Positions 1 to 64,000 of a stretch of 64,000 nt of DNA are shown piece after piece. The notes under the pieces were generated by a model, which was not told the DNA's origin, made no database searches, and saw only the letters and a list, made by a program, of their open reading frames with translations. Position 1 is the first letter of the stretch. Each line of letters starts with the position of its first letter. The stretch lies in assembly GCF_021155765.1 (NCBI RefSeq), contig NC_060109.1, forward strand, positions 3,063,001-3,127,000, in the 5' to 3' direction. This DNA is from Diprion similis (lineage: Eukaryota > Arthropoda > Insecta > Hymenoptera > Diprionidae). The translations under genes and the position numbers were made by a program.

Positions 1-247
1 GCTTGCCATTCAGATGCATGAATATATTCCCAAATATTTTTCCCGCGATTAAATTATTCCAAAATTTTGGAAGTTTTTCTTATAGGTTAACAAATGCAAT
101 AACAAGAAAATAATTATTTATCCAGTTTGGTTCAGTTCGACCAGTCAACGGTTCGACTCCCTCTACTTGTGAGGTGATCGTGTCCTAATAGTGGAATTTG
201 CTGGGATTCTAGTTCCATTTCCCGTCGCAGCCTTGGCAAGCGTCTAT

Positions 248-395
248 GGGTGGGTCTGAAATTATCTGGCTGCGCTAAAAACTCCCTGAGACAGAGACAG
301 AGCTACCCACGAACTCGGCATTGCAAGAGAGATGAAGCTGTGTTCGGAAACTGACTGATATTACTGCCAGTACTGATTCCTAGTTGTACCGGAAA
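248..395. mobile_element. Diverged MITE copy 1
   Basis: This stretch is a diverged relative of the element at 634-764. It begins with GGGTGGGTCTGAAATTAT after a TAT triplet and shares the internal stretch CTCCCTGAGACAGAGACAGA. It then drifts apart, so the right end near 395 is approximate. It has no coding capacity and must have been moved by another element's transposase. Confidence 0.55.
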
Positions 396-633
396 ATGTG
401 TTTTGTCCTGTTTTACTGACAGAGCCACTGGTGCTACCTCCATTTGTAAATCCGAACGCATTTCAGTATTCTCATATTCGTGCATCATTTGTGTAAAACG
501 AAAGTCGGAATAACAAACTGAATGGAGCTGTAATAACTGTTACTTTAAACGAAATTGTAAATGACGATGACAGTGATTCAATACTTGTAAAGCCTATAAA
601 ACAAAAGACCATGGACACGCCGCCATGGTGTAT

Positions 634-764
634 GGGTGCGTTCCGAAATTACCTGACAAAGCTAAAAATTCCCTAGAACAGAGGCAGAGCTACTCATGCA
701 CTTGATGAAGCAACAGAGATAAAAGATTGTTGACAGCACTGGCAGTTAATATCGGAACGCACCC
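634..764. mobile_element. 131-bp MITE with terminal inverted repeats
   Basis: The left end GGGTGCGTTCCGAAATTA is the near-perfect inverse of the right end TTAATATCGGAACGCACCC. Both sides are flanked by TAT (631-633 and 765-767), read as a 3-bp target duplication. The G-rich ends and 3-bp duplication would suit a PIF/Harbinger-like non-autonomous element, but the superfamily is inference. Diverged copies lie at 248-395 and, reversed, at 52311-52425. Confidence 0.75.
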
Positions 765-1249
765 TATATTGGCTCTGCACTACGTCGCTTCCTTTTACGG
801 TAAATTTTCTGACACGATACGACCCAAGTAATTGCATTGGCCTATTCCGTTAGATCTGATCTATATCTGTGCTGCCAACTGGCAGAATGCAATGTATGTT
901 TGTATCTAGAATCGTAACTACAGAACTACACTAGAGTGGCCTAATGACCACATGTTCTGGTCATATAGAGGTACGTTCATCCAGATATTATAGAGGTCTC
1001 CAATGAATTTTTGGTAGAATGGCGTCAAATAGATTGCGAAGTTCGTTCTCTTGATATCAATACATTCATGACTTTCATACGTCAATTATGGCACCTGTCA
1101 TATTTATGTCGGCTGTTGTTATGTTTAGCACATTAAGGTAGATCACAAGTATGTAGATTATTTCCAATATGTCAGTGATTAACAGCGGATGCGCTTGACG
1201 AATAATAAATACATACGTATAATAGCACATAAAATATCCTTCGACAATC

Positions 1250-4200
1250 ATGGCTACGATTAACGGCATACTCAAAGCGGTGGATACATTGAAAAATTTG
1301 CATCTTCAAGATATGTCGCACGATTATACAGCAAGGTATTTGTATTACATGATTTAAAAAAATAAGTACTACTAAACGTTTTCATGCGCACTTCATCCAC
1401 GTAAAATGTTTATTTACTGTATAACCGTCTGGATATACGTCTTTTGTGTAAACGTCTATATTGATTTTGAGTCACAGGTATGCATATATGCGATTTAGAA
1501 GTATCTGAATTTAAATTAAGATTTCATCTTCCAGTGAGGTTATGTCGACCCGAATGATGGATGTCCTTATTGTTTTCAGAAAAAAAGAAAAAATCGGGTA
1601 CTGCACTACTGTGGCTGATGGCATTTGCTCTTCTGCTGCTAGACTCACTCCGAAATTTACTCAAGTTCTTAACGTCGCTATAGAGACGCTGCTAATGCTT
1701 TGCGATGACTCGGAATCTGATGTCAGAATGGTTGCCGACGAATGCTTGAATAGGATAATACGAGGGGTATGTTTAAAATCTTACAATTAGTCTCTATTCC
1801 GTACGAACATATTCAGGCGATACACAATTAAGTTGTACTTTCTTTCAACCTGAAAGCATCTTCCTTCCCAGTTGTATTGTGAAGTATTTTTAACTTACTA
1901 GAAGTCAGTGATAAAAACTAGAGAAATATCAAGTTCGCATGGTAGGTACCATGGCTAATTAAAAAATGAATTACTTCTGCCTGTATTTCATAATAGTTTT
2001 TCCTCTCGTCAGGCTATGACAGATGGCAACATAATGAAGGTACAAATTGTATTATATTGTGAAATAAAAAAAAACGGTGCTGCCCGAACGTTGAGAACAG
2101 CACTGTGGAGGTTCGCGCAGCTGGGCCACATGATCCGACCGCTCAAGGGAAAGGCTTACGTGGCAAATCTGATACCTTGTATTGTAGCTATCGCTCAGCG
2201 TTCCGAAGAATCTGTTATCGAGACACTAGCCAATTCTTTACCGTTGATTTTAAAAACTCTGGGGAACTTCACAACAGATAGCAACGTTAAGGTAAATAAA
2301 TTGGAGCAAAATACAAAATTTGTTCAATGGGACACTCTACACCGTACTTAAATCTGTATGATGTTGTTTACCCACATTTAATTTTAACAAAGTTGAAGAA
2401 AAAAAAACAAAACTCGTCACGTACAGTAAAACAATCAATGAACGCGATTGCTATGCAATTAATGATCAACGATTCAAGTACCATTCACATAACAAACAAT
2501 CTACATGGCATTGTAGCTTGTGTGTTTGAACCCATATTTTAAACACAACGGCGAGCCATTTTTTACATGAATATTTTGAATTCTCACCCAATTTTCGTGT
2601 ATACTTATCTTGTAGTAGATTAAACATCGTTTTATTTGCATGATTGGTTTCGGTATAAGGTATGAAGCCTACAGAATGTTAAATTGTCCCGATAAACATA
2701 CGACTTCTATGATAATTATAATTCTGATTGCATTAAACAGCATTTAAGTATCTCAAAGAATGTTTACGAAATTTTCAGACTCTACTCAATGCATTCTGTC
2801 AAAACATACCTTCACCACAGGCTGTATTCCGCAGAACTGCAGCTAATATGATTCTTACAACTTGTTTGAACTCTCGAAACCCTCAGGCTTTCTTATTGTA
2901 CGTTTTACAGTATATGATAGGTGAGGAAGATTTTTGTAGATCGTATTTCAGTAATATTTAAAAATATGAAACCGTAGCATTCTATGCTACATAGTCTGTA
3001 AACCTTTGAGGCCATTGAGGTAACTTTTTCTTAAAGAAATGATTGTTTATATGAGTTTAAAGTTTGTAATGTTAATGTAAAAAATACATAGAAAGAAAAC
3101 TTAGCAACCGCAATCATCCCTTCAGCCTTTGGTAGTTGAAATAACTATACTTTTTACATTCTAAACTCTGTTGCATTAGCATTACGAACTTCAACCTTGT
3201 ATTTTCATCCATTTTGTATCAAAATAAGGGTATTTTTAAATGTTAAGAAGCTTACCCTCGCAGAATCCTGAACGGAACTTCTCTTGATTAGATACTCTCG
3301 TGCCAATAACTGATGACGAAGACCGTGTTACAATGGTAATTGGAGTATTTGGTTGTCTAAGGATAATAATACCTCATATTGATGAAACATCAAATTTGAG
3401 CCAACCTGATGTCCCTCTTCATAGCTTTATACAGGTGTATGAGCTCTGTCTACACTTTGCCAAGTGGCACTCTGATCACAATGTTGTCAATGCAGCATTG
3501 GAGACCTTGGCTCAATTACTACAATTCCCTTTAAAAGAATTGGTTCCGATCTTGGTGTCCCATCAAGGGATTACACGCAGCAGGATAACAATGAATGAAA
3601 ATACTGCTCGCCTTTCTTTGGGACCGATGAGTGGTTCCAATGTAACAATATCCGGAAAAAATTCGGAATCGACATTGAATCTGTTCGATCCAGATATTCC
3701 TGAAATCAAACCGACAGTAGAGAAGTGGATTGTCGATTCGGAGAATGTCTTGCCAGTGATTCAACGACCCCATATCAAACAAGCGGACACCAATCAAATG
3801 ATGGGAAAAAAGGAAAAGTCTTTGGAGAATTACAGCAGCTTGATCATCGGATCTCTTGACAGTAAGATTATGCCGATTTATTAGACACAACTAAAATAAC
3901 GATTGTGCTGACAATGTAGCAATAAAAATGATCATAGCTTGGCGATATAATCTCATACGTGTGTATGTTTGTCATATAATGCACGTTGAAATTAGAATAT
4001 TATTTCAAGGCGAGGGAGTCGAGGAAGAAAGCGACACTGGAAGTGATATTCTGAAGGCAGAGCGTTCGACTGATCTTAGTTTGCCGAGTTTACAGTCTAA
4101 AGAAGACGAGTACTTGGATGAGGTATCGTCATCCGTAACATCTTTGCACAGAACATCATCTGGGGTTCTGTATCATGAATGTGACATAGGAACGTTTACG

Positions 4201-7200
4201 GATGCTGACGTACCCCTAAAATATTGTTGTCGATACTTGGTGTCGTCGTTTTTGCTGACTGGAATTCCTGGTCAATTGATACCTGACAAAATATTCCGAG
4301 TTAGCGTTAAATCACTTGCTCTAACTTGCATTGGTCATATTTTACGACTTTATCCAAACTTACTTTTATCGACAATGGATAAAACTCCGAATAGTAATGT
4401 AGAACAACAATACATCAGCGATATACTACTTTTTGCTAATCATTCCGATCCTCAAATAAGGGGGAATGTTGCCATGGTGATTGGATATTTTCTGAAGGCT
4501 GTTTTCCTGCAATCTGGTGATAAATACAGAAATATGGAAATATTTCTAAGGTCGACCATACCTGATAGAATAAAGGATAATATCTTGTCGTTAGAAAATC
4601 TTACAGCGCTACTATTAGAGGTGAGCAGTTTTTTCCATTTTTAATATTCTAAAATTCTAAAGACAAGGAAAAAAACTACCATAAAGTGTGTGTTATTTAT
4701 AGGGATTGAAGGACGAGTCTGCTACAACATGCAGACAAACACTTTTAGCATTAAATCTATGTCTGGCTGACTTGATAGAGTCGGCAAATAACAAGTATGC
4801 TTTACCAATTCTCAAAGCTCTGCCACTACTTGTGAAAAACCCATATTTTCTTGTTAAAATCAAGCTAGTCGAGGTTCTTAGTAATTTGCCATACACAACC
4901 GTCGAGTATGTAACAGGTGGCTCACATTTTCAAAAAAATGTTATCTCGGTAATGGTTGAGTTATTGGGGGACCAAGATCAAAGGGTACGTCACGCTACAG
5001 CTTCTGCTATTGTTCAGTAAGTAAGAAAATTTTAAGATGGATACTTTATTTCAGTGATACAAATGGTGTTAATGGATGGATTTCTAGTATTCTGCAAATA
5101 CCTCAAGGGCTTTGACAGTATATTGATATTTTCTGAAAAAGTAGACTAGTCTGATGACTATTTTTTTTTTTTTCAGGATTATTCCTTTGCTGTACTATCA
5201 ACATCCGCACGAAGACACAGTGACAAGAAAGGCATCTAAATTGACTGAAAGACATTTATCCGATATGATATCGAACCCACTAGAAAACTCGTCTTTCCAA
5301 ACAGGAAACAACTCATCGTTCAACAGTTTGCCAAAGCCCTTTGATCTATTGTGTCAACAGGATGGATATGAATATGACGAGAGAATAGAATCTGTACTAT
5401 CGAGAATAATTAGTTTGCTTACACAAAAACTGGTTATAGGTTCGTCAAAATACTTGAACTACGGGTGTTGTGAGACACTTAGTTTACTCAGTGAAACATT
5501 TTTGACGACGATTTATCCAAGAGCCTGGGATTGTTTAATTCCAAAAACAACCGTCAAGAAGACATACAAGAGGTCCAACAGTCGTGGAGATACAATAAAT
5601 GAAGCAACACCAGCTGGTGGTCCTGTTACACCCACGAGTAACGCATTGATATCTTTAACTGTGTCTTTTTTATCTTCGTCCCCGTTGAGCTTAGATCTTT
5701 CAACCCACAGACATTTGATGCTTTTGGCTGGGAACTTGGCATCAGGAATAGCTATGTGCAATTTAAAGCCAAATGAACCTCTGAACAATAGTGATTCAGA
5801 ACCTGTTAAATTGTGGGGCTTGTTCAAGGAGAAACAAATTCATCAACATTTCGAACAGCTCTTGACGCATGTCATCCGAATTCTCAATACTTTTGTGCAC
5901 GTCATTGACGAGGTACATTTACAGCATCCGAATACTAAATCTGCTCTGCCACCTCTACCAACTGCTCAGGCTCTATCACCTAAAAGGAAGCTGATATCCG
6001 ATCAGAAATCTAAGGATAAAGAGGAAAAGACATCCAGCTCAAAGTTCAGTCGAGAACAAATGGGTGTGTTCACCAATTTCCCACATTATATGAAACTGTA
6101 CGAGATTTTAAAGGCTGCTAATACAAATTACAAATCTACGCTAGAATCGGAAGCAAGTAAAATGTATCTCTCGCTGTTGAATGCGACGTTACAAGTGTTA
6201 TCCCAAATCTTGGAGATAGCGACCATACATGAAGCTGGCAGGATAGCGGAAGAAATATTACATTATTTGCAGACGACAGTTATTTTGTCTCCAACAGCAA
6301 CGGTCCAATGTGTACAACAGCTACTCAAGTGCTTGTTTGGTAGTAACTTAAGCATTCGATGGACAGATCCAGATTATCAGAAAAATTTTGAGAGAAGAAA
6401 CTTTAGAGATGATTCCAAGGGTTTTTATACACAATGCTTTCAAACACCAGCAAGACAAATGGCAGATATGATTAAAACTATTGGAAATACTTGTCGAAGT
6501 GGGAATGATCCCAGTTCTGGGTGAGTTCTTTTACAGCTTTGAGTTTGAAATTTTGTGTTAATTTGCGATAGCAACCTTACGTTCACTTCAACTTTCTCGA
6601 TATGACTCTCTTTCAAATAACAGAGTAGATCCTGATTTCATTCTCAATGGAATCTAAAGTTTAAAATTTGTCAAACAATTTTCACAAATAAATGAAAACA
6701 ACAGTTCATTCCTTTAAAATTGTTCATAAGGTCAACTAATGATTATTTATTTCTGTTCTTGTTTATTACAGCTGGATAGGTCTTGTACAAAGAAAAGGGG
6801 ATCGTAAAATGAGCTCAGTGTTCAGAAGTTTGTCACGGCATTCCGATCAGAAAGCATCGGTTGCCTCATTTATTCGTCTTTTCGAACCAATGGTCATCAA
6901 ATCATTGAAACAATACACAGTCACAAGTTGCGTATCATTACAATGCAGAGTTTTGTTGTTGTTAAGTCAACTGGTACAACTACGGGTCAATTACTGTTTG
7001 TTAGACCAGGATCAAATATTCATTGGCTTTGTTCTAAAGCAATTTGAATTTATCGAGGAAGGATACATTCAGGAAACTGAAGAATTAATACCAAAAATAT
7101 TTAATTTCCTTGTTCAGCTGTCTTATGAGAAATATCACTCTAAGGTGATAATTGGCATCCCCAAGATAATTCAGTTATGCGATGGACTCATGGCCAGTGG

Positions 7201-10200
7201 ACAGTCACCTCCTACTCACTGCATCCCGGCTCTCGTACCTTTAATTGAAGACATATTTCTTATCAGGGGTTCAAGTTCGACGGTGGCAGAACAAAAGGAA
7301 CTGGAAACAACCAGAGATGTTTTAGTATCTATGTTGCTAAGATTAGTCGAGTATCATGAGGTGATACAACTGCTAGCCGCCTGTTTAATGGAATCAAGAT
7401 ACAGCAGCGATGGTAATGGTGAAGAAAAGTGGACACGCTGGTCTAGGCTGACCATAGATTCAATTCTACCCGTTCTGGCTTCTGGTAAAGTTAGACTCGA
7501 GTCAAAGGAGGCTCACATCGCACTAGTCAAACTTTTCTCAGCTGTGTCGCCAACAGTATTTAGACCGGTCGATCCGTTGCTCAAAGTGTTGTTCATCCAA
7601 GCACCAAACTCACAAGATTCCGTTCTGATTATGGAACGCTGGCTGGGAATGGTAAACGTGGTTTTGCTCGCTTTGATATCATATGCCAAAGAAGAAGCCA
7701 TGCTTGCTCGACTCTCGGATCTGAGTTTGTATAACGCCAACTTTTACTCTGGTTCTGTGTACACCTCAAAGGAAACAATGTCTGATCCGTTGAATGTGCG
7801 AAGTGCGAGCGCCTACGATATTGCGCCAGAAAAAGTGTTAGCCAGGTTCTTGTTTAAAGTTATTGGTCTAATTACATCAAAGGTGTACGATCTAGTCGGT
7901 CTTATCAATTATAAAAACCATGACTGCTATCTGGGTGCTGCTAATTCTTTAGGGAACGACAACTATTTGGTACAACAATTTGCATTCTTTTTGCAATTGT
8001 GTATTCACATGTTCGAGTCTGGTAGCCACTGTAAAGTTGCTAATGCCACAATGCAAATGATGCAAGGGCGAAACGTACTCCAGGAAGACAAATTAATGTT
8101 GACCGAATTGAATTCTCTAATGCTCCAACTAGGGAGCAAATGTCCTATACTGACGTGCCAGTGGGCATATCTGATGACGCTTCTTAGTTACAGCGAAATG
8201 TCCTTTTGGGAAGAAATTTTAGCCAAACAGTCACCAAATAATGCGGTACGTTCAACTCTCAGCAGATACAACGCGAGTGCCATGAATTCTGATCAAATAG
8301 AGCCAATGAGCAACCTGTGCAATATTAATGGAGAAATTGTGAGGAAGGGAAGTACCATACTATTCTGTGACTATGTATGCGAGAATATTAATGACGCGGA
8401 ACCACTAACTTGGTTGTTGGTCAATCATATTGAGGAAACTATATCTCTCGCTAGAGAACCTCCGGTGAAAGAACTCCTGGCCGCGGCGGTTCACAGGAAT
8501 CCGGCAGCAAGCGGTCTCCTTGTTCAAGCGATAGCTGCGAGGTGCTTAGATCTGTCAAAGCCTAGTTTTGTGAAAAGATTGCTTCAGTGCTTGGAGGGTA
8601 CCCACCAGTCTCAAAGTGGAGCTCTAATCTTGGCTATGGTACCAAGACTACTCACTTCGAAATATTTGGCATTGTGCAGACTGGCGGCAAAAATTGCCAG
8701 TCGAAGGGCTGAAATTTTACTAACATTGAGTACCGAGGACATTAAGACGCAGCTGCCTAGAGATGATTTCATGGAGATGATGAACATCTTGTTGTCGACG
8801 AGATTGGCAAAGAAATATGGTGGTCTGGTTAGCTTGTTGAACAAACTCGGTGCTCAGCACTACGATTTGTCACCGTTGGAATTGGAACAGCGTCGACCTT
8901 TTAATCCGTCGAGCATCAGAGGTATTCAGCTTGATAGGAACTGGTTTTATCTTCAGACTAAACTTCGTTGTTGTCATAATAACAGGAAATACAGTTTACT
9001 AGAATCTGCTGAACTACTTGGTAATATGAACTATGAAGACACTTTGCAAATTATGTCCTCTAACGATTTTAATTTAAAAATCGTCAAGGAATGCTTCAAA
9101 TTGGGCATTAGATATACAGTTAAGAAATGTCAAGAGCTTGGATTCAGTAGAAACGATGAAGAAACTGATATTGTGTTCGAAGAAGGTGATCTCTACAAAG
9201 CGGCGAAGGAATGCTTACTACAACATGTACAGAATATCAACGAACTCGTGCCTAAACAACGTGAAATTTTTCATCCCATAGGTCGAGATATGAATACTAA
9301 GGAGGCTAAATACGTAGCCAAACTTTCAGAACTGATGAACGACAATGTTTACTGGAATACTTTGCTTACAATTATTCCATCCGTTACTGTATACATTGAA
9401 ACATTACCAGCGCTATTGAAATATGGTCTGTCAGAGATCAATTCGAAATTCGAGGACGTTTTGGCCAAGTTTGGACTGCTGTGCTTTGAAGTGATACACT
9501 GGATGCTTAAGGAATGTGAAAACAACAAGAGAAAATTAAAGCCAGAAGAACTGGAGGTGGCGTTAAGGTGCGCTGAGGCAATATTGAAGAATCAGAATCT
9601 GCATAAAGCATTTGGCAATAATCATTACTGGGTTTGTACCGCATCAGCGACTTTGACAAGGATTGTCGAACATTTGTTGGCTTCTAATCAGCGTCTTCCT
9701 GTCGTCAATAGTTGCGGACTTAAACCAGCACTGGAAAATAATGAAACAAGACCTTATGCACAAGCCTGTATAGAAATGGCAATGCTCGTCGCTTGGCTGG
9801 AAAAGCATCAAGGCGAGGGCGCGCCAGATAACATTCCATTATTCTTATTTAATCCAATTAAAAGTCTGATTATAACTGTGAGCAGAGAACCTTTAGTCAA
9901 TTCTTTTGTTCTCACTCCTCCGCTAGTTTGGAAGCATGGCTGGCATGTAGTCGGCTCAGGTCCCACCAAGTGTCTTGTGCCGTTGTTATCTTCTGAGTCT
10001 AATTTGTTGCATGAAGTCGACGTACTTGAACAGTTTATTTATCGATTGACTTTGTTAGGATGGACCTCTAGGCTTCAGTTTGAGGAAACGTGGATGGCAT
10101 TGTTGAGTGTATTAAATATCACTCAAAATGAGGGCATGTCTTTTGATGAATTAGCTGTTTCCATTCAGGCGACAAGCTTGGCTGTTCAAGCTATAACCAA

Positions 10201-12933
10201 CCTGTTGACCCAGACTTTGCTTTTGCCGTGCCCCGGGAATCCGGTAAACAGCACTTTCATTCACCAGTCAAGAGATCCACAGCTTTCTCTGCATAAAATT
10301 AGCTCTCAGAAACTTTACTTGATACAAGAAACTCTGATATCAAAGTTTGAGTATGTTAATGAATCAAAAAGTATTCATGGGTTGACACTAGATCACATTT
10401 TTCACCGAGGGAACATTGAGCGAGTATCTAACAGGCATCAATACAGTTACAGTCAATTTTCTCTACCTTTTTTATGGGCGTCCTGCTCTTTGCACGAAGA
10501 CAAACTCAGCTCCAGTGTTTTGGAATTGAAGAAATATCGTAACAACGTTTTAGAGTCTTTATCTTTGGACCTAAATTCTTGTCTCCACTTTTTGCTGGAA
10601 CTCTACTCCTCGTGGACTCTGCCACGTGTAAACACGCCCCTGAGATTATTGAACGAAGTGACCAAATCAATACTAGCTATCTCAGAATTGTTCACCGAGA
10701 GATCTCAGTATCAATGGATGCTCGATACTTGCTTGGATTTGTCCAGGGTTCATCCAATCGAGAATGAAATCTTACATCAGTATCTCGTTATCGCAGTGTG
10801 CAAAGCTACTGCTGTTCTCGCCCCACTAGTAAGTATATTTGAAATCGAACATTTTTTGGACTTACTTACGATATAGTACCTTTTATCACAGTACATATTT
10901 TTATAGGATAGTGAAACTCTTGAAAAAGTGAAACGTTTGATAGAAACGAGTTTAAAATCTGGTTTCCTGCCAGCCAGGGTCTTCGCCTTACAAGGAACCC
11001 TCTATCTTTTGCAAAGTGCTGTATTTGCCGACTGTGAAGAAACTATGAATATTATCCATCCATTAGCCATAGAATATATTCAGAAGCACATAGATACTCA
11101 AGACTCGCAAGGGTGAGACTCATAGTCATATAAACATTCTCAAATTTCAAATCACACGCGCTTCGCACATTCCGTATTCATATCGCTATTTAATTTAGTG
11201 TTCTCAGCCAGAGTGAAGAGCATCAAGGAGTAATGTGGGCACTAGTCTTTTTCCTCTTGGAGCATGCCGAAGATACGCCACCAGATGCAGAAGCTCCGGC
11301 AGTGCTGGAACTCGTGCTTTCTCTGGTCAATACTCAAAATATTTCAACTTCTCTTCATCAGACGTTGTTACAAGTAAGTGGAAAACATATTTCCTGTTAC
11401 CAATTACGATGTGTGTGGAGTTTTTTTATAATACAACGTTTATCATTGCTGCATAATGATTGTATTGAATTATTTGATTCTTACTTCGCCACACATGCGT
11501 CATTTCAGGGTTTGGAGCGATTAGTTGCTACAAAAAGTGTAGTTGGTAAAGTCGCAGAACAAATTGTGAAAGTTGCAGTTGATAGACTGAAACAGGCGAG
11601 TCCGATTCTGGCATTACCTGCTTTGCAGTTACTGCTAACTTGTATGTATACTGGTGCAGCCGAGAAGTTGAATAATCCAGAGATTGAGGAACCTTTACCC
11701 GACGAGGAGCCTGAAGTGTTGGTGCAGTCTATCGAAAGAACGTCTGCGATTTTTGATCGAATCAAAAAGGGATACCCTATGGAAGTTGAGGTATTATGCG
11801 GAGTTCTACCAGGTGTTCTTGGTGATTTTTTCCCACCCTGGGAAATTCTCACCAAAGTAATTGGGGAATTTTTATCACCTCAACAACCTCATCCCAGGTT
11901 ATTATCTGCCGTTGTTTTCCAGGTGAGTAGTTTTACATTTAAGTTAGATGCTATTACTTCATTAATATTACACTTTACCAGAGTAAACGAAATTGTTTCA
12001 AATAAACAAAATATATGAGACTTGATTTAAAGTTCAACAAAGCACAAGACTGCAAAGTAACTGTTGTTAAATCAGATTAAAAACTGAGCCATGTAATTTG
12101 GCGAGTTGAAATTTTTTTTATTGGACCTCAGATTTTTACATGTTTTTTTTCGACAATATTATCATGGTTTTGCACTATGTGTGCTACATTAATAATTGTG
12201 ACTTATCTTCAAGTGCCCTCGTGTACTAGCATGGATATAGTACTAGTTTTCTATAATATTGTGTCAGATTCTTCGAAGTGTTGATGACGTGAATAAAATT
12301 TTCCTTTGTGATGAATAATAAAGATTAAATTCTAATCTCTGAGGTATGCGAAAGAGCTTGCAACAGCGCGCAACTGGGACTACTGCAGGAATGGGTAGTT
12401 TTCAGCTTACCAAACTTCATACAGAGTTTACCAATCGCAATGTCGACGTGGTGTTTGTCTTGTTTCTTTATCAGTGCATCGACAAATCCCTGGCTTAGAG
12501 CATTGTATCCTTTTCGCTCATCACCAAGAAGAATAAACTATTCTATTTTACAATGTCAGCTGAATGCTGATTTGAGCAATTTCAAAGCTAGTTTATCATT
12601 CAAGAGTAGCTAATTGCATGAATATAATTTCGTTTTGAAAATATTTCTTAACTTTGTAAATGAAGCTTTCCACATGTACAGTCAAGAATTGGAAAGTACG
12701 AATATGAGGATAAAAAAATTCTCTGCATATCGGCAGCTGATTTTTACCAGAAGGTAGGAAGGATACATAGTTACATTTCATTAATGTTACCAAGATAGCT
12801 TTTACCTTTTATATTCTTCAAATTCTAAAACTAGCTCTCAAACACTAATCAAAAGATGGCATTCGTTGAGACGTTTGAATCAGCGGCAAAGGAACCAGGC
12901 ACTCCATTCAGTGATATTTTAGCATCCCTGTAG
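1250..12933 (+). CDS. Htt: Huntingtin
   Basis: Huntingtin is a giant HEAT-repeat scaffold for vesicle transport and selective autophagy; in animals it works with HAP40. Exons: 1250-1335, 1580-1766, 2013-2291, 2779-2920, 3292-3861, 4010-4620, 4703-5016, 5177-6520, 6772-10828, 10907-11112, 11199-11373, 11509-11922, 12344-12504, 12666-12753, 12835-12933. They join in phase into 2910 codons (human about 3140). The start MATINGILKAVDTLKNL matches the amphipathic N17 segment. Conserved blocks include SESDVRMVADECLN, EIKKNGAARTLRTALWRF, VQLRVNYCLLDQDQIFIGF, YHSKVIIGIPKIIQLCDG and the end GTPFSDILASL. No polyglutamine or proline-rich tract follows N17. The 4057-bp exon 9 alone encodes about residues 1178-2530. 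The acidic, serine-rich linker after residue about 400 is shorter than in vertebrates. An AATAAA lies at 13143. Exon 14 (88 bp) was placed from the PHV-SRIGK homology and phase. Confidence 0.97.
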
Positions 12934-13634
12934 CTGGTGTTAATCACTGGGCTTCCTACCTCGACATGACGTACAAGAATTTAAGAACTAAATAGATATT
13001 TAAGTAAATATTATGTGTTCGTTTCACTGTACAGTATGAAATTTTATGCGCAATGTTACTGAAGCTGTTATTGATTTTAGATTTATATGTACATAATTAT
13101 TATTATATTTATTGATGCGCGTTGAAAAAAGGAGAAAGTAACAATAAATTTTATTTTGTAATCAAAACTTGTTGTGCTAATACCAACTGACGGCAATAAT
13201 CTTCCTGGAAATTTGTCCAATTTTTTATTCTAATTTCCATGGTAAACTATGTGAAATTCAGTAGTTTAATGCGCACAGTTACCAAAAATTTTATCATTGT
13301 TATTAATCGAATTTTTATCAATTTTTTTCATGGTTTAATCAAAATGAGTGAGAAATTGCAATAATTGCTTTCTGAATAATTTTCAGGGTCTTTGTGAAAA
13401 AAATATCTATTTTCGCTTGATTTTTCGTCAGGAATGGTTTAACAGTGACTGAAATTCGAAACCTTTTTTCTTTTAATTACTATCTTCCATTATCCATTTT
13501 ACAATAGTAAATAGATATGTGTAATTTATTATTGATCGCAGAGTGCTGAAACTGTCTTATTAACTATAAGGAAACCCGAGGTACAGAAAGATGGACTGTT
13601 ATGAAAACTGGAATCGTTATTGTAGAAATTTTTA
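12934..13634. other. Convergent 3' intergenic region
   Basis: This is the space between the huntingtin stop and the channel stop, where two transcripts converge. It is AT-rich. An AATAAA at 13143-13148 is a reasonable poly(A) signal for huntingtin. I see no gene or repeat here. Confidence 0.6.
13143..13148 (+). terminator. Candidate poly(A) signal of huntingtin
   Basis: A canonical AATAAA lies 210 bp after the huntingtin stop codon and is followed by a T-rich stretch. The match and position fit, but AATAAA is frequent by chance in AT-rich DNA. Confidence 0.45.
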
Positions 13635-16600
13635 TTACTGTCTTCCGTTTCTAGAGATATGAAATCTATACCAAAAGAGTTTCAACGTAAGATGATAAAA
13701 TATTTCAATGAATGATATTATACTTGCACCAAGGAATAAACCTGCAGCTCCACCAACTGAAACTGATAAACAAAGATTGCTATAATTTGATGCAATTGTA
13801 TTACAGATTCTTTATATAGATATTGATTTTCTTTTAAATTGCGATAACTAGCAAATTGCTGTAAAAAAATCAAATTTTGGTCAGGATCGGACAGTATGAT
13901 TGCTAACGTACCTAAGAATTCAGTAAATCCGAAGAATACTTCACGACGCATCTTGATGAAGGGAAATTCAATATCAATGTTCACCGTCCTGACTGGTATC
14001 ACGTCGACTCGGTCACTTTTCGAATAAAAATATCGCATTTTGAGGATAATCATATTCCAAAAATAAATGACGGCTTGTGAAGTTTACTAGTAGACTTGTG
14101 GGGAGGTATTTTGATCCAAATTTCGCTTCATAAAGGATACTCACATGTTGTAGGCAGTCCCAGTACGAATATTATTATACCTAGCTGTATTACAGTTTTC
14201 TGGGCAGGTACACAAATTTTGGTTGCTGCTCTTCAATGAAATTATCGAATCAGAAATACTCCCAATACAATGTAACTGTGTGGAATTACATACTGGAACA
14301 CCAGCTGTGGATAGAATATTACGAATTAGGAACATCTTACATGATATAAAAGATATTCATTTCATGCGATGCTTAATTCTCTAACTGAGCAAACTTCTTT
14401 ACTCTCTTTTTGATGCCATGTTTTCTGAAGAGAAATGAGTGATTACGTAGTTTGAAAAAATGCGCCTATCAATTAACGCAAAATTACACTGTTTTTTGGA
14501 ATCTTTGACAATTCTAATATATCTGAAGTTGTGATATTTAAGACTTATTAGGTACAGGCACTTTTTATTCATAAATGTAAAGTTATTATATGATACTAGA
14601 CATGGAATCAAACCTGCAGAATGATTCAACACACGGAATAACACTCACGCATCGGTCTTGCAAAATACGGGTAGCACCCACATCGACCTTTTATAAAATT
14701 ATATCTACATTCTAAGATACACATGTTATATGTGTAGACAGGCCACATCTTCAACTCTCCGTCTTCAGGAAAATTGCATTCTCGTTGACTCTTAGACAAT
14801 TGTCTGAGCTCATCAGAGCTCTCTGTTTGTTGAACGGCAACTCTTATGTCTACGACAGCCACTTCTTTAAAATTGTACCACCAACTGTTTAGTTGAGGTA
14901 AATCGTTCGGATAGTGTAACGCCAGCTGTTGATAAAAAAAAATTAGTTTTGCTTACTTTTTTGACGTGCCTATTATTTCTACATTCGCAAAAAGTGCACC
15001 GTCGTTATAAAATCAAGTCTTTGAAACGAACAGTGAGAACTTGCTTCGTATGGCAAAGGAATTGCCTGGATATTTATCCTGTCGTTTCGACGAGCGTACT
15101 TGTATGTCGGTAAGGATCTCTGTGGGAAGATGGTCCAGTTATTTGACACCCAGTAACTGCAAGGGAAATATTATATCCAGCAGATGGAGACTAGTACTGG
15201 AATATACGTAAATTCATTAACATGAAATCATGCAAATTCTTACTCTACTGATGAGTAATTGCTGTATGCACCATATAGAGTTGCACATATGCCTTTCTCC
15301 GTGACAACCAGAGTTTTGTAAGTCCCGGTGCACTCCTGCAAACCGCATTGATTTGGTTCATAGTCGATATGCAAGTCCTGGAGTATTTGCAACCAGTTGT
15401 TAGGCGAAGTGCCGTTGTATATTGGCGTTTCATTTAGAGTTGAGTAAACTGGTCTCGATATGAATTGAAAGAAATTTCTTGCCTCTTGTGTATCTTCAAC
15501 TCCAAATCTTTTACAACAATATTGTCTATGTTTAAAATGTGCGGTGGCATAATGAAAATGGAAGGAATTTACCTGTGCTGATTTTTAAATATTCCACCTT
15601 CTGCCATTATATGAGTTATGTTTTCAATCAAGTCTTAAATTCAAACAACCAGATAAAATATGCTGCAGTTGCTTTCGAAAATTCTGAACAACTTTGACGA
15701 GTTGAAAAATAAAACTTCTTAGACTTACAATGACTTTAGACTGCAGTTTTTGTATTATAAGTTTGAATGATTTGATGTTATTTCTGATACGATCATTTAT
15801 AATATTTATTGTGTATGTGAGAAGATCAAATACGGAAATTACAAATTTGCAACGTTTCCTTGTATGTGAGTAATTATTTTCTCTAACTGTCTTGAGAATA
15901 ACTGTTGTGATGTGGTTCATTTCAAAGCGATGACAACTCACTTCTTGAAGACGTCCGGAAACTTATCCGTTGAAATGTAGTCGTCCATGCATATGGTCAA
16001 GGCTGGCTTCGTGACGTTGAAATTTTTGTAATCAATATCAAGTACTATGGTTGTTGGATTATTCTGGTATTGAAACCACGAGTACTGCAGCGATGATGCA
16101 ACCAAACATCCAAGAGCCGTTCCAACAAAAATTACTGTCAAAATCCTAATGAATCAATCAAAATAGATATGACAAGCTGGATTCTCATCTAGTTTGAGTT
16201 TCATAAAGAGTGATCCAAATTGACAATTAGTTTGCAAAAAAAAATGATTATTGATTCATACTTCCTGGCGAAAATAATTTTCAGAAACTTTCAAAAATTT
16301 TATCAAATTTCTTAGAATGTTACTATGTGAGATTTTTGCAACTTTTATGCAAAATTTCCGAGGGACTGTAATAATTTCTGGAAATTCTGACCAAGTATTT
16401 ACATTTCTGTTCAGAATAATAATAATTTTACCAGTTTTATGAAAAAAAACTCTGCTCTTTTGGGAAAATTTCTGAGAAGTTTCAACAATTCTTGTTTGAC
16501 TGAAGATATTTTTACACAGATACGACCAGATTTTTTCAGGAAATTTAATATTAACTGTTGTTCAGAACGTAGCAATCTTGTACAGAAATACATCAGAATT

Positions 16601-18479
16601 TTTCGCAATGCCGTACCGCCATCAAATACGCAGAAGTATCAGATCTCCGATTTTTTCACGGGTTAACACGTTGAGTTCGTATCTTAATTTATTATTTTAT
16701 ACATTGAATCGATTTATTAAAAAAATTAATTATTCCTGGAGGGAAGAAGTGTGTGTGTGTGTATGAGTAGGTTGGAAGGGGCGCGGGGGGGGGGGGGGGG
16801 GCTTTTCTCTGCAACAATGAAAATTATTAAACGAAATGATTGCGCTCATAATCAGTCTGCAGTAGCTGTGATCAGCAAAACACAAGTTGCGATCGAAAAA
16901 GGAAAAAATTTATTCCATTCCTCCAGCTGTTGATTATACGGTTCTAGACGTATTTTTTGAATTTTTAATCATACAATTAGCCAGAAAAAGGTTCTACAAA
17001 GCGACTCTAAAATGACAAAATCATGATCAATGACGAAAAAGGAAGGCTAACTTTTGTGGATTATTTCACTCGATTTTTGCGGATTCTGAAAAATACTAAG
17101 ATCAATTTATTCAGACGCTATATTGACGCTATTTGTAAATTTTTTTGGGATAAATTCCAAGTATTCAGCGTTTTTATAAGTACAAAAGGATCTTCATTAA
17201 TACATATTTTTACAGACACAATAGTTTGCATTTATTTACGTCAAAGATTACAATAATTCGTATTGTAGGTAATAAGATTGAAACAGTTATTTTACAACAT
17301 TTCTTGACAGCGAGAAAACATTTTGAGAAAAAAAAAAAAAAAAAAAAATTGAATGAGGTATGATATGTACCCTAGAGTGTTTCAAAGAAAAATAATTTTG
17401 CGATCCTTCACCATGGAACCCCATAAAAAGTTTGTGTAGGTCAACAGAAAAATTCTATCAAAAGATGGGCGTTCTACGTTATGTGGTAGATCGCGCTCAG
17501 TCGATTATTTTCTTTTTTACATTTTTTTGAATTCATGGAAGTATCATGAATAAATTTTTTTATTGCTTGCATCAATCATAAAATCAATTTACGTCACAAA
17601 GATGTCCCTCATTTGTAATATTAAGTCTCCAGTTGATATTCGAGAGTATCTAACGACTTTTTCATTATTAATTCAATCTCATGCAATAGATATAATTTAA
17701 TTAACGCCGTTTAGACTGTATCGGTAGAGCTCTGGTATCGGAGGAAACGGGTGTCATAGAGTGTGCGTCAGCTGTCAAATGAAATCTCATTATTAACAGT
17801 ATATAGTCCGTTTATTCGGTTCGGTCGCAGCCGTACTTCACAAAAAGTCATGTCATATCAACAATAAATTTGCATCTAACAACATTGATTTTTTATTTTT
17901 AACTACCGGAGTCCAGAAGTTTGTGCTGGTACTTTGCTTAGTTGCCTGTTTGCAGGCGTATCACACATTTCTAGTGTAAGTATTTAGAAGTTGAACTCAA
18001 TGTTTTGAGCGTGATACTTATGGTATTGGTTGCCTCTTTGTAGGCGTTTCACATATTTCTAGTGTAAGTATTTAGAAGTTGAACTCAATGTTTTGAGCGT
18101 GATACTTATGGTATTGGTTGCCTCTTTGTAGGCGTTTCACACATTTCTAGTGTAAGTATTTCACTCATCATGAATGTAACTGTACTGTTGTTTGATAGTT
18201 ATTATACCTCTCAATAAAATGTCTCCGTGGTGCAACAATGTGATTCAGTCCGTGTATGGTTGACTTGTTGAAAAAATCAACGATGTACTGTGACATTGGT
18301 GTTTTTACTTTGATTTTTCCCATCCCTACTTGCGCCGCCGATCTGCCAAGTCGACCTACATCTTCGGGTTTAAAGATTTTTCGTTTCACCACATCAGATA
18401 CGACGTCTTTCAGATAATATGGAACTACATTTTGTTCATAATCTTTCAGTGTTTTCACGTGAATTACGGTGGGAGCCAT
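13635..18479 (-). CDS. Pickpocket-type DEG/ENaC sodium channel
   Basis: This is an amiloride-sensitive-type cation channel subunit of the plasma membrane; insect members serve taste, touch, water or pheromone sensing. Exons in transcript order: 18208-18479, 15942-16145, 15791-15858 (tentative), 15573-15633, 15244-15525, 15000-15156, 14649-14925, 14145-14304, 13912-14015, 13635-13762. They give 570 codons. The cytoplasmic N-terminus carries the gating His-Gly motif (STIHGLNHIV). TM1 is in exon 2 (TVIFVGTALGCLVASSL). A Cys-rich ectodomain follows, with blocks such as CILECRYNFIKGRCGCYP and PVCNSTQLHC. The last exon has the TM2 filter GLFLGASIISFIEIFY with the G-A-S triplet. Intron 1 is 2 kb. 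The donor at 14999 (GTGCAC) is unusual, and the third exon rests only on phase bookkeeping. I cannot say which ppk number it corresponds to. Confidence 0.9.
16750..16801. repeat. (GT)n followed by a G17 run
   Basis: A short GT microsatellite (about 16750-16762) is followed closely by a run of 17 G on the plus strand (16785-16801), inside intron 1 of the channel gene. The transcript of that gene carries the C-run. Homopolymers this long are prone to slippage, so the exact length may be a sequencing estimate. Confidence 0.85.
17328..17348. repeat. Poly(A) tract in channel intron 1
   Basis: An uninterrupted A run of about 21 bases lies in intron 1 of the channel gene. On the transcribed strand it reads as poly(U). 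No target duplication or retrogene body is attached, so I read it as a simple homopolymer. Confidence 0.8.
17941..18165. repeat. 88-bp tandem repeat, about 2.5 copies
   Basis: The motif CTAGTGTAAG starts at 17971, 18059 and 18147, exactly 88 bp apart, and the intervening sequence is almost identical. The first unit is the most diverged (TTTGCAGGCGTATC in place of TTTGTAGGCGTTTC). The array lies in channel intron 1, about 40 bp beyond the exon 1 splice donor. On the plus strand each unit places an acceptor-like TTTGTAG and a donor-like GTAAGTA about 20 bp apart. Confidence 0.9.
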
Positions 18480-21400
18480 TTTGCATATACCGTGTTCGTA
18501 TGCAATTTTCGATGAGAACTGTTTCGCTGTAGGTAATATGGTTGTGACAGGGATGAAAATATGAAGAGAACCGTAGGCAGAGAAAACGAATAATTTTTTC
18601 TAGCTGGAACATGCAATAATTATGTTTGCTGGTTGAATATTTTATAATCGCTGTCGAAACGCTCGCACGTACACGCATCCGTAATAAGGTGTATTGATCT
18701 TCTGTATAGTATAATATATACGACAAAACTAAATATCTACTTATTCAATTAAATACGCTAATCGCATAAGAATATAGTTATTTGAAAATGTAGAACAATT
18801 TACCTGAAATGAGTGTTGGAAATTTGAGGATTTTTTATTCGGACAGTTTTACCAAAATACGTTGACTATCAATTGTAATGGCGAACAAAAAATCTCAAGT
18901 GCAATTCATGCTTAGTCCCTATTATGTCATAATTGCTTATATACAAGTGATTATCAATTAAAAATACTGCATTCTTCTCGCAGTGAAATTGATCCTCGTC
19001 GATTACATCTAAATTCATTTGGTGGACGGAAGGCAGTCAGCTATTCAAAGCCGTGGAATAAATAATTTGTCAGTCTTAAGTGACCATTAATTAATTCGTC
19101 GATCAAACAAAATATTTTACCAGCCGAATAAGAATTTATTAACCGAAATAAGTTTATTGGGTCGAATTAAAAAGTTTTTCATTCGAAGGAATAACCATAT
19201 TACGTATTTGGACGATTCAATCACAAGTGCAAATTTCCTTTGACATTTTATATATTAAGTACTTTTCAATATGTAAACTTGTTTATTCCTAACTCCATAA
19301 ATTTAAACCAATTACAGGTTGAAGATTACTTTAACTAGTGTAATAAATAATAATTTTGTAGAACTCTAGAGCCTTCTATTATAAAACTCTATCGATTATT
19401 CCCGGGCCGATTGCAAGCGACAGCTGTCTATAAGTTATGCAATGAGTTGTGCAAATGATAAGGAAATAAAATCATTTTTCATTTAAGAAATATTAGGATT
19501 GAGAAAACATGTTTGTTGGTAAAAAAAAGAATATTTAATTATATTCAAGTGTATCATCGAATTAAAGAAACATTTGAACAGTGATGAACCTTTGATTGAT
19601 TCGATTAAATCGAACTTAACTCACGATGCGCTCATAATTTTGGTTCATTGAATTCAGATGTAACAGCTCATAGAATGGCGAATACATGATTCCCAAAAAT
19701 TTAAAAGGGTTCTGCAATATCATTAATAGATTGCCTTATAGCTGTGCCGTTTATTATATACTAAAAAACCATATTGGAGTAGCATATATTGTATGCACGC
19801 CATGAGAATTCCTCCGGAATAATTTTTTAGTTTGCTCCGTGCTTCACTCAAATGTTCGGAATGATGCCATTGCCCATGAGCGTTAACCACGGGAACTGTT
19901 GAATGTTAAGAAAAATACGTGGGTGGAAACACCTCGTTACACAATACAATTCGCTGCCATTTCAATCTTACTTCATTCTTTCGAAAGTGTTGTTTTTTTC
20001 TATCCGAATTTACATCGAAACTCGTAAAAACTTAACGAGCTTTACGCAAATATTTCCTTTCCACATCAGAATTAAATGCAGTTTGTTTTGCTGTGTGCTT
20101 ACCTTCTTCCTCATCATATAATCATGGTATCACATAAATAATTATACAACACAACATTGAATTATTTCCGAGATATTTTTATAAGCAGATTGATTCATAT
20201 AAATAGCTCCAAAATACCAATATCATATACAGAACTTTATCGAATTAAAGTTATTTGTAAAATTATCAATAACACAAACATCATGTTCAGCACTTTTCTT
20301 CGCTCCGCAGATGAATCAATATCTGAAAAATAAAAATCATCGATTTTACAATCTGTACATGTATTACCTGTATGCGTCTGATGTGATCCTTAATTGGGGC
20401 GTAGTTAATAGGGCAACGTGGCGCCGGAAGTGAGTAATCAGCTGATCATTGTAGGTATTGAATTTTACAAAACTTAGGGCACAGAAAACATCGTGCAAAC
20501 TGCTGGACTTGAATTTTGTAAAATTAAGCCAATGTAGAGTAAAATATCGAAGAACAAACTACTTCTATAATTAAATATGGCTCCATTAGTGCGATACATG
20601 CACTGCCATCAAATGGCGCCTCATATATTCATGGATCCTATATATATGTATATCTAAGATTGCGAGCATTGAAGATGTCGTTTTTCTGAGTTTCAATGAA
20701 ATGTCGACCCGTGTCAACTTGTCCGACTTAATATTCTTATTAACTTGGCTCCCTCGAATACGTTGAAGACAATCGCACGTCTTTTGTAGGTTAAGCTCAT
20801 GTCAAGTGTCGTCTGCTTCCTAGCAATTACCACCCTTGTTATCTCCTTCCGAATTCACTTCTTCTTCTGTTTTTAGACACACGTCTAACTAAAATCTAAT
20901 TAAATTTCTAATGAGATAAAATACTTTTCTCGATATGAAAAATTTCTTCAATAACCCTAACCCAAGAGAGTATATTATACAGACACAGAATTTAGCCAAT
21001 TCGGCGAGCAAAAAGAATGTATGATTAATATATGAACAACCGCACGAATCGATCAACGAGCTTACGAATGAATAATGAATGCCTGATCTCTTGGATGGGA
21101 ATCAGAAATATTCGCGCTATGAAGGCTCATCGTAATGTGCTGAATGAGTCAGCCCAAACTCCTCGCTATACAATAGAACTTTTCGGTCCAGCAGTCTGAT
21201 GGATAAATATGCTCGAATAGTTTTAGATTTCATGTAGCTTCTTTTGTGCTCTTTGTCTGGCTCGGATGGTTGCGACCTAGATATTCGATCGTTACACAAC
21301 GCAGAACAGCGTTCTTTAGGCACTAGATGCGCATTAGATGAATCGTCAAATATCGAATCCGGAGACACACTTCACAAAATTTTTCAAGCTTTCCCGCCAT

Positions 21401-21849
21401 CAGTTTTTAAATGCTAATATTTTTAATATTTCAATAATTATTTCATGTAAATTGAATGACTGGAGCGATTTCGACGAAATTTTGGTGACATATCAGTATT
21501 CGATAGAATGAGTCAAGAAATTTTCGATACTTCTATAATACTGCTACTAAATGAAATTTGCGAAGAGATTCAACTTTTAACTGGAGTCAAGACAGGAATT
21601 TAAAAAAAATATTTCTCAACTTCGAACTTTAAAAAAACATTCACAGGTTAGAACTTTCCATGAATTTCTGTGGAATTCGGTACACAACCTTTCGTTTTAA
21701 ATTTATTATAATTCACTGTTACTTATATAAATATAATTCATTGCAAAAGGTTTTACCTGATTGAAATTTTTATGAAGGTTTTTTTTTCAAGGTTATACCA
21801 TCCGGTTAGGTTAGAATATCTGTGCAGTTTTTTTTGTTGTACTCAAATC
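18480..21849. other. Intergenic region between channel and beat genes
   Basis: About 3.4 kb of AT-rich sequence with no exon I can recognise. It contains the channel 5' flank and possibly the far 3' UTR of the beat gene. A minus-strand open frame at 21117-21368 was tested as a last beat exon, but its phase does not match the beat donor. I see no RNA gene or clear repeat. Confidence 0.5.
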
Positions 21850-21851
21850 TA

Positions 21852-22071
21852 CCGTTTGTCCATGAGGAAAGTGCGCACTTTATGCGCCAATCGCGTCTGT
21901 CATAAAATGTCCCTAGGAGACCACAGTTAATGTTGGGCTCCTAGGGACATTTTCTGACAGTCACGATTGGTGTTGCGTAGTCTGCTCAATCAGACGGTAA
22001 CTATCGGCCAATAAAATTCGAACGATTTGACGCATGCGCATAAGTTGCGTACTTTCCTCATGGACACACGG
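21852..22071. mobile_element. 220-bp TA-flanked MITE (Tc1/mariner-type)
   Basis: The ends are near-perfect inverted repeats of about 28 bp: the left begins CCGTTTGTCCATGAGGAAAG and the right ends CTTTCCTCATGGACACACGG. TA sits on both sides (21850-21851 and 22072-22073), as expected for Tc1/mariner insertion. An inner palindrome (GTCCCTAGGAG ... CTCCTAGGGAC) makes most of the element foldable. It has no coding capacity. It lies immediately 3' of the last recognised beat exon. Confidence 0.85.
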
Positions 22072-22105
22072 TATAATGGTGGACAATAATTGCGGTGTTT
22101 ATCAC

Positions 22106-25100
22106 CTTTGACATCCGCCTGGCCGTCGGGTTTTCTCTGTCCCGTTTGCAAGTTCGGCGGTGGTTGAAGGTAGTTTATTCCAACTATGGTAGCAGCGGGC
22201 TCAAAATTTCTCACTCTTGGACGATCCTCCTCAGCACTGACTTCCGTGCTTTGCCAGTACAATTCGTATATTGACGCACTGCAGCGCACTTTCAGCTTTC
22301 CACTGGCAAAGTGTTCCGGAGTAACGAGAAATTGCACTCCAATTGCTGAATACTGTTGATCGGCAATATTCGAATCTTGGGGATTGTAGTACCGTGTTTG
22401 CGAACTCAACGGCTGCAGGGAGAAAATATGATTTTTATTGAGATAAACAACGCGAAATCATTCGGGAATTTTCATATTCGGAACGATTGTTTTTTTTAAT
22501 TTTATGAAAATTTTCTGATCTACATTAATTCGCAATTATTCTGTGATGGCCTAACTCAAAAATGACCCATCGATAGACGTTTAATCGTAAGTATAATTGC
22601 AGAGTTAAACTATAATTGATCCAAGCTACGAGCGACTTGGCGAAGCAAGTTGAGTAAAACCTGTGAATAATTGAAAACCAACCATACGATTAAACAGCTA
22701 ACGACACATAAATAATTGAATGCCTCTGGTAATCAACTGCAAGAGTACCTGTTTACAGACATACCTGACGGTCGTTAATATACCACGTTAAATTCGCGGC
22801 TGGTTTACTGCCATCCGAAGTACAATTTCCTCGCAAAATATCTCCCACGCGATATTTTCGCTTCATACCGTGTATGGAAGGACGGTTCCGCGGCAATTCT
22901 GTTGCAGACCGAAGAAAAAAATTAATTATTTAAATTATAATCAAACGACGAAATGATGAAAAACACAACGAGTCATCCGAGATTTGATTAATCTCTTTTC
23001 ATAATGAAACTGAATTAAAATAGATGATTGAAAACGTTGATACGTTTTCCTCTAGTCATTAAATTAGTTTAAGTTTGTTTGCGTGAAAGTGGTTTAAAAA
23101 TTGTATACTGCTAATCAGATTATTACTTTTCTAACTAGAATAAAGATTTACACAAAATCGATTGCTTAAAAATTTTTAGTCAGCGTTTAGGTGAAATATA
23201 AAGTAATAACTTTTATCTCTTACCGACAACATTCATATTTGCAGAAACGATTGCAGTATGAAAGGAAGGTGCATCAGCCGACACTTCGCAACTATATGTG
23301 CCTGCAGCATCCAAGTCTAATCCAGTAACCGTAACTTGGTTAGCGTTACTCTCGTTTTTCTGCAATAAATAACAAATCAGAAGTTTTCCAGTAAAAAAAA
23401 AAAAAATCTACCGACACTGGTAAAAAAGTCACAGAAAGTTTGTGATAAATTAGTGAATATCTACCAAAATAAATTTCTAGTTATGATTAGTCTTTCATAC
23501 TTTCGTTTTTTATTTTTTCCATTATTGAAGAATATACAGTTCTATTTACAAAATGAAAATTACTTTTGTAAATGTGACCGGGAACTCTAGTAATAAGTGT
23601 TTTTATCATTCCTACTATATTTTATTGTAATTATGGCTACAATTCAATGTTTGTGAAACAATAAACTGATCCTAAGACCTTTACATTGAACTACAAAATT
23701 AATGTAGTGAACTAAGCAAACAGATCTAATGTTCCAATAACCACAAATTGCGTTAATGACAAATATAACTTCATTTGATAGTTACTAATTATCCAGCATT
23801 GTCCTGTAATTCCTAATATAATATTTAAACCGTTATCGCAACGATACGTATTTCACAACAATCTTCTTTACTTTGTAAATATAGGTATAACGACCGAAAT
23901 GTGTCTCAGTATGCAAATACTCGACGATTTCTCTCCGTACAATATCCCAGTTAAAAAAGTTCTGCAAGTGCAGAAATTTCCCCAGGGGTGAGATCCACAT
24001 AATAGAGATACACGTGTAATTTCATCTCTGAATATTATACGCGTGCATGACTAGGCGTGTACACAAGGGTACGTTATTCAGTGTCTGTAGTAAAAATGGC
24101 GCGTATACTCACGTTAACACTCAGAGTGCCGATTGGAAATGTCTTAATTGCGGGGCTCTCGTTGGGGGTGTAGCGGTAAAACTCTCTCCGACCCTTATAC
24201 CACTTGACGGCATAGAGGATATCGCCCTCTGTGTCATACAAGCATTCGAATATCGCTGAATCACCCTTCCTTACAGCCTCCGGAATTTTTATGCGAACTT
24301 CCTTTAATCCTAAGCATATTCCTGAGTGCAGAGGGGAAGTATTTGGACAATTAATTAATTATCTGCGGAGCACTTTTACACAACGTATACAGGAAGTTTT
24401 TTTGTGAAACTCCTCACTCTGCGCCACCGAATAGGCAACCAAAGCTACTTATTATTCAGCTATCTACTATTTAAAATTTAATTTCGGTTGCCTGTTTCCT
24501 GGCGTAAAATACCGGTATAACAATTCAAATTTTCGACCATTGAATTCGAATAACAAATAATTTTCTTCGTGAAATTATACTCACACTTTACAACGTATAT
24601 TATATACTACAAGTATTTATGAATTAATTCTGTCTATAGTAGATGAAACGTCGTCTATTTCGAGAATTGCATGGTTTTCATTTTTCGAAAATATACACGA
24701 CTCAGCACTTTGCCTTTAAATCGTAGGGCGAGGGGTTAAAGATTAGAAATCATAATAATAGCATTGATATTTATATATGCAGACTTCGAAGTAATGTAAT
24801 TAAAACCTCAGAATATTACTGATCTATGTAACACTATATGTATAAATCAACTTAATCGGATGGCGATGCTCATCCGGCGGACATGTGTATGTATGTAGAT
24901 ATGTATATACGCTTATACTACATACATATATGTATATCTATAGGTATATGTATGCAACGATGTGCCTAATGCCTTCGTAAAACGTTTCGGAATTCCGAAC
25001 CCATCAGCAAATTTCGTTATTTACCTTCCCCACGGACGCGGCCCCATGAAATGTGTTTGAATTGCACGTCGTAAAGTTCGTTAGTATCTACAGAATAGCC

Positions 25101-25655
25101 ACATGCATCGTATTACTAAATGAAACTAACCCCCTATAATATTCTATTTCTCTATCCATAATTATTACTCACAGTAAAATGCACTTTCTTTAAACCTTCG
25201 CGCCTCGTGTCATGTGGCAAAATCTGGGCGTTTCTATACCCTCAAACAACATTCCGCACATGAATTCCGAGACTTAAACATACCTTCATACCTACATATA
25301 TTCACACCCCTAAATATCTTCGGATCTGCGCCGCAATTTAATTGACGATGAAAGTCACGCGATTATATTACAAGCATGCAAGATACCGTGCAGCCAATGT
25401 CATAGGATTTCTGCTCACTGCATTTCGCTATGGTTTAATTCCGACTTACTGCGAAATTGACGACGTCGACCTTTACACTCTGTGATGTACAACTATTTTT
25501 ATATTATCAAATGTAAAATGTACGTGCGAATATTAGCACTGGCTTCTATAATTTCGATTCCGTGTAACAGATTTAGACCCCGATGTATGGTTCGTTGATC
25601 GAAAGTGATATTGCTTACCCACGACATAAGCGAAGAAGACCAATTGCAGTTCCAT
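22106..25655 (-). CDS. Beaten path-like immunoglobulin protein
   Basis: Beat proteins are insect secreted or membrane-tethered Ig proteins that bind Side-family partners in axon guidance and synapse matching. Exons: 25619-25655, 24113-24321, 23224-23359, 22765-22898, 22106-22412. The 37-bp first exon gives MELQLVFFAYVVG, completed by exon 2 into a signal peptide. Ig1 spans exons 2-3 with family signatures YAVKWYKGRREFYRYTP and CEVSADAPSF and the cysteine pair AIFEC/TYSC. Ig2 spans exons 4-5 (YRVGDILRGNCTS, AANLTWYIND, LKVRCSASI). The phases agree throughout. The 3' end is unsettled. A donor AAAG|GTGATA at 22105 would send the transcript to exons I could not find. Reading on instead reaches a stop at 21990, giving 312 residues, and would draw the last residues from the adjoining MITE. 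The subfamily is not determined. Confidence 0.9.
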
Positions 25656-28600
25656 CGAAGATTGGCTGAAAATTCTCTCAACGAACTGGATCGAAGCACA
25701 ATTTGAACTTACACATCGGACACGGCTTCACTTCGAGTGGCCCGGCAGTTTTGCTTACTGATCTTTCTTGCAGCCACTTTTATGGTGTGCGTACTACTCC
25801 GATACTGCTAACGCAACTGTATCAGCCCCTACGCGAAGTCTTCGCCGTTCAAGGAACTCGGAGGGGTGGATGGCGGTGGGAATATCTTTTACATAACGAC
25901 ACACGCAGGACTGTATCCTCTCTCGTTCGATGATTCTGCCAGCTTCGCGCAGAATCAATGTTTCCTGCTCGCGCCTGCGTCCCGCGTCTCTCTCTTCCAG
26001 CTCTTGCGAAATTATCTAATTGCGGCTGAAATCTGCGATTCTACTTATAATTACTGATTTCATATTCAAGACCAATATTTTCAGACTCCACGCTTCCATC
26101 TTCACCCTTTTCGATGTAAGAGCAAAGTTTCTAATATCACCCGCTGCGCCGATCAAGCCGGCACCATAGAAGAAAATATCCTGGCCGTCCTTGTCGCGCA
26201 TCGATTATTATTCCTATATTATTTTTATTTACCCAACTCTGTGTCATGGGAAAATTTTTCTCCGCATTTCATGTTTTCTCACGAGAATCTCCGCACAGTA
26301 TTTGCAAAAAAAAAAAAATTTCTGGGTTTCCAAGATTTCTCTGTAGATTATAATGGATATTTATACGTTTTTCAACACCATTCTGTTTTCTAATTGTAAA
26401 TATTGGTCCAAGGTACTGAATTTCTCCGCCATTTACAGGATTTTATCGTTATCTGTGATATTCGAGTTTGGGGCTAGCCAGGATTGCATATGAAATATGC
26501 CCCTGAATCCATGTGGATTTGCTATACACCACGTTTTAGAGCTACCTCAAAAACCTGGTTCGCCCAAGTTTAAAACCTCCATCTATATTATTACGCTGGA
26601 AACTCAGAATAACGTGGATTTCCGTTTTTTCGCGATTCCCCAGCCAGTTTTACTTTAAAAAATATGAAAAAATCGGATATTATTGCGGATGTTGATTTAC
26701 ATAATTGAGAATTTTTTCGATTTTTTTCGGACCAAATTCGAGTTGTGAAAAATCTTTTGAGGTTTAAATTGTCGATCTCTCATTAAGTTTGAAGAGTAAC
26801 TAGCTTCTTCTTTTCACAATATGTTCATTGCGTCATTTTTGATTTTCTGTAATTTTTTCAGATTTTTCAGAAAGGTTAATAAAATCAAAAACTAATTTTT
26901 CAATGGTTTTTTGGGGGAAAAGTAACTCAATGTCAACTCAATCATCGGGAAGACACATTTCCGTGATATAATGATTCTTTGGCATAGTTAAAAATACTGC
27001 CTTATTTACTGAATGAATGAACAAATTCTTCTTTCGTTTTATAATATTTTAGCTTTAATAATTTTTCATCTGTTTGAGAAGTATATCAAACAGATTTTAA
27101 ATTACATAATGTAAAAAATGTGTAAAACATAATATATTCAGTCTTCATCACTATCATCATTGATAACTTGATTGACCTGCTCGGTTCCAAAAATTCTACT
27201 TAATACCTCTGCAGGCCTTATAATTTTCGCGAGATATCGGACGAACGAGAATGTGCGAACGGGAGTCGTACCGTCGGATGTTGTTCTCACGTAGCAGCAA
27301 TAATTTAAATTGAAATTATAAGACAGTGAAGTTAATCTTAGTATGCAACTGCGTTTCACTTGTGAGATTTATGGAAAAGCATCTAAAAAATTCTCTCGAA
27401 TTCTCTGCAGTATTTTATAGAAAAACCATCACACGAGATTACATCATTAAATTTCCCCGATGTGTATGATGCTCATACATACCTTATGAGGTACCTAAGA
27501 TGTTTGCACAATATTCTACACTTTCGTGTTTACACATTTACACGCTTGTGACTACGATACCTGTATACACTCGCTTGAAAGTTCCAAGGATTATAACATT
27601 GCCATGGTATTCCGAAGTGCCCCTGGAAAACTTGATCCCAGATTTTGTGGATTAGCCGATCGGCCTTAAAAGCCGTACGAAAATCGCTGTGGGTTGCAAA
27701 ATGTGAAAATAATATAGGGTATGCTTTAGAAAAATTGCGGAGAAATACAGTATATTTACGTTTTATGGGTGTACACAAATGTGCACAAGATATTCATTTA
27801 CATCAGCATTTATTTTACTGGTGGCGAGTGTCACTAAAATTTGAAATGTAAGTTAAAACGAATAAGCTGTCACAGTTGGTCCCATATCCAAAAATAGTCA
27901 TACGTTTGATAGATACATAAGTGTGAAATAGTAGGATAACAGGAATAGTATTAGTTTTCACGCCTGTAAGTGTTATCGTACATCAAGGTATGTTAGGTTG
28001 CCAATCGCAAGGCGTACCAACCACCATCTGCTGTAACCGAATTCATCATATTTTTTAAATAGTAGTCTAATGTTGCCAAAAATTAAAAATAAGCAAACAA
28101 TACTGCAGACTTATTTTCTCACATTGCAGCTACGCATACCCGTTGAAATAAGGAGCCATTCACAAATTACGTGAGCACTTTTTTTTTTTTACTTAAATTC
28201 ATCTCTATGAGATAGCAGGGATGTTGTGTCCTTCGTGTTGATTAGGTAGCCTGCATTTATCCTCAATTCCAAGTGCCTCAATGTCACGACAGCCGCATTC
28301 ATTTTCCGTCATTCGATGCATTTCTGAAGTTGAATTCAACCAAATTAATGTAGTTTATAATACCTGCGCTATTTTATAATTTCCAATATTTCGCTTTGAG
28401 AAATGTAATGGAAGCAACAGCAAGTCTTATGGCGGTAATGCTAAACGTTGACTGTTATCAGTCAATGGCGTAAATTTTTTTCACCCTCAAATTTTTCAGG
28501 CAGGTAATTATAAAATAGGAAAGTACGAAAAAACACGATGTTCTGATAATATTAGAGCTGAAATGGGAGGAGTAAGGATTCAAAATATGGCAAGTTATTT

Positions 28601-29659
28601 ATTTTGATGAGAAATATTATATTCCAATTGGCGACGGAAAAGCCTTGGCACTAATATTGACAAGTTTATCCAGCCAGAATATTTTTTCATTTCATGTGTT
28701 TTGTCTGACAATGAACGAGTTTGCTTTTCCAGCGGAATTACCTGCGCGGGGATGGATTATACTGTTATTTTTGGTAATTGAATTCCAAAATATTCGGGTG
28801 TGTTATAAATCTCGAAATATACAGGACTCGCCATAACTTGAAATTTCTGTTATTTGGGTAGCTGAAATTAATAAATTTTGCAAATGTTCAAAGTTATAAT
28901 TTATTGTTACCAATTCCTAGTACAAAATAAATTCTTTTTAAAGTCTGTACGCCTTATAAAACAATAAAAAAATAAATCTAGAAACTAACGAAATTGTTGT
29001 TGTTCATTCCTCTCACGTAAAGAATCAACATTTTGAATATAAAAGTTATGTTTTACACATCATAACCAATTTCATTGTCAAAGCGATTCTTTATTAATAA
29101 TGAAAAAAAATATGCCGTTTTTAAATAGTTCTGAAAAAAAATATCACTGCCAAGTCCTATCATTTTCGAATTTAACTCTAAAATTTATAATCCCGGAACC
29201 TTAAATATCTACTGCTTCACTGGTTTGAAGCCCAATTGCCGAATGTTTGTTCTATTCATTGGTTGCAGTCAACAATTGGTTCATACAGTCGTAAAAATAT
29301 CCGCGTTATATGACGTTCGATACACCTTAAGTTATACTCATGTAGTAACAATAACAGTAATAATTATAGTAGTAAAAAAATAGTAATGTAATTATAAAAT
29401 ATAATAGAATAATTGTGAATTGTGACAATGATATGTACCACTCAATAAAGAGTCTATCAATATTGCTTACATGGGAACTACATAAAAATAGAAAATGACC
29501 AATACCTGCAGGATTGAATGTGACTCAGAAAATGGAAAAATCAATACTAGCCGCTTTCACTACCATTAAATGCAGAATCTAAAATTGAGTATAAAATGCA
29601 ATTTCTTGAGAATTATATTAAGAGAAGAAAAATATATATTACCCCATTATTCATGGGAA
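25656..29659. other. Intergenic region between beat and transporter genes
   Basis: This holds the beat upstream region and the transporter 3' flank. From about 26440 to 26950 the sequence is low-complexity, with GAATTTTTTC/CAGATTTTT-like words resembling the foldback at 36870-37552, so it may be a decayed relative. A minus-strand frame at 27138-27359 ends in an acidic tail (NDDSDED) but has no recognisable domain or splice partner. I see no convincing gene. Confidence 0.45.
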
Positions 29660-32600
29660 CTATTTGAAGAAATGTTCAATTTCCGTTAACGTTTTCCCGA
29701 ATGTTTCGGGTAAATATTTCCAAACGAATGCCGTGCTGGCGAAAGAGATGATACCATAAATTAAAAAAGCACCCTTGACTTCGATCAGTTCGTTGAGAGC
29801 TGGAAACGTGAGGACGACAAGAAACATCATCAAATAAGCATAACTAGTCATTATTCCTCCAACAATAGCTCTGAGCTTGGTAGGTAGTAGTTCCCCAGTC
29901 AATGACCACGGAATCGTCTGCCAGCCAATTGCACTGAAGCACACAAAGACGAGGACGAATACCAAAGTGGGAATTTTCGTCTCAAATTGGCTGAGATGCA
30001 TGTAAAGCGAGGCGGACAGTATCGATAATCCCATTCCTAGTCCGCTGATCATGCACAAAATTCGCCGACCATATTTCAACGAAAGTATCATCGCGATTAT
30101 TGCTATTACGAAGCGAATTGCCCCCATCAATATCATCGCCCAATATGCATCGAGATAGCCAAACTGTCCACCCAATTCTCCAAACAACTCGACGGCATAA
30201 AAAACTATGACGTAAGACCCGGTATTTTGTTGAAAAAAGAAAATAATTAGCAGCAAAAGAATTGGTTTGTATATTTCCGGCCTCTTGAAGCTCTTCAATT
30301 TCTCCTTTAGTGTCTCGTCCTGTCTCATCGAGACATCTACTCTCCTCGTACGATAATTATTGAGTAATTGGACCAGTTCCCTCTCAGCTTTCTGTAGAAA
30401 AAGTTAAAACATCGTCAAGATAAATATATTTAAGGGGTATGGAGAGAGAATTCCTAACGACTGCACGTCCCGTCGTCTGCTCAAATTTAATGCGCACCCG
30501 CTACAATCCGAGGTCGGTTGTTTGCCAGGGCGACCAACCGTCTGTCATGCATATAACCTCAAAATTTTCACAGTTACCGGTGGCAGTTGCGCTCAATTCA
30601 TAACTTCCAAAATTTTTGAGGTTATATGCATGACAGACGGTTGGTCGCCCTGGCAAACAACCGATCTCAGATTGTAGCGGGTGCGCATTAAATTTGAGCA
30701 GACGACGGAACGTGCAGTATTTAGGAATTCAATCTGCATAAGCGTAGGCAGTTGAAAACATGGATGAATTTTGGCAATTCTTGCCTCGTCAGCCAATTAT
30801 TTAATTTGGTTTCAGATAGTTTATTCAAAACTAAGTAGACCGAGGATAGTTGCAGTAGTAGTCGTGCGATCGCAGCACTTACCTTTGGCTCATACTGCAA
30901 ACTTCACACTCAATGGTAATTGCCAACTTTCCGCACTGCGGTAGCATGATCATTATTGGCAATAACGCCAACCATTTCGCTCGGTGATGTTTCGCAGTGC
31001 CCACAATATCTCAAAGACTGCCAATTTTTTAAAAACTCACGTATTATTCTTATTAATTAACTAAAAACAGTTGTGAAAATTTTGACGAAAACTTGAAACT
31101 CAATTTCAAACGATCGCAATTTAATTGACGAAAATGGGATTGTGGCAAGTAAATTTCAAGTAAATCGGTTTGAGCCGTTTTTGAGATATCTTTAGCCCTG
31201 GGAAACATGTCACGCGGCGAAATAGTAGACGTTATTGTTAATAAGGATGCTTGCTATTGATTGATAGTAATGAAAAAAATTTGCAACTAAAGCTCGATCT
31301 GTACATTTTCGAAAAAAGTAAATCCCAATTGAATCAATTAATTAGTAATTATCGAGGAATAACTTACCCAAAACTTACCCATTTGTTCAGGTCTACTGGA
31401 ATAGGAGGTGTACCACCTAATTTCCAAAATAGGAAATAAATGAGAGAAATTTACTCACTGCGTTATTACGATTGAAGTATTTCAGCGATTTCCGGGCTTG
31501 ATCTATCCTGTGTGCATCTTGCGTTCCATTTTTAAAGGACAAGAGCCAGTGCGGACTTTCTGGGAGAGTCGTGATGAGACAGAATATAACAGCAGTAAAA
31601 GCGGCGAATACAACTGCAACCGTTCTCCAATAAAGCCACTTGCCGAGTACGGATGTCAACAGGATTCCAAAAGACACGTTAACCGAAGTCAAACCTAGGA
31701 GCATTGGCCGCCACACTGGATGTGTCGTTTCTGAAGTGTAGTATATCGCAACGCTGGAAAGTCCTGAAAATTACACAAGAGCACCTGAAAAACTGAAATC
31801 GTATTCAAGTGTTTTATCGGAACGTGAATAAAAAGAAAATTACGTTTATTTTTCAGACAACCTTTAGTTTCTGCAAAGTAGGCATATGTTTGAATTTAGA
31901 TCATAGACTTATCACTAAATAACTCTGGTGAAAAATTTGATTGTGTTCAAAAAAGATGAAGGAATTGTGCAACTGAAAGTTTTCTTGATTGACTGATCTT
32001 AAATGGAATATTGCAGGCAGATTTCAGTGGGATCCTGTGACCCTTTCTAAAACATTTTAATTCACTAAAACTTTCAAAATTTTTCATACAATAAAATCAG
32101 CTTCACAGTTTTTGGGAAAACTTATGATTTTCCCGGATCAGCGTATGATTGGATTTTTTATAATATTGGATAATATTTAATTCTGGTAAAATTGTGTTTA
32201 GGATTTCATTTTAATTATCATAAAAGTACTCTGATTTTTTCTGAATTGCTATAAAGTTTCATTGAAATTTTTTCACCACTCTAAAAAGTCGGAATGCACG
32301 AATTTGAAGAATTCTACGGGGAATTCCAAAGAAAATTGCATTAATTTTTCATCGCATTTCAGAAAAAAAATTCTACAAGAATTGATCTATAAAAGAATGA
32401 TCAAAATTATGCACATATTATTTTACAGGCTAATGAAATTTGTGATGGAATTTAGAAAAAACTCACGAAGACAGACGACTTTTCAAAAAAATTCATTTAA
32501 ATTTATAACAAAGTGTAAAAAATAGACGAAAAAATATTACCGGCTGCCGCTCCTGCCAAAAATCTACCAACATATAGCCAGACTATGTTGTAGGACCAAT

Positions 32601-34844
32601 AGATCAAGATCCAGGAAATCAGGTATGGAATGCATACGAACATGCTGACATTCCTTCGTCCAAACTCATCAATTAACCGGCCAGACAGGAGTGACCCAAT
32701 GGGTGTAGATATTGTGACCAAACTGGCTGTAAAAATAAAAGTATCCCATATCTATAGCAAGTGTAAATCAAACGGAAAGACTAATTACTAACGAAGATAT
32801 TTGATACTGCGATTCCAGGAGATATTTGAATTTAGAATTTCACTCAAAAAAATGTCTCTAAATTTGATTCGATTCGAATACAGTTGTTTAATATCGTATT
32901 TTTTCTCTTCACTGAAACGCCGTACCTCATATGAAGTAGTAAGTATCGATAAAAATTAGTTTTTTAGTCTATAAAACATCACAATTTATACCAATCAAAC
33001 TGTCTTGTCCAGGCTGAAGTTGTATTACATCGTCATTTCCGTTTTCTTTCAAATGCGCTGTCAATATGGTAGCGAATGCCATGTTTATTCCAGCTTGAAC
33101 AGTTAGCAAGTGAACAATGCAGGCACCAAGAATCTGAAATGATATAATAAATGATTTATGACAGGTTTCAAATTAATTATACTATTACCCAGCAAACGAA
33201 AACGAATTGAAGAAGAATCGAATATTTAAAAAATCGATGGCATTTGATTTTGTATCATATGTATACTTTTCGAACTGGCTGGAATAAAAATAGCTAAAAA
33301 ATTTCAAGTTATTACAAATCTTCATGAGAAAATTTAATTCCGTTAAATAAATTTCGAATTATATCTGATTGTACCGGAACAATACACGCGGACGCGGATG
33401 AGAATCACTTTTCATTCAATCGTAAACTAAGAATTCGAATGGTGACAACTTATCTGTATTCCGTTAGAATTTGTTTTAGTTATGCAACGTCCCGACAATG
33501 CATAACAAAATCATAATAAAGTGGAATTTACTTGATGTACGCGTTATTTCGAGTGAATGAATTTCTTTATATTCGAATGAATAGACGCATTCGTGGAAAT
33601 ATAAAGAGATATTGATGACATGACGTCAGAACCTGGTTGTCGGGGCCATTTTATCACCACATAACCTGAGTTTTTAATTGTTATGGAAGCAAATCATAAT
33701 TCTTTTGGGCTTACAAATTACTCATGTCACACAAATTAATTAAACATAATCAATAATATACCCGTTCCATTATCCATATGCAAAAAAACACGGTCAACGG
33801 TCAGCTGTCAGCCTGGTTGCATTAGTTTCATTTTTTCCCACCAGATGACGCATTGCGAAGTGACAATCCTAGTAACGAATCCGGAAGAACAGAGAATTCA
33901 TAGCTATATGTTGGCGAATCCGAAACTTCGACAAATGCGGTTTGGGAAATTATGAAATAAATTCTTTTTAATTCTTTTCAATTCGTATTCGTTCGAGTGG
34001 GAAATTTTGTCAGCTTTATATTATGATACAATTTTGTAAATGGTAAGTTTAAATTCAAATGAACATTTTAGGTCTAAGTAGATGATTTTCATGCTTTTTC
34101 ACACCTTTGCTCGCTCCAAATTCGGAACAATAATTTACTGATTTGCTTAGTAATAGTATTAATAAAATAAAATATTAAGAGGACTGGTTAAATTATTATA
34201 TATTACATTAACGCACTTTAGATTATATTTATACTGTAATATCAGCATAGAAACTTTATCATAATAACAAATGATGATGTGTCTTTGAAGCATGTGCAGA
34301 AAAAGCATCTTCAACTTCTGTGATTGAGATTCAGTAAACGAATGCTGATAATTAAGTAACTTTCAGCTGCTTGTAAGTCAAACAAAATTGTAAATACAAC
34401 TTGAATCTAATGTCGTCAATATCTGTATTCTATCTATGTATATTTGACCAAGAATTCTTTTGTCTACAATATTTTAAACATTCAAGCAACAAAATTTAGT
34501 ACTGCGAATGTATAGTGATATCGTTACTCTAACGTTATTTGACCAACAAAATACCACGAGTTGATTTAAATTATTATTTACAAAATATTCTACAAAAACA
34601 TCGAGTAAAATTTCATTTCTGTGAAAATTGATTTAGCATTAAATGGAATTCTTTGCAAATCAGTATAAACAAATGTTAGAAAATGGTCGCAAATTAGCAT
34701 TCATATAGCATAGTAGGTTTGCTGTATGTTATTATATACCTGAGTATAGGAATCCTTCCATATTGGCCGAAGGGTGCCGGAATCTTGCACGACCTGCTCA
34801 CCATTCGAGATCAAAACTTCCGTGGTCGGCGTCTGTTCCTCCAT
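29660..34844 (-). CDS. Facilitated trehalose/sugar transporter, Tret1-like (MFS)
   Basis: This is a 12-TM major-facilitator sugar transporter of the insect Tret1/GLUT group, moving a sugar (trehalose or a hexose, not decidable here) down its gradient across the plasma membrane. Exons: 34740-34844, 32992-33133, 32541-32726, 31459-31763, 29660-30391. All phases agree and give 489 residues. Signatures in order: GRLIDEFGRR (TM2-TM3 loop), GRFLAGAAAG (TM4), PESPHWLL (end of TM6), QQNTGSYVIVFYAVELF (TM7, normally QQxSGxNxxxFY), KYGRRIL (TM8-TM9 loop) and PETFGKTLTEIE (after TM12). The TM7 motif has N-T-G-S-Y instead of the usual S-G-I-N, which may alter substrate choice. The N-terminal exon encodes only a hydrophilic tail of 35 residues. 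Intron 4 contains a 283-bp hairpin element close to the acceptor. Confidence 0.93.
30448..30730. mobile_element. 283-bp foldback hairpin element
   Basis: Two arms of about 115-120 bp are near-perfect inverted copies around a spacer of about 40 bp. Matching words include GTCTGCTCAAATTTAATGCG with its inverse CGCATTAAATTTGAGCAGAC, and GGTTGTTTGCCAGGGCGACC with its inverse. The palindrome extends to GAATTCCTA and TAGGAATTC at the edges. It has no coding capacity. It lies in the last intron of the transporter, starting 57 bp from the last exon (acceptor 30392-30393). Confidence 0.88.
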
Positions 34845-35520
34845 TTAGGAGTCTATGAGATAATGATGTTTGGTAAATATCTGAATCACAAAGTATTTCC
34901 AACGAACTGAGTCTACTCGTACTTCACAGTAGTTTGTTGCCTGTGCCTTGCAGATATTCGGCTTCGTACATTATCTGGGCTCCAGTGAGTACGGCATCAT
35001 GCTGATAACAGATTGCAATGTTTGTAGCCGCATTATATATATACAGTATTACCTCGTGGTAATTTAAGCTCCTTATCTGTGTCAATCATTTAATATATTG
35101 AAATATGCACACGATTAATTACTTCACTGAATTCGAATAATCAAAACATCAGAACATATTCACGCGCGAAAGCCAGCAAGATCTTTAATTGCAAAACTGT
35201 TTTATTTTTTTACGAATCTCCAGTTATAGTAACGTTTCAATTTCTACATACCTAATGAATTTATGTTGCTAGATATTAATTAGCGTCGATCGTTCCGCGG
35301 TCAATATTTTTACTGCGAGTACTTGCGACTTTCATGATTAATTCGGAAGTTTCATTTTGCGCGGGAAAAACAAGTATGCACACACAATAGATCATTTCAT
35401 TAGTTTTCGAATCATTCTTGAATGCATGGATATACCTGATCGATTAATTCTGCTGTATATTGCGTCTTGTTTCTTTCGTGGCTTAATATGTTTCAATTGT
35501 GCGTCAACATAAACGATCAG

Positions 35521-36420
35521 TGTATTCCACAGTCGGGCCACTGATGGTTATAGGGAGTTACGGAAGTCCCCAAAAGCGCGCGAACCGCATGAGGCGAACG
35601 TTGACGAAAGACTGTCGAGAAAGCTCACCTAACGGAGTTTGTTGTGCATATGGAATTGCGTGCTAGTGGTTCGAGAGATGCGGAATTTTTCTCTTGTTAC
35701 AGTTTTCTATATTTGTATTTCCACGAAATCGCTTCTTTCGTCGACTTGGACCACGAATACATCGTCCCTGCGACCTTGACCATCGACCTGGACCACAAAT
35801 ACTACGAAGCGCTAGTCCTGATTACGAATTATTTTTAAGTAACGTTCATTGATGTATTGCAAATCCCTATAAAGATACACAGCTATAAACTGATAATTTC
35901 ATGTTTCTTAAAAACGTTAACTTCGTGTGTCTTAATTTTTGAATCTTAAAAACGCTAACCTCAGGCGACAAGATCTTTTTATTAGATAGAGAGAAGATCT
36001 TCAGTTAACGCCGTAACTCTTTCTGTGTCGGTTAATCGATTTAATTATTTTTAATCTCCAATACTTGTGTTATGTTTCTGACAGATTTATGGACCAAAGA
36101 ATATGGCGCTGCATGTAAAAGAACGCCAAGTACTCAATAAACGAAAGAGATTGAACCGTATTGAAATGGATTCTTTTGATGTCTACCTGCAATCCGAAAC
36201 TATCAAGAAACGTATCGCATAATGCGAAAATTAATTCGAATGATTTTGTGAAAATATTCAGAATCTTTTGTCACGGTTTGAACTGGGTTTAGAAAGAAAA
36301 AAACTTGTAAGGGAAAACGATAAAGGTAGTAATGTTCGAGATGTGTTAAACTTCATTGAAGATAAAGGGCATAGCCGAGTAAGCATGGCAAACATTGCCT
36401 TCTTTCGAAATGGATTCTGT
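35521..36420 (+). pseudogene. Possible degenerate retroelement with gag-like remnant
   Basis: A GC-richer block starts TGTATTCCAC at 35521 and could be an LTR running to about 36083. It is followed by an open frame from ATG 36103 (MALHVKERQVLNKRKRLNRI), which stops after about 38 codons. A second frame then continues with LLSRFELGLERKKLVREND and ends near 36424. The lysine/arginine-rich start resembles gag N-termini only in general style. No second LTR, primer-binding site or pol domain is visible, so this is a weak call. Confidence 0.2.
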
Positions 36421-36869
36421 GGGTGACCAACTGTTTTCTGTTGCTAAATCACTGACTCATACCAAATTTCAGCCTCCTAACCTTATTTTCCTCGAAGTTA
36501 TCGCATAAAATATGATTTTTACTTTTTTCGCGTTAACTCCGCTATTTCTACTTAGAAAATTTGAAAAAAAATCACAGATCCGGCAGACATATATGCTCAT
36601 ATCAACGATTTATTCAAATTTTTTGTCAGAAACTCTACCCTCTAAGAATTTGTTAAATTTTAGATCCCTGGGTTCCGCACCGGAATCCATTTCGAGAGAG
36701 GTTACTTTTGGCATGATTACTCGGCTATGGCCTTTAAATTTTTCCCAAAAAAATGGGACGTAAATCGATAGATGCGGTATTGTGTGTTACAGAGTAGATG
36801 GAATGCGTCCTTACAGACACGCGCGTTCGAAAGTAAATGGGACTGTCCACGTCAATTCACCCAGCCTCC

Positions 36870-37552
36870 AGACCACAACATTTTTGATTTGCTTCCTGAT
36901 TTTTTCTGTTGTAGTTCTTGCTCTAAAACATGGTTCTGAATTGTTTCAGATTTTTCGGAACAACCGTTTCTGAGTTGCGATTTTTTTAACCAAAAAAAAC
37001 GACCATTTTTAAAAACCTGAAAAAATTCACAGACATCGCATAACGTAGAACAGTCTCCCACGTGCGAGAATTGTGGTGCAAATTTATCTTATAGTTTTTT
37101 ACCTAATCAAAACACTAAACCCACGACTTTTATCCATCTATAGGTGTACCAATACTATTGAACTGTGAGAATGGAAAAAATTTATGTACATACATACATG
37201 TTTACAACCGTGTAACCGACCGTTTGAATTCAGTTTTTTCCATTCATACAGTTTAAAAATAATATTGGTATCCTATGGATGGATAAAAGTCGTGGGTTTA
37301 GTGTTTTGATTAGGTGAAAAAAATATTTAAAAAATCTGCACTACGTTCTCACGAGCGGGAGACTGTTCTACATTGGTCATACAATTTTTGTGAATTTTTT
37401 CAGATTTTTAAAAATGATTGTTGTTTTCGGTTTAAAAAAAATCGTAACTCAGAAACGATTGTTCCGAAGAATCTGAAAAAATTCAGAAAAATGTTTAACA
37501 GCAAGGACAACAACATAAAAAGTCACGAAACAAATCAAAAATGTTGTGGTCT
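36870..37552. mobile_element. 683-bp foldback palindrome
   Basis: AGACCACAACATTTTTGATT at the left edge is mirrored by AATCAAAAATGTTGTGGTCT at the right edge. Farther in, CCTAATCAAAACACTAAACC is mirrored by GGTTTAGTGTTTTGATTAGG. The centre is near 37210. Arms are about 300 bp with several mismatches and small gaps. It has no coding capacity. No clear target duplication was found. Confidence 0.82.
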
Positions 37553-38158
37553 AGGGCCACAATACAAGGGCAGTAAGATGGCCACTTACACGCCTTAGAT
37601 GCCCGACATACAGTGTTGCCAGATTAGGAGAATGCCTCTTAAATTTATGAGGAATTGGAAGCTTTCAGAAAAAATAGGTGGAAAATAAATATGCAGGAGT
37701 TTTTTCAGGAGGAATTTGAGGAATTGTCAGATTTGCCCTTTGCTCGCTAGCTTTCTGGTTTTTATTGGCTTTGTTCATCATTTTTCCGTTCGACAAGTAC
37801 GGTGTGCTAAAAGGCGCGATCACTTTAGGGGATGCCAGATTCTATCGGTAAGGCTAATGCGAGAATTGCTGGTATGGTAGAGCATTTCAGATACAAAGAC
37901 AGCTTATTCTAAAAGGTGGATTTTATTTCTACAGTCCAATCATATACGTCATATTGTATAAATTTGATTCAAGGTCTTTTTGTCAGTTAAAAATTTTAGT
38001 AACAAATTTAGGAGGATCTTCTTTAGGGGTTAGGAGAATCTAGGAAGATTTCAAAGGTACCCTAGGAGATTTGCACAACACCAATCTGGCAACACTGTCG
38101 ACTTATCCTAATCTTAACCTGACCTAACCTATCTTATCCTAAAGTAACACGATACAGA

Positions 38159-38182
38159 TATATATATACATATATATATATA
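38159..38182. repeat. (AT)n microsatellite
   Basis: A short run of alternating TATATA with one ACA interruption lies in the desert upstream of dishevelled. Similar runs occur at 40908-40957 and 41256-41294. Confidence 0.8.
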
Positions 38183-38480
38183 TTATTCCGGAATCTATTC
38201 ACTGACCGTGATCCAGGAGCAGATGCCAAAGCCAGTAGCCACTTGGTGCGACGCTGAAATATGAAGGACTCAATGCAGTTTAGTCATTCGTAACTTATGA
38301 TTCACTGAGTCGTCACGTGGATTCTACACTCCGGTATACACGTAGCAGGTTAACAGAGCAATTAATAATCTTTACGAATTACGTAATAGTTTATTACTCT
38401 TTGTCCCTTTAATAGTTATACTGATACATAATAGGTAAAAAGAATTTAATTACACATTAAATACCCCGTTTAAATTACAG

Positions 38481-38678
38481 GAAAGATTGTTATCGTCTTC
38501 TTTGTTGTTCTGCGAAAATCAGGAAGTAGAAAATATACCTATATGTATTGTGTATCTAAATTGTGACACTGAACCGTTATTTAGGTATGATTTATACAAG
38601 GTCATTGAGCAAAAATTAATTAATTCATCAAATCAATTCATCGCAAACGAAGAGCCAGTCTTTAATAATGAGGATAAA
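38481..38678 (+). other. Exon-like open segment, unassigned
   Basis: An open segment of 66 codons sits between an acceptor-like AATTACAG and a donor-like AAA|GTAAGT. It reads in part ENIPICIVYLNCDTEPLF. I recognise no family and could not find neighbouring exons with matching phase. It may be an exon of an undetected gene, a pseudo-exon, or chance. Confidence 0.2.
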
Positions 38679-40907
38679 GTAAGTAACGTTATTGTAACGA
38701 TGCATGTTTACAAAAAATCGTTACTTTTCACCTTTACGAATATCTGAAATTTAGTAAACCGTGAAAAATAAAACATACTTTTATTTTGAAAAGCCGACTC
38801 CTTGAAAGTTGTTCTTAAATTGTGCAACAATGATTTTTTTCCTGTTTCGTTACGTTGACGTTCCTAACTTCAGCGTCGTACTTAACAACGTGTAAACTCA
38901 ATTTGGAACATGATTCTAATTCTTCATTTCACTTGTTTTTTTTCGCCTTTTATTTAATGCTTAATATTTTTTTGTTTTCAAATATTTCCCTGTATACCCA
39001 TATTAAGTGCTTGTAAGAAAGATCATTCAACTCTTGCACTTCATTATATATTGTATTTGATTCCTATTTCCTACAAGCATCTTTCTTTCACATTTTAACT
39101 AATATCTTTCATACAACAAACTTATATACTATAGCTTATAGAGATATCAATTAAAATAAATAATCAAATATTTCGTGTTGGAAAATTCATTACATTTTTT
39201 CTCATTCATTATATTCAACAGATTTCTTATCATTAATTGTAAATTATCCAGTCAAATAATCTGCTCATCTTTTTGGAAAAGCATTGAAAGGATCAATAGT
39301 TATAGCGTTTAATAGCAGTATGAGTATTTGCAGTTAATTTTTGAATTCTTCGTACCAGAGATGTCGAATAATTTATCCCAATGTAACTTGTAAAAAAGAA
39401 ATCAATTATTCAATAACAGGTCTTGTAATGATTATTGGTACATTGATTTTGATTATCTTAATTTTACACGTATGCATATCAAACCGTTGTTAATTTTTTT
39501 TTTCATTCATCGCCCTTTCTGTATTTTATAAAAATTGGTCTAACATTACATATACATATGTATATAAATATAACGTTCCTGTGTATCGTTCGGACTAGAT
39601 TTAAATGACGAATAGTCATTTATATCCTCCCTATGTTGTTTCAATTTAATTTCGTATACCGATTACTAAGGGCTTCATTTGTGCAAGAATTGGTACTCCA
39701 GGATATCCTCTTCAACTGTAAACGAAATAGATAGTTTTATTTTTTGTGAAACAAAATAAACTTTCATGCATCGCCTCGGATTACACAATATATTATGGTT
39801 AACTTGTTGCTCTCCCTATCAATCAATATTGTCTCATATTACTTCTTTATGCTTAGTGCACCTGAACGTGAGATTATCTCAGACTATATTGTTGCTCTTT
39901 AAGAGATTACGTCAGCATTCTTATGATGAAAATAAAGTATAGTAGAAAGAAAAATAAAACTGTCTCCCTTCAATTATCAACCAATATCAATACATTTTCA
40001 AATTTGACCACTCAATTAATAAGCTCCGCTGAATTTTTTTGCATGCTTATTACTTTAAAGCGAATTTTAGTAGAATGAAGATTTATAAAGAATAAAATAA
40101 TTTTCGATAAATCATGTAAAATTTATATTTCTTTATGATTTACAGATGCGAAGCACGAAAATTAATTTCAGTAGCTTTATATTTGTTTAAGAGGTAACAC
40201 CGCTCTAGTGACCAAAAAACAAAAATTTCACTATAAGACCAACTGGATATTGTTGCGTAAAGCAAAAAAAAAAAAGAAAAATTGATCTTTCCAAAATCTT
40301 AGAGTGATGTTACCCCATAAAATTGTTCTACAGAAACATGCAAAATAAATCTTCATCGCAAAAATTTCCATAAAATTGGGTAAAAGTTATCTACTTTGCA
40401 TTTCAAAATGCTAAATTCAATACGAATAATGAAAATACACTCACATGTTCCATCCCTGCTGTTATTATCCAAGTCGCTAGTTTGTGTTTGCGTCTCCTCT
40501 AGTCTGCGACGCCCTGCATCACCCACCAGCGCAGCAAAGCATAAAAATTACTCGATTACGTTTAATAGATTATAATTTTTGTTTTCTTTTTATCTATCCA
40601 CACAAAAGTAACAGAATTTCCCTTAACTAATGTTTGTAATCTACGAATTTGTTTTGCACGTTACAAAATTCTATGTACTATCACTCTCTAAATCCTTCTC
40701 CTTTTACTTGCATGCAAAAAAACAAAAATGTTGACATAAGTTTATGATCAGTGATTTGAATCAGCAAAAGATTTCGAGCAAAAATAATTACACAAATTAC
40801 AACATAAAATAAGAGTATATATTTTACATCAATAATATATAACCATAATGATAATATTATAAAATAATACAGTTTCTATAGTCCTATAGTTGCCTCATAT
40901 ACTTATA

Positions 40908-40957
40908 TGTGTATATATATGTACATATACCTACATACATATATATACACATACAGT
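40908..40957. repeat. TATG/TATA microsatellite
   Basis: A variable run of TGTATATATATGTACATATAC-type dinucleotides. It is AT-rich simple sequence with no further function visible. Confidence 0.7.
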
Positions 40958-41255
40958 ATTACTTCATACATATGTAATTCATATGAGAATGTTTGAAAAT
41001 GCTTATTTATGTCAAAATCTGAGTAATGGAATTATAATAATCGTAAAGCACGTAGGTAATCGATTACTACAATTATAAACATTTACTTTATACATTATTT
41101 CTAATTAATTGTGGCTCATTCGTTTTTATGGTAAAACCAGTATATAAAAAATGTGTATAGGTATGATATTTCAAGTGAAAAGCACACACAGGCTTCTGTA
41201 CCTGTTCGACACACATTTGATATCATTTTTACTCCATATAAACGCTTTGTGTGTA

Positions 41256-41294
41256 TATATATATATAATACATATATGTATATATACATATATG
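41256..41294. repeat. (TA)n/(CATATG)n microsatellite
   Basis: Alternating TATATA with CATATATG interruptions. It makes tyrosine/isoleucine-rich spurious open frames on both strands, which I do not regard as genes. Confidence 0.75.
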
Positions 41295-43295
41295 AAAATA
41301 AAAATGGCACATTTGCGTGAGCGCATGTTACGGTATGATATTTACATAGAAAATGATTAAATAGTCTACTATATTTACAATTAAGTGTCAAAAACCTACT
41401 TGGCTTGACAACTCCATTTGTTTTGTATCAGTAGTTAGAATGAAGCAATATTTCACTTCTTACTCTCTGATAACGATATTGTCTCTAAAATATCAATTGC
41501 GAATATGAAGGGTTCGTTAAGTTAACAGCTTTCAATAAATCTACTGTACCACATCTTAAAAAGTATTTAGCTCGAATAAATAAAAGTATTTTATAATATA
41601 TTGAACACGGTGAATCGACAACAATATGTTTTTTGTTATATGTGCTATGGCTGTGATCTCTTCAACTTAATATATGATCTACGAATGACACGAATTCGCG
41701 AAAAGGCCGCAAGAGAATCAATTTAAATAAGTTTCTCAACCATTCGATATGCGTTGACTTTATTCTTTTTCAAAGCAAATGTAAATGTTGTTTCATTTCT
41801 TTGACTGAATAACTACAATTCAAAAAGAGACATGACAAAAATTATCTTAGTCGGAATGACAAGAATTTTTTTCAAATAACAAACATAAGCGTAGTTATAT
41901 ATGAGACTATATCAGTCGTCCTGTTGTTGTCAGTAAGAATTTAGAATTCTATAAAGACTAAATGTTTCTTGTAGATTAAAATTCTAAGCCATGACCTAAA
42001 ATGGTTGATTTTCATCTGGATCAAGCTTGATTCTCTTACGCAACACAATAAATGTCTCATGCAATAGCTTTTTATCCACCAATAGCTGGTTCAACTAGCG
42101 TGGTACTATAAAAATTGGGCAAAATATCAAGTATACTTAAATATAATAACAATTCCATCCACTTTTTTTTCTAAAGAAATAGCTGCCCCATTGTTGAAGA
42201 AAGCCCTAAAATGTAACCAATGGAACAAAATTAATAATATTCATACTCGAAAATTGCAACTAAAAATTTAATCATGCGATTTACTCAGTAGTAGTCTCTA
42301 TTGCTCGTCCGAAATCACTAAAAATCAACTGTATACATAACATCCATGCCGTGCTGTATGAATCGTGCAATTGTGCTTTCCTACGCAGTGAAAAAAGATT
42401 TTCCCAATTACGAACACAACAATATATTTGCTCTTGTTTGCTTGTGCCCAAACGACTATTGGCGGTTAAAAAATATCTATTGTAATATAATTCGCATCGC
42501 ATGTTACGGTGCTAACTGCAGATACTTGTTTAATGCAAAGGAAGAAAATGCCTTTTTCAAGATAAATTTCACTAAATCGTGCCTATGACGATATAATCAA
42601 GCGATCGTTTGAACATCAATTAAAAACATTTTAGCTTAGGATTATACAATATTTGTTTACAATAACAATAATAGTAGATATCAAAATAATTTCAACTACA
42701 ATAAATTTTATAATCAACGCGTTTCTTTAAAATATAGTGAAATTGCTGATCGATAGGATTACACGCATAGTCCAGACAACTTGGAGTCAAAAAATAGGCG
42801 TAATGATAAAAGGCAAGTCGTGGCAAAAGCTGACCTATAATCTAACAACAAATTTACCAAAGGTTAGATGATGATTAGAACGTGCTGAATAAGAGAATAC
42901 GGATCCCTACACAGTTTCGTTAGGGTCTCATTATGCTTCGTTAAAAGGAAAGGGGAAAGATGATATACTAGTTTATTAATAATTATGCCGCCAAATTAGT
43001 ATTTACATTCAATTAGCACATGCAAAGTGTTATGACTAAGTTGAAAAGAATTTTGAGCACAGCTCATTGTGCGAAATACAGTGTAAAGAAATATAAAGTC
43101 TTTCCTTGGTACGTGGGAAAGCTAATTTCTTTTTTTCTCAGTCATAACATCATTTTGATAGAAAAAAAATTTTTTAAAGTCATTCAGAGCATTCGTTTAA
43201 TAAAAGCGAATGATTGATCTGAATTTTTTATGATCAACTGCAAACTTCCCTGCACATGTAAGCCTTTAAATATTCTGAAAATTTACACTTTAGGG

Positions 43296-44100
43296 GAGGC
43301 CAGGTCAAAGTGAAACAGTTAAATTTCCAATTGGGGCAAATCCAATTTGGACATTTAACCACTTACTAGTTGTGTGATGGTAGTTAATAGACTTGTCAAG
43401 AGGAAAATTATCATTTTTATAGGGTTATACTCGGACTTCCGAATTTTATAAAAATGTTGGATTTTATTTACTTTGCCCTATTGCAAGGGCGAAGCAGAGT
43501 AGGTAATTTACGGAATAAAGCGGAATAACATTTTTTATGAACCGAAATTCACTAATAGAAATTTCAAGCAGTTTCTTGTTCTTTAAAAAATGATAATATA
43601 AGATTAATGTACACAAAACATGTAGTGATGTGAAAATCAAATTTATCGAACAGTGATAAAGAGTGAGTGTTAAAATGCAAAAACAAGAAAACGAATCAAG
43701 CATAACTTTTAATACATCCAACGGTATAAGTTATGCGATTTGCGAATCTAAAAATATAGACTTTTATCGTTCAAGAAACATTATGTTCCACTTTGCTCCT
43801 GATGGGTTACCAAGATATGAGTGATGTCACGATTTATGCCAAAGCAAAAAAATAAATAAATAAATAAAATCTTACGCCAGATAGAAAAACTTGCAACGAG
43901 ATAGCATCTACATTTCTTGTTGCAGATGAACTTTTAGTTTTTAGACTGCCGTTAATGAAAAGGCTTGATATTTTATAACAGCAAATATTACGAAAAAAAA
44001 TTCCTGTTCGAATATTCTTTCAAGAATTCCAGTATACCCATAGAATACTATATTCTAGTTTGCTATCGATTACTGCTGTTCCACTTGACCTGTCCTTCCA
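43296..44100. mobile_element. Possible degenerate DNA transposon with inverted ends
   Basis: The left end GAGGCCAGGTCAAAGTGAAA (43296) is roughly the inverse of the right-end stretch that contains CCACTTGACCTGTCCTTCCA (44081-44100). About 20 of 23 positions agree after inversion. The 800-bp interior has no coding capacity I recognise. The target duplication is not evident, so the call is tentative. Confidence 0.4.
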
Positions 44101-44849
44101 CTTTGCCACAGTCTTCCCTATTTGTACACGGGAAAAGGATTCTGAGTAGCTGCCCTGCGCCGCTCCAAACAGCTGCGTAACACATCAACATATTGAATAC
44201 GATCTATTATCTTGTTACGTATACTTCATCTATTCCATCAAAATGCTGACGAAAGAAAAACAATTCTTGACTTATGAATTTAAGTTATTAACTTGTAAAA
44301 AGATAGTGGAAAAAAATTCGTAAATCAGAAGTATTTCTAAATGTGTTAACTACAAGTTGCATTCCATTGTTAAGTTAATCCCATACACCAAATCTATGAT
44401 TTACTTGCAAACAAAATGCTACCTCTCCAATCGCAAGACTTTCACTTCGAAAGATGGAACGCTATCGCTCAAGAAGTACCGTAAAAATAAAAACTAATCC
44501 ATAAATGAGTGTAAAAGTATTTTGGTAATGACTGCAATGATTTAAGATTGACGAAATTTAAAAAAAAAAACAAATCAGGAATAACGACAGCACAGAGCTT
44601 TTTAGAAGCCACGTGAAAGTTCTTCTACCACTAAATCTTGGCACTTTCATTGTGAGCACAAATGCCAGACTTTTGACACAATACATAGTCATATTCATGT
44701 GAGCTTTATCTGGGACATCGAAAACTAAAATTGCAAAAAACGAACAATAAATAAAAGAAACACAGTATTCATCTTAAAGTTATTCGCTACTACTTGATCT
44801 CAGTGCGCTCCGACTAATAATTTTACTCAACTATATACAACACTGGCAT

Positions 44850-47800
44850 CTACATAACATCGACAAAGAATTCGCAAGGGTTTCCCATCGCAATGCGAAA
44901 TGACTGTCTACTACCAGATAAATCTTGCTGATTTCCGGAACCAGTTCCAGTTTGCACGGATTGCTCAGAGCCACTGGATCGACTGCGACTTCCATTTGAT
45001 CTCTTTCCGTTAGATCCATTTCCATTGCCTGTATTCTTGTTAGGCATGCTTGGTATAGATGGAATATGTAAGTCCGATTCGGAAGCTGAAGAACAGGACT
45101 TCAGATCATGGATGGGTTCTTTACAAATGTGCTCACTTCCGGCGCTGCTACCACCTGCGGGAAATTAGGGGGTAAATTTAAGCGCTAAAAATAACGCAGT
45201 AGTTGCTGGGATCGTATTTAATTAGTTGGCGACTCAAAAGGTGAGTAACATGTACGAATGAATATCATAAAGTCACAATGAAATCCTTCACTGGAAGTTT
45301 GGATCGATTTGAAATTCGATCAACTCACGAAGCCTTAGAACCCATCGAATTCTACGTTCAACCATAATTAAAGAATAACAAATACTTATAGTCACTAACC
45401 CAATTGATAATTGTTAGACACACCATAGAAGTACACTTTCAGTAATGACAGTAATATCCCTCTAAAATTTGAATTCAAGGTATCGTTTATTGTCTAAATT
45501 ACGGTGAATCGGAGTTGAAATAACATAACGACTTTAAAAATGTTTTCCAATTCCAGTTTGGAAAATACTGTAAAAGCAACCAACGGACTTTCAAATTAAC
45601 CGACAAAAAAATACAATTTTATTCCTCAACTATGATTGTTTTTCCAGATGAAGATCAGACATGAAATACTATGCATCGTTACTTGTATGGCTGTAAAATG
45701 TAACAGTATAGTCTTGAGTAAAATTACCTGATCCACTATGTACACTCTCCTCGCGGTGATATCCGTAAACTGTAGGCTCATTTGTAAAGTTAAACGGCAT
45801 AGGACTGTATCCAGTTGCCGAGTGGGGGGCGTAAGTTCCAGAATATGGCATATCCCAGGCAGATGGCGGCGGCAGAGGTCCGACCGTATCGCAATCTAAT
45901 TTCATACTACTCATCGCGGAGCACAAGTCACCAAAAATATAATAGCACTGTTCTGAAAATGTTATTTTGTTTACTGTATGTCTGATGAAGCCCGCTTTGA
46001 GCATTAGCGAGGCATATTTCCGAGCATCGCGTCTGTCTATAAATCCTTCGACGTGTGAATTCAACCAGTCAACAACATCTGCGCCAATAAATGCATTCGG
46101 AATAGTTATTTTCAGCCACATACGGTCGCGTATTTCAAGACCAGAATCTGGCCTTGCCATTGCACGAACAATTGTAGGCATGTCCGTATTCATCGTGAGA
46201 TGAAGCTCCTCGATCGGACCTGTGGACACAGTTGTCTCTACTCAGCGAATGAGTGGACGAACAGAATAAGAATGTGGATGAATGAAAATGATAACAAAAA
46301 AAAAAAAATAATTGAAAGTATACAAATAAATTTTTTTTATCCTTTGTTAAAACTGGGTTTATTGAAATTTGAAACAAAACGACGTTGGGAATATTTCTTC
46401 AAATCAGAACAATTCAATCATAAATTGATGTTGAAAAATTGATCAGGTTTAATTTTCTTTCATCAATTTTTTCTAAAGCCAAATTTTTTCTTATCCTCTT
46501 TAATTTTGCAAACATGCAAAAAAATAAATAACAAATCTTTGGATGTCATAGATAAAAATGAAATGAAAATATTGATGGGTGTTACAAGTAATAATATCAA
46601 GTATATTAGTCATAAGGAAGACGCGAACACAACAGACACACGTACACACGTATTCAAAAGAGTTTGTTGCAACTATGTGTAATTTTTATTAGATATTCTT
46701 GATGAAACTAATATTATTATAAATGCTAAATGATGAAAGAAAAGAGTAAAGGAATTTTTTTGATAAGATAGTACATCCACGACAAGCTTGCAGATCCACT
46801 CAAACACGCTATGAGTTGATTTTTTTTATTTTCAACTTACGTTCAGTATCTGGAATTGTGCTGGCAAGACTACTAGAGGTTGAGGTAAGAGTTGTGGCAC
46901 TAGGAGGTCGAGGTGGAAAACCTTCACCTCTGATAGCAGCTGTGTGTGCTACCCACGCTCCCGGATCTATGGGACGCACTGGTTCCGTTCGTGGAATAGT
47001 GAAGTACCCTTTGGGATTTGGATCCCAACATTTTGCTACCACAAGTTTTATTGGCCTGAAGCAAAAATTGTGCATTAAGAAATTAAGGCAGCTCCCACAA
47101 ATACTTGGTTTGTTATTAAGATGCTATTTTTCTGTACAAACCCAGGCTTTTGAACCACTTCGCGTAACACCCTGACGGCCTCGTCGTTGGACATGTTTTC
47201 AAAATTGATATCATTCACTTGAAGTATCATGTCACCCGGTTCTATTCTCCCGTCCAATGCTACAGCTCCTCTATATTGCGATAAGAAAACAATAAAATAG
47301 TTACCTATTCAAGTTTGTCTACTTGAGTGAAATTTGACAATTACAAAATGAATGTTACAAATTTTGCTCACGAGCTACTGTCCTCTTATTTGGGTTTGTC
47401 TTTTCAATATGGTGGTCTCTAAAAATTGTCGAAAACATTTTCTGACCAAATCAGTAAAAAATATTATTTTTCCCTGAATGAAATTGAAACCAATATAGCC
47501 AATTTGAGTATCTAATAAACAGACCTCTGAATCAATCAGTATTTAAAAACACGTTTATGATACACTCAGTGATCGTGGAAACGACCATTTGAAAAAGAAA
47601 AAGCTTTTGCATTTTGCTTCCTTCTAGGACAAGTTTCATGCCTTGTCTTTCTATACCGTCAAAAAAATCTGTAACTGATTAAAAAAATTCCGACATTTCC
47701 AAGCCTTTTACATTGTCCCTGACCAGTGGCCACCATGATCAAACTTTGGATGCTCTGTACAAAAATAAATATTACAGAGTCCTTTCGATACCGCGTATTC

Positions 47801-50036
47801 GTGAAACCTTAGGTACAACATTACATGTCGATATTCATTAAGTTATTCGTTCGTAACAATTACTTGAAAGTAAACTGTATTACAAAATAAATTCGTTGAA
47901 CATATAAAGATGCTACTTTAAACCTGATAATTTGTAAAAGAAAGGTAAAACCACGTGGCGATCACAGTGATATGAGATAAAGATGGATTTCAATAAAAAT
48001 TCTAGAGACTGAAGTAACTCGTGAATGTGTGGTATCAAATATTTGTATTTACCCCTTCATGATGGATCCGACATAGATGCCGCCGTCACCTCCTTTGTTA
48101 CTTTGGCCGACGATACTAATGCCGAGAAAATTGACAGTGTCCATATTGAGCGATACCGTTATAATGTTCAGAGACATTGTGCTGTCGGTGATGCTGCTGA
48201 ACGATGACGTTCTCGACATTGGTGGTAATCTGTGACGACGTCTTCTCTGCGGTCTGCGACGGTCTGTGGATGAAATGAATATTGCATCTATGACAACGGA
48301 GGCCAGTTGTATTTACAACGAATCCTACATCGAAAAGAAATCTCGATACAGCTCAGCTCTAAACAACAAAATACACAAACACCATACCCAAAGTTGCTCT
48401 GTCTATGGCACTGCTCGTGTTCGTGTGTCGTCCAGTTGTAGACGTGATTCGGCTGCTCGCATCGTCATCAGATTCCAGGAAAGTGGTTGTCTCTAAATCT
48501 GAGCTTAAAATCGATGCGGTTTCATATCCATGTCCGGAACGATGCTTGGAATGGCCGTTTATGCGTAATCCTGTATCATATCACAAAATAACAGCGAAGT
48601 CTTAGGTAATTACAATAAATCTTGCGCCATTACAACGACAAGCAAAGTAACCACATTACCATTGTATTTGTTATGTCTTTCGTATTTGTCTGAATGATGC
48701 CGCGAACTTTTGTGCAAATGATGGCCTTGTCTGCTGCTTATAATACTCTCAGTTTCAGTCAGTGTATCATCATGCGATAGCAATGGAGGTGCTCGGTTCA
48801 TGTGTCCTGGAGTAACATGGTCAGGGCGATCATGTTTTGCCTCGCTGTTTGCTACGGAATCTGTGCACTGCGATGCTCCGTCTGATACATTGCTGCCTTC
48901 GGCAGAAACCAGCTGTTGACAATATTTAAAAAATGACTATCAGTGATTTGATTTGATGTAATTGCAAAACATCATCGTTGTTCTTCTACGAATTGTCCTT
49001 TCGTTATTTACTTTGGCAATGTGCTGCTGAATGAGTACGATAAATTAAGCTTAAATGTATGAGTGCTTACCCAAGACACAACCCTTCCGTTGAAACATGG
49101 TAAATGTGCGTCATCGTCAACTATCTCTTCTTTGACAACGCTGCGAAAACATATTATTTGTAGGTAAAAGTTCAAGAGATTAATGGAAGAGCAATTTGTA
49201 CAGACGCAAAGCAGATTGGTCTATCGGCATTTCTTAGATAAAACAACTACTGCTACACAAGAAAATTAGTCAAAGTATAAAAGAAAGATATCTAGAAAAG
49301 CGAAAAAAACATGTTTCAAAAATTAAGTCCAATAATGAAAGACACGTTTTTTTTTTTTTCAAGCAAGAATTCTGTAATATTCGACAAATGAATAAAACTG
49401 GTGTATGCATACTGTCTATGCAAAAGTAGGAAGAAAAAAACCAAAAATAACAGAGTAAAACAAAATGAAAAAAAAAGTTTCTTGTTGACAAGTAGTGTCA
49501 GAAATGAATCATTTCATAAATCAGATTCTATAGCGCGTTTTAAGGTAAGAAGAGTAGAATTTGTAAATACTCGGGTAAAGTTTGTCGATTATTTCTATCC
49601 GACGGACAGATTTAAATAGTGTTTGATGATCCTGAGTGACAGCGGAAAGTGACGGATGGTGGCGGAGCGAGAGGGACAACGAATAGAGAGAAAGGGGCAA
49701 AGAGCAGGATCGCACCCTGAAACTCGGGGTATCCTGGTCCCGAGGGATGTTGGGGATGAAAAATGGAGCAGCGTCGAGATTTTGGCGAGAGAAAGGGCGA
49801 GAGAAAGCGAGAGGGAAGAACGCTGCTGGTTGAGGAGGACAAGGAGAGCGTAGGGTGGTGCAAGGCAAGACTTACCCGAAATCGTCGTCCATCGATTTGA
49901 AGAAATACTTGTAGCTCGGACGATTCAAGACATTCTTGAAGTCGGCGAGAGTCACTCTCTCCGGTGATATTGTCAGTTTAACTAGGTACGGTGTCTCCTC
50001 GTCGTCGATGTGATATATTATCTTCGTCTCCTCCAT
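44850..50036 (-). CDS. dsh: Dishevelled
   Basis: This is the cytoplasmic hub of Wnt/beta-catenin and planar-polarity signalling, acting below Frizzled. Exons: 49876-50036, 49071-49140, 48660-48912, 48388-48570, 48053-48263, 47142-47270, 46841-47055, 45728-46219, 44850-45154. They sum to 672 codons. The DIX domain is at residues 1 to about 78 ([31 protein letters not shown]). The basic stretch [11 protein letters not shown] comes before the PDZ domain (about 252-345, carboxylate loop FLGISIVG). The DEP domain is about 425-500 ([17 protein letters not shown]). The protein ends in the conserved tail [16 protein letters not shown]. The start at 50036 ([10 protein letters not shown]) is preferred because the DIX fold begins there; an in-frame ATG also exists at 50069. 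The intron after exon 6 has a non-consensus GTTTGT donor, but phase and homology require it. The gene is divergent from Pex5. Confidence 0.98.
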
Positions 50037-50597
50037 CGCTGGGGGGATTGTTAAACGGAGAACATTCACGGACGTTGATTACTACTCTCCGTACACTTCT
50101 TCTCTTAAGCCAACATGGCGCTGTCGACACTCGTCGGGGTTCCAGATTATTATCTCAACGCGCAGCTACCTCGCGCAGCAGACGGTCATTGCGCACTCTA
50201 CCCTTCTTCATAATCTTAAATCTTATGCAGTCGCGCACACGGATGCGACGGGGGCGAACAATCTCACCGAAATCGTAATATTCGAGAGAAAAGGCATCGG
50301 GACGATCGCGGTCTCTCATCAGTCGCTTCGAATTCGAATACACTCTAAGAAATTTCGAATGCGATGACACGCGTCAGAGGCATTTTGAACTCGCTTTGAC
50401 TCAGGGCCTTCAACCTCTGACTCGTAGTCTCTTGAGAATCCCTCTGTATCACTGATCTTAAAAAGGCGTAGATTTTAAGGGCATGGGCCACAAACACTAT
50501 ATAGATGTATACTGCTACACTTCGCAAGTTGGATTGCCAACTTCAAGGTAGCGTTAGGTCGATTATTATCGAGATTTTGAATCTTTAGTTGTGGCGT

Positions 50598-50837
50598 TAG
50601 AGCTTATACTGCTGAAAGTAACTACATGTCCACTGTAGCTACTCATCTCGTCAACCTTGCGAAAACTACTGTCAAAGTGATGATATAGAGAGAGTGTTTG
50701 TGTGTGTGCGTCTGGAGTTACTCCGTCTCTCTCACTCAATCAGGTGTAGAGCGAGACAGATTATAACCGATACTCTCTCACTCTTCCGCTACACTTTCTG
50801 TACATGCGAAGCTACCTCCAGTAGTTTATGCTCTAGG
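50598..50837. mobile_element. 240-bp MULE-like MITE with 10-bp direct repeats
   Basis: The left end TAGAGCTTATACT is the inverse, with two mismatches, of the right end AGTTTATGCTCTA. A direct repeat GTTGTGGCGT flanks the unit at 50588-50597 and 50838-50847. A 9-10 bp duplication is typical of Mutator-like elements. A near-identical word also occurs once more at 51970-51979 without an element, which weakens the target-site reading a little. Confidence 0.6.
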
Positions 50838-52310
50838 GTTGTGGCGTAGACTAGCGATATCTGCAGATCGCCAACCAACTGGGCAAATTGCGTGGTAGTA
50901 GATAGATTCAAAGGTCATTTCAATTTGCTCTGGGGTCGCATTCCTACAACAGTTCATTTATTCAAGATTTATTTAAGATTTCAAATTTTTTTAACAATCG
51001 TCTTTACGCTGTGAATTTTTAAACCTATTTTAGAAACATGCAAATTGATTTTTATGACAGCAAAATTTCATTTTCAGATTAAAACATGATTACGCAAGAT
51101 TCAGAGTGGAAGGACGTTTTGTTCCTATGTTTCCAATCATTCCTTCTAATTCTTTGATTGTTTTTCCTTTCTACTTTCATACGCGTTCAAAATTTATTAT
51201 GAAATGTTCAAAAGAATCGGATTTTAATCAAGTATGAAAATTGAAAAAACATTCTTTTACTCTGAATTTTGCGTGAAAATGTTATAATTCGAAACCGAAA
51301 TGTTTTTGTTCCCGGTTCATAAAAATCACTGGGTGCTTTCGAGATGGGTTTAAAAATTTGTAGGGTAAAGAAGATTAAGTCAAACAATTTGAAAATTCTC
51401 CTGCAAGGTTCTCAGGAATTAAAGAATGTCATAGTCAAACCTTTGCTGAGTTGGCGTGAAATGCGCTAATATGTATATCTGATATACGTATGAACGTGAC
51501 TGAAGATTATACTATCTTCAGTTCAGTCAACGATATACATACTTCGGTATAGATAATGTCGTACAATACCATCTTCTTCAACAGCTGTTAATTTACATCA
51601 ACTTTGTTCTCAATAAAAAGATACATGTTCAAAATAATGATTCCTGACTAATGAATTGTTAAATAAAGAAACATCCATGAAACTATTTTCCATTCCGAAG
51701 TTGAATAAAAAAAAATGTTATTAGCTACAACTGTATTACCGACGAACGGTAAACCCACTTTGCTCTTTGACCTGGTACACACTTACTGCTCAGGGGTTAG
51801 CCTTCTCCTTTAGTATAAATGGTGTGCCTGGAACTCTTACACACGCCCCTTTCCTCGAGGTAAAAGTTTTCAAATGAGATGTGTACCAACTGTCTAAAGA
51901 AATCCCTACATTGTTAGGGAATTATTTTTCTAACAAACGCTACCCTGCTCGGTAATGCTATCATGTGTAGTTGTGGCGTGAGTTATTTAAAGTCCCACTC
52001 ATTTTTTCCCCACGCAGATTCAACGTCACAACAATTAATCACCACCGATCTAGGGTATTTTGACGAAGTTGGTACGCATCTTACTTAAATGTCCAGTCGA
52101 GCGCGAGAGAGAAACTTTTTTGGAGAAAGTCACACGACGGGCCGACGGGTCACACTTAACAGATCTGTCTAGGCTTAGCGCCCTCGAGAAGTTTTTATCA
52201 TACCCGCTGTATCCTGGTGACTAAAAATTATCAGTCTAGTCGAACCTGCCTAATAAATTAAATTAAATTCTTATCGCCTTGGTACCCAACAAATCTATTT
52301 GTCTATTTGG

Positions 52311-52425
52311 AAAGCGTTCCGAAATTAGCTCCCAGTGCTATCAACAATGTCTTATCTTTTTTGCACTGCCGAATTCGTGACTAGCTCTTTCTCTGTCCTA
52401 GGGAGTTTTAAGTTACGGCTAGCAT
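52311..52425. mobile_element. Reversed diverged MITE copy 3
   Basis: Read on the minus strand, this stretch aligns with the element at 634-764. AAAACTCCCTAGGACAGAGA corresponds to its AAAATTCCCTAGAACAGAGG, and the plus-strand left end AAAGCGTTCCGAAATTAGC corresponds to its inverted terminus. Termini are eroded and no target duplication is left. Confidence 0.65.
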
Positions 52426-53280
52426 CGGCCCAGCCGCGCACAAGCGGAAGTACGTCATGTGCCAAGTAGTCTCTACAGACTGCTACAGACGCTGAGTATT
52501 ACCAACCACACTGTCATTTTGGCAGGAATCCGAGCCGTCATCGGACAGTCGGTAATCATTAGATTCGAGTATATTCCCTGGATATCCTCGTTAGCTTCGA
52601 TATGACGCAGTGATATCCATTACACGGTTTTGATTTCACAAAAACAGGGTCGAGGCACAATCAAGAGCCCCTCGATCGGTATTCGACGGACGTGCGGTGG
52701 ATGCGAGTGTTTTCGAACGATGTAGACAACCACAAATAACACAATTGGCACTTGCTGCATGGAAGGGAAACTCTTGCTGCCTGAGATAACCTCCGTCTTT
52801 TGTTATTGCAGCTATTGGAGATAATTCGGCCTTCGTTCTAAGTCGAATACCTCTCGTAAGTCTATTAGATTATACTGTTTCTTTATTCTCTCGGAGCTTT
52901 GATTCCGTATATCCTCACTTTGCTCGATTTTATTATCTCTTTTATTTTCCCTCGTCGTGTAAACAACGTGACACTAGGAAAGGCTCTGCACACTTTCCTT
53001 TTCTCAGATCCCTTAACAATCTTCACCTAACCCTGTATTTTGCAGGTTTCATTCCATTTTTTATCTATCAAGCCGTAGAAAGTTGATTTGACTTTCCATT
53101 CATTCAAAGAGACTGTGTGATTATAGAGTCATCAAAACTATTTTGGCAAGGTCATATGATGTTTTTTTTTCTTGCTTCACTTTTTGTACGCTCGTTTTAT
53201 ATAATTAAATACGAGTTGCAGATAGTGTATCAGTTGATTAAACGTTTCAAATCATCTCTTCGTTCTTTTAGAATTCAGCA

Positions 53281-56154
53281 ATGGCACTGCGCGATTTGGT
53301 CGAGGGAGACTGTGGAGGGCCGAGTTCCGTTGCTCGTCTCGCCTCGCATTATGTTCAGGATCATGGATTTGTCGAGGAAGGCATCGGCCGGCCATTTGTG
53401 CCTTCCACTTCTTTCGAGGCGTCTGATTCTGACCAGCTGGTGAAGCAGTTCCTAGAAGAAACAGCCACTCACCCTCAAACATTTAGAATGGACAGTTTGC
53501 TGCAGGAAATGCGACAGATTGATCACAATATTCATCCGCCTATTCCTGCCCCTGGTGTGATTAAAGAATTGACTGGCCAAGACACAGCGTGGGCTAACCA
53601 GTACCTCGAATCTGGTCGTCATTTTGATGTAATTACGTAATATTTAAAACTATTCGATAGTAGTATTTGTTCTACTTTTTCGTTTAAGTACTGTGAAAAT
53701 TTACAGATGGGCAAAACACAATGTTATCGATCCTAGCATAAAACAAATCATTTTTAGAGATTTCTTAATTTGCTAGAATGTATTAAGTTATTTCAAGTAC
53801 GTAAAATCCGCACAGGATTCCGTATGTCTTACATAAATAAAAATGGAAAATTGCCATATTGAATCGAATTAGTAAACACAAGCATTGACACTTTTTGTTC
53901 AGCACTTACTCAAAACTCGTAAATGCATGGAAGATGATTACAGAGTTTTTACTGAGTTTTGTTATAGGAACAGCACGCTGATGCTATATGGAACACACCC
54001 ACCGAAGCTATCATCCCACACCCTGAAACGTTTGAATTAGGATTAGGTCCCAAGTGGGCTGAAGAATACCTGGAACACAGCGTCGATAATGTAGAAAAGG
54101 ACGTTAATCAGAATGGGTTTGTTGTCAAGCCAACGGAAGCTTTGGATAATGATGATCCAAATTTTGCTTATTCAAAGTTCATGAAGTTCATGCGACAAGA
54201 GGGCGAGATTCCCATTGATCCTGGTCAGACTTCGCTGCCAAATCTAGAGAAATTAGATGATAAATGGACGGAGGAATTTTCTTCCATGAATATTAGTGCT
54301 TCCGAACGCTCTGGAGATGTTCAAGACGAACATCCAGTTTTGAGCAAAATCGATGAAGAACTAGCAGCTGCAGGGACATGGGCTGAAGAATTTTCCACAG
54401 AGAACTCTGAAACTCAAGGTTCGTATTTGATTTGTATCAAAAAGTAATTTATCTCTGATATTTGCGGAATAGCCAGGGTTTAACTAACGTTTGTATTCCG
54501 AATGATGAACGAAAATCTTTTGTAATTCGGGAAACTTGTTTTGTTATTAATTTAGTAATATTCTTGTATCCGTAGATGCAGATGATTACAAATCGAATTT
54601 TTGGACAAGGTTGCAAGATGAGTGGGAGAAAATATCGGCCTCTGACGAAGTAAGCAGTTCACACCCCTGGTTATCGGAATACGAAAGGTACTACGACCCT
54701 TTCCAGGAATACACCTTCACTGATGAAAATGTGATGAAGGATATACCAAACGCATTGGAGGAGGGTAGGAAAAGGCTAGAGGCTGGTGATTTACCCAGCG
54801 CGGTGCTTTGTTTCGAAGCTGCGGTCCAACAGGATAAAGACAATTCAGAAGCGTGGCTTCTGCTGGGAAAAACACAAGCCGAGAATGAGCAGGATCCATT
54901 AGCTATATCCGCGTTGAAACACTGCTTATCTTTAGACCCAACAAATTCCACTGCCATGATGACACTTGCAGTTTCATACACGAATGAATCGTATCAAAAT
55001 CAAGCTTGTGTCACGCTAAAAGAATGGCTTCTGAAGAATGAAAAATACAAAAATTTAACACCGTTAAAAAAAAGCTCTCTGACGAATCAAAGATCAAAAG
55101 TTTCCTCGATTTTATCAGAGTAAGCATTTCATTATTAAGATTTTCACACTTCTTGAATAGATTTAACTTCCAATATTAGTTTGGATAATGGTCTACAGAT
55201 GAGTATTTATTCAATTATTTATTTCTAGCGACTTGCACGAAGAAGTCAAACAGCTCTTCATTGAAGCTGCTAGAATGAATCCAACGGAGGAAATAGACGC
55301 AGATGTCCAATGTGGTCTCGGTGTTTTGTTCAACATATCTAATGAATTCGACAAAGCCGTGGATTGTTTCAAAGCCGCGTTACACGTCAAGCCTGACGTG
55401 AGTAACGATATTTGAATTTAGATAAACCTACTCTCATATGTAGACGAAGAAAATAAGCAAACAGAGAAGAATGAGTAAATAGACTGTCGCAGTTTGTCCG
55501 CAAATTCGTATAAGACAATTCTATTTAGGATTCCAGATTATGGAACAGATTGGGCGCTACTTTAGCCAATGGACAAAGATCTGAGGAAGCCATCGAAGCT
55601 TACCATAACGCATTAAGGATATCCCCGGGATTTATAAGGGCGCGATACAATCTTGGCATATCGTGCATCAACTTGTCAGCTTACAAGTTAGTAAATTAAC
55701 TTACGAACTCTGCAGCCAAGTAGAATTCGATTTCTGACTTTAATAAATCAATTTTACAAATAGAGAAGCCGGCGAGCATTTGCTAACAGCTTTGAATCAG
55801 CAAGCAGCGGGTCGAGGTGCTCAAGGTGAAAGTAGCCATCCGGGTACCATGTCCGATTCGATTTGGTCAACACTACGGCTGGTTGTATCACTAATGCACA
55901 AATATCACCTAAACGATGTAATAGAGAAAAGGTAAAAATAGTTTTCTTTATAACATTTGTTACAGTATTTTGTATTCACCTGGATAAAATGTGAAATTCA
56001 GCTCTTCTACTCAATTGCTATAACTATAAATGATTTTTGTTAGTTTCTTTATTATTGAAGTTCTGTGGTATTTGTAATATGCATTGTTTAAATAATATTT
56101 TTCATTAATTCCAGGGATCTGGCAACACTCAACAAAGAATTTGAGATGGATTAG
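53281..56154 (+). CDS. Pex5: Peroxisomal targeting signal 1 receptor (PEX5)
   Basis: Pex5 is the cycling cytosolic receptor that binds C-terminal SKL-type signals and carries cargo into peroxisomes through Pex14/Pex13. Exons: 53281-53628, 53968-54418, 54576-55119, 55229-55397, 55529-55686, 55764-55931, 56115-56154. Phases agree and give 625 residues (human 602-639). The start [13 protein letters not shown] includes Cys11, the family's recycling monoubiquitination residue. Pex14-binding WxxxF/Y motifs lie at W104 (WANQY), W146 (WAEEY), W216 (WTEEF) and W254 (WAEEF), with further aromatic sites at W124, W276 and W283. [11 protein letters not shown] at about 187-197 resembles the Pex7-binding box of the long animal isoform, so PTS2 import may be supported too. 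TPR repeats fill the C-terminal half ([58 protein letters not shown]). The 40-bp last exon ends EFEMD. Confidence 0.97.
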
Positions 56155-58197
56155 TCGACGACACAGTGAATTTAGGAAAGTTGGTAATAAAATGTTATAC
56201 TCAACCCGGCAGATCACACAGTGACTCATCATTCTTGGCGTAACAATTTTAAAAGAACTGATAACCAACAACGATTACCTATCGAGGGTGGTGATGGATG
56301 ATCCTAATATTGTTTTTACATTCTCGATCCTATCAGGACCGAAATATCGAAAAAACAGGATAAATGAAAACATTTTAAAAAGTACGAAAATGTACAAAAT
56401 ATAAAAACGACAAAAATGAAAATAGAAAAAAAATAATACTAACAGTAATAAATAATGTATATAAATAATTCTAACTAAACCAATAATTTGGTAATGAGTA
56501 TCTAAGCATAACGTAAAATGCATGCTATTACATATGTATTAGATTCATAGAAAGGCGTGGGTTTATTTGGATATATTCCCAATAAATTGAACTAAGTATG
56601 TATAACAAGTTGATACGGAATTGTGAACTTTGATGTTCGAGTTCACGTAAAACAGAAAAAAAACTAAAAACAAAAAAATTTTTATGTATAATGTAACTTT
56701 TATACTAAATATTTTTATTTACAAGAAAAAAAAAAAAAAGAAGAAGAAATTTACTCATTATAGAATTTTACTAACCATTTCTCTTTACGCAGTTTTGGTA
56801 AATGAAAAAATGTTCTTTCGGATGGAAATCCAACGACGTTGACGCTGAATCGCGGTATTATTTCGGTGCTGAAATCGTGTAGTTCGTTAGTTTTATTGAC
56901 TAATAATCACACATTTAATCGACGGGCTTCCGGTTATATCCTGAAAACTGTCGTGTCGAGGAATCGTATAAAAGAACAAGCGGAAATTGAAGATAAAAAA
57001 GAAAAAAAAACTTGAAAAAAAAAACAAAAACAAAAACTAAAAAATAATAAAAAGTTGACAAATTCATTCGTAAATATATACAAAATATATATGCATATAC
57101 ATTGTAGTTGATATAGGTTACGTTGTTAAGGTGTTAAATAATATTATATCTTACATAAAAGATATATGTTTTCTGTTGGCAACATTAACATAGATTAGAT
57201 TATATTTCATACACCTGTTATATTATACATTATACACTTATACATACATATATACTATAGCGTAGACAACTGTGTCGCTAACACTACTCAGGTCTGTTTA
57301 TTTTCACTATTTCACCGAATTCGAACGAATAAAACAATACTTCCGATCTTGTTCCTAATGTTTTGATGCTGCGCTGGTTTTTAGAATTGATTATATATTT
57401 TTTATTATTTTTTTTTTTTTTTCTTATATGTGAATTCAAATTTTTTTATATCACATATTATTATTTTCGTTATATATTTGAGCATTGTATTTTATTTAAG
57501 TCGTTCGTGTAACAAAAATTCGATCTGAAAGCGGAATTTTCAAGAATAATTTGTACATAATATACCTATATACTATATACATGCAATAATTTTTTTTGTT
57601 ATGCAGCAAATAAAATTTTAAAACGCTCCAATATTTTGTGCACAGTTCTTACCTCGAAGGAAAAAAAAATCATCTTTATTCAGTTTATAAATATTGTATG
57701 TAAATGTTGATTGAAGTTTTGCGCAAGTGACGAATGGTCCATGAAAATTGCTCTGAAACAAAATATATATTTTTTTTTGTGTAGTCTTTTTTTACACCGA
57801 GTTTCGTTTCATTCAACGTCTTTCAGTTTGGTTATCACCAGATATTATATTATATTTCAAGATTGGATAATTACGCGGTTGTAACGTTATTATGCGTGGT
57901 ACAAATTTCGAGTATCTACGCACCGCCGTTCCAAGTTCAAACCATGCTTCTATGTACGTATTACACAAAAGAATTTATTGTGCATTTTTTTTTTACACTG
58001 TTTTGTAGTGTTTTGAATGGTGTCGAAAACTTAGAAATAATTTTAGGGACATAAATCTAAGGAATTGTTTTTGTATTTATAAATTACACTTTACGTGATT
58101 TATACTTCTTTTTGGAATCATTTAAATTGGAACTCTAACTTTTATGTCGCTCTAAATACTACAATTTTAACCAACGACTTGGCATGACTTTATATAA
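56155..58197. other. Pex5 3' flank, AT-rich
   Basis: This is very AT-rich sequence with several AATAAA words (for example 56448-56453 and 56581-56586) that could end Pex5 transcripts. A-rich runs occur at 56640-56750 and 57000-57050. I see no gene. Confidence 0.5.
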
Positions 58198-59031
58198 GGC
58201 ATTCCATGCGGTTTCGAACGGTCAAAAAATTGTCCACTCTCAAAAACATTGAAATTTTGTCGAATCATTTGATTATATGAAAAATAGCTGTCCACATTTT
58301 TTCAGAATTTTTGGATCGGATTTTTTTGCGTTTTTCAAAATGTAAAAATTTTCTCAAGTAAAGTTATATCTTGAAAGCATACGATTAAAAAGAAAAATGT
58401 TTCGGACAAAAAAGTTGCAGTTTTACATAAACTTTGTGAAAAATTTTATCCTGTAATTTATCGAGTTGAAAAACTAACAATTTTTGTCAAAAATATACGA
58501 AAATAATTTTTTTCGGTCGGTACGTCAGTTTCGATTTATTTTTAAAAAATTCCAGAAAATACTTTGAATTGTGTACAATAGACATGTACTTTTTTTAGAT
58601 TGTTTGATTAACTCTTCCAAAGCTATGCTTTGTTTTATTATTATGATTTTTTTTTCTGTAAAAATCAATTATTATGGAAAATCACAATCATGCTTTGGAA
58701 CAACTAATCGAGCCGCCTAGAAAAATGACGTCTATTGTACACACTTCAGAGTATTTTTTAGAATTTTTTTAGATGAATTGAAACTGACATACCGGCCGAA
58801 AAAAAATTATTTTTGTATATTTTTGATGAAAATGGTAATTTTTTCAACTCGAAAAATAACAAAACAAAATTTTTCACAAAGTTTATGTGAAACTGCAACT
58901 TTTTGGTACCAAACATTTTTATAACGGTCCTTAGAAAATTTAGAAATTTTGACAAGTACAAAAATTCGACAAAATTTCAATGTTTTTGAGAGTGGACAAT
59001 TTTTCGACCGTTCGAAACCGCATGGAATGCC
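58198..59031. mobile_element. 834-bp foldback element with about 400-bp arms
   Basis: The outer ends are GGCATTCCATGCGGTTTCGA and its exact inverse. Similarity continues inwards through TTGTCCACTCTCAAAAACAT, AACTTTGTGAAAAATTTT and CAATAGACATGTAC-like words to a spacer near 58600-58720. Arms are diverged by scattered substitutions and small gaps. The left flank TTATATAA and right flank TCGTATAA look like a decayed 8-bp duplication, but this is not certain. There is no coding capacity; open frames on the minus strand are artefacts of low complexity. Confidence 0.88.
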
Positions 59032-60829
59032 TCGTATAATGCACGATCCAATTTCTATTGAAAAATTGTAATAAGTACAAGTGAAGTACAAAGACTTGAA
59101 AATGAATAATAAATAATGTGCTAAAAATGAATTGAATTAATTTTAAGAAATACAAAAGGTGTCTGGAAAAAAATCAATTTGGATCTAAAAACCGAAAAAA
59201 AGTCTAGTAATATTAAATTCCAAAATTATTGGCAACCCTGATTACTATAATAATCGAAAAAATATGCGCTATCAAGAATGAGAAAAAAAATAACAACTTA
59301 TCATGCTAATTGGCATTATTGAGCGATAATAGGTATATACATTAGGGCTGATTGCTGAATGAACGACTGACTGACTGCATTTGTGTGCGTTGATCCGTCT
59401 GCCAATCTGTAAATTTAAATCAACGCTAGTGTCAGTAGGATATTAGCATTCATGAAGTGACTTCTGGCACAATAGCTCAATTCTCTTCGTTCCTAGTATC
59501 CAGAAGCACCATATCAGTCGGATCCGCGGCTTCATCTGACACCTTTTATTTCTAAATACGTTGGAATTGTTTCTTCACTCGCATTCGCCATTATTTGCCC
59601 GCAAAAAACTTTACCGCGTATTTCGCTCCGTCAATTGCTCCCCACAACATCAGGATAATTACATATTGCCATCGGGTGGAACGGATTTTGTGTCGTGAAA
59701 TGATAGAGTAAATATTGGCACAAGTGTAACTGCACGTCGCCTCAGGTAAGAATTTTTTCCTTATTTTTTTCACATCGTTAAAACAAAAGTCTAAGCTCAG
59801 TTACCAGTTTGCAATCATATTTGCAAACGTGCAAAAGGATGACAGCGTCATCCTGATATTTTTTCAAACTTTGTGACGATGATCCGGTGTTTAAAAAATT
59901 CGCTATAACAAGTCGATCGTTTAATTTTTAATTGGTCTATTCACTCTCAAACAGTATAGGGAGTCCGAATTTTGAGCAAAAAGTAGTCTTTTTCTCAAGA
60001 CACTTAACAAAAACATTGTTTTTTATTCATCCTGCAAAAAACGATGAAAAAAGAAAGAAAAAAACAACAACAACAACAACCTTGGGTTATAGAGTTCTCT
60101 GTCGATGGTTAGCACACTTTGATTAACTTTAATTATAGCACAAATTTCGGAGTTTGTAAATTTTGCAAAATTATGCAATAAAATTTGCCATTGGCAGTAT
60201 CATCGCACTCGAGAAGCACACCGTATACGTCGCGATAGTTTCCGGAAGTTGAGTAAAACGGTTCGTTAAGAGTATAGAAATGATAATAGGTTACATATGT
60301 GGATACTTTTGGCGTATTGGAAGCTACGCGGAGCAAGACTGGGTGACTTTATAGCCTAGGATTCGAAATCACAGTGCCATTTTCACATATTTATGTTCGA
60401 AACTTAACTCAGTATCATAATACTTGGATATTGCAAGGTATGCGAGGCAGAGAAGCGTGGAACGACTTGTACCTCACAACTCAACTCCTTTCGTAGGGTG
60501 GGTGTGATTGACAATAGAAAACAAGTGCTGTAATCATCTTAAATTCTTAAATTGATTCTAAAGGTCATATCGTTTAGACCCTTTATTAATCTTAGTCCAA
60601 GTTGGGGCCTGCGTACATATCTTTCAGGTTTTATCGTAGCTCGCGTTTGACGCATTCTTGGATTTACTCACACCTGTCTCTTGCAATTTTCAAGGTATGG
60701 TCACTCTTTTTACACAACTTAATGACTGCAATCAAATTTTACAACTTGCACCGCGAGGTGACGTAACTTTGGTAACGATTTACGGTATTAATCAATATCT
60801 TAAAAGAGATTTCCTTCGTTGCAGAAAAA
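59032..60829. other. Intergenic region before the membrane protein gene
   Basis: No clear gene. A minus-strand frame at 59591-59773 ends with a hydrophobic stretch (YVIILMLWGAIDGAKYAVKF) and could be a tiny membrane protein or the last exon of one. I recognise no family and found no partner exon. A short (CAA)n run is at 60065-60079. The 5' UTR of the downstream gene probably starts in the last few hundred bases. Confidence 0.4.
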
Positions 60830-63559
60830 ATGAGAGGTAGCGATCGCTTGAGCCAGTTCAATGACGAAGACTACTATAGCGGTGGTCCATGTCCTTCTTG
60901 CAGACTAGCGATAAACAAGGAGACTGGAAGATTGAAGTAAACATGCACAACTACGTTGGATACATAGAAAGACTTGCGTGACGTAAAATTTTTCTGTCTT
61001 CCATATTTCCGCCAAATTTTGCTCAAGCAATTTGTGAGAATTTGATCATTTCTTGTCATGTCTTATATTAAGGTGTAAGTAATGAAAAATTGGAAGAGAA
61101 AAATTTCATCAAGATGTTTCCGTGATCGATGACGAATCGGAAGCTATCACGTCGATTCTTCGTTGATTTATTAAAGAATTATCGTCAGGCTCATTGTGCA
61201 CACGTGTTGTCTCAGGTGGTGCATGGGAGGAAACAATACCTGGCGATTGAGAGTTAGACTTATGCTAATTGTACCTGCAGTACTGCTGCCGATCACTATT
61301 ATTTACATAGCGATATGCAGGTCGAATACAATGGGGAAAATTTCAAACCATAGAACACAAGCCACTGATCAAGAAGCTCGCGAAAGCAGCGGTAGCATCA
61401 AAGGTAATTTCGATTAACACGTTGAGGGTTTATGGGGTCGATTGTCTGAATAAAAAGTTGGGTGGAAAAGGAAACCGTTTAAAAAATTTCCAGCAACGTT
61501 GTTAGAACTGATGATGGTGATTGATGACCATGAATGAAATGACAACCTTACTATGTCAGAGAAATCAATTAATTAAATAATTTTGGAAAAGTTTGAATTA
61601 TTTGGACTTTCAAAATGATCGATTTCCGGTGTTTTTGAGCCGATTCTAATTTTTTTTTTCACTCATTTTGCTCATTGGCCAGATCTCCATGAATTATTTG
61701 AAAAATATTCAAAACGTCTTACCTGAGTACGATTATATAACGTGCAAATTTAATTGTTCACGAACATCTGTTGTGCCGGGCTTTCAAACATCTTTGTTTA
61801 TTCACTGTGAAGATTACTATTTACCGTTGAAGATCTCTATGGTAAAAAATATAGATCCAAACCATTAGCATTGGTTAAAAACACCGGAGTTTAATAATTT
61901 TGAAAGTTTTAATTATAAAAACTGTCTACAAATTATTGGTGTGTTAATATTACGTTATTCAAATTTGGTTAGATTTCTTTCAATCACAAAGTAGAGATGT
62001 TGTTTAGTTCGTCTTCACCATCATTTATGTAAGTAATATTGTTGGAGATTTTATAAACGTAGTCTCATTCATGTTTAAAATCGGGTTTTCCCGCGATGCA
62101 AAGATTCGATGACAATGATGTAAAATACACGATAAGCGTAATCCATTCTTCTTTTCATTTTTCAGCCACATTCAATTACGATCCTGATCAATCGGAAATT
62201 GAGGACAGAGAATTACTTCAGGAAATAAAGACCAGCTATGTGCCACCCGATATTACGTTCAATATGGGACGACAGAAAAGAGATGTTTCCAACGGAGACG
62301 GGTGGCATAATTTCAGGGTATTCAATGGATATACATAAAAGATTATTCTAAGGACTCGAGATGTTTTGGGAAATTTTTTCAGTCACCAGTGTTACATTAT
62401 CTTAGGATTATTCGGAATATAGTGAATTGCCACGAAGTCATCGTAATCAAAATCACTTAAAAGTCTCTTGACTTCTTAGCGTGCCCCAGAAATAGTGATG
62501 AGCAAAAGCAAGACCAAGACCAAGACTCTGGCAGTCTTGGTCTTGGTCTTGGTTTTACAAGTCAGTCTTGGTCTTGGTCTTGGTCTTGCACAGTCAGTCT
62601 TGGTCTTGCGTAGAAGGTCTTGGTCTTGGTCTTGCATTTTTGCAAGACCAAGACCAAGACCAAGACCGCAAGACCAAGACGAATTTTGCTCATCACTACC
62701 CAGAAATGTCAAGAATTTATATAGATAATCAATATATCCAATCCGCTTTTTAGGTTAATAAAATAAAATCGTAATTTCAGGCGAACGGAGATGACGCAGA
62801 CATGTTGGTGGAGAAAAACACAGACATACCTGAGGAGAGGGTTGAGAATTCATTGGCTGATTATTCGGAGGATGACGCCGAGGCTTATGATAACGGAGAA
62901 AGGGACATTGAGGATTACCAGTAAGCGTTAAGTAGAGGATAAATAATTTTCGAAATAAAAATGGTTTTCAGGCCCTGATCACTGTTTAAATAGCACCTAT
63001 ACATAGACTCTGATTACCACAAGGGATGGCGAATTAATATACGGAGACACTGCGGGAAATTCGGCAAATCAAATGCCGTGGCAGACGGTTGATTCAGGTA
63101 CCAAAGACGACGGGCAGACCCAGGGCGAGTCTGACCCAGGTGAACAGGGCGGAAGGCCCTTGATTAATGAGAATACCTGGTTGGCCATGCAGGAAGATGA
63201 TGCCGGGGAAAAATCCTCGGAGTTTCATGCATTTTGGAAGGGCGAAGGTGACCTAAAGAGCATCCGCGAGGCCCAAGGTGCTTATAAGTATTATTTCATG
63301 TAAATGCAAGCGATATATATATTAATATACATGTATATATGTATATATATGTTGCGTTGTTATAAATTTATGCCTTCGAAGTATCTATTTAATATTCCTT
63401 TTAATCCGTTCATGTCTTCAATGAATATATGTCCAGAGAAAACCGTGAAACTCAGCAGATTGAGTATCCGTCTGCGCATGCGCAAGATTTGTCGGATTTT
63501 CGAGCAGCCTGACTACCTCAAGCTTCACGTGTCGAACTCGGCTTATGGAGGTTATGTAG
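60830..63559 (+). CDS. Unidentified single-pass membrane protein, 5' part
   Basis: Probable exons with consistent phase: 60830-60936, 61216-61403, 62166-62317, 62781-62920, 63024-63277, 63437-63559. The gene continues beyond the window. About 321 residues are visible. The cytoplasmic N-terminus has a CPSC motif (Cys21, Cys24). One transmembrane segment lies at about residues 49-70 (LMLIVPAVLLPITIIYIAIC), preceded by arginines (RLRVR), which suggests a type II orientation. A stem follows with a furin-type site RQKR at 134-137, then a long acidic, glycine/serine-rich stretch. The first ATG follows a TTGCAG, so an upstream non-coding exon is possible. Exons 4-6 are the least certain, because acceptor 63024 is weak. 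I do not recognise the family. A shed ligand or a Golgi enzyme stem would fit the layout, but neither is shown. Confidence 0.55.
62493..62698. mobile_element. 206-bp hAT-type MITE with GTCTTG hexamer arrays
   Basis: TAGTGATGAGCAAAA at the left end is the exact inverse of TTTTGCTCATCACTA at the right. The perfect 8-bp duplication CCCAGAAA lies outside both ends (62485-62492 and 62699-62706), the hallmark of hAT elements. The interior consists of repeated CAAGAC and GTCTTG hexamers, changing orientation at about 62527 and 62640, so it can fold into a long hairpin. It sits in an intron (62318-62780) of the unidentified membrane protein gene. The leucine/glycine-rich open frames across it are repeat artefacts. 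Confidence 0.93.
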
Positions 63560-64000
63560 GTAACGCGAATTTTTTTTTGGGTCAAGCAGATTGTGAATAG
63601 TCCGGGTATAACTTGACTTAGTAAAACCAAAATAATATCAACAGTAGAAAAATTCGGTTTGAAATGTAGATAATGAATCTGGTAATTCTCGAAATTTATC
63701 ATTTTTTCTCGACTTCTTTTTCATTACGGCAAGTCAATTCGCAGTTGACTTTTACACTATTTAACTTCCAATTGACAATTTAGAGAACATTCGTAAAGGT
63801 GGGGTTAACGTGTGGTCAACTAATGACGTCAAATGGGCCCTCATCATCGGTTTTCGATTGGTTGACTTCATTTTTTGCGCTACTTGCGTTGGTACAGTGA
63901 TTTGGCAAGGCTTGGCAAACTTTTACTGTTGACTAACTGATTATTTCGTACATTGTTTCGATTGAGTTGGCTCCCCTGCTTTGCAGACCAATATATTGAT

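Follow-up and report, generated by a model that had tools for sequence, protein, structure and literature searches.

In maize, the transposase of Ac binds subterminal AAACGG hexamers located within 200 bp of the element ends, and Ds elements, which have these ends and the 8-bp target duplications in common with Ac, need transposase supplied in trans, as outlined in PMC3260210. In Hermes the BED domains bind AAG(T/C) repeats in the subterminal regions, with an arrangement that differs between the two ends (described in PMC10368747), and a short subterminal binding motif is mentioned for Herves as well (PMC3143072). Simple or tandem repeats inside small mobile elements are also on record. For instance, the foldback element Tetris of Drosophila virilis combines inverted ends with internal tandem repeats of variable number, according to PMC4079207, and small inverted-repeat elements of Lepidoptera carry (GTCY)n as “mobile microsatellites” (known to us through a citation in PMC9659126).

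The element considered here occupies positions 62493–62698 of the window, that is, of the whole 64,000-nucleotide stretch of Diprion similis DNA that was analysed. Its family resembles Ac/Ds, as portrayed in PMC3260210, in short inverted repeats, 8-bp duplications, many subterminal hexamers and the existence of internal-deletion derivatives, but the hexamer is CAAGAC instead of AAACGG and is repeated head to tail, with up to six units per block and fixed spacers, so that exact hexamers cover 61% of the 206 bases of the window copy. With Hermes, a hAT element of the housefly, the family shares numerous subterminal repeats and a related transposase (E 1.3e-14 against the transposase with solved structures), whereas the AAG(T/C) repeats of Hermes are, in the account of PMC10368747, interspersed and those found here are tandem. 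In the open literature searched, neither CAAGAC combined with hAT nor sawfly combined with hAT or MITE led to a description of this family. To our knowledge, the share of the element made up by a tandem hexamer is a less common feature. Our main reading, to which we assign a probability of about 0.8, is that a low-copy hAT gave rise by internal deletion to the 206-bp feature, which is Ds-like, non-autonomous and mobilised in trans, with hexamers that most likely bind transposase and with the core lost.

Results

Both ends, the duplication and the hexamers were read directly and checked with a script, which confirmed the architecture given in the initial annotation (15-bp inverted ends, perfect 8-bp duplication, opposed hexamers). 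The left terminal inverted repeat TAGTGATGAGCAAAA (62493–62507, plus strand), common to the left ends of all nine aligned copies of the family, has an exact 15-bp reverse complement, TTTTGCTCATCACTA, at the right end (62684–62698, minus strand), and perfect 8-bp copies of the target site CCCAGAAA adjoin the element on the left (62485–62492) and on the right (62699–62706). The interior holds 9 CAAGAC and 12 GTCTTG, 21 hexamers in total, and their orientation changes twice. Three CAAGAC (62509–62526, plus) are followed on the minus strand by GTCTTG blocks of three (62534–62551), four (62565–62588), two (62597–62608) and again three units (62617–62634, the first block of the right end), and then on the plus strand by four (62643–62666) and two CAAGAC (62669–62680). 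These blocks of two to four hexamers are parted by the spacers TCTGGCA, GTTTTACAAGTCA, CACAGTCA, CGTAGAAG, CATTTTTG and CG. Spacer CACAGTCA together with the block of four GTCTTG makes up a 32-bp unit, the number of which differs among copies; CGTAGAAG (62609–62616), ending with the 7 bases GTAGAAG, lies at the core-deletion junction, which has the block of two GTCTTG as its left flank; and CATTTTTG (62635–62642) is the loop spacer that separates the opposed arrays. Because the arrays are opposed, a single strand of the window copy folds strongly upon itself (−81 kcal/mol vs a mean of −25.3 for shuffled sequences, z −15.9), and none of 200 shuffles folded as well.

The open stretches on both sides of the insertion (62168–62317 and 62781–62918) have GT and AG edges, and for this reason the window copy probably resides in an intron, presumably extending from 62318 to 62780 on the plus strand. 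Elsewhere in the window, at 17941–18161, an 88-bp unit is repeated in tandem 2.5 times, with 96% matches.

The genome (269 Mb, 60 contigs) was searched at the DNA level with the element and its flanks as a query, and other loci do have the same ends. The family comprises nine dispersed copies on eight contigs, seven of them two-ended (206–677 bp) and two with the left end only. Apart from the window copy on contig C5 (206 bp, duplication 8/8), two ends were registered at C2:1933330 (217 bp, duplication 7/8), C1:13881015 (677 bp, 8/8), C8:18209600 (540 bp, 8/8), C14:4226208 (513 bp, 8/8; designated C14a), C4:19611737 (611 bp, flanks matching in 2/8 positions, no duplication) and C6:13212180 (617 bp, 0/8 as cut, with GTAGGAC near both ends, displaced by a few bases). 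The left end alone is present at C10:1446897 and at C14:5684703, where it continues into a hAT transposase gene. Thus the target duplication is complete in four of the seven two-ended copies, matches in 7 of 8 positions in one more and is absent from two; if the window copy is set aside, four of six have it (three with 8/8, one with 7/8). As a control, 42 swapped pairings of the flanks of these seven copies reached at most 5/8, with a mean of 2.1. None of the five duplications conforms to nnnTAnnn, the form given in PMC3517528 for the Buster group and for Mar, a hAT MITE of Drosophila willistoni.

The 15-bp inverted repeats are exact in five of the seven two-ended copies, including that of the window, while C6 and C14a have one mismatch in one end. 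The exact 15-mer was found 15 times in the genome against approximately 0.5 expected for equal base frequencies. Fourteen of these matches fall in the nine hexamer-bearing copies, and the remaining one, at C1:10332614, is outside the family and has no hexamer within 750 bp. When one mismatch was allowed, 48 matches were obtained vs 21 for the pattern read backwards, and much of the one-mismatch list is therefore background. The nine copies account for 16 of the 48 (14 exact, 2 with one mismatch). Another 16 (1 exact, 15 with one mismatch) were looked at, and each of them had two hexamers at most in the surrounding 750 bp; a partner end with three mismatches was seen only at one of them (L028), which has no hexamers. 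In all seven two-ended copies hexamers lie near both ends, and the transposase-bearing copy has them next to its left end; the arrays of the family have both orientations and spacers common to several copies. Searches with the long element and with the core gave no additional family copy in the genome; the AT-rich portion of the core had two weak matches, 53 to 55 bases long, at C7:1842199 and C3:4430773.

Over its left end the window copy agrees with C1, with C2 and with C10 in 101 of 103 aligned bases in each case, and together with the perfect duplication this supports a fairly recent insertion, as had been suggested from the locus itself. Its designation as a MITE holds only in part. The copy is short, non-coding, and possesses inverted ends and a target duplication, but the usual multicopy, homogeneous form is missing, since seven two-ended copies have seven different lengths and the 206-bp structure was found once. 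Mar is similar to this family in being an internal-deletion derivative with 8-bp duplications and a decayed full-length relic, but it numbers 93 sequences vs nine here, and its description, as far as available to us, does not mention tandem repeats (PMC3517528). With nine copies the sawfly hAT family is tiny and low-copy, and is an added example of a well-known type of element.

Following the same left end and hexamers at C14:5684703, the opposite strand carries an open frame of 564 aa (positions 1678–3369 of the extracted locus L039). This frame matches the hAT dimerisation domain PF05699 with E 6.1e-22. The classification of the window copy as a non-autonomous hAT with an 8-bp duplication is hence borne out by a hAT transposase in the same family. 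Target duplications of 8 bp are also made outside hAT, for instance by P, so that another superfamily, or just a palindrome arisen by chance within a hexamer microsatellite, may be thought of. Both appear extremely improbable in view of nine copies, five target duplications and the hAT transposase in the family, and the chance palindrome is rejected, as far as sequence can show, on account of the ends and spacers that the nine copies have in common.

A shorter frame upstream of the transposase (L039:4562–4873) resembles zf-BED only weakly (E 0.41; 11.1 bits vs the Pfam cut-off of 20.6). Between the two frames, L039:3627–4302 forms a palindrome (about 676 bp, with 79% complementarity); a foldback or miniature element may be nested there. 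Family sequence in this long copy ends near L039:5225, and the right end is absent there; the right-end part of the family was found in other copies only. Beyond this point the truncated copy is adjoined (L039:5223–9492, or C14:5688922–5693191) by gag- and protease-like frames (DUF1759 and aspartyl protease, both below the Pfam cut-off), which resemble those of a BEL/Pao-type retroelement, and by a 797-aa open frame for which neither Pfam nor, at E 0.01, the solved structures gave a match. In the genome searches no copy combined a transposase with both ends, and thus no complete parent was found. The transposase query gave 45 genome matches, and only the query itself (C14:5685377–5687068) belongs to this family. 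The next-best relatives, C2:109748 (47%) and C2:3352541 (42%), have neither these ends nor the hexamer arrays, which implies that the hexamers are not tied to the transposase protein beyond this one family. All further matches were weaker than these two. The 47% relative (examined within C2:107000–113000) has a long open frame of 729 aa without a stop and may be a transposase-derived host gene; the 42% relative is contained in C2:3351000–3356500.

Two segments of L039, one reaching from the end to position 1303 and the other covering 5155–5225, are matched by five copies (C1, C4, C8, C10 and C14a). For C1 the identity is 98% over 259 bases on one side of the gap and 94% over 71 bases on the other. 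The five have one common junction and a deletion of about 3.85 kb, and the matches on both sides of this gap identify the five longer copies as Ds-like internal-deletion derivatives of the hAT. The deletion arose once and was carried later to several places. C6 is a separate derivative: the five-copy junction is absent from it, and its match to the long element, 462 bp at 90%, is on the left side.

In the window copy the match to L039 is limited to the left end and hexamers. The whole core is missing from this copy and from C2, where the left and right hexamer arrays are joined directly, at junctions that differ between the two. In C2 the left array runs into the 19-bp spacer CTGCTCACATGCGATCTTG, and C4, which has kept its core, has the same CTGCTCACATGCGATCTTG at the right end; this indicates that the core of C2 was lost between two GTCTTG arrays. 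The motif GTAGAAG, with which the junction spacer of the window copy ends, also occurs in the core of all seven core-bearing copies; it may be a filler copied during repair, or a coincidence.

These junctions bear on the question whether the 206-bp form was ever mobile as such. It may be a deletion made in place: a longer copy of approximately 500–680 bp would have been inserted in the window, and its core would have been lost there between hexamer arrays. The 206-bp structure and the 217-bp structure of C2 were each found once and have different junctions, both located at hexamer arrays, while the junction of the longer form is, by contrast, common to five copies. On the other hand, the ends and the duplication of the window copy are perfect, and the short form may have moved in its present state. 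We consider the chances of the two courses of events to be about even.

The hexamer number, tabulated for each two-ended copy as the initial annotation envisaged, turned out to be variable. GTCTTG occurs from 12 to 24 times in the seven copies, partly with differences of whole 32-bp units; the number of blocks differs as well, and so does the number of hexamers per block (1 to 6). The loop spacer CATTTTTG is present in four copies, inverted (CAAAAATG, with CAAAATG) in C4 and C6, and absent from C14a. Variable hexamer numbers and an inverted loop spacer could fit a rearranging hairpin. The idea that the element carries its own expandable hairpin stands insofar as the opposed hexamers can fold, the loop is inverted in C4 and C6 and the copy number varies. 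The interior is not a plain microsatellite: hexamer blocks are parted there by short spacers.

The same variability is what one would expect if the element were a MITE carrying a microsatellite, in which the hexamers ride along as passengers, lengthen through slippage and contribute nothing to transposition. Hitchhiking microsatellites are known in MITEs, including the (GTCY)n repeats of Lepidoptera mentioned above, which this element resembles as a small inverted-repeat element with a simple repeat (as cited in PMC9659126). However, hexamers that lie near both ends, in both orientations and with common spacers are placed as expected of binding sites. This counter-argument is positional, and slippage and binding are not mutually exclusive; on balance, we find the passenger role unlikely.

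It had also been supposed that the element could distribute and expand the hexamer genome-wide. This was not supported. The search for (CAAGAC)x3 gave 67 matches in 13 places, 52 of them inside the nine family copies and 15 in four other places (C6:10692962, C10:9804464, C10:19219118–19219351 and C13:2575908). These four are one-strand microsatellite arrays, the one at C10:19219118–19219351 being CAAGAC-rich, and none has TAGTGATGAGC within two mismatches. With so few arrays, all one-stranded and without ends, there is no sign of the element seeding arrays at the (CAAGAC)x3 threshold. In this respect the family differs from Tetris, which it resembles in inverted ends and in internal tandem repeats of variable number: the repeats of Tetris, of about 220 bp, seeded satellite arrays (PMC4079207), whereas a hexamer is repeated here and no seeding was seen at this threshold.

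Discussion

Based on these data one can assume that the parent of the family was a hAT element with a transposase gene, 15-bp terminal inverted repeats and, next to these, CAAGAC/GTCTTG arrays of either orientation. A transposase acting in trans would have excised a family copy and inserted it at the window site, generating the 8-bp duplication. In this process the hexamers would serve as subterminal transposase-binding sites, while the terminal repeats would mark the cut; the position and orientation of the hexamers make CAAGAC most likely to be such a binding site. The transposase gene, and then the whole core, may have been lost via gap repair or recombination between repeats, leaving almost nothing but the ends.

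A bolder version of our main reading is that the transposase-binding sites of this hAT became a self-rearranging array, with changes by 6 or 32 bp, flips of the loop and homology that repeatedly deletes the core; miniature forms would then be a product of the ends themselves. We offer it tentatively and regard it as more doubtful than not.

Taken as a whole, the family represents a natural series from a transposase-bearing copy through forms of 513–677 bp to those of 206 and 217 bp. This series shows the reduction of a hAT element to its ends and leaves existing knowledge of hAT unchanged. If the hexamers are indeed binding sites, the copies with differing hexamer numbers could show how many sites the transposase needs.
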